From the NCBI RefSeq assembly GCF_023062595.1, contig NZ_JALLAN010000002.1, positions 252,099-316,098 on the forward strand: 64,000 bases of DNA. The letters are read 5' to 3'. A program made the translations under genes and the position numbers. This document shows, piece by piece, positions 1 to 64,000 of this stretch (position 1 is its first letter; every line of letters starts with the position of its first letter). The notes beneath the pieces are model-generated. The model was not told the origin of the DNA. It ran no database searches and saw only the letters and a list, made by a program, of their open reading frames with translations. This stretch comes from Arthrobacter rhizosphaerae (GTDB lineage Bacteria > Actinomycetota > Actinomycetes > Actinomycetales > Micrococcaceae).

Positions 1-1379
1 TGGTAAGCGGCGTAACGGTCGTACGTATCGACGTCGAACTTGAGCTTTCCGTCCGTGACTGTGACGCCTTCGAGCGCCTTGATGACGCGGGGAGTTCCGG
101 CGAGGCCTTCGGCGCCTGTGACAGCGGCTTCGCGGACCTCGACGTCCACCTTGGAGCCGAAGACAGCGGGATCAATCCCGCTCAGGTCCACGGAAACGTC
201 CTTGCTGGTGCCGCCAAAGAGGACCGTGGCGCGCTTGTTGACGTTGTCCACGGCGCCGATTCCCTGCAGGGTGTCAGCCACGTTGAGCTGCGGCGGCGTG
301 ACGTTTACCGTGGTGCTGCCCTGAAGGTCCCCGTACCACTTGAACATCCACCATCCGGCGTTGGCTCCGTTCGGGCGGGCCGAATTGTCTGAGAAGTTGC
401 CGGCGTAGTTCCAGTAGGCGGTTTGGGCATCCACCTTCTCGTCTTCGAACATGGCAAACCACTGGATGAGCTGGCCTGGCACGCCCATATCCCGCAGCAT
501 GCCGTACTCAGTGATGTTTACCGGAATCGCAGGAATGCCCTTCGCGGTTTCCATGTTGCGGTAGGCGGTCAGGTGGGACCGGAACGTTGCGAGTTGCTGG
601 ATTCCGAGCTCGTGCCAGATGAAGATGTCCGGCAATGTATTGCTCGCTTTGGCGAAGTCCAAGATATCTGAGGAACGCTGGGCCTTCCATCCGGCGTCGC
701 CCGGGCCGCCGATCTTCGCGTGTCCAAGGCCTTTCGCGGCGTACACGCTTTGGATCTTGGCGTGGGTGGCGTTCCAGTCATTCAGGAATGTGGTCTTCAT
801 GGTTGTCCAGTTGCCGTACCAGTTTCCGAGGTCCGGCTCGTTGAAGGGGATGAAGATGTACTTTTCGGGGTGGTCGGACTGGGTGGCGACGGCGGTGGCC
901 ACGAGTTCGACCACCTCCAGGTAGTCCCAGATTCCGTTTGCCGCATTGGTGTAGGTCCCGGTGGCTTGGTTGTAGGAGCGCGAATCACCGGGGCGGACGC
1001 CGCCGTTATACGGCCAGTCCGGGTAGTAATCCTGCACGTAGACGTACATGTCCTGGCCTCCCTTGGCGAAGAATCCATCCTCCACCTTGAGGGAGTCACC
1101 GCTCGGATGTTGGGTACCGAAAGGTGCCTTTTGGGACGTGTTGGTGATCCTTGCCCCGTTGATCAACGCCGGAGTCGGGGCACCTTCGTCACCAAAGCCG
1201 TACAGCGTGCCGGTGGCACCGCCCCGGAAATTGCCCGTCGTTTGGGAAAAGTTGACCCCCAGGACCTCCGGCACCTCATCGGCAGCAGCGGCGTTTGGGG
1301 CGGACGCGTGGGGAACAGTCACCCCCATCAGGGCCAGCGCCGCCACCGCCAAGTATGTGGAACCCGTAAATCTCTTCAT
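1..1379 (-). CDS. Secreted clan GH-A glycoside hydrolase (3' end off the window)
   Basis: The reading frame enters from the left edge and starts at the ATG at 1379, behind a clear AGGAGG. Residues 1 to about 34 are an export signal (MKRF, hydrophobic core, Ala-rich cleavage region). The body looks like a (beta/alpha)8 clan GH-A hydrolase: FIPFNEPD near residue 181 fits the acid/base Glu, and VNITEYG near residue 291 fits the nucleophile. A beta-rich C-terminal region follows (NVTPPQL onward) and is cut by the window edge. I cannot assign the family with confidence; GH39- or GH5-like enzymes and galactan- or arabinan-active enzymes are all possible. The GH36, GH35 and GH30 genes nearby favour a galactose-rich polymer as substrate. 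A TGGAAATCGGTTTCCA dyad upstream suggests LacI-family control. Confidence 0.75.
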   Translation of the reverse strand, partial: MKRFTGSTYLAVAALALMGVTVPHASAPNAAAADEVPEVLGVNFSQTTGNFRGGATGTLYGFGDEGAPTPALINGARITNTSQKAPFGTQHPSGDSLKVEDGFFAKGGQDMYVYVQDYYPDWPYNGGVRPGDSRSYNQATGTYTNAANGIWDYLEVVELVATAVATQSDHPEKYIFIPFNEPDLGNWYGNWTTMKTTFLNDWNATHAKIQSVYAAKGLGHAKIGGPGDAGWKAQRSSDILDFAKASNTLPDIFIWHELGIQQLATFRSHLTAYRNMETAKGIPAIPVNITEYGMLRDMGVPGQLIQWFAMFEDEKVDAQTAYWNYAGNFSDNSARPNGANAGWWMFKWYGDLQGSTTVNVTPPQLNVADTLQGIGAVDNVNKRATVLFGGTSKDVSVDLSGIDPAVFGSKVDVEVREAAVTGAEGLAGTPRVIKALEGVTVTDGKLKFDVDTYDRYAAY

Positions 1380-1440
1380 TGAGTTGCTCCTCCTGGACGG
1401 TCACACCGTCCGCTGTTCAGGACCAGGACAGGCAGCATCC

Positions 1441-1456
1441 TGGAAATCGGTTTCCA
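1441..1456. promoter_or_regulatory. LacI-family operator candidate for the leftward hydrolase
   Basis: TGGAAATCGGTTTCCA is palindromic except for one mismatched pair beside the centre and has the central CG typical of LacI/GalR operators. It lies about 60 bases ahead of the leftward hydrolase start. Its arms differ from the AGCGCT-type sites nearer the alpha-galactosidase, so it may be read by a different LacI protein. Confidence 0.55.
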
Positions 1457-1590
1457 GGAGTTGGGATGGAGAAATGGCGCCGTCGTAAGTCCCGCTTAGC
1501 AGCACACGATACCGCTTTCACATGTTCTGCGGTAGGCCGATTTTCACGATGTGGACAAAAAGTAACTCCATTCACAGGCGTAACTTAGCG

Positions 1591-1604
1591 GGTTAGCGCT
1601 ATCA
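1591..1604. promoter_or_regulatory. LacI-family operator candidate, distal copy
   Basis: GGTTAGCGCTATCA contains the palindrome TAGCGCTA and shares AGCGCTATCA with the second copy 60 bases downstream. The core matches classical LacI-family operators of the GAAAGCGCTTTC type. The likely reader is the LacI gene at 7080-8183, at the end of the same cluster. Confidence 0.6.
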
Positions 1605-1650
1605 ATCTGGATAGTAGAAGCACGTCAGCGTCATCTATTGCCAAACGCCT

Positions 1651-1664
1651 TGAAAGCGCTATCA
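1651..1664. promoter_or_regulatory. LacI-family operator candidate, proximal copy
   Basis: TGAAAGCGCTATCA is an imperfect palindrome around AGCGCT, 54 bases ahead of the alpha-galactosidase start. It is paired with the copy at 1591, 60 bases away, a spacing that would allow two repressor dimers to loop or cooperate. Confidence 0.6.
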
Positions 1665-1717
1665 TCAAATGGTCGTGTGGTTGAGGAATCGTGCGACTCG
1701 CAAAAACGAGGAGCACC

Positions 1718-3823
1718 GTGAGCAAGCTTTCCTGGGGAAACCCACACTTCACACTCAACTTCGAGTGGGATTCCAAGCAACCGATTTGCCTGACCGGGGT
1801 TTCAGGCGACGAGGCGGAACTGGTCATTGATCACCCGATGCCGGCAGTGGAGATTCTCACTGCGGCCGGCGGCCACGTTGCCGCTTCGGATAGGTTGTCC
1901 CACACAACTGTCGGAGCCGACCTCAGGTACGTTTCGCACAAGGCCCTGGACATCGCCGGCGGAACCGCATTAAGGATTCTGCTCCGCTCGGAACGCTACT
2001 CGCTTGAAGCCGCCGCGGACTTTGAAATGCTCAATGGCGTTGCAGCCGTTCGGTCCGCCGTGACTGTCACCAATACCGGTACCGGGGACGTAGTGCTGCA
2101 GGCGGTGCCGTCGTGGTCCGCAGGCTTCGGCATCAGGCCGGGTACCGGCGTCGAGGATTCCTTCGGCTCCTGGGAGCGGATCTCGGGAACCAGCGACTGG
2201 CTTGGCGAGGGACGGTGGGAGCGCAACAGCCTGCGGGGCAGTGACTTCCCCGAACTGGGCGAGGATTGGACGGGCCACAATCCCCGCGGGGCAATGACGG
2301 TGGTGTCGACGGGTGCCTGGTCAACCGGGAAGAACCTTCCGGTCGCCGCGCTGGAATCGCGAGACTTCGCCGCCTCCTGGGCGTGGCAGATCGAACACAA
2401 CGGCGCCTGGCGCTGGGAGATCGGCGAGGACACCGCCGGCGGGTACTTCACGTTGTCAGGGCCTACCGACCGGGACTCTTCCTGGACGAAAGTCCTCGCC
2501 CCCGGTGCGTCGTTTACATCGGTGCCCGCCACAGTGGCTTTCTCCAGCGACTTCGCCGGGGCCATGGGCGAACTCACCCGCTTCCGCCGCTCTGCCCGCC
2601 GGGAGCACTTGGACAACAGCACCCTCGGCGCCGTCTTCAACGACTATATGAACACCCTCAATGGCGACCCCACCACCGAGAAACTCCTTCCACTTATCAC
2701 CGCGGCTGCCGAGGTGGGCGCGGAAATCTTCTGCATCGACGCCGGCTGGTACGACGACAGCGGCCACTGGTGGGACAGCGTGGGGGAATGGCTGCCGTCC
2801 ACCACCCGCTTCCCCGGAGGGCTGGAACTTGTGGTCCACGCCATTAAGGACGCCGGGCTGGTTCCCGGACTCTGGTTGGAGCCGGAGGTAGTGGGGGTAC
2901 GCAGCCCTCTTGCGCAGGTGCTGCCGGACGAGGCATTCCTGCAAAGGCACGGGCAGCGGCTGGTTGAACACGGCCGGTACCACCTGGACCTTCGTCACCC
3001 TGCTGCAGTCAGTCACCTGGACGCGGTCGTCGACCGGCTGGTCAAGGATTTCGGCATTGGCTTCTTCAAGTTGGACTACAACATTGACCCTGGCGCCGGG
3101 ACAGACCACAACTCCGACAGCCTCGGGGATGGGCTCCTGGAGCACAACCGGGCGCATCTACAGTGGCTGGACCGGATGCTGGACAGGCATCCAGGCCTGG
3201 TCATTGAAAACTGTTCTTCGGGCGCCATGCGGACGGACTTCGCGATCCTGTCGCGGCTGGCCATGCAGTCCACCTCGGATCAGCAGGATTTCCTCAAATA
3301 TCCGCCCATCGCTGCAGCCGCACCACTCTCCATGCTTCCGGAGCAGGCCGCGAACTGGGCGTACCCCCAACCGGAAATGAGCAGGGAAGAAGTAGCTTTC
3401 TGCCTTGCCACCGGTTTGCTGGGCCGGTTCTACCTCTCGGGGTACCTGAACCGGATGCCCCAGCAGTCACTTGAACTCGTCCGCGAAGCAGTGGTTGCCT
3501 CTAAGACCCTGCGCGCTGACATCAGTACCTCGCGACCCTACTGGCCTGCCGGGCTCCCCGCCTGGACGGATCCCTGGGTTGCGCTGGGACTTCGATCCGA
3601 TGCATCAGATCTTCTCACCCTCTGGAATCGCGGCACCATGGCTGAGACTCAGCTCGCCATCCCGCATCTGGCAGGGCGGAAGGTTCGGATCGAAACCGTA
3701 TTCCCCGTTGACCTCCCCCAATGGGAGACCACCTGGGATCCAACAGAAGGAACGCTCACCGTTGCCGCCACCACAGGCATTTCGGCCCGCACCTTCCGCC
3801 TCACTCCGGACGGTCCGGCCTGA
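1718..3823 (+). CDS. Alpha-galactosidase, GH36
   Basis: This enzyme hydrolyses terminal alpha-galactosides such as melibiose and raffinose-family sugars. The protein is about 701 aa, usual for a bacterial GH36, and has no signal peptide, so it acts in the cytoplasm on imported oligosaccharides. The GH36 landmarks are WLEPEVVG, DLRHP, the nucleophile Asp in FFKLDYN near residue 453, and the acid/base Asp in CSSGAMRTD near residue 507. I chose the GTG at 1718 because CGAGGAG lies 4 bases upstream; an in-frame GTG at 1691 lacks this. It is the first gene of a cluster with a sugar ABC importer and a LacI regulator, and two AGCGCT-type operators precede it. Confidence 0.93.
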   Translation: MSKLSWGNPHFTLNFEWDSKQPICLTGVSGDEAELVIDHPMPAVEILTAAGGHVAASDRLSHTTVGADLRYVSHKALDIAGGTALRILLRSERYSLEAAADFEMLNGVAAVRSAVTVTNTGTGDVVLQAVPSWSAGFGIRPGTGVEDSFGSWERISGTSDWLGEGRWERNSLRGSDFPELGEDWTGHNPRGAMTVVSTGAWSTGKNLPVAALESRDFAASWAWQIEHNGAWRWEIGEDTAGGYFTLSGPTDRDSSWTKVLAPGASFTSVPATVAFSSDFAGAMGELTRFRRSARREHLDNSTLGAVFNDYMNTLNGDPTTEKLLPLITAAAEVGAEIFCIDAGWYDDSGHWWDSVGEWLPSTTRFPGGLELVVHAIKDAGLVPGLWLEPEVVGVRSPLAQVLPDEAFLQRHGQRLVEHGRYHLDLRHPAAVSHLDAVVDRLVKDFGIGFFKLDYNIDPGAGTDHNSDSLGDGLLEHNRAHLQWLDRMLDRHPGLVIENCSSGAMRTDFAILSRLAMQSTSDQQDFLKYPPIAAAAPLSMLPEQAANWAYPQPEMSREEVAFCLATGLLGRFYLSGYLNRMPQQSLELVREAVVASKTLRADISTSRPYWPAGLPAWTDPWVALGLRSDASDLLTLWNRGTMAETQLAIPHLAGRKVRIETVFPVDLPQWETTWDPTEGTLTVAATTGISARTFRLTPDGPA

Positions 3824-3895
3824 GAAACCTGCATTACCCCGCGGCCGTTCGCGGATAAGCGGATAATCCGTATACAAGAACAAGGAGCAGTTTCA

Positions 3896-5209
3896 ATGAA
3901 GAAAGCCCTCAAAGTCGCCGCAGTTCTGGCGACCGCAGCATCTTTCGTGCTGACGGGATGCAGTGACCCCGGATCAGGAAGCCAGAACAACAGTCCCGCT
4001 GCCTGGCCTGCCGCCGATACCGATCTTAAAGGCACTAAGCTGACCGTCTGGGCAGCCCAGAACTCAAATAAGGTTCCGGACAGCGTCGTCGCAGGTTTTG
4101 AGAAGTTGACCGGCGCTGAGATCAACGTGGTCACCATTCCTGACCCGTACGAACAGGGCGTCCAGACCAAAGTGGCAACCGGTGACAAGCCGGACCTCGC
4201 CTTTTGGCAGCCCACAGGATCCCAGCTCACGGCCCTGAACGCCACCACAAACCTTCAGTCGCTCGAAGGCGCACCCTGGCTTGATTCGACAAAGCCGGCG
4301 CTGAAAGACATTACCGGGATCCTGGACAAGACCCGTTATGCGGCTCTCATCAGCACTCCCGCCGTCGAAGGCGTTTACTACAACAAGGAAGTCTTCGAAA
4401 AAGCCGGCATCAAGAGCGTGCCGGCAGACTGGGACTCCTTCATCAAACTGGGCCGTGACCTCAAGGGCCAGGGTGTAACCCCCTTCTACGAAATGGGAGG
4501 CGACCGCTGGGCGACCCAGTGGTGGGTCCAGGTTCAGCTTGCTGATGCTGCCAAGGACGGCCTGTGGGACCGAGTCAACACGAACAAGGAAAAGTTCACT
4601 GACCCCACCATCCAGGGCGCCATCAACACCTACAACGACCTCATCAAGGAAGGCCTGTTCAACGAGGACATCAAGACCGCAACCTTCGAGGACCAAGGTG
4701 CGGCGCTGCTCTCCGGAAAAGCCGCCATGGCCGTCCAGGTCAACTCCTTCTTCTCCCAGCTGCAGGCACAATCGGACACCGAAACGCTCAACAAGAAGAT
4801 CGGATTCTTCCCGATTGCCCCGAGCGGCAACGTTGGTACCTTCATCCCGGACCAGAGCAATGCTTTGGTGGCTTTCAAGACCGGTGACGCCAAGCGTGAA
4901 GCCGCATCCCGTCAGCTGCTGAGCTACTGGCTCGGCCAGGGCTACGGTGATTTCGTCACCGCGCAGTCGACCGTCTCACTTCAGGACGCAGTCAAGACCC
5001 CGGGAACTGTTCCCAATGCGTTGCTGGCCGTCAGCGATTCCTTGGGTACGTCCGTGGGATCCATGCAGGCCGAAGCCATCGCCAACCCCGACCTGTACAT
5101 CTTCCTCGCAGACATGATCCAGGGAACCAAGACGCCTGAAGAAGTAGCGAAGGCGACCCAGGACCAGTTCGCTGAGCTGGCCAAGGCTCAAGGCGCTGCC
5201 GGTTTCTAA
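3896..5209 (+). CDS. Sugar ABC importer, substrate-binding lipoprotein
   Basis: This is an extracellular solute-binding protein of the family 1 (MalE-like) type, 437 aa. It has a lipoprotein signal: positive N-terminus, hydrophobic core and VLTGC with lipidated Cys22. An AAGGAG-type Shine-Dalgarno precedes the ATG. It follows the alpha-galactosidase by 72 bases and precedes two permease genes, so alpha-galactosides are the likely ligand, an inference from context. A strong hairpin at 5241-5265 separates it from the permease genes, a common way to keep the binding protein more abundant than the membrane parts. Confidence 0.92.
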   Translation: MKKALKVAAVLATAASFVLTGCSDPGSGSQNNSPAAWPAADTDLKGTKLTVWAAQNSNKVPDSVVAGFEKLTGAEINVVTIPDPYEQGVQTKVATGDKPDLAFWQPTGSQLTALNATTNLQSLEGAPWLDSTKPALKDITGILDKTRYAALISTPAVEGVYYNKEVFEKAGIKSVPADWDSFIKLGRDLKGQGVTPFYEMGGDRWATQWWVQVQLADAAKDGLWDRVNTNKEKFTDPTIQGAINTYNDLIKEGLFNEDIKTATFEDQGAALLSGKAAMAVQVNSFFSQLQAQSDTETLNKKIGFFPIAPSGNVGTFIPDQSNALVAFKTGDAKREAASRQLLSYWLGQGYGDFVTAQSTVSLQDAVKTPGTVPNALLAVSDSLGTSVGSMQAEAIANPDLYIFLADMIQGTKTPEEVAKATQDQFAELAKAQGAAGF

Positions 5210-5240
5210 CCGGCAGCCGGTATCTCTAACCCACTGAGGG

Positions 5241-5265
5241 AGTGCCGGGCATTATGCCCGGCACT
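5241..5265 (+). terminator. Intercistronic hairpin between binding-protein and permease genes
   Basis: AGTGCCGGGCA and TGCCCGGCACT form a perfect 11-bp stem with a 3-base TTA loop, 32 bases after the binding-protein stop. There is no T-run after it, so partial termination or 3'-end protection of the upstream message is more likely than full termination. Confidence 0.7.
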
Positions 5266-5286
5266 CCGCTCCAGAAAGGACCAGAC

Positions 5287-6219
5287 GTGACCGCAGTCAT
5301 GTCCCGCCAGGACGTCGTCCGCGTCGAAGATATCCGCAAGGCCAAGCGGCGGGGAGGGAAGAACGACCACCCCCTGTGGTTCCTGATCCCTGCCCTTGCA
5401 GTCCTTGTTGTCTTCTTCTTCATTCCCACCCTGTTCAACTTCATCTATGCCTTTACCAACTGGTCCAGCTTCAAGTCATCCATCGGCTTCGTCGGGGTGG
5501 ATAACTTCGTCACCCTTTTCAACAGCGGAACCCTGCTTAACGCACTGCGCGTCACGCTGATATACGCCGTGCTGGTGGCCGTTTTCCAGAACCTCTTCGG
5601 GCTGATCCTGGCCCTGCTGCTGGAACGGGACACACGAGTGAACAGGGCAGTGCGGGTGGCGTTCTTCATCCCCGTGATTATGTCCGCCCTCGCCGTCGGC
5701 TACATCTTCCAGGCGCTCCTGAAACCAGAAGGCGCCCTCAACGGCATCCTTGGCTTCATTACCGGGACCGACGTCACCATTCCCTGGCTCGGAGACACCA
5801 CGTGGACCATCGTCGTCGTCGCCTTGGTTCACTCCTGGAAGTGGATGGGACTCTCGATGCTGATCTACCTGGCCGGGCTGAAAACCATCAACGACGACGT
5901 GCTCGAGGCCGCAAGGCTCGACGGCGCCTCCTGGTGGACCACCCTCCGGGAGATCCGCTTCCCACTCTTGGCACCTGCCGTCACGTTCAATGTGGCCACA
6001 GCACTGCTGGGTTCAATGAACGGGTTCGACGTCGTCCAGGCCACCACCGAGGGTGGCCCCGGCGGCTCCACCGAGCTCCTAAACATCTTCATCTTCCGCA
6101 CCTTCGGCCAGGGGCTCTTTGCCCAGGCCACCACCATGAGCCTTGTGTTGTTCCTCGCGGTTGCCGTCCTGGCGTTCCCGCTGATTAAGATGCTTCGCAA
6201 GCGAGAGGACGTACTGTGA
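5287..6219 (+). CDS. Sugar ABC importer permease, MalF type
   Basis: This inner-membrane permease of about 310 aa has six or so hydrophobic segments and the EAA loop EAARLDGASWWTTLREI, which docks the ATPase. The chosen GTG at 5287 has AAAGGA 6 bases upstream; an ATG at 5299 is the alternative. The frame is open further upstream but would run through the hairpin. It pairs with the next gene by a 4-base overlap. No ATPase gene is present in the cluster, so a shared MsiK-type ATPase elsewhere in the genome is expected. Confidence 0.92.
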   Translation: MTAVMSRQDVVRVEDIRKAKRRGGKNDHPLWFLIPALAVLVVFFFIPTLFNFIYAFTNWSSFKSSIGFVGVDNFVTLFNSGTLLNALRVTLIYAVLVAVFQNLFGLILALLLERDTRVNRAVRVAFFIPVIMSALAVGYIFQALLKPEGALNGILGFITGTDVTIPWLGDTTWTIVVVALVHSWKWMGLSMLIYLAGLKTINDDVLEAARLDGASWWTTLREIRFPLLAPAVTFNVATALLGSMNGFDVVQATTEGGPGGSTELLNIFIFRTFGQGLFAQATTMSLVLFLAVAVLAFPLIKMLRKREDVL

Positions 6220-7043
6220 AAGCGGCCCGTAAGTCCCTTCCCGTCCAGCCGATTGTCGCCGTGACAGTCGCAGTCCTACTGCTCGGAGTCCCTTTCTGGC
6301 TGGTGCTCAGCACCGCCGGCAAAAACCAGGCCGAGGCCCTCAACCCCAACCTCACGCCACCCAGCCAGTGGCAGCTTCTCGAGAACTTCGGTCAGGTCTT
6401 TTCCGAGGGCAGGATGCTGACGGGTTTCTTCGGAAGCCTGCTTGTCATGGTCCCCGCCGTCTTCGGTGTCCTCATCCTCGGCTCCATGGCGGCCTGGGTT
6501 CTGGGCCGGCGCGGAGGAAAAGGTATGGCAATTGTCTACGCCGTCGCCATCAGCGGGATCGTCCTGCCGCCCGCCGTCGTGACTATCGTCCTCCTGCTCC
6601 GGCAGATGGGTTTGGCCGGCACCGCCGTCGGTATGATCGGCGTTTACATGGGGATGTACCTCTCAACGGTGATCTTCTTCGTGACCGGGTTTGTGCGGAC
6701 CATTCCGCCCGAACTCGAGGAGGCTGCCCGGGTTGACGGCGCCTCCCCGGTGAAGGTTTTCGTCAGGATCATCCTTCCGCTGCTGGTCCCGGTACTGGCG
6801 ACGGCCACCATCCTGATCTGCCTGTACATCTGGAATGACGTCTTCTACGCGCTCTTTGTGGTGGGCGGCCGGCTGGATACGTTGCCCTTGAACCTTTACC
6901 AAGTGGCCAGCGCCGGACTGTACCTCCAAAACTGGCACCTGATCTTCGCGTACATCACGTTGATGAGCCTGCCGCTGTTGATCACGTTCGTCATTGCACA
7001 GCGTAAAATCATCTCAGGCATCACAAGCGGCGCGGTCAAATGA
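6216..7043 (+). CDS. Sugar ABC importer permease, MalG type
   Basis: The second membrane subunit has 275 aa. It overlaps the first permease by 4 bases (GTGA). An N-terminal transmembrane helix, a periplasm-facing loop and the EAA motif EEAARVDGASPVKVF near the C-terminal third identify the MalG branch. It acts as a heterodimer with the preceding permease to import the sugar bound by the lipoprotein at 3896-5209. Confidence 0.92.
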   Translation: MKAARKSLPVQPIVAVTVAVLLLGVPFWLVLSTAGKNQAEALNPNLTPPSQWQLLENFGQVFSEGRMLTGFFGSLLVMVPAVFGVLILGSMAAWVLGRRGGKGMAIVYAVAISGIVLPPAVVTIVLLLRQMGLAGTAVGMIGVYMGMYLSTVIFFVTGFVRTIPPELEEAARVDGASPVKVFVRIILPLLVPVLATATILICLYIWNDVFYALFVVGGRLDTLPLNLYQVASAGLYLQNWHLIFAYITLMSLPLLITFVIAQRKIISGITSGAVK

Positions 7044-7079
7044 GCTCGAGCAACGCGTCTGAACTCACTGGGGGGCGGC

Positions 7080-8183
7080 GTGCGGCGCGGGGCTGAGAAG
7101 CATCGTGCCGCCCCCACACGAACTGACGGGCTCACTTTGACTACTAAGAAGCAGCAGCAACGCCCTCCTGTCATTGCCGACGTCGCCCGGCTCGCCGGCG
7201 TTTCGGTACCTACCGTCTCCCGGGTGCTGACCGGCGCCGCGAAGGTGAGCGAGGAAAAGCGCCAAAGCGTGATGGACGCGATCGCCCTGCTGAAGTACCG
7301 GCCCAGCGCGGCGGCCAGGTCGGTGGCATCACGGCAATCATCAGTGGTGGCGGTGATCGCCGGCAACACCTCACGCTACGGATACGCGGAGACCATCCGG
7401 GGCATAGAGGAAGCCGCGCGGGCGCGCGGCTACATCGTGTCCATCACCGTGGTTGATTCCATTGAAGAGGACGACGTCGAACGCGCAGTTTCGCTGGTTG
7501 TGGGCCAGGACCTCGCCGGAATCGTGGCCCTGAAGTTCGACGCTCCCGGCGTGGCTGCGCTGCAGCGTCTGCCCGAGCACATCCCCACTGTTGCCATATC
7601 CGGGGTTCGCGAAACCCAGGTGCCGCAGGCCGTCCTGGACGAATCCAGCGCGGCTGCGGAACTGACTGAATTTCTCCTGGGCCTGGGCCACCGCACAGTC
7701 CATCACGTGCGTGTCCCGCCGTCCCGCCGGGAAGATGGGCGCACCACGGGCTGGCGCAGGGCGCTTCGGAAAGCCGGCGCCCCCATACCGCCTGCCCTGG
7801 ATGCTTCGTGGTTGCCCGAATCGGGGCGGGCCATCGGGCAGGCCCTGGCCAGGGACGGGTCTGTGACGGCAGTCTTCTGCGGTAACGATGAAATCGCCAT
7901 GGGCGTCATCCGCGGCCTGGCCGATGAGGGACTCCGCACACCGGAGGACGTCAGCGTGGTGGGATTCGATAACCACCCGCTCTCCGGACTGTGGACCCCG
8001 CCCCTCACCACAGCCCACCAGGACTTTTTCGGGCTGGGCCAGCGCGGGTTCGAGCTGCTCATGGCACGCGTGTCCGAGGAGCCCGGAGCCCGGCGGTTCT
8101 CCTCGGAACGGCCCGCTTTGGTGATCCGGGAAAGTGCTGCGGCACCCAGCACGGACCGCGGCAGAAGCGACCTGACCGCCTAA
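7080..8183 (+). CDS. LacI-family transcriptional regulator
   Basis: The N-terminal helix-turn-helix is clear (ADVARLAGVSVPTVSRVLTG), followed by a periplasmic-binding-protein-like effector domain ending in the usual VVGFDNHPLSGLWTPPLTT region. The GTG at 7080 gives 367 aa. A TTG at 7137 would give a more typical N-terminus (about 348 aa); neither has a strong Shine-Dalgarno. It lies 36 bases after the last permease gene and is probably the repressor of the alpha-galactoside cluster through the AGCGCT-type sites at 1591 and 1651. Confidence 0.88.
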   Translation: MRRGAEKHRAAPTRTDGLTLTTKKQQQRPPVIADVARLAGVSVPTVSRVLTGAAKVSEEKRQSVMDAIALLKYRPSAAARSVASRQSSVVAVIAGNTSRYGYAETIRGIEEAARARGYIVSITVVDSIEEDDVERAVSLVVGQDLAGIVALKFDAPGVAALQRLPEHIPTVAISGVRETQVPQAVLDESSAAAELTEFLLGLGHRTVHHVRVPPSRREDGRTTGWRRALRKAGAPIPPALDASWLPESGRAIGQALARDGSVTAVFCGNDEIAMGVIRGLADEGLRTPEDVSVVGFDNHPLSGLWTPPLTTAHQDFFGLGQRGFELLMARVSEEPGARRFSSERPALVIRESAAAPSTDRGRSDLTA

Positions 8184-8198
8184 GGTGTCCCGGCCAGG

Positions 8199-8744
8199 CT
8201 ATTCCCCGGTGAGCCCGTCTATTGACTCGCGGAGGAAATCGGCGTGTCCGTTGTGCCGTGAGTACTCCTCGATCATGTGAACCAGGATCCACCTCAGGCT
8301 CGGTCTTGTCCCGTCCCCCATGGGGCGGCTGGCCAACCGGTCCAGCCCGCCGTCGGCCAGGGCCTCGAAGGTCAGCGCACGGGAGCGGTCAACGGCTTCC
8401 TGCCACAGAATGCGGAGCTGCTCAGGTGAGTCCCCGGAGGCCGAATGCCATTCCCAGTCCCGGTCCGCCTTCCAGTCCACGGCGTCCCAGGGCGGATGTG
8501 GCTCCCGGCCGAAGAAGGACTCCGAAAACCAACTGTCCTCAACATAGGCCAGGTGCTTGAGGAGTCCGCCCAGCGTCAGCGAGGATGGCGCCACGGTGGT
8601 GTTAAGTCCTTCCGAGTCCAGCCCAGAACACTTCCAGGCCAGGGTGGCGCGCTGGAAGTCGAGGAATCCCAGGAGAGTGCCGGTCTCATTACTTGCCAGC
8701 GGAGGCTCGGGACGGCCTTGTTCGTCGATGATGATGTCAGTCAT
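8199..8744 (-). CDS. DinB / DUF664 family protein
   Basis: This 181-aa protein has a DinB-like four-helix-bundle pattern, with LLKHLAYVEDSWF and WILVHMIEEYSRHNGHADFLRE carrying the spaced histidines that bind a divalent metal in this family. DinB-like proteins include thiol-dependent (mycothiol or bacillithiol) transferases and many uncharacterised members. It lies convergent to the LacI gene with 15 bases between them and is not obviously part of the sugar cluster. Confidence 0.85.
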   Translation of the reverse strand: MTDIIIDEQGRPEPPLASNETGTLLGFLDFQRATLAWKCSGLDSEGLNTTVAPSSLTLGGLLKHLAYVEDSWFSESFFGREPHPPWDAVDWKADRDWEWHSASGDSPEQLRILWQEAVDRSRALTFEALADGGLDRLASRPMGDGTRPSLRWILVHMIEEYSRHNGHADFLRESIDGLTGE

Positions 8745-8886
8745 GGTTGGTGAGCCTATCCGAGTTCAGGATGACCGCGGACCCGCCATCCCGACCTTAT
8801 TTGGCTCAAAACATTGCCACGACACGGCGGGTTTCGGCTCCAGCGGCTGGTTCGGCCTTAAAGAAGGTCGTGACGGCGCTTTGGAT

Positions 8887-11319
8887 CTAGACTTTCTCAT
8901 CCCAACTGCACCACGGGATCAATTGCACAGAATCCAGCACGCCGAGGTCCCCGGGCGAAGCATCGAGCCGCCGTTTTGCTTCCAGGGGCAGCCCCACCCG
9001 GGCTGCCGTCGAGAGCGGGAGGATCTGGAGGGTGACGTCGGCCCCGGGCGTGATCCCGGCGTCGTCAATCTCCAGAACCCACGGCGAGCCGTCCCAGTAC
9101 CTGTCCGCGACCAGGACACCGTCAACTAGCAACTGCGCGACGTCCCCGGCCCAGGCGATCTCCAGTTCGGCACGTGCACCATTGGCAAACACATCAGCAG
9201 GCAACTGAACCTTGTAGGCCAGGGACAGGGCGTCGATAGTTTCCCGGGACGGGGCCGAGGCCCGGCCGGCGAACGATCCGAACGTTTCCGGTACGGGTTG
9301 GGAAGGACGGACAAGCTCGACGGCGGGGCGCAGCACAGGGGGAGCTGGCAGGGCGCCTTCCACGGGGACGGCTTCAAAAGCGGCCGACGCCAGGTTGTAG
9401 CGTCGGACGTCAGGCATGCCGCGGGACAGGCCAGCGAGGTTTCCGCTGGCTGCGACCCACACAGGTTCCTCCGAAAGAAGCAGCTCCCTGCCTACAGCGG
9501 TATCCAGGATCCAAGCTTGATTGGCGGACTCGGGGGACAGCACCAGGATGGTGAGCGCAGCGTCCGCCGACCTCGCTTCGAGCACAACCGATCCGCTGGC
9601 AAGGGCGTTGCCGTCTACAACAAACGTGTTGCTGCCCGCTTCATCGACAGGGCCCCTGAGCGACGTCCCCTCCGGTAGACGCACTTCCACGGGAATGCCT
9701 GCTTCGGCGGCGAGTACAAGAGTGGGCGAGGTGCCGGGGCTGAGGATTGATAACGGCGACGCGGTGGCCCATTCGAGTGTCACCCCGCCGACTTCCAGGT
9801 TCAGGGGCCAGTGCGCAACCGTCCCGGGTGGAACGGTGACAGCCCGGCTCGGGAACGTCACCGTGCCGGCCTCCAAGGCGACGTCGAACCGGGCGCCGGC
9901 ATGGGGAGCGAGCGGGATATGGGGCTGGTGCCAGGTAACGAACACGAAGCCCGAGTGGCCGTCGCTGCGCAGGGCCCAGCGCAGCGTGGAAGTATCCTCG
10001 ATCCCGTCCGGCAAGGTATCGGGCAGGCTGGACGGCATCTGGGCCAGCCGGTCTCCGAAGGCAGCGAGGAATGCATGCTGCTTGCGGAGCTCCGCAAAGC
10101 TTCCGGTGACCCTGCCGGAGGTGCCAATCGGGGCGTGGAAATCGTAGTCGAAACGAGGCAGGTCGTTCGGATAGCCAGTGGCGTGGGACTCCTGGAGGTT
10201 ATCAGCCGGGTTGGTCCCGCCCGCGAACATGTAGTACCCCTGCCAGGCCGAGCCGTTGCCGATCTTGTTGTGGGCCACGGCGGCAACGTCCAGCGCCCGC
10301 GGCCAGGGGCGGCGTTGGTATGCTGTGGCCATCCCCCCGGCAAGTTCGCACGTGGCCGCCGGGTACAAGGGCGAGGGAGTCCGGGGCGTGCCCGCGTGAA
10401 CTCCTGCGTTACCGGAGCCCAGATGCTCACGCAGGTCCGCACCGATTCCGGGATCGTCCCAGACATGGCTGAAGAAGAAGTGTTCCCGGAACGTCGGGTC
10501 CCAGGGGGCATCCGCCTCCACCCAGAAGCCGTCGCCGTATCCGCCGAACAGCGGCAGGACGTCGTCGTGGGGGAGGTCGGCCCCGCCCCACGCCGTCGCT
10601 GTCCAGATGGGCGCGCTCAGGCCTGCCTTCCGGGACAGCTTCTTGAGCTCGATGATGTGCTGAGGTTCGGTATACAGTTCGTTCTCAATCTGGATACCGA
10701 TGACGTTGCTCGCTGGCCCCATGATGCCGCGGAGGTGGGTTCCCAGTTGGCTGAACCAGCGGTCCACGAGGTGAAGGTAAGCGGGATCATTGGTGCGATG
10801 CCTGACCTCGACGGCCTGGACCCAGTCCGGGAAACCGCCGTTCCGGACTTCGCCGTGGCACCACGGTCCTATGCGGAGAACGACGTCCAGCCCGATCGAT
10901 TCGCACAACCGGACGAAGGCGGCAATGTCGAGGTTTCCGTCGAAACGCACCTTGCCCTCGTGCTGCTCGTGATGGATCCAAAAGACGTAACAGGCGATGA
11001 CGGTGACGCCGCCGGCCTTCATAAGCCTGAGACGCTCCTCCCACCGTGACCGGGGAAGCCTGCTGAAGTGGATTTCTCCCGAGACCGGGATGCAAGGCCG
11101 TTGCCGGACTTCAACGAAGCGGTTGGTCAGCCGGTACCGCTCGTGCCGGTCCATAGTGTTGCTCATTGCCGGCGTGATGAGCGGCGAATCCCAAGGTTTG
11201 TGCGAGACGTGAAGTGACCCAATCCGGGCGACGGCGTCGGGATCTATGGTCATGGGCCGTGCGGTGGTGCGGGGAGCCGTGGTCAGGAGGTCGTCGTCGT
11301 TCATCCCACCAGTATTCAC
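8887..11319 (-). CDS. Beta-galactosidase, GH35
   Basis: This large glycosidase (810 aa from the GTG at 11319; an in-frame ATG at 11304 is an alternative) releases terminal beta-galactose. GH35 signatures are visible in order: SGEIHFSRLPRSRWEERL near residues 80-98, a GPWCHGEVRNGGFPDWV region, and IGIQIENELYTEP with the acid/base Glu. Beta-sandwich C-terminal domains follow. There is no signal peptide, so it works on imported galactosides. It starts 27 bases downstream of the ROK regulator gene and is probably co-transcribed with it. Neither start has a good Shine-Dalgarno at normal spacing. Confidence 0.92.
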   Translation of the reverse strand: MNTGGMNDDDLLTTAPRTTARPMTIDPDAVARIGSLHVSHKPWDSPLITPAMSNTMDRHERYRLTNRFVEVRQRPCIPVSGEIHFSRLPRSRWEERLRLMKAGGVTVIACYVFWIHHEQHEGKVRFDGNLDIAAFVRLCESIGLDVVLRIGPWCHGEVRNGGFPDWVQAVEVRHRTNDPAYLHLVDRWFSQLGTHLRGIMGPASNVIGIQIENELYTEPQHIIELKKLSRKAGLSAPIWTATAWGGADLPHDDVLPLFGGYGDGFWVEADAPWDPTFREHFFFSHVWDDPGIGADLREHLGSGNAGVHAGTPRTPSPLYPAATCELAGGMATAYQRRPWPRALDVAAVAHNKIGNGSAWQGYYMFAGGTNPADNLQESHATGYPNDLPRFDYDFHAPIGTSGRVTGSFAELRKQHAFLAAFGDRLAQMPSSLPDTLPDGIEDTSTLRWALRSDGHSGFVFVTWHQPHIPLAPHAGARFDVALEAGTVTFPSRAVTVPPGTVAHWPLNLEVGGVTLEWATASPLSILSPGTSPTLVLAAEAGIPVEVRLPEGTSLRGPVDEAGSNTFVVDGNALASGSVVLEARSADAALTILVLSPESANQAWILDTAVGRELLLSEEPVWVAASGNLAGLSRGMPDVRRYNLASAAFEAVPVEGALPAPPVLRPAVELVRPSQPVPETFGSFAGRASAPSRETIDALSLAYKVQLPADVFANGARAELEIAWAGDVAQLLVDGVLVADRYWDGSPWVLEIDDAGITPGADVTLQILPLSTAARVGLPLEAKRRLDASPGDLGVLDSVQLIPWCSWDEKV

Positions 11320-11346
11320 GACAGCAGTCGTTGGGGGCGCGGGTGG

Positions 11347-12573
11347 CTACTGGGCCCGGGACCCTTGCAGGAGCCGGGCCAGCATCTCGGGCGATGACGT
11401 GAGCTTTGATAGAGCCAGGGCCGCCCCTCCCGCGGCTCCCGCCTCGGGGCCCCCGCCGAGATCCGAGGCCACTACTTCAAGGGCAGCCGACGGCGTCAGG
11501 GCGTAACGGATGATGCTCTCCCGGAGCGGATCGAGGACGACGGCGCCCGCCAGCGACGTCTGGCCACCCACCACGATCCGTTGCGGATTGAGCAGGTTGC
11601 ACATGCTGGCCAGAAGGCGGCCCACTGTGCTTCCCGCCTCTGCGAGGACGTTCTGGGCGGGCCTGTCTCCCGCAGCGTTTGCAGCAAGGACATCATTCAT
11701 GGTTGCTGATGGGCCCAGGGTTGCCTCGAGTCGGCTGAGGATCGCAGGAGCCCCAGCCACCAGGACCAGGCATCCACGGTTTCCGCAGCGACAGGCGGCG
11801 CCATTGACGTCAATCGAGACGTGGCCCAGCTCCCCGGCCCCGCCCACGGATCCCCGGTAAAGCTCTCCGCCAAAGAGGAACCCGGCTGCAATGCCGCTGG
11901 ACATGCTCACGTACATGAGATCCCGGATTCCCTGCCCGGCTCCCCACTTGGCTTCTGCGATGGCCTCAAGGCGTACGTTGTTTTCGATGAAAACGGGCAG
12001 CTCCAGGCGGCGGTTCATTTCCTGCCGCGCATTGATGCCGTGCCACGGCTGGTCGGCCAGCGCACCGTGCACGATGCCATCCACCGGGTTGATCTGCCCG
12101 GGCAGCCCGATCCCGACGCCGAGAAGGTCACTGCGGTCTCCGCCGCCCTCCTTCAGTGCGCGGTCCAGGAGGTAGACAGCCGCCTCAGCGCGGAGCTGCC
12201 ATTCATCCTTGGCACCAATGGGGCCTTCTGCGGATGAAACTTCGTGGCCCGTCAAGTCCGTAATCCGGACGCAGATTCTGTCCAGCACCTGGCTCATACC
12301 GGCGATCCATCCGGCCATGGGATGAAAGGCCAACTGGTCCCCAGCCCGGCCATCGATCTCATCGCCGCCATCGGCCCGCTCCGATAGCTCTACGAGGACA
12401 CCCCGCTCCATCAGGTCGCGCGTAATAGTGGTGATGGTGGTGCGCGAAATACCCAAACGCCTTGCCATCTCGGCACGGTGCATGGGACCTTGGCCGACTA
12501 TCAGGTCCAGGACATGCAGCGAGTTGGATTGTCGCAGATCTCGGAGGGAGCCTCCGCTTCGGGCTGAATTCAC
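11347..12573 (-). CDS. ROK-family transcriptional repressor
   Basis: The protein has about 408 aa. Residues 1-75 hold a MarR-like winged helix (HRAEMARRLGISRTTITTIT), followed by a ROK sugar-sensing domain with GVGIGLPGQINP and the zinc-binding CRCGNRGC. The open frame continues far upstream as the complement of the transporter gene at 12727, so I placed the start at the GTG at 12573, just before the first conserved segment (SLRDLRQSNSLHVLDLI). It is divergent from the galactose-pathway operon and precedes the GH35 gene. It therefore probably controls both units in response to a galactose-type ligand. Confidence 0.88.
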   Translation of the reverse strand: MNSARSGGSLRDLRQSNSLHVLDLIVGQGPMHRAEMARRLGISRTTITTITRDLMERGVLVELSERADGGDEIDGRAGDQLAFHPMAGWIAGMSQVLDRICVRITDLTGHEVSSAEGPIGAKDEWQLRAEAAVYLLDRALKEGGGDRSDLLGVGIGLPGQINPVDGIVHGALADQPWHGINARQEMNRRLELPVFIENNVRLEAIAEAKWGAGQGIRDLMYVSMSSGIAAGFLFGGELYRGSVGGAGELGHVSIDVNGAACRCGNRGCLVLVAGAPAILSRLEATLGPSATMNDVLAANAAGDRPAQNVLAEAGSTVGRLLASMCNLLNPQRIVVGGQTSLAGAVVLDPLRESIIRYALTPSAALEVVASDLGGGPEAGAAGGAALALSKLTSSPEMLARLLQGSRAQ

Positions 12574-12606
12574 TCCCTCATTATGTACGACCCCCTGTAA
12601 GAAAGA

Positions 12607-12632
12607 AAGAGTTTGTGTAAAGACTCTTGACA
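12607..12632. promoter_or_regulatory. Putative ROK operator overlapping a -35 element
   Basis: AAGAGT and ACTCTT form the ends of a 22-bp imperfect dyad (12607-12628) in the divergent gap between the ROK gene and the transporter operon. A rightward TTGACA at 12627-12632 overlaps its right end. A weak -10 (CACACT) lies 18 bases further on. Binding here would block the operon promoter. Confidence 0.45.
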
Positions 12633-12726
12633 CATCGACGTGGTGACCATCACACTGAGTCGGGGGTCGGTCCACTTGATTACACACCTCGGCCTGTTTG
12701 GGCCCGTAGCGATGAAGGTACGTCAA

Positions 12727-14088
12727 ATGAATGTACAAAAGCATGTTTCCCGCCGCAGCCTTTTGGGCGGCGCTGCCCTGTTTGCCGGCTTTGCAGCCAC
12801 AGGCGGTGCACTGACCGGATGCTCGGCGAGTGCGGCAGGTGGAGGGTCTGCCCCGAAGCCGGGTGGTCTGACGATTATGGGCAACCCGGGTGAGATCACG
12901 CAGGAGGTCATCGATGCATGGGTCAAGGAGCACCCCGATGTGCCCATCACCCTGATCAAGGATGATCCGACCCGGCTCAACGCCATGATGGCCGCGGGAA
13001 CCCCGCCGGACCTGGCCCGCGGCTTTGGGGCCACAGGCACAGCGAATCTCGCCAGCCGCGGGCTGGCGTTGGACCTGGACCCGTATCTGGCGAAGTCGAG
13101 CACGCTGAAGGAGTCCGACCTGGCCAAGATCAACGATGTCTGGCGCTGGGATGGAACCAAGCAGGGCAGTGGACCGCGCTACGGCTTCGTCAAGGACTGG
13201 TCCCAGGACGCCATGTTCTGGTACAACACCGAAATGTTTGCTGCCGCCGGCATTCCGCTTCCGACTGCTGACAAGCCGCTCACATACGACCAGCTGCTCG
13301 AATACGCCGAGCCCATGACAAAGCGTGGCGGAGGCAAGGTGGAGCAGTATGGACTGTTCGCCACTGCACCTACCATAGAGTTTCTCTCGACCATGGTCGC
13401 CACTTCCAACGCGCGAATTTTCAATGACGATCTCACCAAGGCGGACTTCAGCAGTCCGGAGGCCAGGCAAGCGCTGCAGTGGCACATTGATGTGGCGAAA
13501 AAGCAGGTCGGTTACACGTTGGTGGATCCTAACCCGGATGGCTGGGACTGGCCGCCGTTTGATGCCAAGAGGGAAGCGATGGCGTCTGCCGGCTACTGGT
13601 TTGGTGGCATGGTGGCCACGAATCCAAAGACCGCCGAGTTCGCCCGGCTTGCGCCTGCCCCCATGATGGGATCCAAGCGTGTGAGCCCCACCATTGGGGC
13701 CACGGGCTACTGGATCTCCTCCAAGACGGCCATGAAGGACGAAGCCTACGCATTCCTCGAGTGGTACTGCTGCACCGGCCCCAACGCCAAGTGGAGGGCA
13801 CAGACCGGCGTGGGACTGCCTGCCGTCACGGCTTTGGCTTCCGAACTGCCGCAGTCACAGCCATACCAGGTGGATGCATTGAAAGTGCAGCGCAATGAAG
13901 AGCAGTATTTGGAGGTTCTTCCCTTCAGTCCTTACGCCCAGGCGGTAGCTGTTAGCGCTGCCATTGCTGAACTCTTCCCCCGCGCAGTGAAGGGCGAGTT
14001 GTCTGCCGGTCAGTTTGCAGACCAGGCGACCACTGCCGTCAACGATCTCCTCAAGCAGGGCATGGAACTTGCCGGCAAGAAGGGCTGA
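12727..14088 (+). CDS. Sugar ABC importer, Tat-exported binding lipoprotein
   Basis: This family 1 solute-binding protein has about 453 aa. The N-terminus combines a twin-arginine motif (SRRSLLGG, Arg9-Arg10) with a lipobox (ALTGC, Cys32), so it is probably folded before export through Tat and then lipidated. I used the ATG at 12727; an in-frame ATG at 12712 is possible. It is the first gene of an eight-gene operon for uptake and oxidation of a galactose-type sugar, and the permease gene starts 6 bases after its stop. Confidence 0.9.
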   Translation: MNVQKHVSRRSLLGGAALFAGFAATGGALTGCSASAAGGGSAPKPGGLTIMGNPGEITQEVIDAWVKEHPDVPITLIKDDPTRLNAMMAAGTPPDLARGFGATGTANLASRGLALDLDPYLAKSSTLKESDLAKINDVWRWDGTKQGSGPRYGFVKDWSQDAMFWYNTEMFAAAGIPLPTADKPLTYDQLLEYAEPMTKRGGGKVEQYGLFATAPTIEFLSTMVATSNARIFNDDLTKADFSSPEARQALQWHIDVAKKQVGYTLVDPNPDGWDWPPFDAKREAMASAGYWFGGMVATNPKTAEFARLAPAPMMGSKRVSPTIGATGYWISSKTAMKDEAYAFLEWYCCTGPNAKWRAQTGVGLPAVTALASELPQSQPYQVDALKVQRNEEQYLEVLPFSPYAQAVAVSAAIAELFPRAVKGELSAGQFADQATTAVNDLLKQGMELAGKKG

Positions 14089-14093
14089 CGGAG

Positions 14094-15059
14094 GTGAGCA
14101 CACAGTCTTTGGCTAGAGATGTCCGCCGCAGAAAACGGCGGGGAGTCACCGGGGGCTCGGGCGCGTTCTACGCCTTTATCTCCCCCTGGCTGATCGGGAC
14201 AGTGCTGCTGACGCTGTTTCCGCTGGGCTACGCACTGTGGATCAGCTTCACCAACTGGGATGGAATAGCACCTAACCAGAACTGGATTGGCCTGAAGAAC
14301 TACACCGATGCGTTGAGTGACCCGCGAATGTGGGCGAGCCTGCAGCGCACCGGACTGCTCGCTCTGGCCATTGTGCCCATCACCATCTGCGGAGGGCTGG
14401 GCCTGGCGCTGCTGCTGAACGAAAAGGTCCATTTCCGCACTGGCCTTCGGATGCTGGTTTACTTGCCGGCGATTGTGCCGCCCGTCGCGGCAACGCTGAC
14501 CTGGAAGCTGCTATTCGACCGTGACAGTGGCGCCATCAACGGCGTTCTGGCGATCTTCGGTGCGGATGCCGTGAGTTGGATGAGCGGAAACACGGTGTTC
14601 GTCGTCCTGCTGGTGGTGATGCTTTGGGGCATTGGCGCCGGCGTGCTGATCAACCTCGCCGCCCTGCAGGATGTTCCCGCAGAGCTTCATGAGGCTGCGC
14701 GGCTGGATGGGGCAAACGCCTTCATGGCTTTCTGGCATGTGACGCTGCCGAGCATCTCGCCGGTACTTCTTTTCCAAGTGATCACCACCACCATCGGCGT
14801 TTTGCAGACGTTTGTCCCGGCACTCCTGCTTTCACCTGCCAACGGTCCGGCAGCGATCACGGCCGTGCCTGAAGCCAACAGGATCTTCATGGTGGACGTC
14901 TATGCCCAGTACTTCGCGTACTCCAAGTACGGGTATGCGTCCGCGATGCTTTGGCTCTTCTTCCTGGTCATCCTGCTGGTCACCATCATTACGTTCAAGA
15001 TCGGCGGACGCACTGTGTTTTACGCCGTCGACCCCTCCAAAGAAGGGAAAGAAGGATGA
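14094..15059 (+). CDS. Sugar ABC importer permease, MalF type
   Basis: This integral membrane subunit of about 321 aa has repeated hydrophobic helices and the EAA loop EAARLDGANAFMAFWHV. The GTG at 14094 sits directly against GGAG, an unusually short spacing, so a TTG at 14109 cannot be excluded. Its stop overlaps the start of the next permease by 4 bases. It transports the solute captured by the preceding Tat lipoprotein. Confidence 0.9.
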   Translation: MSTQSLARDVRRRKRRGVTGGSGAFYAFISPWLIGTVLLTLFPLGYALWISFTNWDGIAPNQNWIGLKNYTDALSDPRMWASLQRTGLLALAIVPITICGGLGLALLLNEKVHFRTGLRMLVYLPAIVPPVAATLTWKLLFDRDSGAINGVLAIFGADAVSWMSGNTVFVVLLVVMLWGIGAGVLINLAALQDVPAELHEAARLDGANAFMAFWHVTLPSISPVLLFQVITTTIGVLQTFVPALLLSPANGPAAITAVPEANRIFMVDVYAQYFAYSKYGYASAMLWLFFLVILLVTIITFKIGGRTVFYAVDPSKEGKEG

Positions 15060-15970
15060 CGCTCACCGATCACCGCACCCAAACGGAAACCGATCACCGC
15101 CCCCAAACGGAATACCAGGCCGCCCCGCCGGAAGTCCCGATCCGGCAAAGCCGGGAACGCAAGAACCAGGTCGCCTTCGTCATACTTGTTGTGGTTTGCG
15201 CCATTCTGTTCCTTCCGGTCCTTTGGCTCTTCCTGACGGCCCTGAAGACTCCGCAGCAATTGGCCTCCGATCCAATCACCTGGATTCCCACTCAGCCGCA
15301 AGTGCAGAACTTCATCGAGGCCACCATGGTCTTGCCGTTCTGGGCCTATGCCGCCAATTCCCTCTTCCTGTCCACGGTGACCGGTGTACTGACCACCATC
15401 AGCTCCGCGCTGGTAGGCTACGGGTTCGCCCGCCTTCACGGCAAGGGAAAGAAGGTCCTCTTCGGGATCCTGATCGCCATGATGATGACACCCCCCATCA
15501 TCACCCTCATACCCACCTACCTGCTGTTCGCGAAGGTCGGTCTGGTCGGCACCTACTGGCCGTGGGTTTTGTGGGGTATGGCTGGTGCTCCCTACCTCAT
15601 TTTCCTGTACCGCCAGTTCTTCGCCCAGCTTCCCCGGGAACTTGAAGAGGCAGCCATCCTCGACGGCTGCGGGCGGCTGCGCATCTTTCTGCAAATCTTC
15701 CTCCCACTCTCCAAGCCCGTCGTCATCACCGCCTTCGTCCTGTCCTTCAACGGCGTGTGGGGCGACTTTATCGCTCCGCAGCTCCTGCTCAACCAGGACA
15801 ACACCACGCTGGCGGTGGCCATTACCACCGGCTACGTCAACTCCCAGGGGTTTCCGGTAAATAACCTCCTCGCGGCCGGTGCTGTGCTCTACGTCCTCCC
15901 CGTTCTCATCATGTTCTTTTTCGTCCAGCGCTCCTATGTCAATGGGTTCGCCACATCAGGCATGAAATAG
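15056..15970 (+). CDS. Sugar ABC importer permease, MalG type
   Basis: This second permease has 304 aa and starts at the ATG overlapping the previous stop (ATGA), behind GAAGG. The frame is open further upstream, but that part is the shadow of the preceding gene. The cytoplasmic N-terminus holds an eight-residue tandem duplication (TDHRTQTE, TDHRPQTE). The EAA motif EEAAILDGCGRLRIF marks the ATPase contact. The cluster again has no ATPase gene. Confidence 0.9.
   Translation: MTLTDHRTQTETDHRPQTEYQAAPPEVPIRQSRERKNQVAFVILVVVCAILFLPVLWLFLTALKTPQQLASDPITWIPTQPQVQNFIEATMVLPFWAYAANSLFLSTVTGVLTTISSALVGYGFARLHGKGKKVLFGILIAMMMTPPIITLIPTYLLFAKVGLVGTYWPWVLWGMAGAPYLIFLYRQFFAQLPRELEEAAILDGCGRLRIFLQIFLPLSKPVVITAFVLSFNGVWGDFIAPQLLLNQDNTTLAVAITTGYVNSQGFPVNNLLAAGAVLYVLPVLIMFFFVQRSYVNGFATSGMK
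15065..15112 (+). repeat. Tandem 24-bp in-frame duplication
   Basis: Two adjacent 24-base units differ at a single base (A versus C at unit position 13). They encode TDHRTQTE and TDHRPQTE in the hydrophilic N-terminus of the permease. The near-identity points to a recent duplication. Confidence 0.9.
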
Positions 15971-16001
15971 AAGACTTCTCCTGTACGAAAGGCCTGACCC
16001 C

Positions 16002-17132
16002 GTGAAAATAACGGACCTCGAAGTCCTCACCATCGACGACGGCGGCGCCCTGATGATGGTTGTTGTGCACACCGACGAAGGAATCTTCGGCGTCGGAGAA
16101 GTGGGCCTTCGCTCACGCCAGCTGGCCGTCCGGGGAGCCTTGGAGCACTTCAAGCCGCTTCTCATCGGCAACGACCCCTTCCGCACGGAACATCTGTGGC
16201 AGGTCATGTCGCGGTCCGGCTTCTACCCGGCGGACCGCGTTCTCGCCTCGGCCATCTCGGCGGTGGATATTGCCCTGTGGGATTTGAAGGGCAAGGCCCT
16301 GGAGATCCCGGTTTATGAGCTGTTGGGGGGAGCAGTCCGCGACCGGGTGAAGTGCTACCGGCATATCTGGGGCATGGACCACGCTGAACTTATCGACAAC
16401 GCCAGGAAGGCCTTCGAGCAGGGTTGGACCGTTGGCCGGCTCTCCGTACCCTCCGAAGGCGACCTGCTGGAACCCCGCGCAGCTACCCGCCATGCCCTGG
16501 CCGAAGTGGCCGCTGTGCGGGACGAGCTCGGGAGCGAATTTGAGCTGATCCTGGATGTTCACACCCGGTTGGAACTCCCCGAGGCCACAACCCTGTGCCG
16601 TGAGCTGGAGGGGGCCAATATGTACTTCATCGAGGATCCGCTGCGCTGGGAAAATCCGGACATCTACCGGACCCTGCGTCAACGCACCTCCGTACCCTTG
16701 GCCGCGGGGGAGCAGGCGGCGTCCAAATGGGAAATCCGGCCGCTTATTGAGCACGACCTCATTGACTATGCCCGGTTCGACATCTGCATCGTGGGAGGTT
16801 TCACCGAGGCGAAGAAGATAGCCGGCTGGTGCGAGTCCCACCACATCCGCACTGCCACGCACAACCCGCTGGGGCCCATTGCGACGGCGGCATCTCTCCA
16901 TCTGAACATGACCCTGCCCACTTTCGGCATCCAGGAGCAGTACCAGCTTCCGGGCACCGAGGCCAACGACGTATTTCCGGTTCAAGCCACCATGGACGGG
17001 GAATGGATGCGCCGGCCCGAGGCGCCCGGCCTGGGACTGGAAGTGGATCTTGATGCTGCCAGGGCGCACCAGATCCAGCCACCGCCCATGCCGCAACTGC
17101 GTAGACTCGATGGATCATTCACCAATTGGTGA
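16002..17132 (+). CDS. dgoD-like: D-galactonate dehydratase-like enolase-superfamily enzyme
   Basis: It probably removes water from D-galactonate to give 2-keto-3-deoxygalactonate. The 376-aa protein has the capping domain and barrel of the mandelate racemase group. Metal ligands are Asp185 (LDVHTR), Glu211 (FIEDPL) and Glu237 (AGEQ); His187 and His287 (ATHNPLGP) fit acid and base. As I recall the E. coli DgoD residues (Asp183, His185, Glu209, Glu235, His285), all are offset by exactly two, which strongly supports this assignment. The second barrel strand lacks the KxK lysine of racemases. It lies 31 bases after the permease gene and overlaps the ribosome-binding region of the next gene. Confidence 0.82.
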   Translation: MKITDLEVLTIDDGGALMMVVVHTDEGIFGVGEVGLRSRQLAVRGALEHFKPLLIGNDPFRTEHLWQVMSRSGFYPADRVLASAISAVDIALWDLKGKALEIPVYELLGGAVRDRVKCYRHIWGMDHAELIDNARKAFEQGWTVGRLSVPSEGDLLEPRAATRHALAEVAAVRDELGSEFELILDVHTRLELPEATTLCRELEGANMYFIEDPLRWENPDIYRTLRQRTSVPLAAGEQAASKWEIRPLIEHDLIDYARFDICIVGGFTEAKKIAGWCESHHIRTATHNPLGPIATAASLHLNMTLPTFGIQEQYQLPGTEANDVFPVQATMDGEWMRRPEAPGLGLEVDLDAARAHQIQPPPMPQLRRLDGSFTNW

Positions 17133-17143
17133 AAGGGCAATTT

Positions 17144-17989
17144 ATGGTCTCAGGGGCAAACGAAGGAGCACCGCGTCCTCTCGTTGTGGTTACCGGCGCC
17201 GCCGGGCACGTCGGTAAACTCACCTCCCGCGCTCTCGTCGGGCGCTACCGGCTCCGGTTGATTGACCTGAACTGGACGGAGGGAGACGCGCTGGAGGCGG
17301 GCGACGACGTCGAACGCCTTACGTTGGACCTGACCGAGAGCGGTTCCTGGGACGCTGCCCTTGAGTCTGCGCACTGTGTGGTCCATCTGGCGGGGCATCC
17401 CTATCCGGGAATCGACGCGCGGACTGCCGTCGAAGGCGGGGCAATGCTTTCGGCAGGGCTGGCGGCCGCGGCCTCCCGCTCAGACCAATTGAAGCGGATT
17501 GTGTTTGCCAGCTCGATTCACACCATGGGTCTTTACCACCGTCGCGGACAGTATCCCATTCGCCGTGACTGGCCGCCGCGGCCTTGTTGTGAGTACGGCG
17601 CAGCCAAAGTCTTCTCGGAAAACCTCTTTGAGCTGCTGACCGAAAGGACGCCGATCACCGTGGTGTGTCTTCGACTGGGCCTGACTGGATTTCCGCCTTC
17701 TACCCCAAACTTTGCCTCCCAATGGCTGGGCCCGGAAGACTACGCACGCTTGCTTCACGCCTCGCTAACCGTGCCCATCAGATACGGAGCCTATTTCGGA
17801 TTGTCTTCGGGAGCCCTGGATAGATGGGATCTCAGTGAAACCATCAGGGACCTGGGGTTTGAGTCAACCGACCCTGCCCCCATCCTCGATCCGGTGTCCA
17901 GTAACGAGCCGGAGCCGGCCGCCGAGCACTGCCTGATGTTCAGCCGCAAACCCACCCCAGCACGCAAACCCAACCCGGCAGAGGATTGA
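17144..17989 (+). CDS. NAD-dependent sugar dehydrogenase, uronate-dehydrogenase-like SDR
   Basis: This extended short-chain dehydrogenase has 281 aa, with the Rossmann motif GAAGHVGK near the N-terminus, an SSIHTMG segment and the catalytic YGAAK. It resembles uronate dehydrogenases (Udh), which oxidise C1 of a pyranose to the lactone. In this operon, with an aldonate dehydratase, a lactonase and aldolase/kinase genes, oxidation of galactose (or a related aldose) to its lactone is the most economical role. Galacturonate is the alternative. I chose the ATG at 17144 with AAAGGG 6 bases upstream, rather than the TTG at 17126. Confidence 0.8.
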   Translation: MVSGANEGAPRPLVVVTGAAGHVGKLTSRALVGRYRLRLIDLNWTEGDALEAGDDVERLTLDLTESGSWDAALESAHCVVHLAGHPYPGIDARTAVEGGAMLSAGLAAAASRSDQLKRIVFASSIHTMGLYHRRGQYPIRRDWPPRPCCEYGAAKVFSENLFELLTERTPITVVCLRLGLTGFPPSTPNFASQWLGPEDYARLLHASLTVPIRYGAYFGLSSGALDRWDLSETIRDLGFESTDPAPILDPVSSNEPEPAAEHCLMFSRKPTPARKPNPAED

Positions 17990-17993
17990 CCCT

Positions 17994-18671
17994 ATGGAGC
18001 AAGCGAGTCCCAACCTCCTGGCCACTCTGCGGGAGAACCGCCTTCTCGCTATCATCCGGGGAACCAACCCTGATGCCTGCGTCAACACTGCCTTGGCCCT
18101 GATCCAGGCGGGGGTAAATGTCCTTGAGGTCTCCCTGACAACCAACGATGCACTCGCGGTGATCAGCCGTATTGCCGAAGCCTCGGAAGGACAGGCGATC
18201 ATCGGCGCGGGCACCGTCCTTACAGCAGGCCAGGTCCATGACGTCCACGAGGCCGGAGCGAAGTTCATCGTCACGCCGTGTCTGGCCCCCAGCACTCAAG
18301 CGGCCGTGGACCTCGGACTTCCCTTACTTGTCGGCGCGCTGACGCCCGCGGAAGTTTACGCGGCAGCCTGCGGTGGAGCCACAGCCGTCAAACTGTTCCC
18401 GGCGAGTGTGGGCGGTCCTGCCTACCTGAAGGCGCTGAGGGATCCGTTCCCCGATATCAGCTTTATCCCTGTAGGCGGGGTTGGCAGAGACTCGGTGACG
18501 GACTACCTGCGGGCCGGAGCGCTCGCAGTCGGAGCCGGGAGCCCGCTTACCGGGGATGCTCCACGCGGCGGAAGCCTGGCCGAACTCGGAGAACGCGCCC
18601 GGGCCTTCATCGGACTCGCACAGGGCGAATCCGGAGAAACCCGGGAGGCCCGGCAGCTGTGGATGTCCTGA
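17994..18671 (+). CDS. 2-dehydro-3-deoxy-6-phospho(galact/glucon)ate aldolase
   Basis: This class I aldolase of the Eda/DgoA family has 225 aa and cleaves the phosphorylated keto-deoxy sugar acid into pyruvate and glyceraldehyde 3-phosphate. The Schiff-base lysine is Lys133 in AVKLFPAS and the catalytic Glu is Glu45 in LEVSLTT, the same numbering as E. coli Eda. GAGTVL and IVTPCL are also present. It begins 4 bases after the dehydrogenase stop. The sugar acid specificity (gluco or galacto) cannot be read from the sequence; the context favours galacto. Confidence 0.9.
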   Translation: MEQASPNLLATLRENRLLAIIRGTNPDACVNTALALIQAGVNVLEVSLTTNDALAVISRIAEASEGQAIIGAGTVLTAGQVHDVHEAGAKFIVTPCLAPSTQAAVDLGLPLLVGALTPAEVYAAACGGATAVKLFPASVGGPAYLKALRDPFPDISFIPVGGVGRDSVTDYLRAGALAVGAGSPLTGDAPRGGSLAELGERARAFIGLAQGESGETREARQLWMS

Positions 18672-19630
18672 CCTTCGGCGAGACCATGATCGCCCTGAGG
18701 GCCTGCCGATCCCTTGCCCTGAACCCGAACATCACCGCCACCATAGCCGGGGCTGAGTCCAATGTGGCCATCGCCCTGGCCCGCTTGGGCCACAGTGTTC
18801 AGTGGGCGGGAAGGGTGGGTGACGACGCCGGCGGGGAGCTGATCCGCCGCACGCTCCGTGCGGAATCCGTCCAGCAGGACTATGTGACCACAGACCCTGA
18901 CCGGCAGACCGGAATCTTGATCTTTGAGCAGCGGCTGCCGGACTTAACCAAGGTGAGCTACTTCAGGCGGAACTCGGCAGGCTCGATGCTTAGCTTCGCC
19001 GATGTGACGCCCGCCCTCGCCGAAGTCCCACGCATTCTGCATATCTCGGGAGTCACCTGTGCCTTGGGCCTTACTGCTGCGGACGCCGTTCAGCAGGCCG
19101 CAGCGGCTGCCCATGCGGCTGGGGCCACGGTCACCTTCGACGTGAATTACCGGGCAAAACTCTGGAGCAAGGAGCTGGCCCGGGAAACACTTCGCAGGCT
19201 TCTCCCGTTTGTCCACGTCGTCATCGGCTCAGACGACGAGCTGACCCTCCTCTCCGGTGCAGGTGAAGAGCCCTCAGCGGAGCAGCCGGCCACCGGCGAC
19301 AGTTCAGCAGCAGCCCTCTCCTTGATCAATCAAGGAGTCCCTGAGGTGGTGGTGAAACTGGGCGCAGACGGTGCGCGGTTCCATAACGCTGCAGGAAGCG
19401 TTCATTCGCCAGCCAGAACAGTCACCGCCGTAGACAGCATCGGTGCAGGCGATGCTTTCACCGCCGGTTACATCTCCGGACTGCTCACCGCGAGCACTGT
19501 GGAGGAACGCCTCTGGCTTGCCAACACTCTCGGAGCTTTCGCAGTAGCCAGTGAGGGTGACTGGGAAGGGCTGCCCACAATGTCCGAACTAGCCTTGTTG
19601 GACGCCGGGAACGGCACCGCAATCCGCTGA
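18659..19630 (+). CDS. 2-keto-3-deoxy sugar acid kinase, PfkB family
   Basis: This ribokinase-fold kinase of about 323 aa phosphorylates the keto-deoxy sugar acid before the aldolase step. FGETMIAL at the N-terminus, the sugar-binding AGAESNVAIALARLG and the catalytic SIGAGDAFTAGY are diagnostic. The GTG at 18659 overlaps the aldolase gene by 13 bases and has GGGAGG upstream, indicating translational coupling. A longer upstream frame exists but is the aldolase shadow. Confidence 0.9.
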   Translation: MDVLTFGETMIALRACRSLALNPNITATIAGAESNVAIALARLGHSVQWAGRVGDDAGGELIRRTLRAESVQQDYVTTDPDRQTGILIFEQRLPDLTKVSYFRRNSAGSMLSFADVTPALAEVPRILHISGVTCALGLTAADAVQQAAAAAHAAGATVTFDVNYRAKLWSKELARETLRRLLPFVHVVIGSDDELTLLSGAGEEPSAEQPATGDSSAAALSLINQGVPEVVVKLGADGARFHNAAGSVHSPARTVTAVDSIGAGDAFTAGYISGLLTASTVEERLWLANTLGAFAVASEGDWEGLPTMSELALLDAGNGTAIR

Positions 19631-19642
19631 AAGGCCCCACGC

Positions 19643-20608
19643 ATGACACAAGACCCCGTAGTCCAGCACCCGGACTGGCGTGTCTGTAACCGGATCCCGC
19701 TGGAGCTGGGAGAAGGCCCACGCCTGCTGCCCGACGGGCGGGTCGTCGTCGTCGACATCCTGCGGGGGCAGCTGTGGCAAGTGGACCTGAACGACCCCCA
19801 CCTGACTGTTCTTCTGCAAGAACTCCCCGTTTCGCTGGGAGCCGTCGCCCCTATCGCTGGATCAGACACCAAACTGCTGGCGGCGGCACGGGACGGCTTC
19901 GCGATCCTCGACGGCGGCAACGTGTCCTGGCTGGAAGACCAGGTTCTGCCGGCACCGGAACCTGTCCGCATGAATGATGCTGTCTGCGACCCCAGCGGAA
20001 GGTTCTGGGCCGGAATCATGGCCCTCGACGCAGCCCCAGGCGCAGGATGCCTCCGTCGGATCAACACCGACGGAACCATCAGCACAGTGCTTACCGGCCT
20101 GACCATTCCGAACGGGCCAGCCTTCACCGCCGATGGGTCCTTGATGTATTTGGCGGACAGCGCGGCAGGCACAATCACAAGCTACGAAGTAGACCACCAC
20201 AGCGGCGACCTCGGAAATCCGCAGGCATTCGCACAGGTCCCGGATGGGAGCCCTGACGGAATGATCGCGGACACGGAAGACCACCTGTGGGTTGCCATCT
20301 GGGGCGCAGGACGAATTCACCGTTACAGGCCAGACGGCAGCCTTGACCGCATTCTCCATGTCCCCGCAAAGCAACCGACCAGTGTCTGCTTTGCGGGGGA
20401 GGACCTGACCACCCTTGTTGTCACAACCGCCGGTATCGGCCTCCAGAATCCGGGCGCCTTTGACGGGTTGATACTGGCCGCCGACGTCGGAATCGCCGGC
20501 CTGCCCACACCCCCGGCGAGGCTTCCCGCTTCCCTGACCGGACTCAGCCGTGCAGGCGCCGGTAGCTCGCAGCCGCAGCAGGATGAAGCGGCACCCCTGC
20601 AGTATTGA
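19643..20608 (+). CDS. SMP-30 / gluconolactonase family sugar lactonase
   Basis: This six-bladed propeller lactonase of 321 aa would open the sugar lactone made by the dehydrogenase. SMP-30 landmarks are LGEGPRLL, RMNDAVCDPSGRFWAG, IPNGPAFTADGSLMYLADS and DGSPDGMIADTEDHLWVAIWG, carrying the Glu, Asn and Asp metal ligands. It is the last gene of the operon, 12 bases after the kinase. Its 3' end overlaps the convergent TAXI gene by 65 bases. Confidence 0.9.
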   Translation: MTQDPVVQHPDWRVCNRIPLELGEGPRLLPDGRVVVVDILRGQLWQVDLNDPHLTVLLQELPVSLGAVAPIAGSDTKLLAAARDGFAILDGGNVSWLEDQVLPAPEPVRMNDAVCDPSGRFWAGIMALDAAPGAGCLRRINTDGTISTVLTGLTIPNGPAFTADGSLMYLADSAAGTITSYEVDHHSGDLGNPQAFAQVPDGSPDGMIADTEDHLWVAIWGAGRIHRYRPDGSLDRILHVPAKQPTSVCFAGEDLTTLVVTTAGIGLQNPGAFDGLILAADVGIAGLPTPPARLPASLTGLSRAGAGSSQPQQDEAAPLQY

Positions 20609-21560
20609 TCAGTGTTTCCGTGCTGAGGAACTGCACGCCGAGACTGGACCGGGGAATGAGTTCCTGTGCATGGCCAACCAGCAGGTCCACGGTTTTTGAC
20701 ACAGTCTGGTCCTCCAGATCGCGGCGGCAGAGGAGCAGGTTCGCCACCCCCAAAGTCCCGATCGCAGGGGTCCCCTCATAACTGTTCTCCGGGATGATGA
20801 CGCGATCGTAAAAGGCACCGTATTGGTTGCGCATGGCCGGGATGAGGTTTGAGAGGTCAAGGAACCGGAGGCCGAGTTCTCCGTTGGCCGCGGTGATGGC
20901 AGCAGTAGGTATTCCCCCTGACCACAGCATGGCATCGACGGAACCGTCCTTGAGTGCAGTCAGCCCGGCGTTGAGGCCCAGGGTCAGCTCTTTCAGCGGC
21001 TTGCCCGACGAGCCGCCAAGACCCGCTGCCTGGATAATCCGGTGGGCGGTGAAGGCCGTTCCGGATCCCTTCGCGCCGATGGCTTCCGTCTTGCCGGCAA
21101 GATCCATCAGGGTCAGGATGCCGCTGTCCCGCCGCACCACGCAGTGCACATAGTTCTCGTAGACCTTCCCGAGGGCCACTATTCTCCCGGCCTCAGTGTC
21201 TCCTTCTTCTGCGGACGACGTCTCTACCGTTGCATCTGCAAGCGCGACGGCGAACGTTGCCTCCCCCGCCAGGAGGCGGGCGATGTTTTCGAGGCTGCCT
21301 CCAGTGGTCATGGGGACCGCATTGCGTGCGACGCCGTGGCGCCGCAGTGATTCCGCAAGCAAGGTGGCAAATTCAAGGTAGAAGCCGCCGGGCTCCCCGC
21401 CGGCCACCGTCAGATTCTCCGGGCTCTCCGCGGGACGGCAAGCGCCGATGGTCGGAAGGCTCAGCCCTGCCAGCCCCAGGGCCGCCCCGGCCCGGAGCAC
21501 GGTACGCCGCGACAACTGCAGATTTGCGTGCGGGGGCTGGCTCCCCGCCGGGCTACTCAT
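20544..21560 (-). CDS. TAXI-type TRAP solute-binding lipoprotein
   Basis: This 338-aa protein has the TAXI signature GGEPGGFYLEFATLLAESL and the usual TTGGSLENIARL and DLAGKTEAIGAKGSGT segments of this family. The N-terminus has a twin-arginine motif (SRRTVL) followed by IGAC, so it appears to be a Tat-exported lipoprotein. No TRAP membrane subunits lie nearby. It is the last gene of a unit with a response regulator and sensor kinase, each overlapping by 4 bases, an arrangement like tctDE plus a binding protein. It may serve as a sensor input as well as a transport component. Confidence 0.85.
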   Translation of the reverse strand: MSSPAGSQPPHANLQLSRRTVLRAGAALGLAGLSLPTIGACRPAESPENLTVAGGEPGGFYLEFATLLAESLRRHGVARNAVPMTTGGSLENIARLLAGEATFAVALADATVETSSAEEGDTEAGRIVALGKVYENYVHCVVRRDSGILTLMDLAGKTEAIGAKGSGTAFTAHRIIQAAGLGGSSGKPLKELTLGLNAGLTALKDGSVDAMLWSGGIPTAAITAANGELGLRFLDLSNLIPAMRNQYGAFYDRVIIPENSYEGTPAIGTLGVANLLLCRRDLEDQTVSKTVDLLVGHAQELIPRSSLGVQFLSTETLINTAGVPLHPAAAASYRRLHG

Positions 21561-23011
21561 GGGCTGACCCGTCCATCGGATCCGTCCAGCGGATCCGTCC
21601 GTGGGAATTCCAAGCGCCAGGGAAATTCAAGGCTCGCTACCAAGCCACGTGGATCCCCTTGCGATAGCCTCAGGCTCCCACCGTTGGCGCCTGCAAGCCG
21701 GGACACGATGGTCATGCCCAGGCCGTTGCCGCGGAGATGCCGGTGCCGGGGAGAGCGCCAGAACCGGCCCAGCGAGGCGGTCCTTTCATCCTCCGAGAGG
21801 CCAGGCCCATCGTCGGCTATTTCGATAACCAGCCCCCGGGGGAGGAGACGGACGCGGGCGGTGATTAGTGCGCCGGGGGCATATTTGATGGCGTTGTTGA
21901 GAAGCTCGCCCACCATTTCGGCCAATTCCGTGGCATTGCACTTGAGCTCAACAGATGTCTCCGGCGTGTCCAGAACGAGCCGGCAACCGGCCAGTCGAGC
22001 CGCATGCCCTGCCCTTTCGACTTCCTCCCGGAGCACCACGCACGGATCAATGAGGGCTTCGAGGTGGGGCGCAGCCTGGCCGATTGTGTTTCTGGCTACC
22101 CCTTCAGAGGCCCGGTGTTCAGCCGCCGCTAGTTTCAGGACGCCGTCGAGGATTTCTTCCACTCGTTCCAGCTCGTCCACCACGCCGGTCACCGCTGCCC
22201 CCTCCTTGCTGTTCCGCAGATCAAGCTCCAGCAGATCGATCCGCAGCCTGAGGGCTCCCACCGGGTTGCGCAACTGGTGCGAGGTATCGGCAATGAGCTG
22301 GCGCTGGGACTCGATGCTTTCCGTGACCGTCTCCGCCATGGTGGTGAAGGAGTGGCTCAGTTCCCGCAGCTCCGGCGGGCCGTCTTCCGGTAGCTGACTG
22401 GTTTTCCCCGTGGCGGCGAGTTCCCGTACGGCGGTGTTCAGCCGATGGATCGGGCGCAGTACCCATCCTGTTACCCTGCTGGCCAACAGGAGAAGGACCG
22501 CCTCCAATGCTGCCGCTCCGAGTCCGACGGCAAGCCAGCGCTCGCGGAGCTTCTGCCTTGCAGCGTCCTGATTTACTTCTAGGACGGCTTCACCCAAGAC
22601 CTGATTGGCGCTCCCGAATGATCTCGAGATCACGTCGGAGCCGCTTTCAAAGGGCAGAAGGGGTGGCAGGGTTGTATCGGTCAGGTTCAGGCTTGCACTG
22701 GACACGGCATTGCGGACATCCAGGCGGTCCTCATCCAAGGCTCCGGATCGAAGCATCCTGTCCTGGAGCCGGATGATAATGCCCTCGTCGTAGAGCTCGG
22801 AATAGCGGTCCATTTCTCTCTGGAGCTTCGTGAAGTCGTCGTCCAGCGCGGTGTCGGAAGCGAGCTGGGCGAAGCGGTTGAGCGACGAGACCCTGTTGAT
22901 CTGGAGTTCCTGGGTGAGCTCCCTGCTGGCAGACGTCACCAGGGCGTAAGAAACGCCGATCACCATGAGCAATGACAGCAGGCTCAGGACACCAAGCACG
23001 CGCAATCTCAT
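21557..23011 (-). CDS. Membrane sensor histidine kinase
   Basis: This 484-aa kinase has a transmembrane helix near residues 5-25, an extracytoplasmic sensor region to about 160, a second helix near 160-182, then HAMP, dimerisation and ATPase regions. The phospho-acceptor is His245 in DTSHQLRNPVG. The N box (ELLNNAIKYAPG), G1 (ADDGPGL) and G2 (RGNGLGMTIV) motifs are intact. It overlaps the response regulator upstream and the TAXI gene downstream by 4 bases each. The likely stimulus is the ligand of the TAXI protein or a related organic acid. Confidence 0.92.
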   Translation of the reverse strand: MRLRVLGVLSLLSLLMVIGVSYALVTSASRELTQELQINRVSSLNRFAQLASDTALDDDFTKLQREMDRYSELYDEGIIIRLQDRMLRSGALDEDRLDVRNAVSSASLNLTDTTLPPLLPFESGSDVISRSFGSANQVLGEAVLEVNQDAARQKLRERWLAVGLGAAALEAVLLLLASRVTGWVLRPIHRLNTAVRELAATGKTSQLPEDGPPELRELSHSFTTMAETVTESIESQRQLIADTSHQLRNPVGALRLRIDLLELDLRNSKEGAAVTGVVDELERVEEILDGVLKLAAAEHRASEGVARNTIGQAAPHLEALIDPCVVLREEVERAGHAARLAGCRLVLDTPETSVELKCNATELAEMVGELLNNAIKYAPGALITARVRLLPRGLVIEIADDGPGLSEDERTASLGRFWRSPRHRHLRGNGLGMTIVSRLAGANGGSLRLSQGDPRGLVASLEFPWRLEFPRTDPLDGSDGRVSP

Positions 23012-23676
23012 GCGGGTTCCGTTTCGATCCGGTACCCCACGCCGCGAACATTGATGATGAAACCCGGTAGATCCAGCTTCGCCCGCAGGCCCGTCAGATG
23101 GACGTCGAGGGAACGTGAGGAGGCCATAAAGGCGTCACCCCAGAGGACGTCGAGGATTTGCTCCCTCGTGACGACCGATCCGGCATGTTGGGCCAGCAGG
23201 GCGAGGAGGTCAAACTCTGTGGCGGTCAAAGCGAGTACGCGGGGTCCGACGGAGGCGACGCGGCGGTCGAGGTCGACGTCGAGCTCTCCTACCACCAGGA
23301 TGCGGCTCTGGGTGCCGTTCGTCCACGCGACCCGCCTGGTTACAGCTTCGATTCTGGCCAGCAGCTCCACGAGTTTCACCGGTTTGACCAGATAGTCATC
23401 GGCCCCGAGCCGAAGACCCAAAACGACGCTCCGCTCGTCGTCCCGCGCCGTAAGGATCAGAATGGGACAGCGGGTCACCTGGCGGAGCTTCCGCAGGACG
23501 TCGAGTCCGTCAAGGTCCGGCAGTCCCAGGTCCAGGAGGATGACGTCGAAGGTCCGGTGGACCAGCAAAGCGTCTGTTCCACGGGAAACCCTGGTTGCCC
23601 TGTGCCCGGCTGAGACGACGGCCGCTTCGAGGGCAGACGCCATGGCGTCGTCATCCTCGACGATGAGTAATTCCAT
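23008..23676 (-). CDS. OmpR-family response regulator
   Basis: This 222-aa regulator has a receiver domain (acidic VEDDDA, phospho-acceptor Asp49 in ILLDLGLPD, LTARDD, and the DYLVKP lysine) and a winged-helix DNA-binding domain ending in VRGVGYRIETEP. It is the first gene of the three-gene unit and partner of the kinase at 21557-23011. Confidence 0.93.
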   Translation of the reverse strand: MELLIVEDDDAMASALEAAVVSAGHRATRVSRGTDALLVHRTFDVILLDLGLPDLDGLDVLRKLRQVTRCPILILTARDDERSVVLGLRLGADDYLVKPVKLVELLARIEAVTRRVAWTNGTQSRILVVGELDVDLDRRVASVGPRVLALTATEFDLLALLAQHAGSVVTREQILDVLWGDAFMASSRSLDVHLTGLRAKLDLPGFIINVRGVGYRIETEPA

Positions 23677-23745
23677 GGCCTGGATCCCTTTTCAGCCGGG
23701 TGAGCACGTGCAGACCACATCGTAGCGTCCCCGTCACGCAACAGT

Positions 23746-23771
23746 ACGACGGCGGGAGTTCCCGCCGTCGT
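23746..23771. terminator. Strong hairpin terminator candidate
   Basis: ACGACGGCGGGA and TCCCGCCGTCGT form a perfect 12-bp stem around a 2-base core, followed on the + strand by a T-rich GCTCTTGCTTTT. It sits downstream of the leftward 91-aa gene and upstream of the response regulator promoter. It probably stops leftward transcription and insulates the two-component operon. Confidence 0.7.
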
Positions 23772-23821
23772 GCTCTTGCTTTTCCGGGGGTTGAGCAGTT
23801 GCCGTGGGTTGAGGCAAGACC

Positions 23822-24097
23822 CTAGTGGTGGCCCACTTTCGTGGTTCCAAACATGAGGGTCTGGCGGCTGACGTCATAGAAAACGGTATGGGCGGTGGAC
23901 AGGAGATCCTGGAGGTTGTCGGCGTCGTCGGCTTCGATTGTCAGGACTTCCTCCCAGGCCCCGGCGTCCAGCACAAGCTGGAGCGTCCACGTGCCACGTT
24001 TGCCGGCGTCTCCGGCGACCCACGTGAACTGATAATGGCTGACCTGGCGCACCTTGATGCTGTCGTCGGTCACAGGCTGTTTCGGAGTGGGGCTCAT
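23822..24097 (-). CDS. Small protein of unknown function, 91 aa
   Basis: The gene starts with ATG behind AAGGA at 6-base spacing. The protein is soluble, with the segment SHYQFTWVAGDAGKRGTW and an acidic middle (TIEADDADNLQDLL). I do not recognise a domain. Good codon use and the hairpin after its stop support it as a real gene. Nothing around it suggests a function. Confidence 0.65.
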   Translation of the reverse strand: MSPTPKQPVTDDSIKVRQVSHYQFTWVAGDAGKRGTWTLQLVLDAGAWEEVLTIEADDADNLQDLLSTAHTVFYDVSRQTLMFGTTKVGHH

Positions 24098-24224
24098 GGT
24101 TTTTCCTTACCGGCTGCACCCCAGCCGCACAGCCTCTTCGCTGGTCTCTTGCAGGTCCCGATCACCGCCGGCAGCCTCGATTCTGCCCTGCGGCCGGAGC
24201 ATTAATGTAGCCCCGCTCCCGTGG

Positions 24225-25052
24225 TCATGTAAATGCCTCGCGGATACCAACAGCCATCAAGGACTCAGCGGGTAGCACGACTTCCCCGTTGTCCATAAGC
24301 GGGGAAACGAGCCCTTCATAGTGCCCTTTCATAGCGGCCTGCATTGAGGGGGTCTGGCTGCTCACGATCTTTCCGATTCCTGCCACTCCGCCGGCCGGTC
24401 CGGCCCACAGATCCTCCGGAGGGATTCGGAATTCCCAGGACAGGACTCTTGTCCGGACATGGCTCACGCCTGCTTCTGTCAGCAGCTGAGTGAGTCCGTC
24501 TCTTGTCCGCTCGAAGTCCTTGTCAGCCGGCAGATGATCCGGTGGCGGCGCAAGCGCCCCGCTCGCTGTGATGACCTCGGCCCAGAGCGCATTCATGGCC
24601 GAAGGGGTTGAGGGCCACACTGTCACACCGACGGCCCCGCCAGGAGCGCAGACTCGTGTGAGATCGGTCGCCGCCGAGCGTGGATCGTCTACGTGGTTCA
24701 CCACGAAATTAGCGGTCACTGCCTGGAAGGTCCCTTGCTCGAATGGAAGATCCGGGACACCCCCTGCGCTGAAGATGGCCCTGGGTACCGTTCGACGTGC
24801 GAGGTCGAGCATTTCCGGGTCAGGGTCGACGGCGGTGACTCGTGCGCCGAGTCTGGAAGCCTGGCCCGCGAGGGCGCCAGTACCGCAGCCCACATCCAGC
24901 AGGTTTTTGCCGTCGAGGCCGCCGATGGCTTCCCCAACTGCAGCGAGCAGTGGCGTGATGGTTCCTGCGCAGAGATGTGCGAAGCTCCTCGAATAGGGAG
25001 CGGCTGTTCCTGACCAGTTTTTGGCGCGGACCCCTTCTGTACGATCAGCCAT
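24225..25052 (-). CDS. SAM-dependent methyltransferase, class I
   Basis: This 275-aa protein has motif I LLDVGCGTGALAG, a motif II acidic residue in VTAVDPDPEML, and a post-I region FQAVTANFVVNHVDDP typical of the UbiE/Methyltransf_11 group. The start has GAGAGGAAC upstream. The substrate cannot be told. It stands alone between a small unknown gene and the DUF222-HNH gene. Confidence 0.85.
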   Translation of the reverse strand: MADRTEGVRAKNWSGTAAPYSRSFAHLCAGTITPLLAAVGEAIGGLDGKNLLDVGCGTGALAGQASRLGARVTAVDPDPEMLDLARRTVPRAIFSAGGVPDLPFEQGTFQAVTANFVVNHVDDPRSAATDLTRVCAPGGAVGVTVWPSTPSAMNALWAEVITASGALAPPPDHLPADKDFERTRDGLTQLLTEAGVSHVRTRVLSWEFRIPPEDLWAGPAGGVAGIGKIVSSQTPSMQAAMKGHYEGLVSPLMDNGEVVLPAESLMAVGIREAFT

Positions 25053-25093
25053 AAGTTCCTCTCTGCCTTATGCCGCCAGCGTCATTCCACCCC

Positions 25094-25127
25094 GCCTGAT
25101 TCCGTCCTGCCTGATTCCGTCCTGCCT
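25094..25127. repeat. 15-bp direct repeat, two copies plus a remnant
   Basis: GCCTGATTCCGTCCT occurs twice in tandem (25094-25108 and 25109-25123), followed by GCCT. It lies between the methyltransferase start and the end of the DUF222-HNH frame. No function is apparent. Confidence 0.8.
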
Positions 25128-26743
25128 TATCCACTCGGGATAAGGATTTCACACCCACCTATGCGGCCGCCGGTTCTTTGTAGCGGGCGCGTTTGAGTGT
25201 TTTGGCGCTGTGGAGGAGTGCGCGGCGTTGGTGGTTGATCGGGCGGTGGGCAGCGTGCTGCGGGGCAGCACGTTGGGGCGGGCCGGGTAATGCTGTGCCG
25301 GGGAGGGGTGGGGCGGTGGAGTGGTAGGTGTGGCCGGTGGGGGTGTGAAGTTCGGTGGTGTGTCGTGGGCCGGGGGTGGGTTTGGGTGGTCCAGCCGGGG
25401 GTTTCTTTGGTGTGGTTGCAGGCTTCGCAGAGGCCTTGGCCGTTGGTTGTGGTGGTGGTGCCGTTGTGGTGCCAGGGGGTGATGTGGTCCAGGTGGCGGA
25501 TGGGTGCGTCGCAGTAGGGGGTGCGGCAGGTGTGGTCCCGGGCCTGGATGAAGCGGCGAAGGTTTGGTGGGAAGAGCCGGGCGCGGGAGTCCATCGCGAT
25601 CAGATCGCCGGTGCCGGGGGCGGTGTAGAGCCGGCGTACCCACACGTTCAGGGGCTTGTTTGCGTTGGGGTCGGTTTCCGGGGGAGTGGTCTCCGGAACC
25701 TGTCTGGTGTTGAGACTGTTGGGGTTGATGGGGGTGTTGGTGTTGTGGCTGGGCCCCGTCTGCCAGGGGTTGATGGTGTTGTGGGCCCAGTGGGCGGGGA
25801 TGATGCCGTAGCCGGGCAGGCGTGCGGGTTCGTGGTGGCCGTGGAGGAGGGTGCGGTCTGTCATGACGAGTTGGATTTCGATGCCGGTGATCCCGCCGGG
25901 GGTTCCGGTGATCCGTTCGACGAGGGTGTCGGCCATGATCTGCCCGCGGGACCGGGTGTCCGCGACACGGATTTCCTCGCCGGTGTCGGTCGTGGTGTCG
26001 GTCGTGGGGCCGGTGCCGGTGGTGTGGAGGGTGTTGGCGTGTTGGGTGAGGGCTGCGTGGACGGCGACTCCTGCGGCGACGGGGAGCAGGGCGGTGAGGT
26101 AGGTCATGGTGTCGGGGGCGGGGCGGAGGCTGACGTGCCGGTCGGTGTGGGCGTTGGCGGCGCGGGTGACCAGGGAGCGGGGGTCGATCCGGTAGGCGGC
26201 GGTGCGGGCGGCGGCGATGAGGCCGCGGTCCCCGAGGCCGGAGAGCGCGCCGGTGTCTGCGGCGAGTTCTTCATCGGCTGTGCACCGGTCGGCGGCTGTG
26301 AGGCAGGCTGTTTCCCTGACCAGGAGGGTGGCGCGCCATTCGTTGAGTTGCCCGGTCTGGAGGGCTGCGAGGGTGTGGGGCATTTCGGTGGCGAGGGCTT
26401 TGGCCAGTCCGAGGAGCCGGGAGCCGCGGGCGGGTGACTCGCGCCGGGCCAGGGCGATCTGCGCACCCACGCCCTTCCCGAGCTCGGCCGCGGGTAAACC
26501 AGCCTCCCGCTGGGTGCGGCGTTGGTCGGCGTCGAACGCGACGGCGATGCGGGCCTGCAGTGCTGCGGCGGCGGACTTCAGGTCCTCCAGCTCACGCAAC
26601 TGCCCGATCAGTCCGGCGCCATCACTGCAGGGACGGACACATGCCAGGGCCGACAGCACGTCCCCCACAGAGACGCCGCCCACGGCGGCTCCGCGGCTGC
26701 CCGCTAAAGCGAGTCCCGCCGTCGACCCCTGAATTTCCCCCAT
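25127..26743 (-). pseudogene. DUF222 / HNH endonuclease-like gene with a probable 1-base frameshift near its end
   Basis: The first 470 residues are a DUF222 (13E12-type) region followed by an HNH motif ([23 protein letters not shown], then [15 protein letters not shown]). After that the open frame turns into Pro/Thr/His-rich sequence without family resemblance. Removing one G from the GGGGG run at 25372-25376 restores the expected C-terminus ([10 protein letters not shown], then [17 protein letters not shown]) and moves the stop to 25159-25161. The gene is thus either frameshifted or carries a sequencing error. Such genes occur in many copies in actinobacteria; their role is unknown and nuclease activity is only inferred from HNH. 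Little is lost functionally, since the HNH motif precedes the shift. Confidence 0.8.
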
Positions 26744-26791
26744 GGATAGAGTCTTCCAGCGACCACCGACAATTAAGCCGAACTTCGACGC

Positions 26792-27151
26792 CTAGGATCG
26801 CGGTAGCTCAACACCCGGCACTTCAAGACCCGTGGCAAGCTCGGAGGACGGCGTCAGCCTCCAACGACCGCTGGCGGCTTCATGGCTGATGACCGTGGAT
26901 GGCCCGCCGTTTCCTGCCGCATCCATGGCCTTGAGCAAGGCGTCAAGCATCTGGCGCGCGTGTTCCATTCTTTCGGCCAAGGTTCCCTGAAGGTCGCTGT
27001 CATCAATGAGGGGGTGGGCCTTGCCACCCGCGACTACCTTCACTGAATATCCCATTTCCTCGTGGAGGGACCCACGGGAACAACCAATTTCAGTGACCTT
27101 ATCTGCCCGAACCAAGCCGTTGCTGATGGTGCGGAGCCACACATCACCCAT
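26792..27151 (-). CDS. Hypothetical protein, 119 aa
   Basis: The start ATG at 27151 has AAAGGA at about 8 bases. The protein is soluble, begins MGDVWLRTISNGLVRADKV and has a helical segment (LAERMEHARQMLDALLKAMDAA). No domain is recognised. It lies behind the DUF222-HNH gene in the same orientation, with 48 bases between them. Confidence 0.6.
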   Translation of the reverse strand: MGDVWLRTISNGLVRADKVTEIGCSRGSLHEEMGYSVKVVAGGKAHPLIDDSDLQGTLAERMEHARQMLDALLKAMDAAGNGGPSTVISHEAASGRWRLTPSSELATGLEVPGVELPRS

Positions 27152-27520
27152 TGCTCATCCTTTGGTCTAGCTACCAAACGGGACTCATCCCCAAGCACAC
27201 CGTAGCCCCGAAAGTCCTGCCACCGCATCCCCGGCGCAAAAAGCATTCCTGCGTTCCTTCCGGGTGAAGTCTGGGAGAACAAACCAGGATGACGACGCCG
27301 GAACTTTCCGACGTCGCTATCTTGCGTATAAATTGTGCAAATTGAGCTCAATTAGTTTGGTAGAAGATGATCTCATTTTGGCAATTTGCTTCCTGAGATT
27401 TGAGTTTTCATTGCAAGAATCAGGCGAAATGTGTGTCCAAAAAGACCTATAGGGATGAATTCATGCGTGTTGGGGCAAATTGCCATGTGGAATTATGCGT
27501 GAAGGCCGCGATCCCTGTAT
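27152..27520. other. A+T-richer intergenic region before the GT2 gene
   Basis: This 369-base region is clearly richer in A and T than its surroundings. It holds a perfect 14-bp palindrome AATTGAGCTCAATT at 27340-27353, which shares GAGCTCAA-type sequence with the promoter region of the GH16-type gene at 29946. No convincing gene is present; a 62-codon frame at 27264-27452 lacks a ribosome-binding site. It probably carries the promoter of the glycosyltransferase gene. Confidence 0.5.
27340..27353. promoter_or_regulatory. 14-bp perfect palindrome ahead of the GT2 gene
   Basis: AATTGAGCTCAATT is self-complementary throughout and lies about 170 bases upstream of the glycosyltransferase start in an A+T-rich patch. 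A regulator site is inferred from symmetry and location only. Confidence 0.4.
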
Positions 27521-28612
27521 TTGATGCTTAGGGGCGGGCGCTACCGGGCAGCGGGCAATTCGATAATTACCGTACTGGTTCCGGCGCACAATGAGGCTGC
27601 TGGAATCGGGGAGACCATAAAATCCCTGACAGGCCAGACCTGCGTCCCTCACAGGGTAATTGTTATAGCAGACAACTGTACTGACGACACAGAGGCGATC
27701 GCCTTGGCTCACGGAGCGGAAGTGATCAGGACTGTGGGAAACACTGACAAAAAAGCCGGTGCCCTCAACTTTGCGCTTGCGGGCGTCCTTCCGGATTTGG
27801 CACCGGACGACCTTATCCTGGTGCAGGACGCGGACTCACAGCTTTCCCCTGACTTCATCGAAAGGGCCGTCGGACACCTGTTCGCGGATCCTTTCCTCGG
27901 CGCAGTGGGCGGGGTGTTCAGCGGTGCAACCGGCGGTGGGTTTGTCGGTCATCTGCAGCGCAACGAATACGCCAGGTACGCACGGGACGTCAGGCGGCTC
28001 AACGGGAAATGCCTCGTTGTCACTGGCACGGCGGCGCTATTCCGGGTGCTGACCCTCGAACACGTTGTGGAGGCGAGGTTGGATGGGACTCTCCCTCCGG
28101 GCAATGGCCGGGGTGGGGTGTACGACACCACCGTGCTCACCGAGGACAACGAACTCTCCTTCGCGTTGCTCACGCTTGGCTACCGGATTAAGTCGCCGGC
28201 CGACTGCACCCTGGTCACGGAGATCATGCCTTCCTGGCGCGAACTCTGGGGGCAACGGCTTCGGTGGAAGCGGGGAGCAGTGGAGAACTGCGTCCAGTAT
28301 GGCTGGACTAAGGTCACGCGGCCGTATTGGGGGCGGCAACTCCTGGCCATGGCCGGCGTACTGGTGACCCTTATTTACTTTGGCACGGTCGCGTTTGCAC
28401 TGGGCACGGGATCCGGGTTGCACCTGCACCCCTTCTGGCTCGCCGTGACCGGTGTCTTCGTGATCGAACGTGTAGTAACAGTGCGGCTCAGGGGATGGAA
28501 ATACATGCTTGCCGCCGCAACGATGTACGAACTCGTAATCGACCTGTTTCTGCAGGTAGTCCACTCGAAGGCCTATTTAGATGCAGCCCTGAACAACAAG
28601 AAAGCTTGGTAG
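27521..28612 (+). CDS. Membrane glycosyltransferase, GT2 (polysaccharide synthase-like)
   Basis: This processive-type GT2 of about 363 aa has the nucleotide-sugar motifs VIADNCTDD and VQDADSQ (residues 102-107), the acceptor TEDNEL and the processivity motif QRLRW, followed by C-terminal transmembrane helices. It is shorter than cellulose or hyaluronan synthases and resembles the small BcsA-like synthases. It should build a surface glycan from a UDP-sugar. The start is uncertain: TTG at 27521 or ATG at 27524, neither with a good Shine-Dalgarno. A 56-aa sortase-type mini-protein follows 4 bases later. Confidence 0.85.
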   Translation: MMLRGGRYRAAGNSIITVLVPAHNEAAGIGETIKSLTGQTCVPHRVIVIADNCTDDTEAIALAHGAEVIRTVGNTDKKAGALNFALAGVLPDLAPDDLILVQDADSQLSPDFIERAVGHLFADPFLGAVGGVFSGATGGGFVGHLQRNEYARYARDVRRLNGKCLVVTGTAALFRVLTLEHVVEARLDGTLPPGNGRGGVYDTTVLTEDNELSFALLTLGYRIKSPADCTLVTEIMPSWRELWGQRLRWKRGAVENCVQYGWTKVTRPYWGRQLLAMAGVLVTLIYFGTVAFALGTGSGLHLHPFWLAVTGVFVIERVVTVRLRGWKYMLAAATMYELVIDLFLQVVHSKAYLDAALNNKKAW

Positions 28613-28616
28613 AGAA

Positions 28617-28787
28617 ATGTATAACAACATAGCGGCCCCCGCAGCAGCAGGAGTAGGCGCCGGAACACTGGCATTGACCGGCGCCGGAGATATCCTGTGG
28701 CTTGGTCTGGCAGCATTTGCCCTGGTTGCCCTGGGTGCGGCGATCAAGCGCATTGTTCCTGTGAAAGCCAAATCAGACGCTGTCTAG
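28617..28787 (+). CDS. 56-aa LALTG sorting-signal mini-protein
   Basis: The ATG at 28617 starts 4 bases after the GT2 stop. The protein reads as an isolated cell-wall sorting signal: a short N-terminus (MYNNIAAPAAAG), LALTG at residues 18-22, a hydrophobic helix at about 26-43 and a basic tail (KRIVPVK). LAxTG is the motif recognised by class E sortases of high-GC Gram-positives. There is no signal peptide and no extracellular domain. Spacing says it is translated with the synthase. It may tether or help the synthase or its glycan; that is inference. Confidence 0.7.
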   Translation: MYNNIAAPAAAGVGAGTLALTGAGDILWLGLAAFALVALGAAIKRIVPVKAKSDAV

Positions 28788-28851
28788 TCAGCAATTCCCG
28801 CAGGAGTGCCCGGGGCGGCCCCTCAATGCCGTTCCGCCCCGGGATTTCCTG

Positions 28852-29946
28852 TTAAGTCTGGATGCTCACGATATTTGAGCAGCCAGCTGTATCGCAGAGT
28901 TGGTAAGTAGTAGTAACACTGCCTTTGAACTTGTTGATGTAACTCCCGGTGTTCGGCACGGCTTTCCTGACACCGTTTACCAGGAGCGTGACGCCGGTTC
29001 CTGTGGCCCCGGTCCATCGCACCGTGGTGTTGTTGACACCTTTGACCTTGGCGTTCACGGCAGTCAAAGTGATGGCCGAGACCGGAAGGGGTGTCACTGC
29101 TGCAGGTGTGAACGAGAAGTCCCGAATGACCACCGACTCCGGTTTGACGTGGGCAGGATCGCCTCCACCGCCGCCCGTCACCCACAGGTTGAAGTGGATT
29201 TGTTCCTCGGCAGGCTTCGGGACCGTACTTCCTTCGAGAATGGTCCGTTTCAACAACGGCCCCGCATATCCCTCGCCGGCGTAGGTTTCAAAGGTCAGCT
29301 TGCCAGGCTCCCAGATCATTTTGTGCGTGAGGACGGGATCGCTGGTGACATCAAAAACCACAGTGTTGTTGCCTTGGCCGGGCGGCTTGCTTGCGTCGAA
29401 CCAGTAGCCGTGGCCTTGGGTTACAGGCCAGGATTCGCCGTAGCTTGCTCCGCCTCCCCAGGCAGAAGCTTCGCAAAGGTCAATCTCGTTGTAGCCCGGC
29501 GCAGCAAGGGGATCGTAAGTGAACAGGCACCCCCACACGACCTCCTTTTGGAGAAGGCTCACGTTCTTTTCCACGGTGGTGCTGTATGTTCCGTAGCCGA
29601 AGCCTTTACGTGTGGACTGGAATTCCGCGCCCACCGGGTCGGCGCCAGTCGGATTCGTCAGGCTCATGGTGATGTGGCCGTTGACGTCGGGATTGCTGAC
29701 GTTGTTGGCACTGAACAGTTTGTTGTACTGCGGGGCGCCGCCCCAGAATCTCTTCTCCCAGTTGAAGCCCTTCCAGGCGAAGCTTCCTGCTGGCCCGGGG
29801 TCCGAAGACAGTGGGGTTGTGTCCGCCGCTTGGGAAGAACTCACGGCGGTAAGCAAAGTAAGGCCGGAGACCATGACCACGGCCAACGGTCTGACAACTC
29901 GCGAAGATCTGAGACCGGACAAACGGGACCTAAAAAATGACGACAT
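28852..29946 (-). CDS. Secreted GH16-type glycan hydrolase or transglycosylase
   Basis: This 364-aa protein has an export signal ending near SSSQAAD (residue 41). The jelly-roll catalytic site shows E-I-D-L-C-E at residues 154-159, the ExDxxE form of GH16 found in laminarinase and agarase-like enzymes. A C-terminal beta domain with LCDTAGCSN (two Cys) follows. It is convergent with the GT2 gene and may trim or remodel its product; this is inferred from position. Confidence 0.8.
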   Translation of the reverse strand: MSSFFRSRLSGLRSSRVVRPLAVVMVSGLTLLTAVSSSQAADTTPLSSDPGPAGSFAWKGFNWEKRFWGGAPQYNKLFSANNVSNPDVNGHITMSLTNPTGADPVGAEFQSTRKGFGYGTYSTTVEKNVSLLQKEVVWGCLFTYDPLAAPGYNEIDLCEASAWGGGASYGESWPVTQGHGYWFDASKPPGQGNNTVVFDVTSDPVLTHKMIWEPGKLTFETYAGEGYAGPLLKRTILEGSTVPKPAEEQIHFNLWVTGGGGGDPAHVKPESVVIRDFSFTPAAVTPLPVSAITLTAVNAKVKGVNNTTVRWTGATGTGVTLLVNGVRKAVPNTGSYINKFKGSVTTTYQLCDTAGCSNIVSIQT

Positions 29947-30372
29947 GCACGCCCCCTATTGCGTTGGTGCTCCCCCGAGCAGCCTCGTGCCCCCAGCGAG
30001 CACAAGACGATCATCAATCAATTAAGTCAGAAAACGCAATAGCAAATACATATATTGAGATGCGGCAATTTAGCTCAAGAGTTGCACAAGTTTTACCAAC
30101 AACTCAAGAACTACTCAAGATTGGATTGGATCGGACAAGAAAGTCATTATCATGTGTAGGCTCATTTCTGCACCCCAGCGATCCCGACAACGGAATTCCG
30201 GTCCCTTAGCGATCTTTGCACCGACAAAGGATGAAGCGCCCGACGGCGCTGCACGGTGGAGCAACAGGCTTATCTAACCTGGGATCGTAAATTCCGTGCG
30301 GCTCACGCGCCCGGAAACTCTGAGGCCAGAATTTATTCGTGATTTGTTGGAATCAAAAGGCTGGGAGCAAGA
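29947..30372. other. Divergent control region of the GH16-type and response regulator genes
   Basis: This 426-base A+T-richer stretch contains no convincing gene. It holds three CTCAAG elements (30074, 30103, 30114), the last two spaced 11 bases, one helical turn, as is common for OmpR-family sites. AT-rich sequence around 30035-30055 could hold the leftward promoter. Confidence 0.5.
30074..30119. promoter_or_regulatory. Phased CTCAAG direct repeats
   Basis: CTCAAG occurs at 30074-30079, 30103-30108 and 30114-30119; the second and third lie 11 bases apart in the context ACTCAAG. They are upstream of both divergent genes. The neighbouring response regulator is the obvious candidate to bind them. 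Confidence 0.4.
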
Positions 30373-31239
30373 GTGGTAAATCGCGGCGTTGCTGTGGTTG
30401 TGGAGGACGACGACGACATCCGGGAGTCGCTGAGGGATATCCTCCGGCAATCAGGATTTACCGTCCACACAACCGCATCCGGAACCGAAGGCGTGGAAGC
30501 GGTCCGGAAGCACAACCCGGTTCTCATCACTATGGACCTGGGCCTTCCCGACTTCGACGGGATCGAGGCATCACGGCGGATCCGGACGTTCAGCTACGCC
30601 TACCTCATCATGGTGACGGGAAGAGTGGACGAAGCCGATGCATTGATGGGATTTGGGGCCGGCGCTGACGACTATCTCACCAAGCCCTTCCGTCCGCGCG
30701 AGCTTCGGGCCCGTATCGCAGCGATGCTCCGGCGGCCACGGTGGTCCATCATGGAGCCGGCCGTTATGGAGCCTGCGCCCATGGACCGCCACGCAACGGA
30801 ACCTGCGTTGCCCGAACCTTCCCTGCTGCAACCTGCCGTGGCACCAGTTGTCCTGGAGACGGAAGCGAGGCTGCCCGCCGTCGGGCATTCCTTTGGGGCG
30901 GAGGAGGCGGATGAGTTCCGCGACCTGGAGCACCGCGGGTTGAGTATTAATGAGGGCACTCGGACGGCAACGATTGATGGCAAGAAGGTAGAGCTGACAC
31001 GGACCCAGTTCAATCTGCTGTTGGTGCTTATGGAAAACGGGCGCCGTGTTCAGAGTAAGGAGGAACTGGTCCGGAGGCTCCGCAACGATCCCTTCGGCTC
31101 GGGTTCGTACGTCAGCACAGCCGAGGAGCGCGTCATCGAGGTGCACATGGGAAACCTCAGGAACCGTCTCGGTGATGATCCTAAGGCGCCCAAATGGGTG
31201 GAAACCGTCCGCGGAGTCGGTTACCGGCTGGCTCCCTAG
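30373..31239 (+). CDS. Orphan OmpR-family response regulator with long linker
   Basis: This 288-aa regulator has a receiver domain (VEDDDD, phospho-acceptor Asp55 in ITMDLGLPD, MVTGR, DDYLTKPF) and a winged-helix domain ending VRGVGYRLAP. The linker between them is about 70 residues and contains repeated MEPA/EP elements (residues about 128-160), far longer than usual. The GTG start has GGGAG 8 bases upstream. No histidine kinase gene is adjacent. Its last 4 bases overlap the convergent hydrolase gene. Confidence 0.9.
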   Translation: MVNRGVAVVVEDDDDIRESLRDILRQSGFTVHTTASGTEGVEAVRKHNPVLITMDLGLPDFDGIEASRRIRTFSYAYLIMVTGRVDEADALMGFGAGADDYLTKPFRPRELRARIAAMLRRPRWSIMEPAVMEPAPMDRHATEPALPEPSLLQPAVAPVVLETEARLPAVGHSFGAEEADEFRDLEHRGLSINEGTRTATIDGKKVELTRTQFNLLLVLMENGRRVQSKEELVRRLRNDPFGSGSYVSTAEERVIEVHMGNLRNRLGDDPKAPKWVETVRGVGYRLAP

Positions 31240-32105
31240 GGCTGGAGGTGCAGGTCCGGTGTCAGGAAGGTGCTGATCCGGTCCAGCACGCTGTCTTCGC
31301 GCAGCGGCCGGTTGTGCCCCAACCCGTGCGTGACCACCAGGGTGGTGGAGGCGGGGTGGGCAGCGACCAGGGCGTGTGCCTGGTCCAGCCCGATCATCGT
31401 ATCGGCGTCGTCGTGGATCACCAGCCACGGAACTTCGACGGGGAGCGCGGCCGTGGCCGAGAGACTTGTCCAGATATCAGTGGTCCCGCGGAAGAGCCGG
31501 CGTTCCGTGCGGCGCCGCACGGCGAGCACGCTTGAGCCGCTAAGCCCGAGCTTGCGTGCGAAGCTCTGCAAAAGATACTCGAAGTCAGCAGCGCCGTTCA
31601 CAGTGACGAGCCGCTCCGCGTGTACCCCTCCCCGAATAGCGAGAGCTGCGCCTGGCGTCCCGAACGAATGCGCGACGATGGCCTCGAACCCGTCGTGCTG
31701 GCGGCCAAGCTCGGCAATGATGGCAGCATAGTCGCGAACGTCGGTCCGCAGACCGCTGGATTCACCGTGCGCAGGGGCATCAAAGGCCACGATCGTGCGT
31801 CCTGCCCCACGCAACTCACGCACAAGGGGAGCAAATGCAGACGCACGACTTTGCCAGCCGTGGACCAGCAGCACCGCGCGGGGCCCGGTTCCCCAGCGAT
31901 AGACAGCTACGCGCCGCCCGCGCACGCGGATGGTGGATCGTCTGGCGTGCTCCATGACATACCGCTCGGCTTCATGGACAGGCTTCCGCTTTCCGGGCCG
32001 GACCCAAAGGCTGTAGGCAGTCTCAGCCGCGAGCGGCGGGGCGACAGACTCCAGCAGGTGCAGGGCATGAATCGCTGGCGGGATAGTGGGCGTTTGAGTC
32101 GTCAT
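31236..32105 (-). CDS. Alpha/beta hydrolase
   Basis: This serine hydrolase fold protein of about 289 aa has the oxyanion region LLVHGWQSRA, the nucleophile elbow VAHSFGTPG, an acidic residue in VIHDDADTMIG and a late His in THGLGHNRP. I placed the start at the ATG at 32105: TATATT lies 6 bases before it, so the mRNA is probably leaderless. The frame is open further upstream into the divergent TetR promoter. The substrate is unknown. It is divergent from a TetR gene and is probably its target. Confidence 0.83.
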   Translation of the reverse strand: MTTQTPTIPPAIHALHLLESVAPPLAAETAYSLWVRPGKRKPVHEAERYVMEHARRSTIRVRGRRVAVYRWGTGPRAVLLVHGWQSRASAFAPLVRELRGAGRTIVAFDAPAHGESSGLRTDVRDYAAIIAELGRQHDGFEAIVAHSFGTPGAALAIRGGVHAERLVTVNGAADFEYLLQSFARKLGLSGSSVLAVRRRTERRLFRGTTDIWTSLSATAALPVEVPWLVIHDDADTMIGLDQAHALVAAHPASTTLVVTHGLGHNRPLREDSVLDRISTFLTPDLHLQP

Positions 32106-32111
32106 AGTGCT

Positions 32112-32139
32112 AATATATACACACGATCGTTCGTATTGT
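32112..32139. promoter_or_regulatory. Divergent promoters with TetR-type operator
   Basis: A 20-bp dyad at 32117-32136 (ATAC-N2-ACGATCGT-N2-GTAT) lies between the hydrolase and TetR genes. It touches the leftward -10 (TATATT, 32112-32117) and a possible rightward -10 (TATTGT, 32134-32139), so one bound repressor would silence both genes. Confidence 0.6.
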
Positions 32140-32152
32140 CTAGGGGATCTGA

Positions 32153-32833
32153 ATGCCAAACACAGCTTTTACCTCCGACGGCCGCCGACAGCGCGGTGAT
32201 GAGTCCCGTCGCGCCATTCTGCGCGTAGCCGTCGACCAGGCGTCGCTGAGCGGACTCGATGGGCTCACGATCGGCGGGCTGGCAAGCGAGCTCGGCGTCA
32301 GCAAGAGCAATGTCGCGACGCTGTTCGGTTCGAAGCTGGACCTGCAACTCGCGACGATTGAAGCCGCGCGGACAGTATTCATTGAGAAGGTCATCAGCCC
32401 GGCGCTTGCCAGACCTCGCGGACTCCGGAGACTGATTGGCCTTGTTGAGCTGTGGCTCGACTACTCGGAGGGCCGTGTGTTCGCGGGCGGATGCTTTTTC
32501 CGTGCCGTCGGGGCCGACGCTTCGGCAAAGGACGACGCCGCCCGTGAGCTTCTCGCTCGGATCGATGAGGAATGGCTGGCGTTCGTCACCCGGGCAGTGC
32601 GCGAAGCTGAGCCGGAATTGCCCGGCTTAGCCAGCCGGACCAACGCCGCGGAAGTGCTCGCGTTCGAGATCGCCGCGATGCTGGATGCAGCGAACATGAC
32701 CTCCCTGTTGCACCGCACATCGCGCGGATACTCGCTCGCACGCAGCGGGATCCGGGACCGGCTCATCGCGCTGGGTGCCCCGACGGACATCGGGCTCACC
32801 GGATCCAGCCGCAACCTAACTACTGAACAGTGA
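32153..32833 (+). CDS. TetR-family transcriptional regulator
   Basis: This 226-aa protein starts at ATG 32153 with AGGGGA at 5-base spacing. The helix-turn-helix is LTIGGLASELGVSKSNVATLFGSKLDL. The ligand-binding part includes FAGGCFFRAVGADASAK, seen in TetR_C_6-type members. It probably represses itself and the divergent hydrolase through the dyad at 32117. Its stop codon lies inside a 17-bp tandem repeat. Confidence 0.9.
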   Translation: MPNTAFTSDGRRQRGDESRRAILRVAVDQASLSGLDGLTIGGLASELGVSKSNVATLFGSKLDLQLATIEAARTVFIEKVISPALARPRGLRRLIGLVELWLDYSEGRVFAGGCFFRAVGADASAKDDAARELLARIDEEWLAFVTRAVREAEPELPGLASRTNAAEVLAFEIAAMLDAANMTSLLHRTSRGYSLARSGIRDRLIALGAPTDIGLTGSSRNLTTEQ

Positions 32834-32872
32834 CATTCACTGAACAGTGACATTCACTGAACGGCGACATTA
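32823..32872. repeat. 17-bp tandem repeat overlapping the TetR stop
   Basis: CTGAACAGTGACATTCA occurs at 32823-32839 and 32840-32856, with a third diverged copy (CTGAACGGCGACATTA) to 32872. The first copy supplies the last codons and stop of the TetR gene and the third reaches the stop region of the convergent membrane-protein gene. Confidence 0.85.
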
Positions 32873-33355
32873 AATCCTTGAGCGCTCTGAATCGCCACTC
32901 CTGGCGTGGGACCGGAGCGTGGCCAGCAAAAGTGCAGCCAAAAGCGCAGCCGCCACATGGGTGTCCACCATCAGTTCACCGGAATGCGGGGACGCAGCTC
33001 CCATGGGAACCTCAGGCAACTGCCAGTCCACACCGTCGTGTCCGTGCCTTGGCGAGCCACCGCCAGGTGCTGAGGAGAAAAAATCGAGGGCAAGGTGCAG
33101 CAGCTGTTGGATCAGCCCGCAAAATACCAACAATGACCAGCCGGAAGCCAAGAGCCTGCCTAGCAGCGTAGCGGCCAAACCAATCAAGGCTGTCAGGGCC
33201 AGGAGAACCAACAGTCCAGGAATCTGAGTTCCGGAGATCAGATGCGCACACGCCCCCAAAGCGACGCTCGCAGGCCCGGCCAGCCACCCGTACCGCGGGC
33301 TTGGACGCTTGAAGTCTTCTGCCACGGGAAACCCTCCTGCGGTCCGTGCACTCAT
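32870..33355 (-). CDS. Predicted integral membrane protein
   Basis: This 161-aa protein has about four hydrophobic segments (near residues 25-45, 45-65, 70-92 and 130-150) and a His-rich loop (SPRHGHDGVDWQLPEV) between the third and fourth. No family is recognised; it is of the short actinobacterial membrane-protein kind. The start ATG at 33355 has only AGG nearby. It is divergent from the dehydratase gene. Confidence 0.65.
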   Translation of the reverse strand: MSARTAGGFPVAEDFKRPSPRYGWLAGPASVALGACAHLISGTQIPGLLVLLALTALIGLAATLLGRLLASGWSLLVFCGLIQQLLHLALDFFSSAPGGGSPRHGHDGVDWQLPEVPMGAASPHSGELMVDTHVAAALLAALLLATLRSHARSGDSERSRI

Positions 33356-33394
33356 CTGCGCCTGAATCTACTGCGTGCCTCTACGATTGTCAGC

Positions 33395-34327
33395 ATGATC
33401 AGCCGCGCAGACGTCAACGAAGCCTCCCTAAGAATCGCCGGTAAGGTCCGCCGCACGCCCCTGATCCAGATTGACCCGGGAACTTTCGCGGGCGAGGTCT
33501 GGCTCAAGTGCGAGTTCATGCAGTACACCGGCACGTTCAAGGCCAGGGGCGCCTTCAACCGCATCCTCGCCTCCCGCGAACGGGGAGAGCTGGATCCCGA
33601 CGTAGGAATCGTCGTCGCGTCCGGTGGGAACGCGGGCCTGGCCAACGCCTATGCTGCGCAGCAGCTCGGAGTCCCGGCCTCTGTTTATGTCCCGGAGAAC
33701 GCGCCGCCCGTAAAAGTCAGAAAGCTCGTTGCGACAGGTGCAACCGTTGTCCAGGGCGGAGCTGAGTACGCGGAAGCCTACGAGGCCGCCACTAAGTATG
33801 CGGTTGAGTCCGGCGCCGTCTATTGCCATGCCTATGACCAGCCGGAGATCGCAGCAGGGGCCGGCACTGTTGGTTCTGAACTGCTGGAACAACTTGAGGG
33901 CGTGGACACTGTCGTGGTCGCGGTGGGCGGCGGAGGGCTGATGGCGGGCGTGGCTGCAGCAGTGAAAGGGCAGGCCAAAGTGATCGCCGTCGAGCCCTAC
34001 ACAGCACCCACTCTTTCTGCTGCGCTCCGGGCGGGAGAGCCTGTTGATGTTGCTGTTTCGGGGATAGCGGCAGATGCTCTGGGAGCACGCCGAATCGGAG
34101 AGATTGCGTTTGCCGTGGCGTCCCGTACGGGGGTAGGAAGCCTCTTGGTCTCCGACGACGACATCGTGACCGCCCGTACATGGTTATGGGACCACTACCG
34201 CGTCATCGTGGAGCATGGCGCGGCTGCCGCATTCGCCGCGCTCCACTCCGGCGCCTATGTCCCCTCCGAAGGTGAGCGCGTCGTCGTCGTTCTCTGTGGC
34301 TCCAATACAGACCCAGCCACTGTTTAG
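33395..34327 (+). CDS. PLP-dependent threonine/serine dehydratase-like enzyme
   Basis: This fold-type II PLP enzyme has about 310 aa. The Schiff-base lysine is in GTFKARGAF, the phosphate-binding loops are SGGNAG and GGGGLMAG, and the C-terminus has VVVLCGSNTDP. There is no regulatory ACT domain, so it is the catabolic or racemase-like short form. The ATG at 33395 has no Shine-Dalgarno; TACGAT ends 7 bases upstream, so the transcript is probably leaderless. It could also be a serine racemase or hydroxyaspartate dehydratase. Confidence 0.85.
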   Translation: MISRADVNEASLRIAGKVRRTPLIQIDPGTFAGEVWLKCEFMQYTGTFKARGAFNRILASRERGELDPDVGIVVASGGNAGLANAYAAQQLGVPASVYVPENAPPVKVRKLVATGATVVQGGAEYAEAYEAATKYAVESGAVYCHAYDQPEIAAGAGTVGSELLEQLEGVDTVVVAVGGGGLMAGVAAAVKGQAKVIAVEPYTAPTLSAALRAGEPVDVAVSGIAADALGARRIGEIAFAVASRTGVGSLLVSDDDIVTARTWLWDHYRVIVEHGAAAAFAALHSGAYVPSEGERVVVVLCGSNTDPATV

Positions 34328-34429
34328 CACGTCTATTTAACGTGTCGAAAAGTTTTGTTACTGAAACGTGACTTTTGGTAGAAGCAGAAGCTACTCTCTT
34401 GTGGTGCCCACGGCTCCAGCCGGGGCATT

Positions 34430-34632
34430 CCCGCGTCAGTATGCCGAACCCTGCCGCTGACGGGGATTCGTCCGCATTTTTCAGCGGCAGGGACGGGGGA
34501 ACCACGATTCCACTCGGACCTCATGTAGGTCCTAGGGGTTAAGTCGCTTTGCCCCGCCCCACGGCGGTGCGAGCGGCCGGGTGAACTCCCATCCGAACCC
34601 GACAGCTCACCCCGCAGGCATGGGAGAGGCAA
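34430..34632 (+). promoter_or_regulatory. c-di-AMP riboswitch (ydaO-yuaA type)
   Basis: The leader of the LysM/NlpC gene has the conserved blocks of the c-di-AMP riboswitch in order: GCCGAACCCTGCCGCTGA, GGGGGAACCACGA, TAGGGGTTAAGTCGC, GGCCGGGTGAACTCCCATC, CGAACCCGACAGCTCACC, GCAGGCATGGGAGAGG. The GCCGCTGA/TCAGCGGC helix is perfect. In actinobacteria this class commonly precedes wall-hydrolase genes, and ligand normally shuts expression off. The aptamer ends only about 8-10 bases before the ATG. Confidence 0.93.
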
Positions 34633-34639
34633 AAACACC

Positions 34640-35473
34640 ATGTCACAAAAGTCCATTTTGGCACGCCACCGTGCCACCCCTGCCCGCTCTACCGTCGTGA
34701 GCGGGTTGTCGACTTCGGCTAAATCGAACGCCCTGGCGCTTGGCAGGCCAGCCCTTATCATCGCCGCCGCATCAGGCCTGCTTTTCGGAGTGGGCGCTCC
34801 TGCCCATGCTGGAGCGCACGCACCGGATGGTTCTACCGGCGCCACTGTCGGCGCCGCTGCCCCGGCCCCGGCTCCGGTCCGGGCAGCAGCAGCGGTTGCC
34901 CCGGCCGCAGTTGCCCCGGCCGCTGGAAGGGTTCACGTCGTGGTTTCCGGCGACACCCTCGGTGCGATTTCGGCACGCTACGGCGTAACCCTGAATTCAG
35001 TCCTGGCCGCCAACAACCTGGCCATGACGTCCATCATCTACCCCGGGAACCAGATCCAGATTCCTGCAGCGGGACAGGCAGCTGCCCCCACGCTGTCTCT
35101 GGCGTCGACCTCCATCAAGCCTGTCGCGGCGCCGGCGCCCGCGCCCGCACCGGCTGCCGCAAGCGGTACTGGCGCAGCATTGCTGGCTTCTGCATATGCC
35201 CAGATCGGTGCCACCCAGGACTGCACCATTCTGGTGGAGCGTGCCTTGCGGTCCATCGGCAAGAGCGTCGGGGACCTTGCCCCGACGCAGTTCTTCCAGT
35301 ACGGAACGGTGGTCGGAACTCCCGCTCCCGGTGATTTGGTCATCACCTCCGGGCACATCGGGATCTACGCAGGCAACGGTCAAGTCGTCAGCAGCGGCAT
35401 GAATTATGTCAATGCCACGCTCGTCCATCCGTTGTCCTGGCTCTCGGGCTACTCCTTTGTGCGGGTCGCCTAG
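34640..35473 (+). CDS. Secreted LysM - NlpC/P60-type cell wall hydrolase
   Basis: This 277-aa protein has a long signal region (hydrophobic core at 36-56, cleavage near HAGA), an Ala/Pro linker, a LysM peptidoglycan-binding domain (residues about 97-142, VVVSGDTLGAISARYGV), a second Ala/Pro linker and a C-terminal cysteine-peptidase domain. The presumed nucleophile is Cys195 in TQDCTILVE and the His is His239 in TSGHIGIYAGNG. It should cleave peptide cross-links in the wall during growth. It is under the c-di-AMP riboswitch at 34430-34632, which ties wall hydrolysis to osmotic or wall status. A hairpin terminator follows. Confidence 0.9.
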   Translation: MSQKSILARHRATPARSTVVSGLSTSAKSNALALGRPALIIAAASGLLFGVGAPAHAGAHAPDGSTGATVGAAAPAPAPVRAAAAVAPAAVAPAAGRVHVVVSGDTLGAISARYGVTLNSVLAANNLAMTSIIYPGNQIQIPAAGQAAAPTLSLASTSIKPVAAPAPAPAPAAASGTGAALLASAYAQIGATQDCTILVERALRSIGKSVGDLAPTQFFQYGTVVGTPAPGDLVITSGHIGIYAGNGQVVSSGMNYVNATLVHPLSWLSGYSFVRVA

Positions 35474-35505
35474 TCCGGTCTGCGCCGAATCGCAGGGCAA
35501 TGGGA

Positions 35506-35542
35506 AAGCGGCAGGTGCCGGGAGATCCGGTTCCTGCCGCTT
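35506..35542 (+). terminator. Hairpin terminator after the wall hydrolase gene
   Basis: AAGCGGCAGG and CCTGCCGCTT form a 10-bp stem, with a further CCGG/CCGG pairing inside the loop, 33 bases after the stop. It separates the gene from the convergent small gene at 35570. Confidence 0.75.
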
Positions 35543-35569
35543 CCTGATACTTAGATGGTCAGCCGAGCC

Positions 35570-35818
35570 TCATACCTTCAATGGCAGCTCATGAATTTCG
35601 TCTGCGCGGTGGCCTGTACGTTCGTGGATCCGCTGGATAGCTTCGGCTGACGGGGCCTCGCTCAGGCAGTAAATAACGCCGGCTTCGGGGTCCGCCCATG
35701 CATTCTTGAAATTCACGTTTTCCTCGGCCTGGATGGCCAGATCAGCGGCATGGGCTGCCTGGAGGTCCTCGCGGCTTAGACCCTTCATATTGTGGTGAAC
35801 ATCCATAAATTCCGGCAT
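35570..35818 (-). CDS. DUF4242 / SCO4226-like small protein
   Basis: This 82-aa protein begins MPEFMDVHHNMKGLSREDL and contains the WADPEAGVIYCLSEAPSAEAI segment typical of DUF4242 proteins, whose Streptomyces member SCO4226 is described as nickel-binding. A strong AAGGAGAGGAAC precedes the ATG. The role in the cell is unknown. It stands alone. Confidence 0.8.
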   Translation of the reverse strand: MPEFMDVHHNMKGLSREDLQAAHAADLAIQAEENVNFKNAWADPEAGVIYCLSEAPSAEAIQRIHERTGHRADEIHELPLKV

Positions 35819-35929
35819 TGTTCCTCTCCTTAAGGTACGGCCTGCATGGTTTGCAGTCTGGGGTTAAGGGAGACGGTAGGCCTCTGGCACCACACGGTCA
35901 ATAGGCCTGTCGTGGGGAATAATAGGCCA

Positions 35930-36874
35930 ATGCAACCCGAGTGGAGTACCCGCATCAGCTGGCCCGATTTGCCGGGAGACGTGAGGGCCGGGATCGAAGA
36001 GATCCTGGGAGCTCCTGTACAAGAATGGAGCACCCAGCGGGGCGGATTCTCGCCGGGTACTGCAGACAGGGTGCGGACCGCTTCGGGGCAACGGGCCTTT
36101 GTGAAGGCAGTGGGCACGGCCTTAAACGAGCACTCCCCGGCGATCCACCGGAGAGAAGCGGCCAATACCGCCGGCTTACCTCCCGAGGTACCGTCACCTG
36201 CACTGATTGGAACGTTCGACGACGGCGAGTGGGTGGCCCTCATCCTGGCTGATGTCGAAGGACGTGCCCCGCGTGTGCCGTGGTCCTTGGCCGAACTGAC
36301 CATTGTGCTGGATGCGCTGTTAGACCTGGCCGGCACTCCGGTTCCTCAAACCCTGGCGCATTTGCCGTTCCTTGAACACGAGCTTCGTGAGGCGTTCGGC
36401 GGATGGGCACGTGTGCGGGACGATCAGCCCGAAAGCTGCGACCCCTGGATCCTGGAGAACCTGGATGCCCTCGAAACACTGGCTACTCAAGGCTTGAAAG
36501 ATCTCGGCGGCAGCAGCCTGGTGCATACGGACATCCGGGCCGACAACATCCTGATCACGGAGGACAACCAGGCTGTCCTGGTCGATTGGCCTTGGGCTTG
36601 CATCGGTGCTGGCTGGATGGACGCGCTGTCACTGCTGATCAATGCGCGCGTGTTTGACGCAGACTTCGATGTTGAGTCGGTGCTGGCTTCTCATCCCGTC
36701 TTTGCGCAGGTTCTGCCAGGCAACATCAACGGAGTCCTCTCCGGACTCGGGGCCTATTTCATCGATGCCGCCCGTCAACCGCCTCCAGCCGGGCTTCCCA
36801 CCGTACGTGCATTTCAGCAGCAGCAAGGCGACGCTGTCATCGCGTGGCTCCAACAGCGCGCCTGCGTCGGGTAA
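35930..36874 (+). CDS. Aminoglycoside phosphotransferase-family kinase
   Basis: This APH-fold protein of about 314 aa has a substrate/ATP lobe with FSPGTADRV, the Brenner-type catalytic motif LVHTDIRADNILI and the metal-binding VLVDWPWA. Such kinases include antibiotic, choline and fructosamine kinases; the substrate cannot be read. The ATG at 35930 has AATAAT shortly upstream and no Shine-Dalgarno, so it may be leaderless. The HAD phosphatase gene begins 5 bases after its stop. Confidence 0.82.
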   Translation: MQPEWSTRISWPDLPGDVRAGIEEILGAPVQEWSTQRGGFSPGTADRVRTASGQRAFVKAVGTALNEHSPAIHRREAANTAGLPPEVPSPALIGTFDDGEWVALILADVEGRAPRVPWSLAELTIVLDALLDLAGTPVPQTLAHLPFLEHELREAFGGWARVRDDQPESCDPWILENLDALETLATQGLKDLGGSSLVHTDIRADNILITEDNQAVLVDWPWACIGAGWMDALSLLINARVFDADFDVESVLASHPVFAQVLPGNINGVLSGLGAYFIDAARQPPPAGLPTVRAFQQQQGDAVIAWLQQRACVG

Positions 36875-36878
36875 TCCA

Positions 36879-37577
36879 GTGCTGGACAGAGCGGATTCGG
36901 AGAGACTTGCACCGAATATCCCTGCACTGCTGCTGGTGGATCTGGACAACACGCTGGTGGACCGGGCATTGGCCTTCAACCAGTGGGCGGCCGGGTTCGT
37001 GCGGGACTTAGGTGGCTCGGCAGAAGACGCTGCCTGGCTCATCGAGGCAGACGATGACGGGTATCAGGCCCGGGAATCCCTTGCCGCAGCCATCAACGCC
37101 CGCTTCGAGACCGGCTTAGGGGTCCCGGCCCTGATCGAGGTGCTCCTGTATGAACATGTTGGGGCCATGGTCCTGGACTCCGCTACGGCTGCTGCCCTGG
37201 ACAATGCCCGAAATCACGGATGGACGATAGGCATCGTCACGAACGGGACGGTGGGCCAGCAGATGCTCAAGGTAAAAACTGTCGGACTGGAAAAGTACGT
37301 CGACGCTGTAGTGATTTCCGAAGCCGAAGGTGTGAAGAAGCCGGATCGGGGGATCTTCCACCTTGCTGCGGAACGTGTCGGCATCGGGCTCAGCGGGGGT
37401 TGGATGGTGGGCGACCACCCCACCGCTGACATTTCGGGCGGCCGCGGCGCCGGTCTGGCAACGGGCTGGGTATCCCGCGGGCGGGACTGGCCTTACGGTC
37501 TGGAACCGCCTTCCCTATCAGGGAGAACGGCTGCTGCCGTCATTAACGCGATTGTCTCGCCTACTCAAACAGGCTGA
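36879..37577 (+). CDS. HAD-superfamily hydrolase
   Basis: This protein of about 232 aa has HAD motif I LLVDLDNTLVD, motif II IVTNG, the motif III lysine in VKKPDRGIF and motif IV MVGDHPTADISGG, a subfamily IA phosphatase layout. The GTG at 36879 lies 5 bases after the phosphotransferase stop, so the pair is co-transcribed. A kinase with a phosphatase could act on one metabolite, but that is inference. The last 17 bases overlap the convergent beta-lactamase-like gene. Confidence 0.85.
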   Translation: MLDRADSERLAPNIPALLLVDLDNTLVDRALAFNQWAAGFVRDLGGSAEDAAWLIEADDDGYQARESLAAAINARFETGLGVPALIEVLLYEHVGAMVLDSATAAALDNARNHGWTIGIVTNGTVGQQMLKVKTVGLEKYVDAVVISEAEGVKKPDRGIFHLAAERVGIGLSGGWMVGDHPTADISGGRGAGLATGWVSRGRDWPYGLEPPSLSGRTAAAVINAIVSPTQTG

Positions 37578-38502
37578 GACAGATCTCGCGCGTCAACTGT
37601 TGGATGACATCGATTCTGCCTTGCTTGCCGAACGGGTTCTCCGTGTAGATCGCCAGTGAATAGGCGGTACCGCCGGAGGTGAGGATGGCGACGTCGTGCA
37701 TGTACTGGTCCACGATGCCGTACTTGTGGTGGACGGTTACGCCCGCCGGAACCGCGGCAGGTATCAGTTCTTCGTTGTTGGTTTCCTGCATGTGGCCCAG
37801 AAGCTGAGCCGTGTGTTCCGGATTGATCAGGTCTCCTGAATACAGCCTCATCAACAAGATGGCCATTTCCACTGGCGTCAGGAGGTTCTGCTTGGGGTCG
37901 TAACTGATACCGATGGAGGCGGCATACTCAATGAGCCGGGGAAAGCCGATCGCATCCATGAGAAGCAGCCATGAATCGTCATTGCTGGAGTTGATCATGG
38001 CCTCCAGCTGGAAGGCTGCCGTGTAGTTGCCAAGCGGCTCCTCCAGCTCAAGATCTCCGGTTTCCACGAGATGGTAGTAGGCAACAGCCGTGAGGACCTT
38101 GGCAGTGCTGGCCGCCAGATACGTGGACACATCTCCATACAGGCGCACTTCCCCGCTCTGTACGTCTCCCAGCGCAACGCCGATCCTGAAATCAGCGTTG
38201 TCAGCAAGGATCCCCTGAATCGCGTCATCCAATTCCTCTGTCAAGCCTGCCATCCGTTCTCCCGGCGGCTTCGTTTCCGGCGGCAGCTTGTTACCCGCTT
38301 CATCAAAATCACGGGCGTCTGCCTGGCTTGCCGGCGGGAGGAAACCCGGACCGTTGGGAGTCGAGCGAATTGCGGCCAAAACCAGGGTGGCCAGGATGAT
38401 GACAGTGGTGACTGTCCAGATCAACACCAGGCGCGTAATTGCCAAGCGCGGCACCACCCCAGGCCGCCTGCCGCTTGTATTTGAGGGGGTTGATGAAGTC
38501 AT
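37561..38502 (-). CDS. Membrane-anchored class A beta-lactamase / transpeptidase-like protein
   Basis: From the ATG at 38502 (GGAGGG upstream; ATG 38517 is the alternative) the protein has 313 aa. An uncleaved-looking transmembrane helix lies at 22-45. Catalytic motifs are STAK at 132-135 and SSN at 172-174; the third motif is KYG at 260-262 in place of KTG. I find no ExxLN omega-loop glutamate where it would be expected (YDPKQNLLTP). It is therefore probably a penicillin-interacting or acyl-enzyme-forming protein, not an efficient beta-lactamase. The natural ligand may be peptidoglycan stem peptides. Confidence 0.8.
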   Translation of the reverse strand: MTSSTPSNTSGRRPGVVPRLAITRLVLIWTVTTVIILATLVLAAIRSTPNGPGFLPPASQADARDFDEAGNKLPPETKPPGERMAGLTEELDDAIQGILADNADFRIGVALGDVQSGEVRLYGDVSTYLAASTAKVLTAVAYYHLVETGDLELEEPLGNYTAAFQLEAMINSSNDDSWLLLMDAIGFPRLIEYAASIGISYDPKQNLLTPVEMAILLMRLYSGDLINPEHTAQLLGHMQETNNEELIPAAVPAGVTVHHKYGIVDQYMHDVAILTSGGTAYSLAIYTENPFGKQGRIDVIQQLTREICLSLFE

Positions 38503-38653
38503 CCCGGGTCCCTCCACACGAGCCGGCAGGGACCGCCGGCTGCATCAGCGGATTCGTCGTCGACGTCGATGGGAGGCGTCTCCTGCACCGAATCTAGCCC
38601 CGGGTTCAGCCGATGTCCATGAGGCTTCAGGACCTGCTCCGCACGGACGGCCC

Positions 38654-38697
38654 TGCCCCGCTTGAGCGGCCCGGGGCGGGGCCGCTCAAGCGGGGCA
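38654..38697. terminator. 19-bp perfect inverted repeat, 6-base loop
   Basis: The arms 38654-38672 and 38679-38697 are perfectly complementary (TGCCCCGCTTGAGCGGCCC and its reverse complement) around a GGGGCG loop. It is G+C-rich, has no U-tract on either side, and lies after the second hairpin in leftward reading. Confidence 0.75.
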
Positions 38698-38718
38698 AGG
38701 CCGCCTTTGTGACAAATG

Positions 38719-38766
38719 GGAGTGCCGCACGCATCCCCCCAATACATCGGATGCGGGCGGCACTCC
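38719..38766. terminator. Second long hairpin, downstream of the flavin oxidase operon
   Basis: GGAGTGCCGC pairs with GCGGCACTCC, then after one mismatch CGCATCC pairs with GGATGCG, about 17 bp in all. It lies 47 bases after the stop of the leftward oxidase gene and is the likely end of the five-gene operon. Confidence 0.75.
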
Positions 38767-38812
38767 TGCCTGTTGCTGAGACCCTGCTTATGTTGAAACT
38801 TTTGTTGAAGCC

Positions 38813-39937
38813 CTACTTGTTAAAGCGCTCCGGGCGGAAAGTGGCCAGCATCGGGTGTTTCTTGCCCGAGATGATCTCGTCAGCCATCAATTCGCCGGCG
38901 ATCAGGCCAAGGGTGGCTCCGGAGTGAGTGAAGGCTACGAAGCAGCCGGGGGTCTTCTCGAGTTCACCGAACACCGGCTCGCCGTCGCCCGGAATCGGTT
39001 TACGGCCGATCTTCCAGGACGCGGGCTTCAGCTCAGGGTTTCCGGCTAGCAGCTTGGAGGCTTCATCGGCCAGCTCCTGCACCACTTCGTCCGGGATTGC
39101 GAAACTGCCGTCCTCGAATTCGGTGATGTGTTCCTCGTACCAGTCGTGATCCAGGGCAAGCGTTCCGCCCGGGTTGGGGCGGACTGCCGCCCGCGGGGTG
39201 TTGAGCACGGCGCTCAGGGAGTGCTCCACGGGTTTGGTCACAACCAGCATCGCGATCGGTGAGGCGTTGGGAATCTCGACGCCGAGGGGCGCCACTACCG
39301 CGGGCGTTGCCGCTCCGCACGCAACCAGAACGGCGTCCGCTCCATAGGTTTCGCCGTCGGCCGTGGAAACCCCGCTGGCCACGCCATCGGTGAGAACCAC
39401 AGACGCCTTTCCGGCGTTGGTGACCAACTGGCCTCCGCGTTCGTGGAATTCGTCCATGAGGAAGTCCACCAGATCCGGCAGGCTGACCCAGCCTTCACCC
39501 GGATTGAAGATGGCGTTCTCCGGAACGGCAGAGGCATCTATGCCCGGCGTGACAGTGCCGATTGTGGCCGGTTCGAGCAGCTTGGAGTCGTAGCCGATCG
39601 ACTTCTCGTAGGCATGCCGGGCCTCGGTGACCCCGGACTTGCCTTGGGCGTTCCACATGAGTCCGCCACCGAACTGCAGCCACTCCCGGTGCGGGTCGGC
39701 GGCAAAGAGGGTGCGGTAGCGGTCGACGCCGGCCATCCGCAGCTCATGGTACGGACCGGAGCGTTCCCCGGCGGAATTAAGCCAGGAGAGGGACCGGCCG
39801 CTGGCCTCGCTGCACAAGTGACTTTCGGTGATGAGGGTGACGGCCACACCGGCACGCAGCAGGTGGACTGCGGAGGAAACGCCGAGGATTCCGCCGCCAA
39901 TAACGGCAACGTGCTTGGCGGAAACAACGGATGACAT
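38813..39937 (-). CDS. FAD-dependent oxidoreductase, DAO family
   Basis: This 374-aa flavoprotein has the ADP-binding VIGGGILGVSSAVHLL, an RSLSWLN segment near residue 50 and a C-terminal FTHSGATLGLIAGELMADEI, the DAO (D-amino acid oxidase / sarcosine oxidase / Amadoriase) pattern. It would oxidise a C-N bond of a secondary or primary amine. It is the last gene of an operon with an amino-acid-type ABC importer and a Gfo/Idh dehydrogenase, which points to a modified amino acid or opine-like compound as substrate. The exact substrate is unknown. Confidence 0.87.
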   Translation of the reverse strand: MSSVVSAKHVAVIGGGILGVSSAVHLLRAGVAVTLITESHLCSEASGRSLSWLNSAGERSGPYHELRMAGVDRYRTLFAADPHREWLQFGGGLMWNAQGKSGVTEARHAYEKSIGYDSKLLEPATIGTVTPGIDASAVPENAIFNPGEGWVSLPDLVDFLMDEFHERGGQLVTNAGKASVVLTDGVASGVSTADGETYGADAVLVACGAATPAVVAPLGVEIPNASPIAMLVVTKPVEHSLSAVLNTPRAAVRPNPGGTLALDHDWYEEHITEFEDGSFAIPDEVVQELADEASKLLAGNPELKPASWKIGRKPIPGDGEPVFGELEKTPGCFVAFTHSGATLGLIAGELMADEIISGKKHPMLATFRPERFNK

Positions 39938-40020
39938 AACGGGCTCTCTTTCTTGAAGATTGAAAATAATCAGGGGGCAGCTGCCCGGCCAGGGAAGGCC
40001 AGGGAAGCAAGGGTGTGGGG

Positions 40021-41103
40021 CTAGCTCTGGGAGTGGATTTTCTCGATGATCCGTAGTGCTTGCACTGATTCGGCGGGGTCGACGGGCGACGGTCCGCGGC
40101 CCTTGAGCGCATCACCGAGGATCCGGTAGAACTCGGGATACGCGCCTCGTTCGGGCTGCACCTGCTCCTCCGAGCCGTCAATGCCAAGCCGTCCCCAGGT
40201 GCTTTCGGGTTCCACCCCGTAGTGCGGATCATTGGGACGGAGGCCTGCATCCAAGGCAGCCTCCTGCCCGTCCAAGCCCCACTTTGTGTAGCCGGACTTG
40301 GTTCCGAGGATATGGAAACGGGCTCCTACCTGGGCCGCAGCCCCGTTCATCCAAAGACGGGACCGGACGCCGGACCTGTGAAGCAACGAGACAAAGGCCT
40401 CCTGATCCGCGCCCTCACCCTGCTCCTGCCATCCGTGCGATGAGGTCTCTCCATAGCTCTCCTCCACGGGGCCAAAAAGCTGGATGGCCTGGTCGATAAG
40501 GTGCGCGCCGAGATCATGCAGAATGCCGCCGCCCTCGCTGATGGGGGTGGTATCCCGCCAGTTGCCGAACCCCTCGGGCCGCCACCATTCAAAGCGTGAT
40601 TCGAAGGTCCGTACTTCACCCAGGGATCCGGCCTCCAGGAGCCTCCGGACGGTAAGGAAGTCTGCGTCCCAGCGCCGGTTCTGGAAGACGGTGAGCCGGA
40701 CACCCGCCTCTGCCGCCCGGGAAATGAGCTCCTCACCTTGTGCTGAGTTGGGCACAAAGGGCTTGTCCACCACGATGTCCAGTCCGCGGTTGATGGCCTG
40801 CACCGCCAGATCGAAGTGCGTCACCGGCGGCGTCGCCAGGACAACAAGGTCCATGTCCGCGGCCCGGTCGAATAGCTCCTCAACTGTTGTTACGACTTCG
40901 GCAGCGGGATAGCTGCTTTTCGCCTGACGGGAGCGCCCGGGATCGGCGGTGACAATAAAGTCCAGCGAGAACCGGGGATCGGCGGCGATAAGCGGTGCGT
41001 GGAAGACGCGTCCCGAAATCCCAAACCCGACCAGGGCGGTGCGCACGACGGCGGTGCGCACGGGATCGCCGTGCTGGCCGTTTTTCACGCTTGGAACCGT
41101 CAT
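40021..41103 (-). CDS. Gfo/Idh/MocA-family dehydrogenase
   Basis: This 360-aa NAD(P)-dependent oxidoreductase has the Rossmann LVGFGISGRVFHAPLI, the conserved VVDKPFVPN with catalytic Lys, and the C-terminal domain GGGILHDLGAHLIDQAIQLFG with Asp/His of the active site. It usually oxidises sugars, inositols or their amino derivatives. Its start codon overlaps the ATPase stop by one base (TAATG), so it is translationally coupled to the importer. Confidence 0.9.
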   Translation of the reverse strand: MTVPSVKNGQHGDPVRTAVVRTALVGFGISGRVFHAPLIAADPRFSLDFIVTADPGRSRQAKSSYPAAEVVTTVEELFDRAADMDLVVLATPPVTHFDLAVQAINRGLDIVVDKPFVPNSAQGEELISRAAEAGVRLTVFQNRRWDADFLTVRRLLEAGSLGEVRTFESRFEWWRPEGFGNWRDTTPISEGGGILHDLGAHLIDQAIQLFGPVEESYGETSSHGWQEQGEGADQEAFVSLLHRSGVRSRLWMNGAAAQVGARFHILGTKSGYTKWGLDGQEAALDAGLRPNDPHYGVEPESTWGRLGIDGSEEQVQPERGAYPEFYRILGDALKGRGPSPVDPAESVQALRIIEKIHSQS

Positions 41104-41873
41104 TACAGCACCTCGGAGAGGAAGCGCTGAAGGCGTTCGCTCTTGGGGTGGTCGAAGAGCTCGGCAGGGGTGCCGGCCTCTACCACTTCGCCTTCGTCCA
41201 TGAAGACCACCTGGTCAGCCACCTTGCGGGCGAAGCCCATCTCGTGGGTCACCACCAGCATGGTCATGCCGCGGCGTCCGAGTCCTGCCATGAGGTTCAG
41301 AACGCCCTTCACGAGTTCAGGGTCCAGCGCGCTGGTGGCCTCGTCGAAGAGCATGACTTCAGGTTCCATGGCCAGTGCCCTTGCGATGGCGACGCGTTGC
41401 TGCTGCCCGCCAGAGAGATCCCGGGGCCGATGGTCAGCACGTTCTGCCAGCCCTACCTCGGCAAGGCTGCGGTTCGCCCGTTCCCTCGCCTCCGCCTTGG
41501 ACATCCCCTTGACGCTCCAAAGTGCCAGGGCAACGTTTTCGAGCGCGGTGTGGTCGGGGAAGAGGTTGAAGTGCTGGAACACCATGCCGATGCGCCGGCG
41601 AAGGGTGTCCGGCTGGACGGCCAGGGCGCTCTTGCCTGCGAGCAGGACATCTCCGCTCTTGGGCTCATGCAGCCTGTTGACGCCACGCAGCAGGGTTGAC
41701 TTGCCGGAACCCGAGGGTCCGATGATGCAGGTGGTGGTGCCAGGAGCCACGGCCAGGCTGACGTTACGGAGGACCTCAATGTCGCCGTAGGCCATGGTGA
41801 GGTTCTTCAGCTCCAGGCTGGAACCGTGGAACGTGTGGATCTCAGGTGCGGGGATATTGGTGCTGGTGCTCAT
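41103..41873 (-). CDS. Amino-acid-type ABC importer ATPase
   Basis: This 256-aa ATPase has Walker [11 protein letters not shown] loop FQHFNLF, signature [15 protein letters not shown], Walker [13 protein letters not shown] and the switch VVTHEMGF, all of the polar amino acid (GlnQ/HisP) type. The frame is open far upstream, but that is the shadow of the permease gene. The ATG at 41873 overlaps the permease stop by 4 bases. Confidence 0.93.
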
Positions 41874-42658
41874 GTGTTGCTCCCGGTGATGAGGGGCGAT
41901 GCCGAGTCGAGTTCCTTGACTTCCTTCAGTCCGCTGCTTGGGGCAACAGGCCGACGGCGTCCGGTGCGGAAACGGTTGTCGAAGTAGTTCACGAGGTGCG
42001 TCAGGGGCACCGTGATGATGAGGTAGAAGATCCCGGCCATAACCAGGGGTGAGAGGTTGCCGGACAGGACAGCGGCGTCCTGGCCGACGCGGAAGAGTTC
42101 GCGCTCGCTGACCAGCAGGCCAAGGAAGTAAACCAGGGAGGAGTCCTTCACAATGGCGATGAACTGGTTGACAAGGGCGGGCAGTACACGGCGGATGCCC
42201 TGCGGGACCACCACGAGCGCCATCGACTTGGCGTAGCTCATGCCCAGGGCCCGGCATGCTTCGCCTTGCCCCTTGTCGACGCTCTGGATGCCGGCGCGGA
42301 AGATCTCGCCGATGTAGGCACTGGCGATCAGGCTCAAGGCGATGATGCCCAGCGGGTAGGGGGAGGGGCCGAAGACTGATTGGCTGAAGCGGGCGAAGCC
42401 CTGGCCGATCAGCAGGATGGTGAGGATGGCCGGAAGTCCGCGGAACAGGTCCGTGTAGATCCGGGCGGGGATGCGCAGCCATTTCGACGGCGATATCCCC
42501 ATGACTGCCACGATCATTCCCAGTACCAAGCCGATGGCCGTAGCTGCAATGGAGATGATCAGGGTGTTCATGAGTCCAACCCCGAGTAGCTGGGGAAGGA
42601 CCTCGGCCATCGCGCCGAAATCGAAGAAGGTGCGAATGATGGTGTTGAGCCAGTCCAT
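41870..42658 (-). CDS. Amino-acid-type ABC importer permease
   Basis: This 262-aa HisM/GlnP-type permease has several transmembrane helices and the docking loop [14 protein letters not shown]. The long C-terminal tail after the last helix ([13 protein letters not shown] onward) is charged and presumably cytoplasmic. Only one permease gene is present, so it should act as a homodimer. Confidence 0.92.
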
Positions 42659-42725
42659 GGGTTGCTCTCAGTGCTAGTAGCGAAGGGTGGGGAACCGGGC
42701 GGGCCAGGCGGCCCGCCCGGGCTGC

Positions 42726-43595
42726 TTACTTAGTGGCGGTCGGCGTCGGGCTGGAAGTCTGCTCGGCCTTGGGAAGGTACTGTTCCGGCATTGGGGAACC
42801 CGGGAACCACTTCTGGTAGAGCTTCTTCCAGGTGCCGTCCTCCATCGCCTCGGCAAGCCCCTTGTCCAGGGCTTCCTTGAATTCGGTCTTGCCCTTGGCG
42901 ATAGCGAAGCCTGCCGGTGCATCGAAGGAGGGGATATCTGCGGCGCTCACCAGTCCGAACTGCTCCTGGTAGGCCTTGGCGGCCTCGTAGTCCAGGAAGT
43001 GAGCGTCAACTGCCCCGCTGTTCACAGCCGAGATGGCGGTGTTGTTGTCGGGGAAGCGCACCAGGTTGGCAGACGCAAAGTTCTTGACGGCGTAGGCTTC
43101 CTGGAGGGTGCCCTGGACCACGCCCAGGCGCTTGCCGCCAAGTGCTTTTTCGTCAGTGATTCCAGAGTCCTTGGTGGTGATGACGGTCAGGTAGCCGGCA
43201 AGGTAGCCGTTGCTGAAGTCCACGGTTTCCTTGCGCTTGTCCGTGATGCCGATGGCGGCCACGCCGACGTCGAACTGGCCGTTCGCGACGGCGGCGAGCA
43301 GGCCGGAGAAGTCCTGGCCGGTGAACACTACGTCGTCCACGCCGGCACGGTTCGCCACATCCTTGAAGAGTTCGACGTCGAACCCGGTGAACTGGCCTTG
43401 GGCGTCCGTGAAGGTGTAGGGCTTGGCGTCGCCCAGGCTGGCCACGCGGATGGTGCCGGGTTCGATCAGGCCGTATGGGTTATCGGCTGGAGCCGCGGCG
43501 GGAGTGCCCGAGCCGCCACAAGCGGACAGGGCAAGGACAGCGGCGAGGGCCGAAGCTACGATTCCGCCTTTGCGGCGGATGTTTCCTTTGAACAC
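42726..43595 (-). CDS. Amino-acid-type ABC importer, binding lipoprotein (family 3)
   Basis: This 289-aa solute-binding protein has an N-terminal lipoprotein signal with LSAC at Cys26 and the family 3 segments [17 protein letters not shown] and TISE-like [16 protein letters not shown]. It is the first gene of the operon that continues through permease, ATPase, Gfo/Idh and DAO oxidase. Two 12-bp near-palindromes lie in its upstream region, shared with a divergent LacI gene. Confidence 0.92.
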
Positions 43596-43677
43596 GTTGT
43601 TTTTCCTATCGGGGTGTGTGAGTGGGGGAGCCCGCAGTTTTTGCGGTATTCAGATTTTCCCTGCGGAATCCCTTGTG

Positions 43678-43714
43678 GAGTCCGGTCTCAGTGCTTACGA
43701 TTGAGACCGGACTC
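43678..43714. promoter_or_regulatory. Pair of 12-bp operators, inverted relative to each other
   Basis: GAGTCCGGTCTC (43678-43689) and GAGACCGGACTC (43703-43714) are each near-palindromes with a CCGG core. Together they also form a 13-bp inverted repeat. Centre spacing is 25 bases. They sit between the binding-protein gene and the LacI gene, so they are its likely operators. Confidence 0.65.
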
Positions 43715-43781
43715 ACATGGGGTTGTTTTCGACTGTAAGGCATCTCACAAACCCTCGTCAAGAGGTTTCCGAAAGGCAGTA

Positions 43782-44888
43782 ATGAAAAATTCTTCCTCCC
43801 GGCAGCGCGACACCACAGTGGCGGATGTCGCGAAGGCTGCGCAGGTTTCGAAGGCCCAGGCCGCCCGGGCATTGGGCAATTATGGGGCAGTCAGCGATGA
43901 CGTCCGCGAGCGTGTACTGGCTGCGGCAGAAGAGCTGAACTACCGCCCCAATGAGCTTGCCCGGACCATGAACACGGGAAAATCGAACACTATCGGCGTT
44001 GTGGTGGGAGACATCGAAAACCCGCATTTCGGCTTGGCCATGCGGGGGATCTCGGACACAGCGAAGGCCGCAGGGTTCGACGTCATCCTGATCAACACCG
44101 GCGAAGATCATGTGGCTGAGGTGGATGCCGTGCGGGTCTTGCTGGAAAAGCGTGTGGACGGGCTCATCGTTGCGCCCGCCTCCTCGGCGGAGTACGAGCA
44201 TCTGCGGCGCGTGCATGACGCCGGGAGGCCGCTGGTTCTTTTTGACCGGAAGGCGCCAGGCTTGGACGTGCCGGTAGTTGCTGCCGACATGACGTTGGTT
44301 GCGCGCGAGTCCACGGCCTACCTCATCGAATCAGGGCACCGCCGTATCGCGTTCATCTCCACGTTGGACATTGAGGAACCATACCGGCATGGGATGGAGC
44401 TTGCGTCCTCGCAAATTGCTGAGCGGATTGAAGGCATGAATCAGGCGCTCCTGGCGGCGGGCTTGGATCCTTGCGAAGAACTGGTGCGGTTGAACGCCGG
44501 GGATGCCGACTCCATCAAGGCCATAGCGCGCGAGCTGCTGCTCATGCCGGAACCGGCGACGGCGGTGATCGCCTCGGACGGCCTGGTGGCGTTGGGCGTT
44601 GTGGAGGCCATCCAGGAGTTGGGTTTGCGCATTCCGCAGGATGTCTCGTTTCTGATGTACGACGACTTTCCTTGGACCAAGCTCACCACGCCGCCGCTGA
44701 CCGTCATCTCGCAGCCCGTCTATGACATTGGCGCCTCCGCTGCCGAGGCTTTAATCCGCCTGATCAGGCAGCCGGGGAAAGCCATTGAGCTGCCGGTATT
44801 TCAGGCGACGCTCAAGCACCGGGGATCCGTTGGCGCCCCGGTGTCCGAGCGCAAGCGGAAGCGCGAGTCCGCAGCTGCCGCATCCTGA
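43782..44888 (+). CDS. LacI-family regulator with unusual recognition helix
   Basis: The regulator has about 368 aa from ATG 43782 (GAAAGG at 6 bases). The frame is open upstream only as a shadow of the binding-protein gene. The helix-turn-helix reads ADVAKAAQVSKAQAARALGNYG; the usual TVSRVLN of the recognition helix is replaced by AQAARALG, a known minority form. The effector domain is complete. It is divergent from the amine-uptake operon and presumably represses it. The cognate sites are probably the CCGG-centred pair at 43678. Confidence 0.88.
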   Translation: MKNSSSRQRDTTVADVAKAAQVSKAQAARALGNYGAVSDDVRERVLAAAEELNYRPNELARTMNTGKSNTIGVVVGDIENPHFGLAMRGISDTAKAAGFDVILINTGEDHVAEVDAVRVLLEKRVDGLIVAPASSAEYEHLRRVHDAGRPLVLFDRKAPGLDVPVVAADMTLVARESTAYLIESGHRRIAFISTLDIEEPYRHGMELASSQIAERIEGMNQALLAAGLDPCEELVRLNAGDADSIKAIARELLLMPEPATAVIASDGLVALGVVEAIQELGLRIPQDVSFLMYDDFPWTKLTTPPLTVISQPVYDIGASAAEALIRLIRQPGKAIELPVFQATLKHRGSVGAPVSERKRKRESAAAAS

Positions 44889-44905
44889 TTGAGAGGCCCT
44901 GCTGC

Positions 44906-45223
44906 TTACAGTTCCTCTGCGATCCGCTTGATGGCAGCCAGCCGGAGGTCCCACTCATTGCCGATGCTCTCGAGGCGGCGCGCCGTCTCACTGAGCTGCG
45001 CGCCGAGCACCCGATAGCGGAGTTCTCGGCCGACGCGTATGGACTCGACCAGCCCGGCCTCCTGCAGCACAGCAAGATGTTTGGCGATTGCCTGGCGGGT
45101 GACTGGCAGGCTCCCGGCGAGGGCTGACGCGGACGCATCACCCTCGCCAAGGGCCGCCAGGATACTCCACCGGGTTTCGTCTCCGAGGGCGGCGAACACC
45201 GGAACGAGGGTGCTTGTGGTCAC
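44906..45223 (-). CDS. ArsR-family winged-helix regulator
   Basis: This 105-aa protein has FAALGDETRWSILAAL, then the recognition region LPVTRQAIAKHLAVLQEAGLV and the wing IRVGRELRYRV, without metal-binding cysteines. It overlaps the SRPBCC gene by 4 bases and follows it, the reverse of the more common order. It probably binds the two GCAACC palindromes upstream of that gene. Confidence 0.9.
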   Translation of the reverse strand: MTTSTLVPVFAALGDETRWSILAALGEGDASASALAGSLPVTRQAIAKHLAVLQEAGLVESIRVGRELRYRVLGAQLSETARRLESIGNEWDLRLAAIKRIAEEL

Positions 45224-45696
45224 GAGCCGCCCTCGAGGTAAGCGACCAACTCGTCCAGCTCGGCGTCCCAGCCTCCGCGGTGATCCTCCATGGCAGCGGA
45301 GGGGTCGGTGTGGGTTTCAAAGCCCGATTCGACCACCGTCAGCTGCGTGCCGCCGTCGTGCGTTTCAAGAGTGAAGCGGAACAGCGTGGAACGGCTGGGG
45401 TCGATTGGGGCGTTGGGATCGGCCTGCTCATTGCTCCAGCGGTAGGCGATCATCCGTGGCGCGTCCAGCTCTTCAATCCGGACAGGGACGTCGCCGTGGC
45501 CCTCGAAGGAGAAAACTCCGCTGGCGCCGACGGCCAGGCCGTCCAGTACAGCAGACTGCCCGAACCACTTGGCGATGTGCTCTGGTTCAGTGATGGCAGC
45601 CCAGACCTTCTCAATGGGTGCGGCGATAGAAATGGTGCGCCTGACGGTGAGTTCGTCGGCGTCAATGACGGAGGGCTGGTTTGTGGTTGTGGTCAT
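45220..45696 (-). CDS. SRPBCC / AHSA1-family protein
   Basis: This protein has about 158 aa and the START-like fold of AHSA1-type proteins: VRRTISIAAPIEKVWAAITEP at the front and WDAELDELVAYLEGG at the end. I chose the ATG at 45696 with CAGGAATC and AAAGGAAA upstream; the frame is open back to 45804. ArsR-SRPBCC pairs are widespread; the ligand is generally unknown. It lies first in the operon, behind two palindromic operators. Confidence 0.87.
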   Translation of the reverse strand: MTTTTNQPSVIDADELTVRRTISIAAPIEKVWAAITEPEHIAKWFGQSAVLDGLAVGASGVFSFEGHGDVPVRIEELDAPRMIAYRWSNEQADPNAPIDPSRSTLFRFTLETHDGGTQLTVVESGFETHTDPSAAMEDHRGGWDAELDELVAYLEGGS

Positions 45697-45723
45697 GATT
45701 CCTGTTTCCTTTCGATGATGTAC

Positions 45724-45773
45724 TGCAACCATATGGTTGCACCACATCTTCGATAAAGCAACCCTTGGGTTGC
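45724..45773. promoter_or_regulatory. Two ArsR-type operators, GCAACC-N4-GGTTGC
   Basis: TGCAACCATATGGTTGCA (45724-45741) is a perfect 18-bp palindrome. GCAACCCTTGGGTTGC (45758-45773) is palindromic except for its two central bases. Their centres are 33 bases apart, about three helical turns. They directly precede the SRPBCC-ArsR unit. Confidence 0.75.
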
Positions 45774-45803
45774 AGTTTGTATGCCTTTTCGGTTCGTGGA
45801 TCA

Positions 45804-47177
45804 CTATTCCCGGGACGCGGCCCGGGCGGCCCGGCCAATAATGGCGCTATAGGTGGGGTAGGCGAACTTGACGCGAGCCAGGGTGGCCAGGTCAGTGCCT
45901 GCGGCCATGGCGGAGGCGACAGCCTGGACGACTTCGACGGCGTTCTCGCCAACAGCGTGAGCGCCGAGGATCAATTCCCCATGCCTGTCGGTCACCAGTT
46001 TCAGGAAGCCGGTTTCACGGTCATCGATGATCGGACGCTCCTCCGCCGCATACGGGACGGTGACGGAGCGGCACTCGGAGTCCCGCTTCCGGGCCTGCTC
46101 CTCGGTAAGGCCTACGCCCGCATAATCAGGGTCAGTGAATCCTCCCTCGGGCAAAAGATGGTGGGGAGTGGTCCGGTTGGCGCCCAAAACGGCGTTGCTG
46201 CCCGCCGTTTCACCTTCAAAGACTGCGGCCTGCACCAGCATGCTGGTGCCGTTGGCATCCCCGGCCACAAAGATGTGCGGGACGTTGGTGCGCAGGTAGT
46301 CGTCCACCGGGATGAATGACCGCTCAGTCTTCACGCCGGCAGCTTCCAGGCCCAGTCCGGGGATGTTCGCCGGCCACCCGGCCGCCATGATCACGGTGTC
46401 AACCTCCGCTGTGAAAGCTTCTCCGTCCTTCGTCCAGGTGACGCCCAGACTTCCGTCGGATGTCCTGGTGATCCCTTCGATTCCTTGGATTCCCGTCTCC
46501 ACTCGGATTCCCTTTGAAAGGAAGCTCTGCCCCACAAAGGCGGCGACGTCGTGATCTTCGGTCAGCAGCAGGCGCTGAGCGACGTCGAGGAGCAGGACCT
46601 CGGACCCAAGAGCGTTGAAGATGGTGGTCAGCTGCGCGCCGGTATGCCCGCCACCGATGATGGCCAGTCTTCCAGGAAGCTCTGTCAGAGTCAGCACTTC
46701 CTCGGGGAGAACGGAGAGCTCCGCGCCCGCAATGGGAAGCCGCCTCGCCGCCCCGCCGACACAGAGAATGATGGAGCGTGCGCTGAGCTCCTGCCCGTCG
46801 ACGTCGACTGTGCGCTCTCCCGTGAACATCGCCTGTCCGGAGAAAAGGTCGATGCCGAGGCGTTCCATCATGGCGTCGTATTGTTTAGCCTCAAGGACAC
46901 GCTGCACCGTCTCCTGGACCCGGGTGACTGTCTTCTTCCAGTCGACTGCGGGCTCCTGCACCACGATTCCGTAGTCAAAGGCTGTTCTGACTTCGCGATA
47001 CAACCGAGCCGTCTTGGCCAGAACGCGCGTGGGTACACAGCCTGAGTTGAGGCAGGTTCCGCCCAGCGCAGAACGCTCGACGACGGCCGTTTTGGCGCCC
47101 AGTTCCGCAGCCCGTTCGGCCGCAGCCATCCCGGCCGGCCCGCCGCCGATAACGAGGACGTCGTACGTGTAGTCCAT
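45804..47177 (-). CDS. FAD pyridine-nucleotide disulfide oxidoreductase-type enzyme
   Basis: This 457-aa flavoprotein has FAD-binding VIGGGPAGMAAAE, redox-active Cys42 and Cys47 in GGTCLNSGCVPT, NAD(P)-binding AIIGGGHTGAQL and the second FAD contact VAGDANG. The dimer interface ends in KFAYPTYS, where lipoamide dehydrogenases and glutathione or mycothiol reductases have a His-Pro-Thr. The usual base His appears replaced by Tyr, so it may not be a classical disulfide reductase. The physiological substrate is unclear. Two dyads lie upstream. Confidence 0.85.
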   Translation of the reverse strand: MDYTYDVLVIGGGPAGMAAAERAAELGAKTAVVERSALGGTCLNSGCVPTRVLAKTARLYREVRTAFDYGIVVQEPAVDWKKTVTRVQETVQRVLEAKQYDAMMERLGIDLFSGQAMFTGERTVDVDGQELSARSIILCVGGAARRLPIAGAELSVLPEEVLTLTELPGRLAIIGGGHTGAQLTTIFNALGSEVLLLDVAQRLLLTEDHDVAAFVGQSFLSKGIRVETGIQGIEGITRTSDGSLGVTWTKDGEAFTAEVDTVIMAAGWPANIPGLGLEAAGVKTERSFIPVDDYLRTNVPHIFVAGDANGTSMLVQAAVFEGETAGSNAVLGANRTTPHHLLPEGGFTDPDYAGVGLTEEQARKRDSECRSVTVPYAAEERPIIDDRETGFLKLVTDRHGELILGAHAVGENAVEVVQAVASAMAAGTDLATLARVKFAYPTYSAIIGRAARAASRE

Positions 47178-47252
47178 GAGCTGCTCCTTGAATCGGCGGG
47201 CATCGGCTGGTTTACACGGTACTGGAGCGCCCTGAAACTGGCCCCCGGAACA

Positions 47253-47316
47253 TGCGGACAGTACCTGTCCGCAGCGATACCGATGGCGGGCTATTGAGGA
47301 CGATAGATGTCCTCAA
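47253..47316. promoter_or_regulatory. Two inverted repeats upstream of the flavoprotein gene
   Basis: TGCGGACAG-TAC-CTGTCCGCA (47253-47273) has perfect 9-bp arms. TTGAGGAC-N7-GTCCTCAA (47294-47316) has perfect 8-bp arms. They lie 76-139 bases from the flavoprotein start and before a doubtful rightward small frame. Their sequences are unrelated, which would fit two regulators or one regulator and a transcript hairpin. Confidence 0.5.
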
Positions 47317-47335
47317 AGCACCCTAGCCTCGGTGT

Positions 47336-47518
47336 ATGGAAAAGGGACGAGAGGAGATGGCGTCAATGAGTAGACAGCTGGAGGAAGTGTTCTCTTTTAT
47401 CGGCACACGTAAGGGGAAACGGAACAGGAAAGAAAGACTCCTGTTCAACGCAGACCTGCTCGACCAGAAGAGGGAGGATGTCTTCGCCGTCATGTACATG
47501 ATGGGTATGTATCGTTGA
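47336..47518 (+). CDS. Doubtful small basic protein, up to 60 aa
   Basis: A 60-codon frame starts at 47336; an inner ATG about 30 bases on has GAGGAG at 9-base spacing and would give about 50 aa. The product is charged (GTRKGKRNRKERLL) and ends DVFAVMYMMGMYR. I recognise nothing in it. It fills the gap between the flavoprotein promoter and the convergent ABC exporter genes. The good ribosome-binding site is the only support. Confidence 0.35.
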   Translation: MEKGREEMASMSRQLEEVFSFIGTRKGKRNRKERLLFNADLLDQKREDVFAVMYMMGMYR

Positions 47519-47540
47519 TTCCCAAGTGGAAAATGCCCGC

Positions 47541-48524
47541 CTACCTCGCCGACGTGTACAGCTGCCGGACCAGATCTTCGATGTCCGGCTCGTGCAACGA
47601 CAAATCGGCAACTTCGGCGCTTGTTGAGACGGCAGCCAGGAGAGCCGCCGCCGAGAGCAGACGCGGATCAAACGCAATACGGTGCCGGATCCCCTCCGCC
47701 TCGGCTCCCAGATGCTCAGCCCCTGGGGGCAGGACGAGACCGGCACCATCCAGTGGAGCCACGAAATCAATCACCATGGTCCGGCGCGCTTCCGCTACTT
47801 CCGAAAGTCCGGTGAGGGGTCCGTCAAAGGCAATAACGCCGTCGTCCACTACAAGAATCCGCTGACAGAGACGCTGGACGTCACTCATGTCGTGGGTGGT
47901 CAGCAGCAGCGTGGTGCCGTGTTCACGACGCTCAAAGTCCAGGAACCGGCGCAGGCTTTCCTTGCTGATCATATCCAGGCCGATGGTTGGTTCGTCCAGG
48001 ATCACCAGCTCGGGCCTGTGCAGCAGCGCCGCCGCCACCTCTCCACGCATCCGTTGCCCCAGCGAAAGCTGACGTACGGGACTGGTGAGGAACGGACCCA
48101 GCCCCATCTGCTCGGAGAGTTCACTGAAGCGGGGCCGCCAGCGGCTTTCAGGCTGGCGGTGCATCGCGCCCAGGATCGGGAAAGAATCCTGAAGCGGCAG
48201 GTCCCACCAAAGCTGTGAGCGCTGGCCGAATACCACACCGATCTTGCGGGCCAAGGCCTGCCGCTGCGGCACCGGCTGCAGCCCGCAGACTGTGACCCTG
48301 CCCGATGACGGCACCAGGATGCCGGTGAGCATCTTGATGGTGGTTGATTTCCCAGCACCGTTTGCGCCGATATAGCCCACAGCCTCGCCCCGCTCCACCG
48401 TGAAGCTCACGTCCCGGACGGCGTGGATTGTTCGGGAACGCCTCCTCAGCCGGTTCCAGCCCCGGCCCTCGCCGGCTTCCGCAACGGTAAAGTTCCGGCT
48501 CAGTTGCTCTGCCTCGATAATCAT
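47541..48524 (-). CDS. ABC exporter ATPase (ABC-2 type)
   Basis: This 327-aa ATPase has Walker A GANGAGKST, Q-loop GQRSQLWWDLP, signature LSLGQRMRGEVAAALL, Walker B LVILDEPTIGLD and switch TTHDMSD. The FGQRSQLWWDLP segment and the C-terminal extension are typical of the daunorubicin-type branch associated with DUF990 permeases. It follows two ABC-2 permease genes with no gap (start 48524, permease stop 48525). The cargo is unknown. Confidence 0.9.
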   Translation of the reverse strand: MIIEAEQLSRNFTVAEAGEGRGWNRLRRRSRTIHAVRDVSFTVERGEAVGYIGANGAGKSTTIKMLTGILVPSSGRVTVCGLQPVPQRQALARKIGVVFGQRSQLWWDLPLQDSFPILGAMHRQPESRWRPRFSELSEQMGLGPFLTSPVRQLSLGQRMRGEVAAALLHRPELVILDEPTIGLDMISKESLRRFLDFERREHGTTLLLTTHDMSDVQRLCQRILVVDDGVIAFDGPLTGLSEVAEARRTMVIDFVAPLDGAGLVLPPGAEHLGAEAEGIRHRIAFDPRLLSAAALLAAVSTSAEVADLSLHEPDIEDLVRQLYTSAR

Positions 48525-49358
48525 TCAGCCTCCTGCTCCGGTGTATTTTTTGATGGCTGCCCGCCACAGCAGCAGCATGAGCCCCCAGAGCACGACGGCG
48601 GCCGGCAGTCCCAGCCAGCCCGTCCAGCTTGGGATTCCGGCCGGGCCCTCCAGCTCCAGCAGGACAAGGCTCGGGGCGTAGGCCACCAGTGTGGCCGGGA
48701 CGACGAACGTAAAAAAGACCTGCATGGGAAGGAAGAGGGCGGCCCCCGGCATGGACGCCACGTAGCGGCCGCCGTACGTGAAGGCGTTCCCAAACTGGCG
48801 GCCGTCCACCAGCCAGAATTGCGACGCCCCCGCGCCCACGAAAAGAGCACCGAAAATCGCGGCACCGGCCAGCGGGGTGATGATAAACAACACCACTTTT
48901 CCCGGGTCCCAATCAATGTCCGTCAGGAACAATGCGGCCGCCATCGCGAGCAAGGCGAAGGCCAGCCGGCCGACACGCCGCAACTGGAAGTCAGACGTCA
49001 TGAGCTGCAGCAGCACTGGAAGCGGGCGGGTCAGGAGCACCTCCAGCTTTCCCATCCGGATGGCATCGCTCATGGAGTCGGTCTCGCCCAGGAGCAGATC
49101 GCCTATTGAGAAGCCGATCGACGCGAAGGCGAAAACCAGCAAAGCCTGGGCGAACGTCAGGCCGCCAAAGGTTGGAATGTTGTGCAGGATCGCATACAGC
49201 TCAACGAACTCTGTCAGGGCCAGCACTACTTGGCCGGCAACGTCAGCGGCAAAACTTCCCCGGTAGGCGGTCTGCGAGCGCAGCCGGGCTGAGATCAGCA
49301 GCCGCAGGAGTTTGGCGTTGGTGACCCAGGTGCTGTCCAGAGCTTCAATTTCAGCCAC
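48525..49358 (-). CDS. ABC-2 type exporter permease (DUF990-like), second
   Basis: This 277-aa protein has about six transmembrane helices and the motifs SIGFSIGDLLLGETDSM and LGLPAAVVLWGLMLLLW. Its start overlaps the first permease gene by 8 bases. With the other permease it should form the membrane channel for the ATPase at 47541-48524. Confidence 0.87.
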   Translation of the reverse strand: MAEIEALDSTWVTNAKLLRLLISARLRSQTAYRGSFAADVAGQVVLALTEFVELYAILHNIPTFGGLTFAQALLVFAFASIGFSIGDLLLGETDSMSDAIRMGKLEVLLTRPLPVLLQLMTSDFQLRRVGRLAFALLAMAAALFLTDIDWDPGKVVLFIITPLAGAAIFGALFVGAGASQFWLVDGRQFGNAFTYGGRYVASMPGAALFLPMQVFFTFVVPATLVAYAPSLVLLELEGPAGIPSWTGWLGLPAAVVLWGLMLLLWRAAIKKYTGAGG

Positions 49359-50145
49359 CCTGCACCACCAGCTTCCGGGAACCGAACCGGACCATCAGGT
49401 GCGCGCCCGTCAGCAGCACTGCCAGCCAGAGGAGCTGGGTACCCACCAACGCAAGGCTTTCCACGACGTCGGTCCTGCCGGCGAGGATGTCCACCGGCGT
49501 CTGCAGCATCGAAGGGAACGGAGTGGCCCGCGCGAAGTCGAGCATCCACTGCGGGAACCAACTCACGGGAACCAGGAATCCGGACAGCAAGTTCATGAGG
49601 ACGAGGTACAGCATCCAGTACCCTCGGATCTCCACAACCCAGAAGGCCAACAGGTTGATAATGAAAAACCCCAGGAAGTTCAAGGTCATCGCCGCAATGA
49701 TCGAGATGAAGCCCAACGCATAGGGGCCAGCCGTTGTGGGAAGCGACAACCCCGTGACAATGGCGCCAATAACAAGGGGAGGCAGCCCACGAGGCAGGAC
49801 ATCGAAGGCCGCCCGGCCCAGGTCCTGCGCCCAGTAGGACGCCGTCAGGTTGACCGACCTGGTGAGGTCGACGGCGATGTCCCCGCTTTTAACCCTTTCG
49901 GCGATCTCTGCACTACCGAAGAGGCCCAAGGGTGTCAGGAGGGCCTGGCCCAGCCACACATATGTTGCCGCCTCCACAGCCGAGTAGCCCCCGATCGAGC
50001 CTCCCGCCGTCGAAATGGCTGACAGGAGCAGCGACGCGCGGATCAGGCCGAAAACTGAATTGGTGAAAGCGCCGGAGACGGCCGCCAGACGGTAGGTGGA
50101 GTGGCGCCGGAAGGATGATTTGGTCAGCTCCCAATACGCGTTCAC
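49351..50145 (-). CDS. ABC-2 type exporter permease (DUF990-like), first
   Basis: This 264-aa six-helix permease begins MNAYWELTKSSFRRHSTYRLA, with ALLTPLGLFGSAEIAERVKSGDIAVDL in the first cytoplasmic loop, typical of this permease group. It leads the three-gene exporter unit. It lies 29 bases downstream of the NAD-kinase-like gene in the same orientation, so read-through from the SPFH operon is possible. Confidence 0.87.
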   Translation of the reverse strand: MNAYWELTKSSFRRHSTYRLAAVSGAFTNSVFGLIRASLLLSAISTAGGSIGGYSAVEAATYVWLGQALLTPLGLFGSAEIAERVKSGDIAVDLTRSVNLTASYWAQDLGRAAFDVLPRGLPPLVIGAIVTGLSLPTTAGPYALGFISIIAAMTLNFLGFFIINLLAFWVVEIRGYWMLYLVLMNLLSGFLVPVSWFPQWMLDFARATPFPSMLQTPVDILAGRTDVVESLALVGTQLLWLAVLLTGAHLMVRFGSRKLVVQGG

Positions 50146-50174
50146 CGGTTGAGTCTACTTCGGCGGGTGCTTTC

Positions 50175-51083
50175 TCAGGCTGTGATCAGCTGCAGCGGCC
50201 GGTCGCCGAGGCGGACCTTGATTTCCTGGCCCCAGGTAGCAGTAAGCCGGTCCTCCTCCATCCCATCGCCGAACACCACCAGTTGGTCCGAGGCGACAGT
50301 AACCGTCAGCGCTTCCGCGGCCTCCAATGAGCCCTCGGTCAGGGTGGTTCCCGTGATGGGAGAAGGCCAGGCCTCGCGGACAAACCATGCAAGCTTGCGG
50401 TCGACGGGCCGGGGGAGTGTCCGCCCACCGCGTTCAAGGGCAATCGATGCGCACCAGCCGGTGGCACCGGTTCCCGTTGAGACAATGAGGCCGGATGAGG
50501 ATTGCCGCTCGGTCCCGCCTCCGGGAGTCCGCAGCAGGTAGCGGGCGGACTGGTGGCTGGCATGTCCGATGAAGATCTCGTTGAGGCCTGAGAGCTGCTG
50601 CCCGTCGTCCAGCTCGGCAGTGACGGTGGGAAGCTGTTCGCAGTCGGCTACCGGCAGGGCGCCCGTTGCCGGCTGCCCGAGCCGCTGGAGGATCCGGACA
50701 GCGTAGGCAACTGTGTGCCGGACAAGGATGCCCGGGTTCGCTCCCGGTTCGGGATCGATTCCCAGGACCGGTTGGCCGGACAGATACTTTGCCACGTTGG
50801 CCACCAGCCCGTCCTGGCCCACGACGGCGATGATGTCTTCGGGCGCCAGAAGGAACCTGCTCAGGTCCGCCCGTTCCACTTCAGCCCGCCGCCAATCGGA
50901 AGGGATGGCCGCGCGGAAGGTCGCCAGCGAATCCTGCAGGTGGTCGTGCCGGTCCTGCACGGACTCGATGGTGCGGCCGCGCGTGCGGAGGAAGAATTCA
51001 GCCTGACCCCGGGTGGCATGCCGGTCAAGCAGCTCCTGAAGCTCGGTGCGCCGGTGCACAATCACCACACGGGGGTTGGCCAT
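50175..51083 (-). CDS. NAD-kinase-like protein with altered GGDG motif
   Basis: This protein has about 302 aa from the ATG at 51083; the frame is open upstream only as a shadow of the SPFH gene. It has the NAD kinase / diacylglycerol kinase fold signatures: GQDGLVANV at 89-97 in place of the canonical GGDGT, NE at 168-169 (GLNEIFIGH), and the full STGTGATGW at 202-210. The pattern suggests NAD binding with possibly altered catalysis. It starts one base after the SPFH stop (TGA-A-ATG) and belongs to an operon facing an NrtR-type regulator, which strengthens the link to NAD. Confidence 0.82.
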   Translation of the reverse strand: MANPRVVIVHRRTELQELLDRHATRGQAEFFLRTRGRTIESVQDRHDHLQDSLATFRAAIPSDWRRAEVERADLSRFLLAPEDIIAVVGQDGLVANVAKYLSGQPVLGIDPEPGANPGILVRHTVAYAVRILQRLGQPATGALPVADCEQLPTVTAELDDGQQLSGLNEIFIGHASHQSARYLLRTPGGGTERQSSSGLIVSTGTGATGWCASIALERGGRTLPRPVDRKLAWFVREAWPSPITGTTLTEGSLEAAEALTVTVASDQLVVFGDGMEEDRLTATWGQEIKVRLGDRPLQLITA

Positions 51084-51084
51084 T

Positions 51085-52155
51085 TCAGGCTCCTGCCTGG
51101 TTGAGTGCTGCGGTGCCCGGTATGGCTGCGTGCGCCGTGTGGCCGCCACCCCCGGCTGGGAGGTTGCCGCCGAGCAGTCCGGCGAGTGCGCCGCTGAGGA
51201 GGTCAGGAGTGATGGTGAGATTCCCGATGTTGGGCAGGGATCCGGCGGCGTCCCGCAGGGCCAGGGCCAGAAGCGTGGCCTGGTCCATGCCCTGGTAGAC
51301 CTCCATGGCAGCTGCTTCCTTGGCGGCGGATGCTTCGCCGACAATACGGATCTGGTTCGCTTCCGCAGCAGCTCCGATGCCCTTCCTTTCGGCCGCGGCG
51401 TGGGCTTCCACGAGTCCTGCAGTCGCTTTTTCCTCCGCCTGGCGCCGTGCGTTGGCGCCTTCCTGGGTGACCAGCTGCTCCCGGCGGATGGCGAGTTCGA
51501 TCTGACTGGCCATCTCGTTTTCGGAGATGGCACGTTCCCGCTCCACGGCAAGGGCACGGCGCTCGTAGACCGCCCTGTCTGCTTCAGCCTGCAGCTGTTC
51601 ACGGACAGGTGTCTGCAGGGCCCGTTCGACGTCGGACTGGGGACGGATTGCCAGGACCTGGACTCCCAGGATTTCGATGCCGGTGGATTCGAGGCGGGCA
51701 TCTCCACGCAGGGCGGCGATAAGGATGCCGCGCAGTTGGCTGATCCCCCGTTCCAGTGCTTCTGCCAGTGTGGTGGTGGCCAACTGGTCGATCGCGTGGC
51801 TTTGGCACAACTGGCCGATGATGGTGGCCACTTGTTCCCGGCCACCTGCCGGACCTGCACCGACAGGCTGCAGCCCGAAGTCCAGGCGCCCTGAAACGGA
51901 CACGGGGTCGATAAAGCGGTAAGTCACGTTTGCCTGGACACTCACATCCTGGTGGTCCCGGGTGATGGCGTGGAACAGGATAGGCAGTTCCTGGTCATCC
52001 ACGGGAACTTCACTGAGGACCGAGGTGGACGGTCGGAACCAGAAGGCCTGCCCCACACCCTGGTGGCGGACCGTGCCTGACTGGAGGTGAACCACATAGC
52101 CTGTGGGGCTTCCCAGGAAGTGGCTTATCCACGGGTAGTTCTTGATGCTGGCCAT
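51085..52155 (-). CDS. SPFH-domain (band 7-like) protein
   Basis: This 356-aa protein has an N-terminal SPFH domain (VDDQELPILFHAITRDHQDVSVQANVTYRF, within residues about 25-190) and a long Ala/Glu-rich coiled coil (about 195-290, QAEADRAVYERRAL to AAEANQIRIVG). A Gly-rich C-terminus follows. There is no N-terminal transmembrane helix. SPFH proteins assemble into large cage-like oligomers on membranes. GAGGAG precedes the start. It is the first gene of the unit with the NAD-kinase-like gene, under a palindrome only 20 bases upstream of its ATG. Confidence 0.88.
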   Translation of the reverse strand: MASIKNYPWISHFLGSPTGYVVHLQSGTVRHQGVGQAFWFRPSTSVLSEVPVDDQELPILFHAITRDHQDVSVQANVTYRFIDPVSVSGRLDFGLQPVGAGPAGGREQVATIIGQLCQSHAIDQLATTTLAEALERGISQLRGILIAALRGDARLESTGIEILGVQVLAIRPQSDVERALQTPVREQLQAEADRAVYERRALAVERERAISENEMASQIELAIRREQLVTQEGANARRQAEEKATAGLVEAHAAAERKGIGAAAEANQIRIVGEASAAKEAAAMEVYQGMDQATLLALALRDAAGSLPNIGNLTITPDLLSGALAGLLGGNLPAGGGGHTAHAAIPGTAALNQAGA

Positions 52156-52175
52156 GAGCTTCTCCTCTTCTCAAG

Positions 52176-52196
52176 TTATCGTCATTTTGACGATAA
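52176..52196. promoter_or_regulatory. NrtR-type operator 1 (perfect 21-bp palindrome)
   Basis: TTATCGTCA-TTT-TGACGATAA is perfectly symmetrical apart from its centre base. It lies 20 bases before the SPFH start. The TGACGATAA half-site recurs in operator 2. Its position between a Nudix-type regulator and an NAD-related operon makes it the likely NrtR site. Confidence 0.8.
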
Positions 52197-52220
52197 TGTA
52201 ACGCTAAGCCAACCATCCCT

Positions 52221-52241
52221 TTATTGTCAAGGTGACGATAA
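52221..52241. promoter_or_regulatory. NrtR-type operator 2
   Basis: TTATTGTCA-AGG-TGACGATAA differs from operator 1 by one base in the left arm. Its centre lies 45 bases from that of operator 1 and it ends 18 bases before the NrtR start, as expected for autoregulation. Confidence 0.8.
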
Positions 52242-52259
52242 GTCGCTTAGGATGGAGCG

Positions 52260-52997
52260 GTGTCCTCCCGTGATCACTCTCCTGCGCGCTTCCCGGTGGC
52301 TGTCGACGTCGTTGCCTTGACAGTGCGCGACGACGTCCTGCACGTCCTGCTTGTCACTCGCCTCATAGAACCGTTCCGGGGCCGGCTCGCCCTGCCTGGC
52401 GGTTTTGTTCTTCCTGGCGAGGATCTGCAGGAGGCGGCTGTCCGCGAGCTGGCTGAGGAGACGGGGGTTGAAAAGGTAAGCGGGCATTTGGAGCAGTTGG
52501 GCAGTTACGGGCCGGGTGGCCGTGACCCTCGGGGCGACGTGCTTGCGGTGGCGTACCTGCTGCTCGCCCCCGACTTCCCCGTTCTGTCGGCCGGAAGCGA
52601 TGCCGAAAAGGCTGGCTGGTACCCCGTGAGCAGCATCCTTGATGACCACGGGATCCGGCTGGCCTTCGACCATGAAAAGATCCTCAGGGACGGGCTGGAA
52701 CGTGCCAGGTCGAAGCTCGAGTATTCACCTTTGGCTGCCGCGTTCTGTGGCGAAGAGTTCACCATAGCCCAGCTGCGCGCTGTTTATGAGGCTGTGTGGG
52801 GGCTGCCCCTGGACGCCCGGAATTTCCACCGCAAGGCCACCGGCACCCCGGGCTTCCTCGAGGAAACCGGAAAGGTGACGGCAGGCGACACGGGAAGACC
52901 GGCAGCGCTTTACCGGCTGACTGCAGCAGCCCGGCCGGAACCCGGACATCCGGCCCGGGCCGTGCTGAATCCTCCGCTCATGCGGCCCGTGTCTTAG
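52260..52997 (+). CDS. nrtR-like: NrtR-type Nudix transcriptional regulator
   Basis: This 245-aa protein has an N-terminal Nudix domain with a complete Nudix box (GFVLPGE, seven residues, then RELAEETGV) and a C-terminal winged helix of the NrtR kind (EEFTIAQLRAVYEAVWG, LDARNFHRK). NrtR proteins repress NAD-related genes and usually sense ADP-ribose. Many have a decayed Nudix box; this one looks intact, so hydrolase activity is possible. The GTG at 52260 has GGAG at 4 bases. It is divergent from the SPFH/NAD-kinase-like operon across two operators. Confidence 0.88.
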   Translation: MSSRDHSPARFPVAVDVVALTVRDDVLHVLLVTRLIEPFRGRLALPGGFVLPGEDLQEAAVRELAEETGVEKVSGHLEQLGSYGPGGRDPRGDVLAVAYLLLAPDFPVLSAGSDAEKAGWYPVSSILDDHGIRLAFDHEKILRDGLERARSKLEYSPLAAAFCGEEFTIAQLRAVYEAVWGLPLDARNFHRKATGTPGFLEETGKVTAGDTGRPAALYRLTAAARPEPGHPARAVLNPPLMRPVS

Positions 52998-53263
52998 GCG
53001 CCAGTACCTGCAGGGCGGCGCTCCTGGCCCCGTCGGGTCCCTTCAATCCTGTTCCGCTGCCATCGGCGAAGAAGGTCAGCTGCTGCCAGTCCTCCAACAA
53101 TGGGCGTGATGGCCACTGCCGCATAGACGAAGATCAACCAGGCAAGGGTGGCCAGGGGTGACTTGGGTGCGCTGAGGAACGACAAGTTCCCGAGAACTGC
53201 TGCCGCCCAGAAAAGCAGGACACCGCCCAGAACGGCAGCGCCCGGAATGAATTCCTTTCGCAT
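52994..53263 (-). CDS. Small two-helix membrane protein, 89 aa
   Basis: Two hydrophobic segments (about residues 8-29 and 37-62) are followed by a basic tail (LLRRWQRNRIEGTRRGQERR). There is no recognised family. It is convergent with the NrtR gene and overlaps it by 4 bases. The ribosome-binding site is weak (CAGGG). Confidence 0.6.
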   Translation of the reverse strand: MRKEFIPGAAVLGGVLLFWAAAVLGNLSFLSAPKSPLATLAWLIFVYAAVAITPIVGGLAAADLLRRWQRNRIEGTRRGQERRPAGTGA

Positions 53264-53566
53264 GTCAGCGCCCTGGTCTCATGCCGGGCCGTGGCCAAGA
53301 AAGGGTCACTAGAGGGCACAGGCGGTGGATTTTGCGGCGGTGAATCTGGCAGTGGCGGTTGAATCCACTGGTAGCCGGTCCGGCGCGGTTCAGTATGCAG
53401 GTCATGGCAATCCTCAAAAGAAAAACGGGGGGCCACTGCTCAACCGAGACCATAGTAGGCAGAGAGCGTCAACGGCCCTTACATCCCTCGCCTGACACGC
53501 CGGAAGTGGTGCGGGAACCCTCGACCTGACCGGAATCACGGCCGTAAAATTGGAGCCACGAGGTGC
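53264..53566. other. Intergenic region without a supported gene
   Basis: This stretch of about 300 bases lies between the divergent small membrane-protein genes. A 46-codon leftward frame (ATG near 53406, GAGGATT upstream) ends directly before the 52994-53263 gene and could be a leader peptide, but I cannot support it further. No strong repeat or hairpin is seen. Confidence 0.5.
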
Positions 53567-53752
53567 ATGAAGATGTCTGTGGCAATGGGCGTGGTACTCA
53601 TCCTCCTCGGCCTGGTTTCCTTGGCGGCCATGATCGGCACGGTCGTCCTGGTGATCCGTGACGGCCGGGGGCAGACTCCTGTGGAGCCTTCCGTTCGGCC
53701 TTGGACGGCGGGGAATCTTCCCAGCCGGCCGTATTCCACCATCCGCTTGTAG
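53567..53752 (+). CDS. Small single-pass membrane protein, 61 aa
   Basis: The ATG at 53567 has GAGG close upstream. One transmembrane helix (about residues 5-30) is followed by a hydrophilic tail (RDGRGQTPVEPSVRPW). It lies 51 bases before the aminotransferase-fold gene in the same orientation. The function is unknown. Confidence 0.6.
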   Translation: MKMSVAMGVVLILLGLVSLAAMIGTVVLVIRDGRGQTPVEPSVRPWTAGNLPSRPYSTIRL

Positions 53753-53803
53753 CCTGCAAACTGCGTATGCGGCCGGGCACCTGTTTCGAAACGAGGCAAC
53801 CTG

Positions 53804-54976
53804 ATGAGATCCCGGCCCAACCGGCTGCACCATGTAGCCGGATTCAGCATCGACAAAGTAGCCGCGGCGGCAGGCGAGGACCCCAACATCCTCAGATTGG
53901 AAAATCTTGACACCGACCTCCTCCCGCCGCTGGCCGCAATAGAGGCAACCCGGGCGGCAGTCGGATTGGATTCCGCCAACTCATACCTTCCCTTCACCGG
54001 ACAGCTTGCTGCCAAACAGGCGGTAGCCGGGCAAATAGCCGAGCGGACCGGCATCACTTATGACCCGTCGTCGGAAGTGATCCTGACGTGCAGTGACGGG
54101 GACTGTCTGCTTGACTCACTCCTGGGGCTGACCGATCCAGGAGACGAAATCCTGCTGACGGACCCGACCTATGCGGGCATGCTGAATCGCGTGCACTTGG
54201 CCGGAGGTGTGCCGCGCCTGGTGCCGATGAGGGTATCCGGGGGCGCATGGCGGATGGATCTTGAGGCGATGGAGGCCGCCGTCTCACCCCGGACACGAGC
54301 CGTTTTCCTGCAGAATCCATCCTTCCCTTCGGGTTACCGGCTCAGCGACGAGGAGTGGTCCGCCGTCGCCCGCCTCTGTGCGGAAAAAGACCTGTGGCTC
54401 ATCTACTGGTCACTGATGGAAGGCATCGTATTCGACGGCCAGCCAATCCTCAGTCCGGCGTCCTACCCGGGAATGCGCGAACGCACCATCATCGTGGGCA
54501 CGGCCTCCATCGAGCAGCGGATGATCGGCTGGCGCATTGGCTGGATCGTGGCACCGGCTGAAGTCATGTCCGATCTCGCCGTCGTCCACATCTATAACGG
54601 CCTTACTCCTGGCGGAATTGCGCAGGCGGGCTTGATTGCAGCGCTGAAAGACGGCGACGGCGGTCTGGCGCAGTGCGTTGCGGAGTGGCAGCGGCGCCGG
54701 GATGCCCTCACCGCTGCCCTCGACGGTTTTGCCATGATTCCGGCCGCCGACGGTTGGTCCCAGATCCTGGACACTGTAAGTCACGGCGTCGATCCCGGGG
54801 AACTCTCGCGCGTCCTGTTGCACCACGGTGTGGCCGCCACGGCCATGACGGGCTGGGGCGGGGAAGTTGCCAACCGCCATCTCCGTCTCGTGTTCAGTAA
54901 CGAGCCAGTGGAAAGGATCGAACTGGTCGGTGATCGTTTCAGGGCTGCGATGCGCGAAGCGGGTGGCAGGGTCTAG
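53804..54976 (+). CDS. Aminotransferase-fold protein lacking the PLP lysine
   Basis: This intact 390-aa class I/II aminotransferase-like protein aligns well with the family: YLPFTG near 61-66, DPTY near 120-123, NPSFPSG at 171-177, ERTIIVG and MIGWRIGWIVAP around 226-251, and Arg361 in HLRLVFS. Three key positions differ. The Schiff-base Lys (SKxxxMTGWR) is Ile236 in TASIEQRMIGWR. The Asp that holds the PLP ring nitrogen is Trp202 and the nearby Tyr is Met205 (IYWSLMEG in place of the usual SDExYEG). It cannot be a normal transaminase. The absence of frameshifts or stops argues for a maintained pseudoenzyme or a new activity. It is preceded by a small membrane-protein gene and convergent with an unknown membrane-protein gene. 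Confidence 0.85.
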   Translation: MRSRPNRLHHVAGFSIDKVAAAAGEDPNILRLENLDTDLLPPLAAIEATRAAVGLDSANSYLPFTGQLAAKQAVAGQIAERTGITYDPSSEVILTCSDGDCLLDSLLGLTDPGDEILLTDPTYAGMLNRVHLAGGVPRLVPMRVSGGAWRMDLEAMEAAVSPRTRAVFLQNPSFPSGYRLSDEEWSAVARLCAEKDLWLIYWSLMEGIVFDGQPILSPASYPGMRERTIIVGTASIEQRMIGWRIGWIVAPAEVMSDLAVVHIYNGLTPGGIAQAGLIAALKDGDGGLAQCVAEWQRRRDALTAALDGFAMIPAADGWSQILDTVSHGVDPGELSRVLLHHGVAATAMTGWGGEVANRHLRLVFSNEPVERIELVGDRFRAAMREAGGRV

Positions 54977-54989
54977 CCGATCCTGCGCG

Positions 54990-56033
54990 TCAGGCAGACT
55001 GCCGGGCCAAGTACTTCTCGAGGCTGGCAATGTTCACTTTTTCCGGGTAGACGTCGCGCCGCTCCATGTACTTCAGAATCGCAGCGGACTTCCCCGCGTG
55101 GTCCAGGGTGACTATTGCGAGCGGTGACGTCATGCTCATGGATGTGACCTGGGTGTAGACCGCGCGGCTGATGGCGGCCCGCCGCTGGGCATTGGACATC
55201 ATGCCCCACAGCGTTCGCGCCGTGAGAAGGTAGGCACCGTACGCCACTCGCAGCAGTTCGCTGATGCGTTCCTCTGAATAATGTTCCACACCCTCGTTGG
55301 CGAGACTTAGCCCGGGGCGAAGATGCAGGGCAACGTGGACGCTGCGCAGCACCCCTGCGGCCGCCCCGGCGGTAGAGCTGCTGGTCGCCTCCAGCCGTTC
55401 GCCGTCAAAGATGTTCCGGAAGGTCAGGAAGTCGAGCTTGATGGTACTGGGGACGGCGGCCCAGGAATGGAGAAAGTACGCCAGATCATCCTCAGGCCGC
55501 AGGTTGGTTGCCAACGCCTCGAGGACTGGAAGCGGCTCCCGTTCGAGTGCCGCGCACATGTCCGTGAACAACTTCCTGGTGTCCTCCGCGCCCGGGGGCA
55601 ATGACCGGCGCACGCGCTCCTGCAGGCCAACGAGCAGTGTCCGACGGCGTTCCTCATCTCCGCGCGGAAGCGCGTTTCCCAGGGCCAGTTGCCTCCGAAA
55701 GGATTCCAGGGCATGTTCGCCGTGCAGGGGCTGCCCGGCTGCGGGCCCGTTGGACTGCCCGAGCAACTTGCCGAATGGAGGTGGCATGACGGTCCTGTTC
55801 AGGGCGGGTGCCGCCACGAACTGCAACAGCGCAATAAACCATGTCATCAGCGCCGCAACCACCAGACTTGCCAGGATTCCAGCCGGGCCCCACAAGCGCC
55901 ACAGGAGCGGCCAGAGGACGTAGACATTCACCGCGAAGATAGCGGCCGCGAACATCCGTTGCCAGTTGGTGCGCAGCAGGCGCCTGCTGAACTGTGGTGC
56001 GTCTGCGATTGGCCAGCTCAATGTTTCCCCCAA
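54990..56033 (-). CDS. Unknown membrane-anchored protein, 347 aa
   Basis: Two N-terminal transmembrane helices (about residues 28-46 and 50-72) are followed by a soluble part of about 270 residues rich in helices and Arg. The C-terminus includes IVTLDHAGKSAAILKYMERRDVYP. I recognise no domain. The start at 56033 has no strong Shine-Dalgarno. It is convergent with the aminotransferase-fold gene, 13 bases apart. Confidence 0.7.
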   Translation of the reverse strand: MGETLSWPIADAPQFSRRLLRTNWQRMFAAAIFAVNVYVLWPLLWRLWGPAGILASLVVAALMTWFIALLQFVAAPALNRTVMPPPFGKLLGQSNGPAAGQPLHGEHALESFRRQLALGNALPRGDEERRRTLLVGLQERVRRSLPPGAEDTRKLFTDMCAALEREPLPVLEALATNLRPEDDLAYFLHSWAAVPSTIKLDFLTFRNIFDGERLEATSSSTAGAAAGVLRSVHVALHLRPGLSLANEGVEHYSEERISELLRVAYGAYLLTARTLWGMMSNAQRRAAISRAVYTQVTSMSMTSPLAIVTLDHAGKSAAILKYMERRDVYPEKVNIASLEKYLARQSA

Positions 56034-56076
56034 CGCCAGAACAATGATGGCTACACCTTACGCCCCTGCCAAGCGG

Positions 56077-56820
56077 TCAGGCAGGCATTCCCGGCGCCCA
56101 GGTCTGCAGCCGTCCGCACATTCCAAACAACCGCTCTGCGCTCCGGGGATTGGCCCGCGCCACCGACGCCTTGGCAAGGTGTGAACCCTCACCCCTCTCA
56201 AGGTCAGAAAGCCAGGCGTCTGTGCTTTGGGCTTCGGCCAGTACCTTTTCGGCCCACAACTTCCGCCACTCGGGGACCCGGTCCCGCACCACGTTCACTG
56301 CCGCTTTGTGGAACTCTGCCAAAGCAGCATAGCCGCGCCGTTCGACGTCGGCCCTTAGCTCCGCGTAGCCGGCCAAAGCGGCATCCCGCCGGGCAAGGGC
56401 AGCTGCGGCCAGCACATCTTCACCGGCGTCCGGCGACGGCAAGGTTGCCAACCGCCGGTACCGTTCCGGGTCTGCGAGGACCTCCGGCACGAAGGTGAGG
56501 ACCGCGTCTCCGGCCTCGGGGAGTCCCGCGTTCTGCATCACCACAAGAAGGTCCAGGTCTCCGCCGTTGATGAGCCGGTGAACAGTTCCGGGGCTGAACC
56601 ACAGGAGGTTGCCGGCGGTCAGGTCGTGGGCCGCGTAGCCGTCGCTGCTGAGAGTCTCCACCTGTCCTGTTCCGCCGATCACGAGATAGGCCTCAGTGGA
56701 GGCCGTGTGAAGGTGAGGGGAGCCGCCGCAGACTCCATCTTCAGCAGCCCAGTCGTATACGGCGAGCCGTGTCACTGCTGTCCCACCCGGGAAAAACGGC
56801 AACTCCTGGACAGTGCTCAT
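56077..56820 (-). CDS. Cupin-domain protein
   Basis: This protein has about 247 aa. The cupin core is in the first half: HLHTASTEAYLVIGGTGQVE, then WFSPGTVHRLINGGDLDLLVV, with His and Glu as metal ligands. The second half is helical (VLAAAALARRDAALAGYAEL). The ATG at 56820 overlaps the upstream gene by 4 bases. In this operon it may be a sugar isomerase or an accessory enzyme for the dehydrogenase product. The ligand is unknown. Confidence 0.82.
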   Translation of the reverse strand: MSTVQELPFFPGGTAVTRLAVYDWAAEDGVCGGSPHLHTASTEAYLVIGGTGQVETLSSDGYAAHDLTAGNLLWFSPGTVHRLINGGDLDLLVVMQNAGLPEAGDAVLTFVPEVLADPERYRRLATLPSPDAGEDVLAAAALARRDAALAGYAELRADVERRGYAALAEFHKAAVNVVRDRVPEWRKLWAEKVLAEAQSTDAWLSDLERGEGSHLAKASVARANPRSAERLFGMCGRLQTWAPGMPA

Positions 56821-57752
56821 AGCCGGCTTCCCACCTTCAGGTTTTGCAGCGCCAGCCGTCCGGCATCCGCGAGGTCGGCGAGCCTGTCCGCAGTGGACTC
56901 GCCGTTGGCGGCGACGAAGGAGTAGCGGTTGGTCAGGGTGGCTCCGCTGGAGAAGAGCACCTCTTCTCTGAAGAACGGTGCGGGTCCCATGCACGCGAAG
57001 GGCTCGCTGCGGGTGAACCATTCGGGTGGATGCTGCTCGTTGAGTTCATCGTCCACCATCATCACAGTGGAGTGGTTGCACGTGCCGTCATGCTGTCCCA
57101 CGAAGGCGAGCCATTCTCCACGCCGGCCGCGAAGTTCTTCCCCTGATAGTCCATCAGGCCCCAGAATACGGCCGCCGGTGAAGTCCCTGGGGCCTCGCCA
57201 GAAGAGGCCGCCGTAACCCGCGTTCTCGCGCCCCTCGGTAGTGGGTGAGCCGATCCTGATGTCATGGCCGGACACATTCTGCATGGACGTTTCGAAGGCA
57301 ATGGTCCAGGAATTGCCCTCCGGGCACTCCGAGACTTCGAACGTGCGAAGCTCATCAACCACATGCTCGCGGGACTGGGTCCACCACGTGAGCGAATGGC
57401 TGAACCGGAAGCGGCCCTCCAGCATGCCTGCTTCAAGAGTGCCCTGATGTTCCATGGAACCGTTGTTGGGCAACCACTGATAGTCCTTGCCCCGGCGATA
57501 ACTCGGGCCTCCCCAGAAGTTGTCCTCGCCCAGGTGGGGCAGCGACCAGGCCAGGCCCTTGTGCCAGGTGTGGTCGTGGGGGCGGAAAACACTGAGTGCG
57601 TCTCCGGCGAGGGTCCGCAGTGTGTGGAAATTGGGCCGCGGTGATTCGCGCTGGGCATCGTCCGGAAGGTAGGTGTAGCCGGCAACGTCGACGCCGCCAA
57701 TGCGTACCGCTATTGCCTTGCCGCTGTCCTCCCATTCAATCCCGGTGCTCAT
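56817..57752 (-). CDS. PmoA-like (DUF6807) protein
   Basis: This protein has about 311 aa, with FRPHDHTWHKGLAWSLPHLG and NFWGGPSYRRGKDYQW near the N-terminal third and NHSTVMMVDD near the C-terminal third. This is the PmoA / DUF6807 pattern found in carbohydrate clusters beside Gfo/Idh dehydrogenases. The reaction is unproven. It overlaps both neighbours by 4 bases, so the three genes are translationally coupled. Confidence 0.8.
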   Translation of the reverse strand: MSTGIEWEDSGKAIAVRIGGVDVAGYTYLPDDAQRESPRPNFHTLRTLAGDALSVFRPHDHTWHKGLAWSLPHLGEDNFWGGPSYRRGKDYQWLPNNGSMEHQGTLEAGMLEGRFRFSHSLTWWTQSREHVVDELRTFEVSECPEGNSWTIAFETSMQNVSGHDIRIGSPTTEGRENAGYGGLFWRGPRDFTGGRILGPDGLSGEELRGRRGEWLAFVGQHDGTCNHSTVMMVDDELNEQHPPEWFTRSEPFACMGPAPFFREEVLFSSGATLTNRYSFVAANGESTADRLADLADAGRLALQNLKVGSRL

Positions 57753-58909
57753 GCGTCTGCGCCCACTTTTTCGGCACCTTGTTTTGGGGCAACTTTCCCG
57801 GGCTCTTCGGCGGTCTGCTGCTTCCACGGTTCCAGATTGCCGTCCATCCGGGTGAAGAACGAGTGCCCTTCACCGATTTCACCCCTGCTGATGGTTTTTC
57901 CCGTGATGCTGGAGGCATAGATCGCAGCGGCCAGTTCCATGGTGGGGTGCGCACCGGCAAGCGAGACAGGTGGTACGTCCCCGGCTTTGAGATGCTCCAG
58001 TATCACGCCGTACTGAGCGCTGTGCCCGCTGGGGATGTTGGTTTCAGCGGCCGCCCACAATTGGGCGAGTTCCTCTGACCCCGGTGCCGGCGTCAGCGTC
58101 CAGTGATCGTTGTCGTAACCGTACAGATGCTCCAACTCCACGGTGGCGTGCTCAAAGTCCAGCCGGAGCTGGGAAGTTTCGCGGGGGGATATCACCGAGT
58201 TCATGACGGTGGCGATTGCTCCTGACTCGAACCGGACCACACCTGCGGACACATCCTCGGTGTCAGTTTTCCTGGCAAGCTTGGAGGCAAAGGCTGTGAC
58301 TTCCTGCCAGGGGCCGAACAGGTGCACGAGGAGATCGAACTGGTGGATGCCGTGCCCCATGGTGGGGCCGCCGCCTTCCACATCCCAGAGTCCCCGCCAG
58401 GGCACATCAAAGTACGCCTGGTTCCTGAACCACAACGTATTGCATGTACCCACGAGCGGCCGGCCCAGCCGGCCTGCCTCCTGCAGGGCCAGAACACGCT
58501 GGGCGCCGGTGCCGAACCGGTGCTGGAAGACGCAACTGACAGATCCGCGGGATACAGCCTCCGCCTTCATCAGCGTGTGCATTTGTTCCAGCGACAGAGC
58601 AGGGGGTTTTTCGATGACCACGTGCAGGTCCAGTGCGAGGGCTTCCAGGGCAAGGCTCACATGACTGGCCGGGGGAGTGCAGATGGCCACGAGATCCAGC
58701 TCTCCGTTGGCAACAGCCGTGCAGAGGTCGGACGCCGTCCGCTGGATGGCCCATTTGGAGGCGAATTCTTCTGAGCGGCCAGCATCAAGGTCAACGGCCA
58801 CGGCAAGCTCAACGTTCTCTTGCGTCGACAGGGCATCGGCATGGGCGTGGGCAATGCCTCCAGTCCCAATGATTCCTACGCGCAATGCGCCCGCGTGCGG
58901 ATTCCACAT
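57749..58909 (-). CDS. Gfo/Idh/MocA-family dehydrogenase
   Basis: This protein has about 386 aa from the ATG at 58909, with AAGGAG at good distance. It has the Rossmann VGIIGTGGIAHAHADAL, catalytic VIEKPPALS, and GGGPTMGHGIHQFDLLVHLFG in the C-terminal domain. It is the first gene of a three-gene unit with the PmoA-like and cupin genes, behind a 17-bp-arm palindrome. The substrate is probably a sugar or sugar acid; the downstream LacI gene and the GH30 enzyme point to galactan-derived sugars, an inference. Confidence 0.9.
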   Translation of the reverse strand: MWNPHAGALRVGIIGTGGIAHAHADALSTQENVELAVAVDLDAGRSEEFASKWAIQRTASDLCTAVANGELDLVAICTPPASHVSLALEALALDLHVVIEKPPALSLEQMHTLMKAEAVSRGSVSCVFQHRFGTGAQRVLALQEAGRLGRPLVGTCNTLWFRNQAYFDVPWRGLWDVEGGGPTMGHGIHQFDLLVHLFGPWQEVTAFASKLARKTDTEDVSAGVVRFESGAIATVMNSVISPRETSQLRLDFEHATVELEHLYGYDNDHWTLTPAPGSEELAQLWAAAETNIPSGHSAQYGVILEHLKAGDVPPVSLAGAHPTMELAAAIYASSITGKTISRGEIGEGHSFFTRMDGNLEPWKQQTAEEPGKVAPKQGAEKVGADA

Positions 58910-58933
58910 GTGGTTTTCTCCTTGGTTGGCGCA

Positions 58934-58977
58934 CAAAAGTGATCGATAACAAACGATTATGTTATCGATCACTTTTG
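58934..58977. promoter_or_regulatory. Long inverted repeat with two ATCGAT operators
   Basis: Perfect 17-bp arms (58934-58950 and 58961-58977; outer CAAAAGTGATCGATAAC) flank a 10-base spacer, 25 bases before the Gfo/Idh start. Each arm holds the LacI-like site GTGATCGATAAC with a palindromic ATCGAT centre, so the region may present two operators 26 bases apart. Confidence 0.75.
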
Positions 58978-59023
58978 CTGTCAAGGGAGCTACGTAAAGT
59001 TACACCGAAGCTAAAAGTGACAG

Positions 59024-59536
59024 TCAGCTGAGGGCTTCACAAATAGCGTCTGCAGTCCCCTCAGCACCGACGTCGAACTGCCCGTGGTACTCCTCGGAGA
59101 TCAATTCCCCGATGCGTAGATCAACTTCCAGCCTCCACAGGCCAATGGCCTTCGTGTCTCCGTTTATCTTGAGATGGATGCCGGTTCCGAAAATGCTCAG
59201 CGTGCCGTCCTCGTTTTCGACGAACCGGTCCAGCCCCACATCAGCAGTCGTGATTGTGGCGGTTGGACTCGTTAGGGTGGAGCGGAAGCTGGGGTGGGCC
59301 GTGACACGGGTGACAGATCCGTCCTTGTCAAAGAACACAGTCTCGAAGTAGTGGCCGGCGATCCGAGCGGTGACCGTGAATCCGCACGCCTCCGTGAGGA
59401 ATTCGTCGACCACCTCGACATCGGCGTCGAACACTTGTTTCCCGCCACGTTCCGGTGGGGCCGCAGAGGATGGCAGTGAGAAGGCCAGGGCGGTTGAAAT
59501 GGCGAGAATGCTTGCCGCAGCTATCCGGGGAATCAT
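59024..59536 (-). CDS. Secreted protein of unknown function
   Basis: This protein has about 170 aa from the ATG at 59536 (AAGGG at 8 bases; an in-frame start at 59551 is possible). A signal peptide ends near SSAAPPE. The mature part has the pattern of a small beta-barrel-type secreted protein (FTVTARIAGHYFETVFFDKDG and repeated strand-like segments) with two cysteines. No family is assigned. It lies between the LacI gene and the Gfo/Idh operon. Confidence 0.7.
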   Translation of the reverse strand: MIPRIAAASILAISTALAFSLPSSAAPPERGGKQVFDADVEVVDEFLTEACGFTVTARIAGHYFETVFFDKDGSVTRVTAHPSFRSTLTSPTATITTADVGLDRFVENEDGTLSIFGTGIHLKINGDTKAIGLWRLEVDLRIGELISEEYHGQFDVGAEGTADAICEALS

Positions 59537-59561
59537 GGTTTTGCCCTTCACGGCTCTCCCC

Positions 59562-59594
59562 GACTCAAAAATAGCTACAGCCTATTTTTGAGTC
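59562..59594. terminator. 13-bp hairpin overlapping the LacI stop codon
   Basis: GACTCAAAAATAG and CTATTTTTGAGTC are perfectly paired around a 7-base loop. In leftward reading the stem begins within the LacI stop codon. It also lies just before the secreted-protein gene, so termination and control of that gene are both possible. Confidence 0.65.
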
Positions 59595-60660
59595 AATAGG
59601 CAAGACGGGGAGCTGCCGTGGATTCGCGGATCACCAGCTCAATCAGGGCAGGGATGGTGTCATCAGGCGATGGCGGAACCGGGGGATGGCCGGCGGTATT
59701 CCCTTGGACGGCTTCCACCAGTTCGCTCATCGCCTGCCGGCCCTGGGCTTCAAGGTCCATGCTCACCGTGGTGAGTGAGGGAACCAGATAACGGGATTCG
59801 GGAAGGTCGTCCCAGCCGCAGACACTGACGTCATCGGGCACTCTGAGGCCACGCTCATGAAGGGCCCGCATCAGGCCAGTTGCCATCTGGTCATTGGCTG
59901 CGAACACTGCCGTCGCTCCGGTGTCCAGCGGGAGTTCGAGTCCCGCTTTGTAGCCCGAGGCGGCGGACCAGTCCCCCTGGGCTTCACCTACCGCAGTCAA
60001 GCCCAGCCGGGCAATTGCCTCCAGGTAGACGGCCCGCCTGTTCCTGGCGGAAGGCCATTGCGCCGGTCCTGCCACGTGAAAGAACCGGCGGTGACCCAGT
60101 GAGGCCAGGTGTTCCACGATCTGCGCCGCGGCGGCACCGTCCGCAAGGGTGCCGCGGGCCCGCATTTTGTCGTCATATTCTCCGGCCACCACAACGGGCA
60201 GACCGGAGTGTGCGGCGTCGAGGTGCTGTTGCATTCCGCCCAATGGGACAAAGGACAGGACTCCCGCCAGTTGCTCGCTCCCGAGGAGTCCCAGGAGCCG
60301 GCTTGAGCGGGTGTCGGCCATGCCTTCGAGCGCGATCACATCCACCAGATAGCCAGCCTCATGGGCGGCTGCCGCAGCCCCGTTCAGCATCCTCACCGGG
60401 ACAAATTGAGTAGCTTCCGGAACGATGATGACGATCCGGTAGACCAGCCGCGTCCTGAGGGAACGCGCAGCCATGTTCGGGCTGTAGTTCAGCTCGAGAA
60501 TTGCCTGCTGCACCTTCGAAACCGTGGCGGGTTTGAGTCCTCCGCTGCCCCGTAAATGCCTGGACACCGTTTGATGGGAAACGCCGGCCAGCCGCGCCAC
60601 CTCATAGATCGTGGCAGGTTTGGCCGGAGCCTCGCTACCCGCGGTCTTCTCAGTTTCCAC
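59593..60660 (-). CDS. LacI-family transcriptional regulator
   Basis: This 355-aa protein has the helix-turn-helix IYEVARLAGVSHQTVSRHLRGS and hinge NMAARSLRT, followed by a complete effector domain (VSVCGWDDLPESRYLVPSLTTV). It may bind the ATCGAT-type sites at 58934, controlling the Gfo/Idh operon, and possibly the GH30 gene downstream. Confidence 0.9.
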   Translation of the reverse strand: METEKTAGSEAPAKPATIYEVARLAGVSHQTVSRHLRGSGGLKPATVSKVQQAILELNYSPNMAARSLRTRLVYRIVIIVPEATQFVPVRMLNGAAAAAHEAGYLVDVIALEGMADTRSSRLLGLLGSEQLAGVLSFVPLGGMQQHLDAAHSGLPVVVAGEYDDKMRARGTLADGAAAAQIVEHLASLGHRRFFHVAGPAQWPSARNRRAVYLEAIARLGLTAVGEAQGDWSAASGYKAGLELPLDTGATAVFAANDQMATGLMRALHERGLRVPDDVSVCGWDDLPESRYLVPSLTTVSMDLEAQGRQAMSELVEAVQGNTAGHPPVPPSPDDTIPALIELVIRESTAAPRLAY

Positions 60661-60761
60661 AGCAATGCCTCCGCAGCAGGATCTCGGTGAGTTTGTCTGA
60701 TTTCGTTGGTGTCAGGATAGCCCGGGACCCGGGAGGAGAGTGGCCAGTACTGCCCAACCGC

Positions 60762-60803
60762 GGAAAGCCCCGCCGGGACCGGACGGTCCTGACGGGGGCT
60801 TCC
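60762..60803. terminator. Hairpin downstream of the GH30 gene
   Basis: GGAAAGCCCC pairs with GGGGGCTTCC with one mismatch, and an inner GGGACC/GGTCC stem continues the structure. It lies 18 bases after the stop of the leftward GH30 gene and is its likely terminator. Confidence 0.55.
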
Positions 60804-60820
60804 ATCAGTGCTGTGGGTTG

Positions 60821-63800
60821 CTATTTGTTAGTGGCGAAGTAGCTGGTGCATTCTCCTTCACCCTTGAAACCAGGCTCCACGTTGGTGGCCCATCCTCCGT
60901 TCAGACATTCCTGCTTGCCGGTGACAAAGGCTACGCGGTAGTCCTTGACCGTGCCGTTCGGTGCCGTCACAGTGACCGTGGAGACGGGATTCTGCACGCT
61001 TGCCTGCGCCACTGAGACCTTTGCATTTGTGTCCAGGGCATAGCCGGCAACGGTGGGTACCGCCGTCGACGCCGTCAGCACCTTGTACTCAGCGGTTCCG
61101 GCGTCGAAGCCGACGACGGATTTTTGGTCCACCAGGAGCCGGCCCAAATCAGCACTTCGTGCCTCACCAAGCCTGGTTCCGGAAATCGCAACCTCGGCGA
61201 CCTTGGTGTAGGAACCGGGAGTGGCCAGTGAGACCCGGATACCGCGGGTAGTCACGGGGTTGAACGCCACCTTCACAGGGGACGTGGTGGTCAGGCCAGT
61301 GACTACCCCTGCCGAGGTTTCCTGCCAGGTTCCCTGGGCATCCTGGAACTGGATGCTCAGGCTCTGGGCTGCATGCTCTGCAAGCGTCACAGTGGCCGAA
61401 TCCACAGTGTAGTTGCGGGTGAAGGCGTAGCTCAGGCTGTCGGCATCCCGGCCGCCGCCCACCCAGTTGGACCACCGCGTGGTGGCATTCCCGTCGCAGG
61501 TGTTTTTCGGCGCATAGGAGGCTTCCGAGTAACTGGCGGTCGCCGTCGTCGTCGTGTCCTCCTTGCAGATATGGGTGCTGGCCACGCGGTCAACCACCAG
61601 GACAGTCAGGACGGCGTCCAAGGGCTTGGAGCCGTCGACGCCGGTTGCCGCCTTGCCGGCGATGGTCACCGTCCCGGTGGACTCCAGCGCCGCGGCAGAC
61701 AAAGTGCTCCAATCCCACGTCACTGCAAGGTTGTTCCTCGCCGTCCCGGTACCGATCTGGCCGGGGACGTGCGTGGGTGCAGCGGCCTGGACCTCTGCGA
61801 CGCTTGAGCCAATTCCCACCGTCACCGAGACGGGATCGGTGGCGACGTACTTTCCGACGGTGACCACCAGCTCGGCGTCGTCAAAGGTCTTGCCGTAGCG
61901 GTCGATGCCTGATCCGTGCAGAGATACGGTCCCGCGCCTGTTCCACACTGCCGGATCCACTGCTTCCCACTGAACCGCGATGGGGCTTCCGGGTCCCTTT
62001 TCGTACAGCGGAACAACGGTGCCGGGCAATGCGGGGGCAACGCCAACGGGAGTGCTGAGATCAATGCGCCGGGTTCCCTGCAGCACCAGGTCCTCGAGGT
62101 CTTCGAAGCCCCACGTCTGGTGCGCATTGCTGGTGGCCGTGGCTGTGGATCCGCTGGACGAGGCCAGGGCCACTGACGAGCCGGCAGCTGTCTGGCTGCC
62201 GGAGACCTGGAGTGCGATGGCCGCCGCAGCATTCACCAGGGTCCATTGCTTCCCGTTTTCGGTGGTCACAATCCACTGCGCCGTCGGCTGGGCCTTGGCT
62301 TCCTCCAGGCTCAGGGTGACGAGGCGGGCAGATCCCGACTGGCTGCCGTTCATGATCCCTCCATCACCCGTCAGAACCTTCCCGTCCTTGTTGGTGACGA
62401 CGAACCGCCGGTCGTAAGCGTATTCGTCGTCGGCCTTCACAGCGTTGAACGTCCACAGCTGCGGCGCGATGTCGGTTGCATTGGCGCCCAGGTCCTGAAT
62501 GGAAACCGTCGAGTCCACCTTGGCCGTGAGGTACTTGCCGCTCGCCTCGCCGCCAACCTGGTAGGTGTGGCCGTCTTTCACCGCAGGGGCGTCATCGGCC
62601 ACGCCGCTGACGCCGTCCACCAGGAAGGTCACCACTGACGCAGCCGGAATTTCGAGCGTGGCCTTCTTTCCTGCACGGTCCACGGACACAGGCGCACCCT
62701 TGATCAGGGCGTTGCGTTCAATGTCCTCAATGGGCGACTTCGTGGTGATCACCGGGGTCACAGTGGCGCCGTCGGCAATAGTGCCGAACTTGGACAGGTC
62801 AATGGTGACTGTCTCGGGGGCCGCGTTGTCGTTGAAGTGCACCAGGGTGGCGCCGCTGCCGTCTGCCCGCAGTGCGCTCGCGGTCTCCGGATTGTCGTTG
62901 GCGATCAGGAAATCGCCGGGCCGGATGTAGTGCGTAAAGTTCCGGGTGGTGTTGTATTTCTGGTTTGTCAGCACACGGCACTTGGCATCCTCGGCGGAGT
63001 CGCCATCGTTGAGCCGGCGGTTGGAGGAGCCCACCCGGCCCTCATAGTTGCAGTCGAAGTCGACGTAAATGGAGCCCCAGCCGCCGTTTCCGTGTTCCTG
63101 CTTGTAGGTGTCCTCCACCGGCTGCCAGAAGACCCAGGCCTCCGGTTCCAGCTCACGGAGATCGTTGACCATGCGGCCCGCGATGCCGAGGCCGTTGTTG
63201 ATGTTGGAGCGGTCCCAGCCTCCGGTGGTGTCGCCGAGCGCAGGGTTGCCACCCCAGGAGCCGCCGACTTCACTCATCCACAGGGGTTTCTGAGTGGCTT
63301 TGGCAAGGTCCCGGACGCGGCGCCGGTCGTTGGTGCCATAGGTGTGGACGTTGAGCTGAGCGACGGCGTCCTTTGCCTGCTGGCTGTAGGCGTTCCAGTT
63401 GTTCATGAACTTCGTGGGGTCTGTCTCGTCCATCGCGGAAATGACGGCGTCAGTGGTGGTGGCGTCCTTGGCGAGCTCGCCCGCCAGCAGCTTGGTGACG
63501 CGGTCCTGCGCGGGCGGGTAGATCAGGGCGCCTTCCTGCTTCTGGGTGTAGGAAGTGGGCGGCTTGCCGGTGACGTTGTCGATGGTTGTTGACCAGTAGC
63601 CGGAGTTCGGCTCGTTGAAGGGGTCAATGGTGTCCACCTTGATGCCGCTGCCCTTTTCCAGCAGTTCGACGGACTTCTTCATGTAGGCGGCGAACTTTTG
63701 CTCAGCCTGGGGCAGCAGGTTCTCGCCCTTGTTGGTGCTGACCTGGCCTGAGACGTACCCGCTTTTGGTCATGAACCACGGCGGCGAGTTGCTGAAGGCT

Positions 63801-64000
63801 TCCCAGTGCGTGATCTGCTGTTCGGCGGCGAGCCGTTCCACCCACCAGCGCTGGGTCTTGTCCGCGTCGGGGTTGTAGGAGGAGGGATCGTCCGGGTTCC
63901 ACTGGTTCAGGAATGCGAGCTTGTTTGCCTGAGTCGGGTCCACTGAGCCGTCAGGCCGGTACAGGTTGGAAAGTACGGGCTTCTCAGCGGTGGCTTCACT
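60821..64000 (-). CDS. Secreted multi-domain GH30-type glycoside hydrolase (5' end off the window)
   Basis: The frame continues through the right edge, so the signal peptide is not seen. The catalytic barrel shows IDPFNEPNSGYW (acid/base Glu, near 63610) and LWMSEVGGSWGG (nucleophile Glu, near 63270), a GH30 layout. A beta-sandwich follows. Next is a beta-trefoil lectin-like region with three Q-x-W repeats (62580-62090), two bacterial Ig-like repeats (PALPGTVVPLY and THVPGQIGTG segments), and a CBM32-like domain (DGNATTRWSNW, near 61470). It ends in a short Cys-containing tail. Over 1,050 residues are in the window. An endo-beta-1,6-galactanase or a related galactan-active enzyme is the best guess, from the GH30 core and the galactose genes nearby. 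Confidence 0.85.
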   Translation of the reverse strand, partial: SEATAEKPVLSNLYRPDGSVDPTQANKLAFLNQWNPDDPSSYNPDADKTQRWWVERLAAEQQITHWEAFSNSPPWFMTKSGYVSGQVSTNKGENLLPQAEQKFAAYMKKSVELLEKGSGIKVDTIDPFNEPNSGYWSTTIDNVTGKPPTSYTQKQEGALIYPPAQDRVTKLLAGELAKDATTTDAVISAMDETDPTKFMNNWNAYSQQAKDAVAQLNVHTYGTNDRRRVRDLAKATQKPLWMSEVGGSWGGNPALGDTTGGWDRSNINNGLGIAGRMVNDLRELEPEAWVFWQPVEDTYKQEHGNGGWGSIYVDFDCNYEGRVGSSNRRLNDGDSAEDAKCRVLTNQKYNTTRNFTHYIRPGDFLIANDNPETASALRADGSGATLVHFNDNAAPETVTIDLSKFGTIADGATVTPVITTKSPIEDIERNALIKGAPVSVDRAGKKATLEIPAASVVTFLVDGVSGVADDAPAVKDGHTYQVGGEASGKYLTAKVDSTVSIQDLGANATDIAPQLWTFNAVKADDEYAYDRRFVVTNKDGKVLTGDGGIMNGSQSGSARLVTLSLEEAKAQPTAQWIVTTENGKQWTLVNAAAAIALQVSGSQTAAGSSVALASSSGSTATATSNAHQTWGFEDLEDLVLQGTRRIDLSTPVGVAPALPGTVVPLYEKGPGSPIAVQWEAVDPAVWNRRGTVSLHGSGIDRYGKTFDDAELVVTVGKYVATDPVSVTVGIGSSVAEVQAAAPTHVPGQIGTGTARNNLAVTWDWSTLSAAALESTGTVTIAGKAATGVDGSKPLDAVLTVLVVDRVASTHICKEDTTTTATASYSEASYAPKNTCDGNATTRWSNWVGGGRDADSLSYAFTRNYTVDSATVTLAEHAAQSLSIQFQDAQGTWQETSAGVVTGLTTTSPVKVAFNPVTTRGIRVSLATPGSYTKVAEVAISGTRLGEARSADLGRLLVDQKSVVGFDAGTAEYKVLTASTAVPTVAGYALDTNAKVSVAQASVQNPVSTVTVTAPNGTVKDYRVAFVTGKQECLNGGWATNVEPGFKGEGECTSYFATNK

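What the first reader, a model, noticed from the sequence alone, without database searches (positions are those of the whole stretch)
53804..54976. Intact aminotransferase-fold gene without the PLP lysine, ring-nitrogen Asp or Tyr
The protein follows the class I aminotransferase pattern closely, including GWRIGW, ERT and the C-terminal Arg. The lysine that forms the Schiff base is Ile236 (codon ATC), the Asp that binds the pyridine nitrogen is Trp202, and the Tyr three residues later is Met205. Three linked losses in an otherwise clean 390-codon frame suggest a maintained pseudoenzyme (regulator, scaffold or binding protein) or an unknown reaction, possibly with the small membrane protein encoded just upstream.
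Basis: partly seen in the sequence, partly recalled or inferred. Interest (0 to 1): 0.8.

Follow-up and report, generated by a model that had tools for sequence, protein, structure and literature searches.

The report
Aminotransferase-like protein without its cofactor site
A soil bacterium carries an intact, selectively maintained gene whose protein looks like an amino-acid-processing enzyme but, together with its close relatives, has replaced the parts that hold the vitamin B6 cofactor, so it probably does something else, most likely bind an amino-acid-like molecule.

Summary
The 390-codon gene at 53804-54976 is intact, and Ile236, Trp202 and Met205 replace the PLP lysine, ring-nitrogen Asp and Tyr of class I aminotransferases. 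It is neither an error nor a lone decaying copy: 22 of 83 aligned family rows (window included) lack the lysine and lie on one side of a single branch, even in a tree without active-site columns (support 97/92). Selection is strong (omega 0.06-0.13 within Arthrobacter, up to 0.29 with Agromyces and Sinomonas); the predicted fold is normal (pLDDT 93.4). The losses look stepwise: 61 of 61 Lys-bearing rows already lack the cofactor Asn and Tyr, and 48 of 61 have Asn for Asp. The Lys-less rows also remade the phosphate cup (97-100) but kept carboxylate Arg361, Tyr123 and Arg244. It appears to be a stand-alone, patchily distributed gene; a link to the small membrane protein is not supported. Most likely it is a PLP-free protein that binds an amino-acid-like carboxylate; new PLP-independent chemistry is not excluded. 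Function is inferred, not shown.

The parts
53804..54976 (+). Lys-less class I aminotransferase-fold protein, 390 aa
53793..53796 (+). GAGG ribosome-binding-like sequence, 7 nt before the ATG
   Evidence: sequence read directly
54092..54103 (+). Former PLP-phosphate cup, Ser97-Asp98-Gly99-Asp100. In the 22 Lys-less rows: 98 Glu 13, Asp 8, Gln 1; 99 Gly 22; 100 Asp 22. In the 61 Lys-bearing rows: Gly or Ala at 98 in 61, Thr at 99 in 48, Glu at 100 in 48
   Evidence: that this loop binds the phosphate is recalled
54323..54325 (+). Phe174 where 2o0r and 6f35 have Asn (the PLP-O3' Asn, recalled); Phe in 18 of 22 Lys-less rows
54407..54409 (+). Trp202 (TGG) at the ring-nitrogen Asp position; Trp 19, Leu 3 of 22 Lys-less rows
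54416..54418 (+). Met205 (ATG) at the Tyr position; Met 10, Phe 9, Tyr 3 of 22 Lys-less rows; Met 57 of 61 Lys-bearing rows
54509..54511 (+). Ile236 (ATC) at the Schiff-base Lys position; Leu 8, Ile 5, Phe 3, Met 2, Trp 2, Ala 1, Val 1 in the 22 Lys-less rows
54533..54535 (+). Arg244, position of the phosphate-contacting Arg (recalled), kept in 22 of 22 Lys-less rows
54884..54886 (+). Arg361, position of the substrate alpha-carboxylate Arg (recalled), kept in 22 of 22 and 61 of 61 rows

Best explanation
A class I (fold type I) aminotransferase-fold protein that belongs to a whole clade which gave up Schiff-base PLP chemistry (this part about 0.93) and is kept by selection. Most likely it is a stand-alone, probably homodimeric protein that binds an amino-acid-like carboxylate in the retained substrate half of the old site (Arg361, Tyr123, Asn59/Ser60, Trp243). 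The cofactor half would be filled with hydrophobic side chains (Phe174, Trp202, Met205, Ile236), and the phosphate cup closed by acidic residues (Asp98, Asp100) that may pair with Arg244. It would act as a sensor or sequestering protein rather than a transaminase. Shown: the residue losses, their clustering on one branch, purifying selection, a confident predicted fold, conservation of the substrate-side residues. Inferred: no bound PLP, the filled pocket, homodimer, ligand, role.
For: The 22 rows without Lys and the 61 with it fall on two sides of one branch of a tree built without active-site columns, support 97/92, one change in 96% of 200 bootstrap trees. Omega 0.060-0.130, median 0.086, over 21 pairs of Lys-less genes within the genus, against median 0.129 over 36 pairs of Lys-bearing Arthrobacter relatives; no sign of relaxation, though the Lys-less pairs are more diverged and 14 of 21 have dS of 1.5 or more. 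Within-group identity is similar (median 0.59 against 0.56). The sharpest between-group shifts include 98, 99, 100, 170, 174, 178, 202, 204, 207, 236, 238 and 266, many of them cofactor-cradle positions. Arg361, Tyr123, Asn59, Ser60, Trp243 and Tyr264 are at least 97% conserved in both groups. No invariant or nearly invariant Lys in the 16-row clade alignment. Model pLDDT 93.4, pTM 0.92; 1gd9 at Z 49.3, rmsd 2.2 over 381 residues. No partner gene recurs across 17 Lys-less loci and the window or in further loci.
Against: No direct evidence of any ligand, of lack of PLP, or of dimerisation; model coordinates could not be inspected, so pocket filling is argued from the alignment alone. Arg244 is kept in 22 of 22 and could still hold a phosphate. 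A single gene under selection that sits in varied places fits a self-sufficient enzyme as well as a binding protein. The acidic residues at 98/100 and His359 (21 of 22) could be catalytic. Omega rises to 0.286 when Agromyces and Sinomonas copies are included (36 pairs).
Confidence: 0.5

Rival explanations
1. A PLP-independent enzyme: the cofactor site was rebuilt into a new catalytic site (acidic residues at 98/100, His359, Gln238) that acts on the same kind of substrate.
For: Gly99 and Asp100 are invariant, 98 is acidic in 21 of 22 Lys-less rows, His359 in 21 of 22 and Gln238 in 17 of 22, all different in most Lys-bearing rows. The gene stands alone and is patchily distributed.
Against: My searches turned up no catalyst of this fold that works without the lysine (open-access papers only). 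Which of these residues face each other was not seen in coordinates.
Confidence: 0.27
2. A catalytically dead subunit or regulator that pairs with a working aminotransferase, as LCB1 does with LCB2 in serine palmitoyltransferase.
For: Fold type I active sites lie at subunit interfaces (recalled); LCB1 is a known Lys-less precedent (PMC3794620 passages).
Against: The genome has no Lys-bearing member of the same family; the next hits share 30% identity or less. No aminotransferase gene recurs beside it in 17 Lys-less loci and the window, several with short flanks; L036 has two class-III-like aminotransferase genes nearby, an isolated case. Among 198 same-genus genomes the Lys-less form (7) and the Lys-bearing form (14) never co-occur, though chance would give only about 0.5 overlaps.
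Confidence: 0.1
3. It still binds PLP, PMP or another B6 vitamer without a Schiff base, as carrier, sensor or half-transaminase.
For: Arg244 in 22 of 22; Ser or Thr at 233 in 14 of 22. Pyridoxamine:pyruvate and PMP:ketoglutarate aminotransferases, described as PLP-independent, use B6 vitamers as substrates (PMC9309667 passages).
Against: Acidic residue at 98 in 21 of 22 and Gly for Thr at 99; Trp or Leu at the ring-nitrogen position and mostly Phe at the O3' position.
Confidence: 0.1
4. A decaying gene or a sequencing error.
For: Three catalytic residues are missing.
Against: 22 rows on one side of one branch, omega 0.06-0.13 within the genus, intact frames in the 22.
Confidence: 0.01

Closest known systems
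Lys-bearing sister family (I found no characterised member; two annotated plasmid records call it PLP-dependent aminotransferase)
   Same: 45-61% identity between the groups; same LRLENLDTD, NSYLPFTG, TDPTYAGM and MIGWR motifs; same Arg361; Tyr and cofactor Asn already replaced in 61 of 61
   Different: Keeps Lys in 61 of 61; Asn (48) or Asp (13) at the ring-nitrogen position; Gly or Ala at 98, mostly Thr-Glu at 99-100
Class I aminotransferases of known structure: 1gd9 (Pyrococcus), 2o0r (M. tuberculosis Rv0858c)
   Same: Fold: Z 49.3 and 48.4, rmsd 2.2 and 2.4
   Different: 25% and 29% identity; at the aligned columns they have Lys, Asp, Tyr and Asn
LCB1 subunit of serine palmitoyltransferase
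   Same: Homologue of a fold type I PLP enzyme without the PLP lysine (PMC3794620 passages; PMC2748086 passage)
   Different: LCB1 pairs with catalytic LCB2; here no same-family partner was found in the genome
GntC, L-enduracididine cyclase
   Same: NF041364 hits 27 of 27 members of A2, up to E 2.4e-70, but so do 20 other NCBIfam models among the 25 shown; GntC K219/R227/R346 correspond to columns 236/244/361 by my reading of the motif spacing
   Different: P0001 scores 171 bits against the cut-off of 415 and lacks the lysine that GntC uses (PMC10367076 passages)

Membership tests
Pfam Aminotran_1_2 (class I/II aminotransferase fold) | Profile match above the gathering score | tested here: met
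   110.2 bits against cut-off 19.7
Class I aminotransferase fold (fold type I) | Same fold as solved members | tested here: met
   AF2 model pLDDT 93.4; 1gd9 Z 49.3, rmsd 2.2, 381 aligned
PLP-dependent class I aminotransferases | Schiff-base lysine | tested here: not met
   Ile236 in the window protein; 22 of 83 family rows lack Lys there
PLP-dependent class I aminotransferases | Asp at the pyridine nitrogen | tested here: not met
   Trp202; Trp 19, Leu 3 of 22 Lys-less rows
PLP-dependent class I aminotransferases | Tyr and Asn to PLP O3' | tested here: not met
   Met205 and Phe174 in the window protein; among the 22 Lys-less rows 3 have Tyr at 205, none has Asn at 174
PLP-dependent class I aminotransferases | Substrate alpha-carboxylate Arg | tested here: met
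   Arg361, 22 of 22
PLP-dependent class I aminotransferases | Bound PLP and transaminase activity | not testable with these tools
   Needs purified protein
NCBIfam equivalogs (for example PRK07777, GntC) | Score above the curated cut-off | tested here: not met
   The best 25 of 52 hits were shown, all below their cut-offs (top 183.9 against 553)
LCB1-type dead subunit | Homologous catalytic partner in the genome | tested here: inconclusive
   No Lys-bearing member of this family in G000; pairing with a distant aminotransferase of the genome was not tested

The most novel reading that the evidence does not exclude
A lineage of aminotransferase-fold proteins that passed step by step (Tyr and Asn, then Asp, then Lys) from PLP catalysis to a rebuilt, PLP-free catalytic site acting on the same class of carboxylate substrates, with the intermediates still alive in sister bacteria.
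Probability: 0.25. Interest if true: 0.85.

Novelty: new variant of a known kind. Interest (0 to 1): 0.6.

Why it matters
PLP enzymes are textbook examples of dependence on one lysine. A maintained bacterial clade that lost the lysine and remade the cofactor cradle, beside living relatives at what look like intermediate stages, would let the route from PLP enzyme to PLP-free protein be tested directly. The two annotated relatives I saw are called plain PLP-dependent aminotransferases although they also lack some cofactor residues, and the B6 database discarded sequences lacking the PLP lysine, rare exceptions apart (PMC2748086 passage), so such clades are easily hidden.

Tried and rejected
Operon logic: gene calls on 80 relative loci plus the window. 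Apart from near-copies, no neighbour family is shared by more than a few Lys-less loci; the widest is an ABC ATPase in L012, L014 and the window, and other clusters pair two loci (for example 46, 47, 50, 51). Flanks are short in L009, L016, L017, L020 and L024. The first caller seemed to pick antisense ORFs and was replaced by a codon-usage caller. Link with the small membrane protein: not supported. Arginine-metabolism link: suggested by GntC as a leading NCBIfam hit, by a Lrp/AsnC regulator, DDAH-like and class III aminotransferase group beside L036, and by arginase two genes from L035; only these 2 loci among those I read point that way, so I did not build on it. Viral contigs: 35 pattern matches, none a relative. 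Plasmid records: 11 matches, one read as Lys-less (Arthrobacter sp. StoSoilB13, 79.7%); of the other ten I read three, all with Lys. Alternative Schiff-base lysine: Lys71 in 19 of 22 stands where 58 of 61 Lys-bearing rows have Arg; I judge it structural because it lies in the L-R-x-A helix common in aminotransferases (recalled), but this is not proven. Second structure job not used. Literature: searches (open-access PMC only) showed me no description of a Lys-less class I aminotransferase clade; absence there is weak evidence.

Limits of the counts: the search for related loci kept the best 80 of 87 relatives and searched with patterns from the window protein, so 22 to 61 is not a prevalence. 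The genome search drew genomes evenly from larger groups and scored only part of the candidates, so its counts may be low. Rows dropped before the tree counts: L030, L066, L078, L086 and L087 (in-frame stop, insertion, partial or frameshift); four of the five show Lys and L087 is unreadable. L089, L094-L099, L101-L104, L107 and L108 were left out as copies or near copies. L016 and L017 are identical, so the 22 rows are 21 distinct proteins. One search read minus-strand loci on the wrong strand; one search corrected it. One row disturbs the simple order of losses: L075 has Asp but lies inside the Asn-bearing group.

Full report
WHAT IS THERE. The ORF 53804-54976 (+) is a clean 390-codon frame with an ATG and a GAGG 7 nt upstream. 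It matches Pfam Aminotran_1_2. phmmer alignments to solved aminotransferases 2o0r and 6f35 place Ile236, Trp202, Met205 and Phe174 opposite the Lys, Asp, Tyr and Asn of those enzymes. That these four positions contact PLP is established knowledge of aspartate aminotransferase (recalled; Lys258, Asp222, Tyr225, Asn194 in pig numbering).

IT IS A CLADE. A scan of genome contigs kept 80 of 87 relatives and the genus scan found more: 7 of 198 same-genus genomes, the window's included, carry a homologue at 73% identity or more, and 14 of 198 a relative at 48-52%. The genus is Arthrobacter by my reading, since contigs of G061 and G191 have the lengths of named Arthrobacter contigs. In an alignment of 83 rows, 22 lack the lysine (Leu 8, Ile 5, Phe 3, Met 2, Trp 2, Ala 1, Val 1). 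On trees built without active-site columns these 22 rows are one side of a single branch: SH-aLRT 96 in the quick tree, and bootstrap/SH-aLRT 97/92 in a careful tree that also leaves out columns 96-101 and 168-179. With six other aminotransferases of these genomes as outgroup and all columns, support is 98 and the Lys-less clade nests inside the Lys-bearing family (long outgroup branches make the root unsure). Members are Arthrobacter, Agromyces, Sinomonas, Lentzea, and MAGs labelled Actinobacteria, Solirubrobacterales, Nitriliruptorales, Chloroflexi, Dormiibacterota and Zixiibacteriota (labels as given).

IT IS MAINTAINED. NG86 omega over 21 pairs of Lys-less Arthrobacter genes is 0.060-0.130, median 0.086, below the median 0.129 of 36 Lys-bearing Arthrobacter pairs. 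14 of the 21 Lys-less pairs have dS of 1.5 or more; the other 7 give a median of 0.084. With Agromyces and Sinomonas copies added, 36 pairs reach up to 0.286. Identity within the clade (median 0.59) is not lower than within the Lys-bearing group (0.56). GC of the gene (0.633) is close to the window's (0.626).

THE LOSSES LOOK STEPWISE. In the 61 Lys-bearing rows the Tyr position is Met (57), Leu (2) or Phe (2), the Asn position is Met (46), Ile (13) or Thr (2), and the Asp position is Asn in 48 and Asp in 13. Twelve of the 13 Asp-bearing rows are the Myxococcota pair and the Paraburkholderia/Arthrobacter branch, which lie outside the branch (support 88) that joins the Lys-less clade to the Asn-bearing group (support 85) when the tree is rooted by the paralogues. 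The thirteenth, L075, lies inside the Asn-bearing group, so Asp and Asn have changed more than once or back. The likely order is Tyr and Asn first, then Asp, then Lys together with Trp at the Asp position; the root is not firm. Further relatives read later, L120 and L133-L138, all keep Lys, while L119, L121 and L132 are Lys-less and repeat L036, L012 and L092 or nearly so.

THE COFACTOR SITE WAS REBUILT. The strongest between-group shifts include 98 (Gly/Ala to Glu/Asp), 99 (mostly Thr to Gly), 100 (mostly Glu to Asp), 170 (Met to Asn/Gln), 174 (Met/Ile to Phe), 178 (Ala/His/Gly to Trp/Tyr), 202, 204, 207 (Arg to Gly), 236, 238 (Tyr to Gln), 266 (to Gly), 350 (to Gly) and 359 (to His) (shifts elsewhere, such as 71, 79, 81, 331 and 374, are listed there too). 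Columns 97-99 align with the phosphate-binding loop of aminotransferases (alignment; loop recalled). Substrate-side residues remain: Arg361 (22 of 22 and 61 of 61), Tyr123, Asn59, Ser60, Trp243, Tyr264; Arg244 also remains in 22 of 22. My reading, not seen in coordinates, is that hydrophobic side chains fill the ring site, the acidic cup replaces the phosphate, and the carboxylate end still binds a ligand. No lysine is invariant that could take over; Lys71 (19 of 22) is the only frequent one besides position 342 (11 of 22).

FOLD. The AF2 model from 59 family rows has pLDDT 93.4 and pTM 0.92. Best solved matches: 1gd9 Z 49.3, rmsd 2.2, 381 aligned; 2o0r Z 48.4. Nothing in the fold is unusual.

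SURROUNDINGS. In the window the gene is flanked by an NrtR-like NUDIX regulator, a small membrane ORF, a convergent gene without Pfam match, and a sugar cluster. Orthologues in other genomes of the genus lie beside different genes, one on a 1-Mb record deposited as a plasmid, and presence is patchy: 1 of 15 genomes of what I read as Sinomonas, 7 of 198 in the genus; in the phylum draw 3 of 396 genomes, the window's own included, matched any family member at E 1e-90, and 2 of these are Lys-less. This fits a self-sufficient gene that moves horizontally (inferred) and argues against an operon partner. The small membrane protein is adjacent in 4 of 7 Lys-less genomes and has homologues in 9 of 12 genomes without the gene.

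VERDICT. The firm part is loss of the PLP-Lys machinery across a selected clade. The role is inferred: a carboxylate-binding PLP-free protein is my first choice, PLP-free catalysis the main rival. Fold type I relatives without the PLP lysine are known in LCB1 of serine palmitoyltransferase (PMC3794620 passages), so this is a new variant of a known kind, unusual in being bacterial, apparently stand-alone, and flanked by living relatives that look like intermediates.

Noticed in passing
L045, L047, L062, L063, L065, L085 (about 3650-6200 in each locus): In 6 of 6 of these loci of Lys-bearing Arthrobacter relatives the gene starts 31 nt after a same-strand pair of sigma-factor-like and anti-sigma-like genes; Pfam was run on L045 only (Sigma70_r2/r4 and zf-HC2). 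I saw no such pair beside the Lys-less genes.
   Followed up: partly
L070 6290-6835 and L074 6200-6727: Myxococcota Lys-bearing relatives have an ECF sigma-like gene convergent just downstream (Pfam run on the L070 copy only).
   Followed up: partly
L036 1835-4518: Beside a Lys-less gene: Lrp/AsnC regulator, DDAH-like hydrolase and class III aminotransferase, a possible arginine or ornithine route.
   Followed up: partly
L014 6199-7185 and L027 1914-2900: Two Lys-less loci have a gene of the same cluster (47) near by that reads to me like a threonine/serine dehydratase; no family search was run on it.
   Followed up: no
L135 1407-7164: In Variovorax a Lys-bearing family member ends a same-strand run with a dihydrodipicolinate-synthase-family gene, a class V aminotransferase, a tripartite transporter protein and an enolase-like gene.
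   Followed up: no
window 54990-56033 (-): Convergent 347-aa ORF with hydrophobic stretches near its N-terminus and no Pfam match at E 0.001.
   Followed up: no
window 53567-53752 (+): 61-aa membrane-type ORF; homologues in 16 of 19 same-genus genomes searched, up to four per genome.
   Followed up: partly
L030, L066 and L107: Three Lys-bearing relatives carry an in-frame stop inside the gene (near residues 191, 328 and 200), so some copies outside the Lys-less clade may be decaying or mis-sequenced.
   Followed up: no
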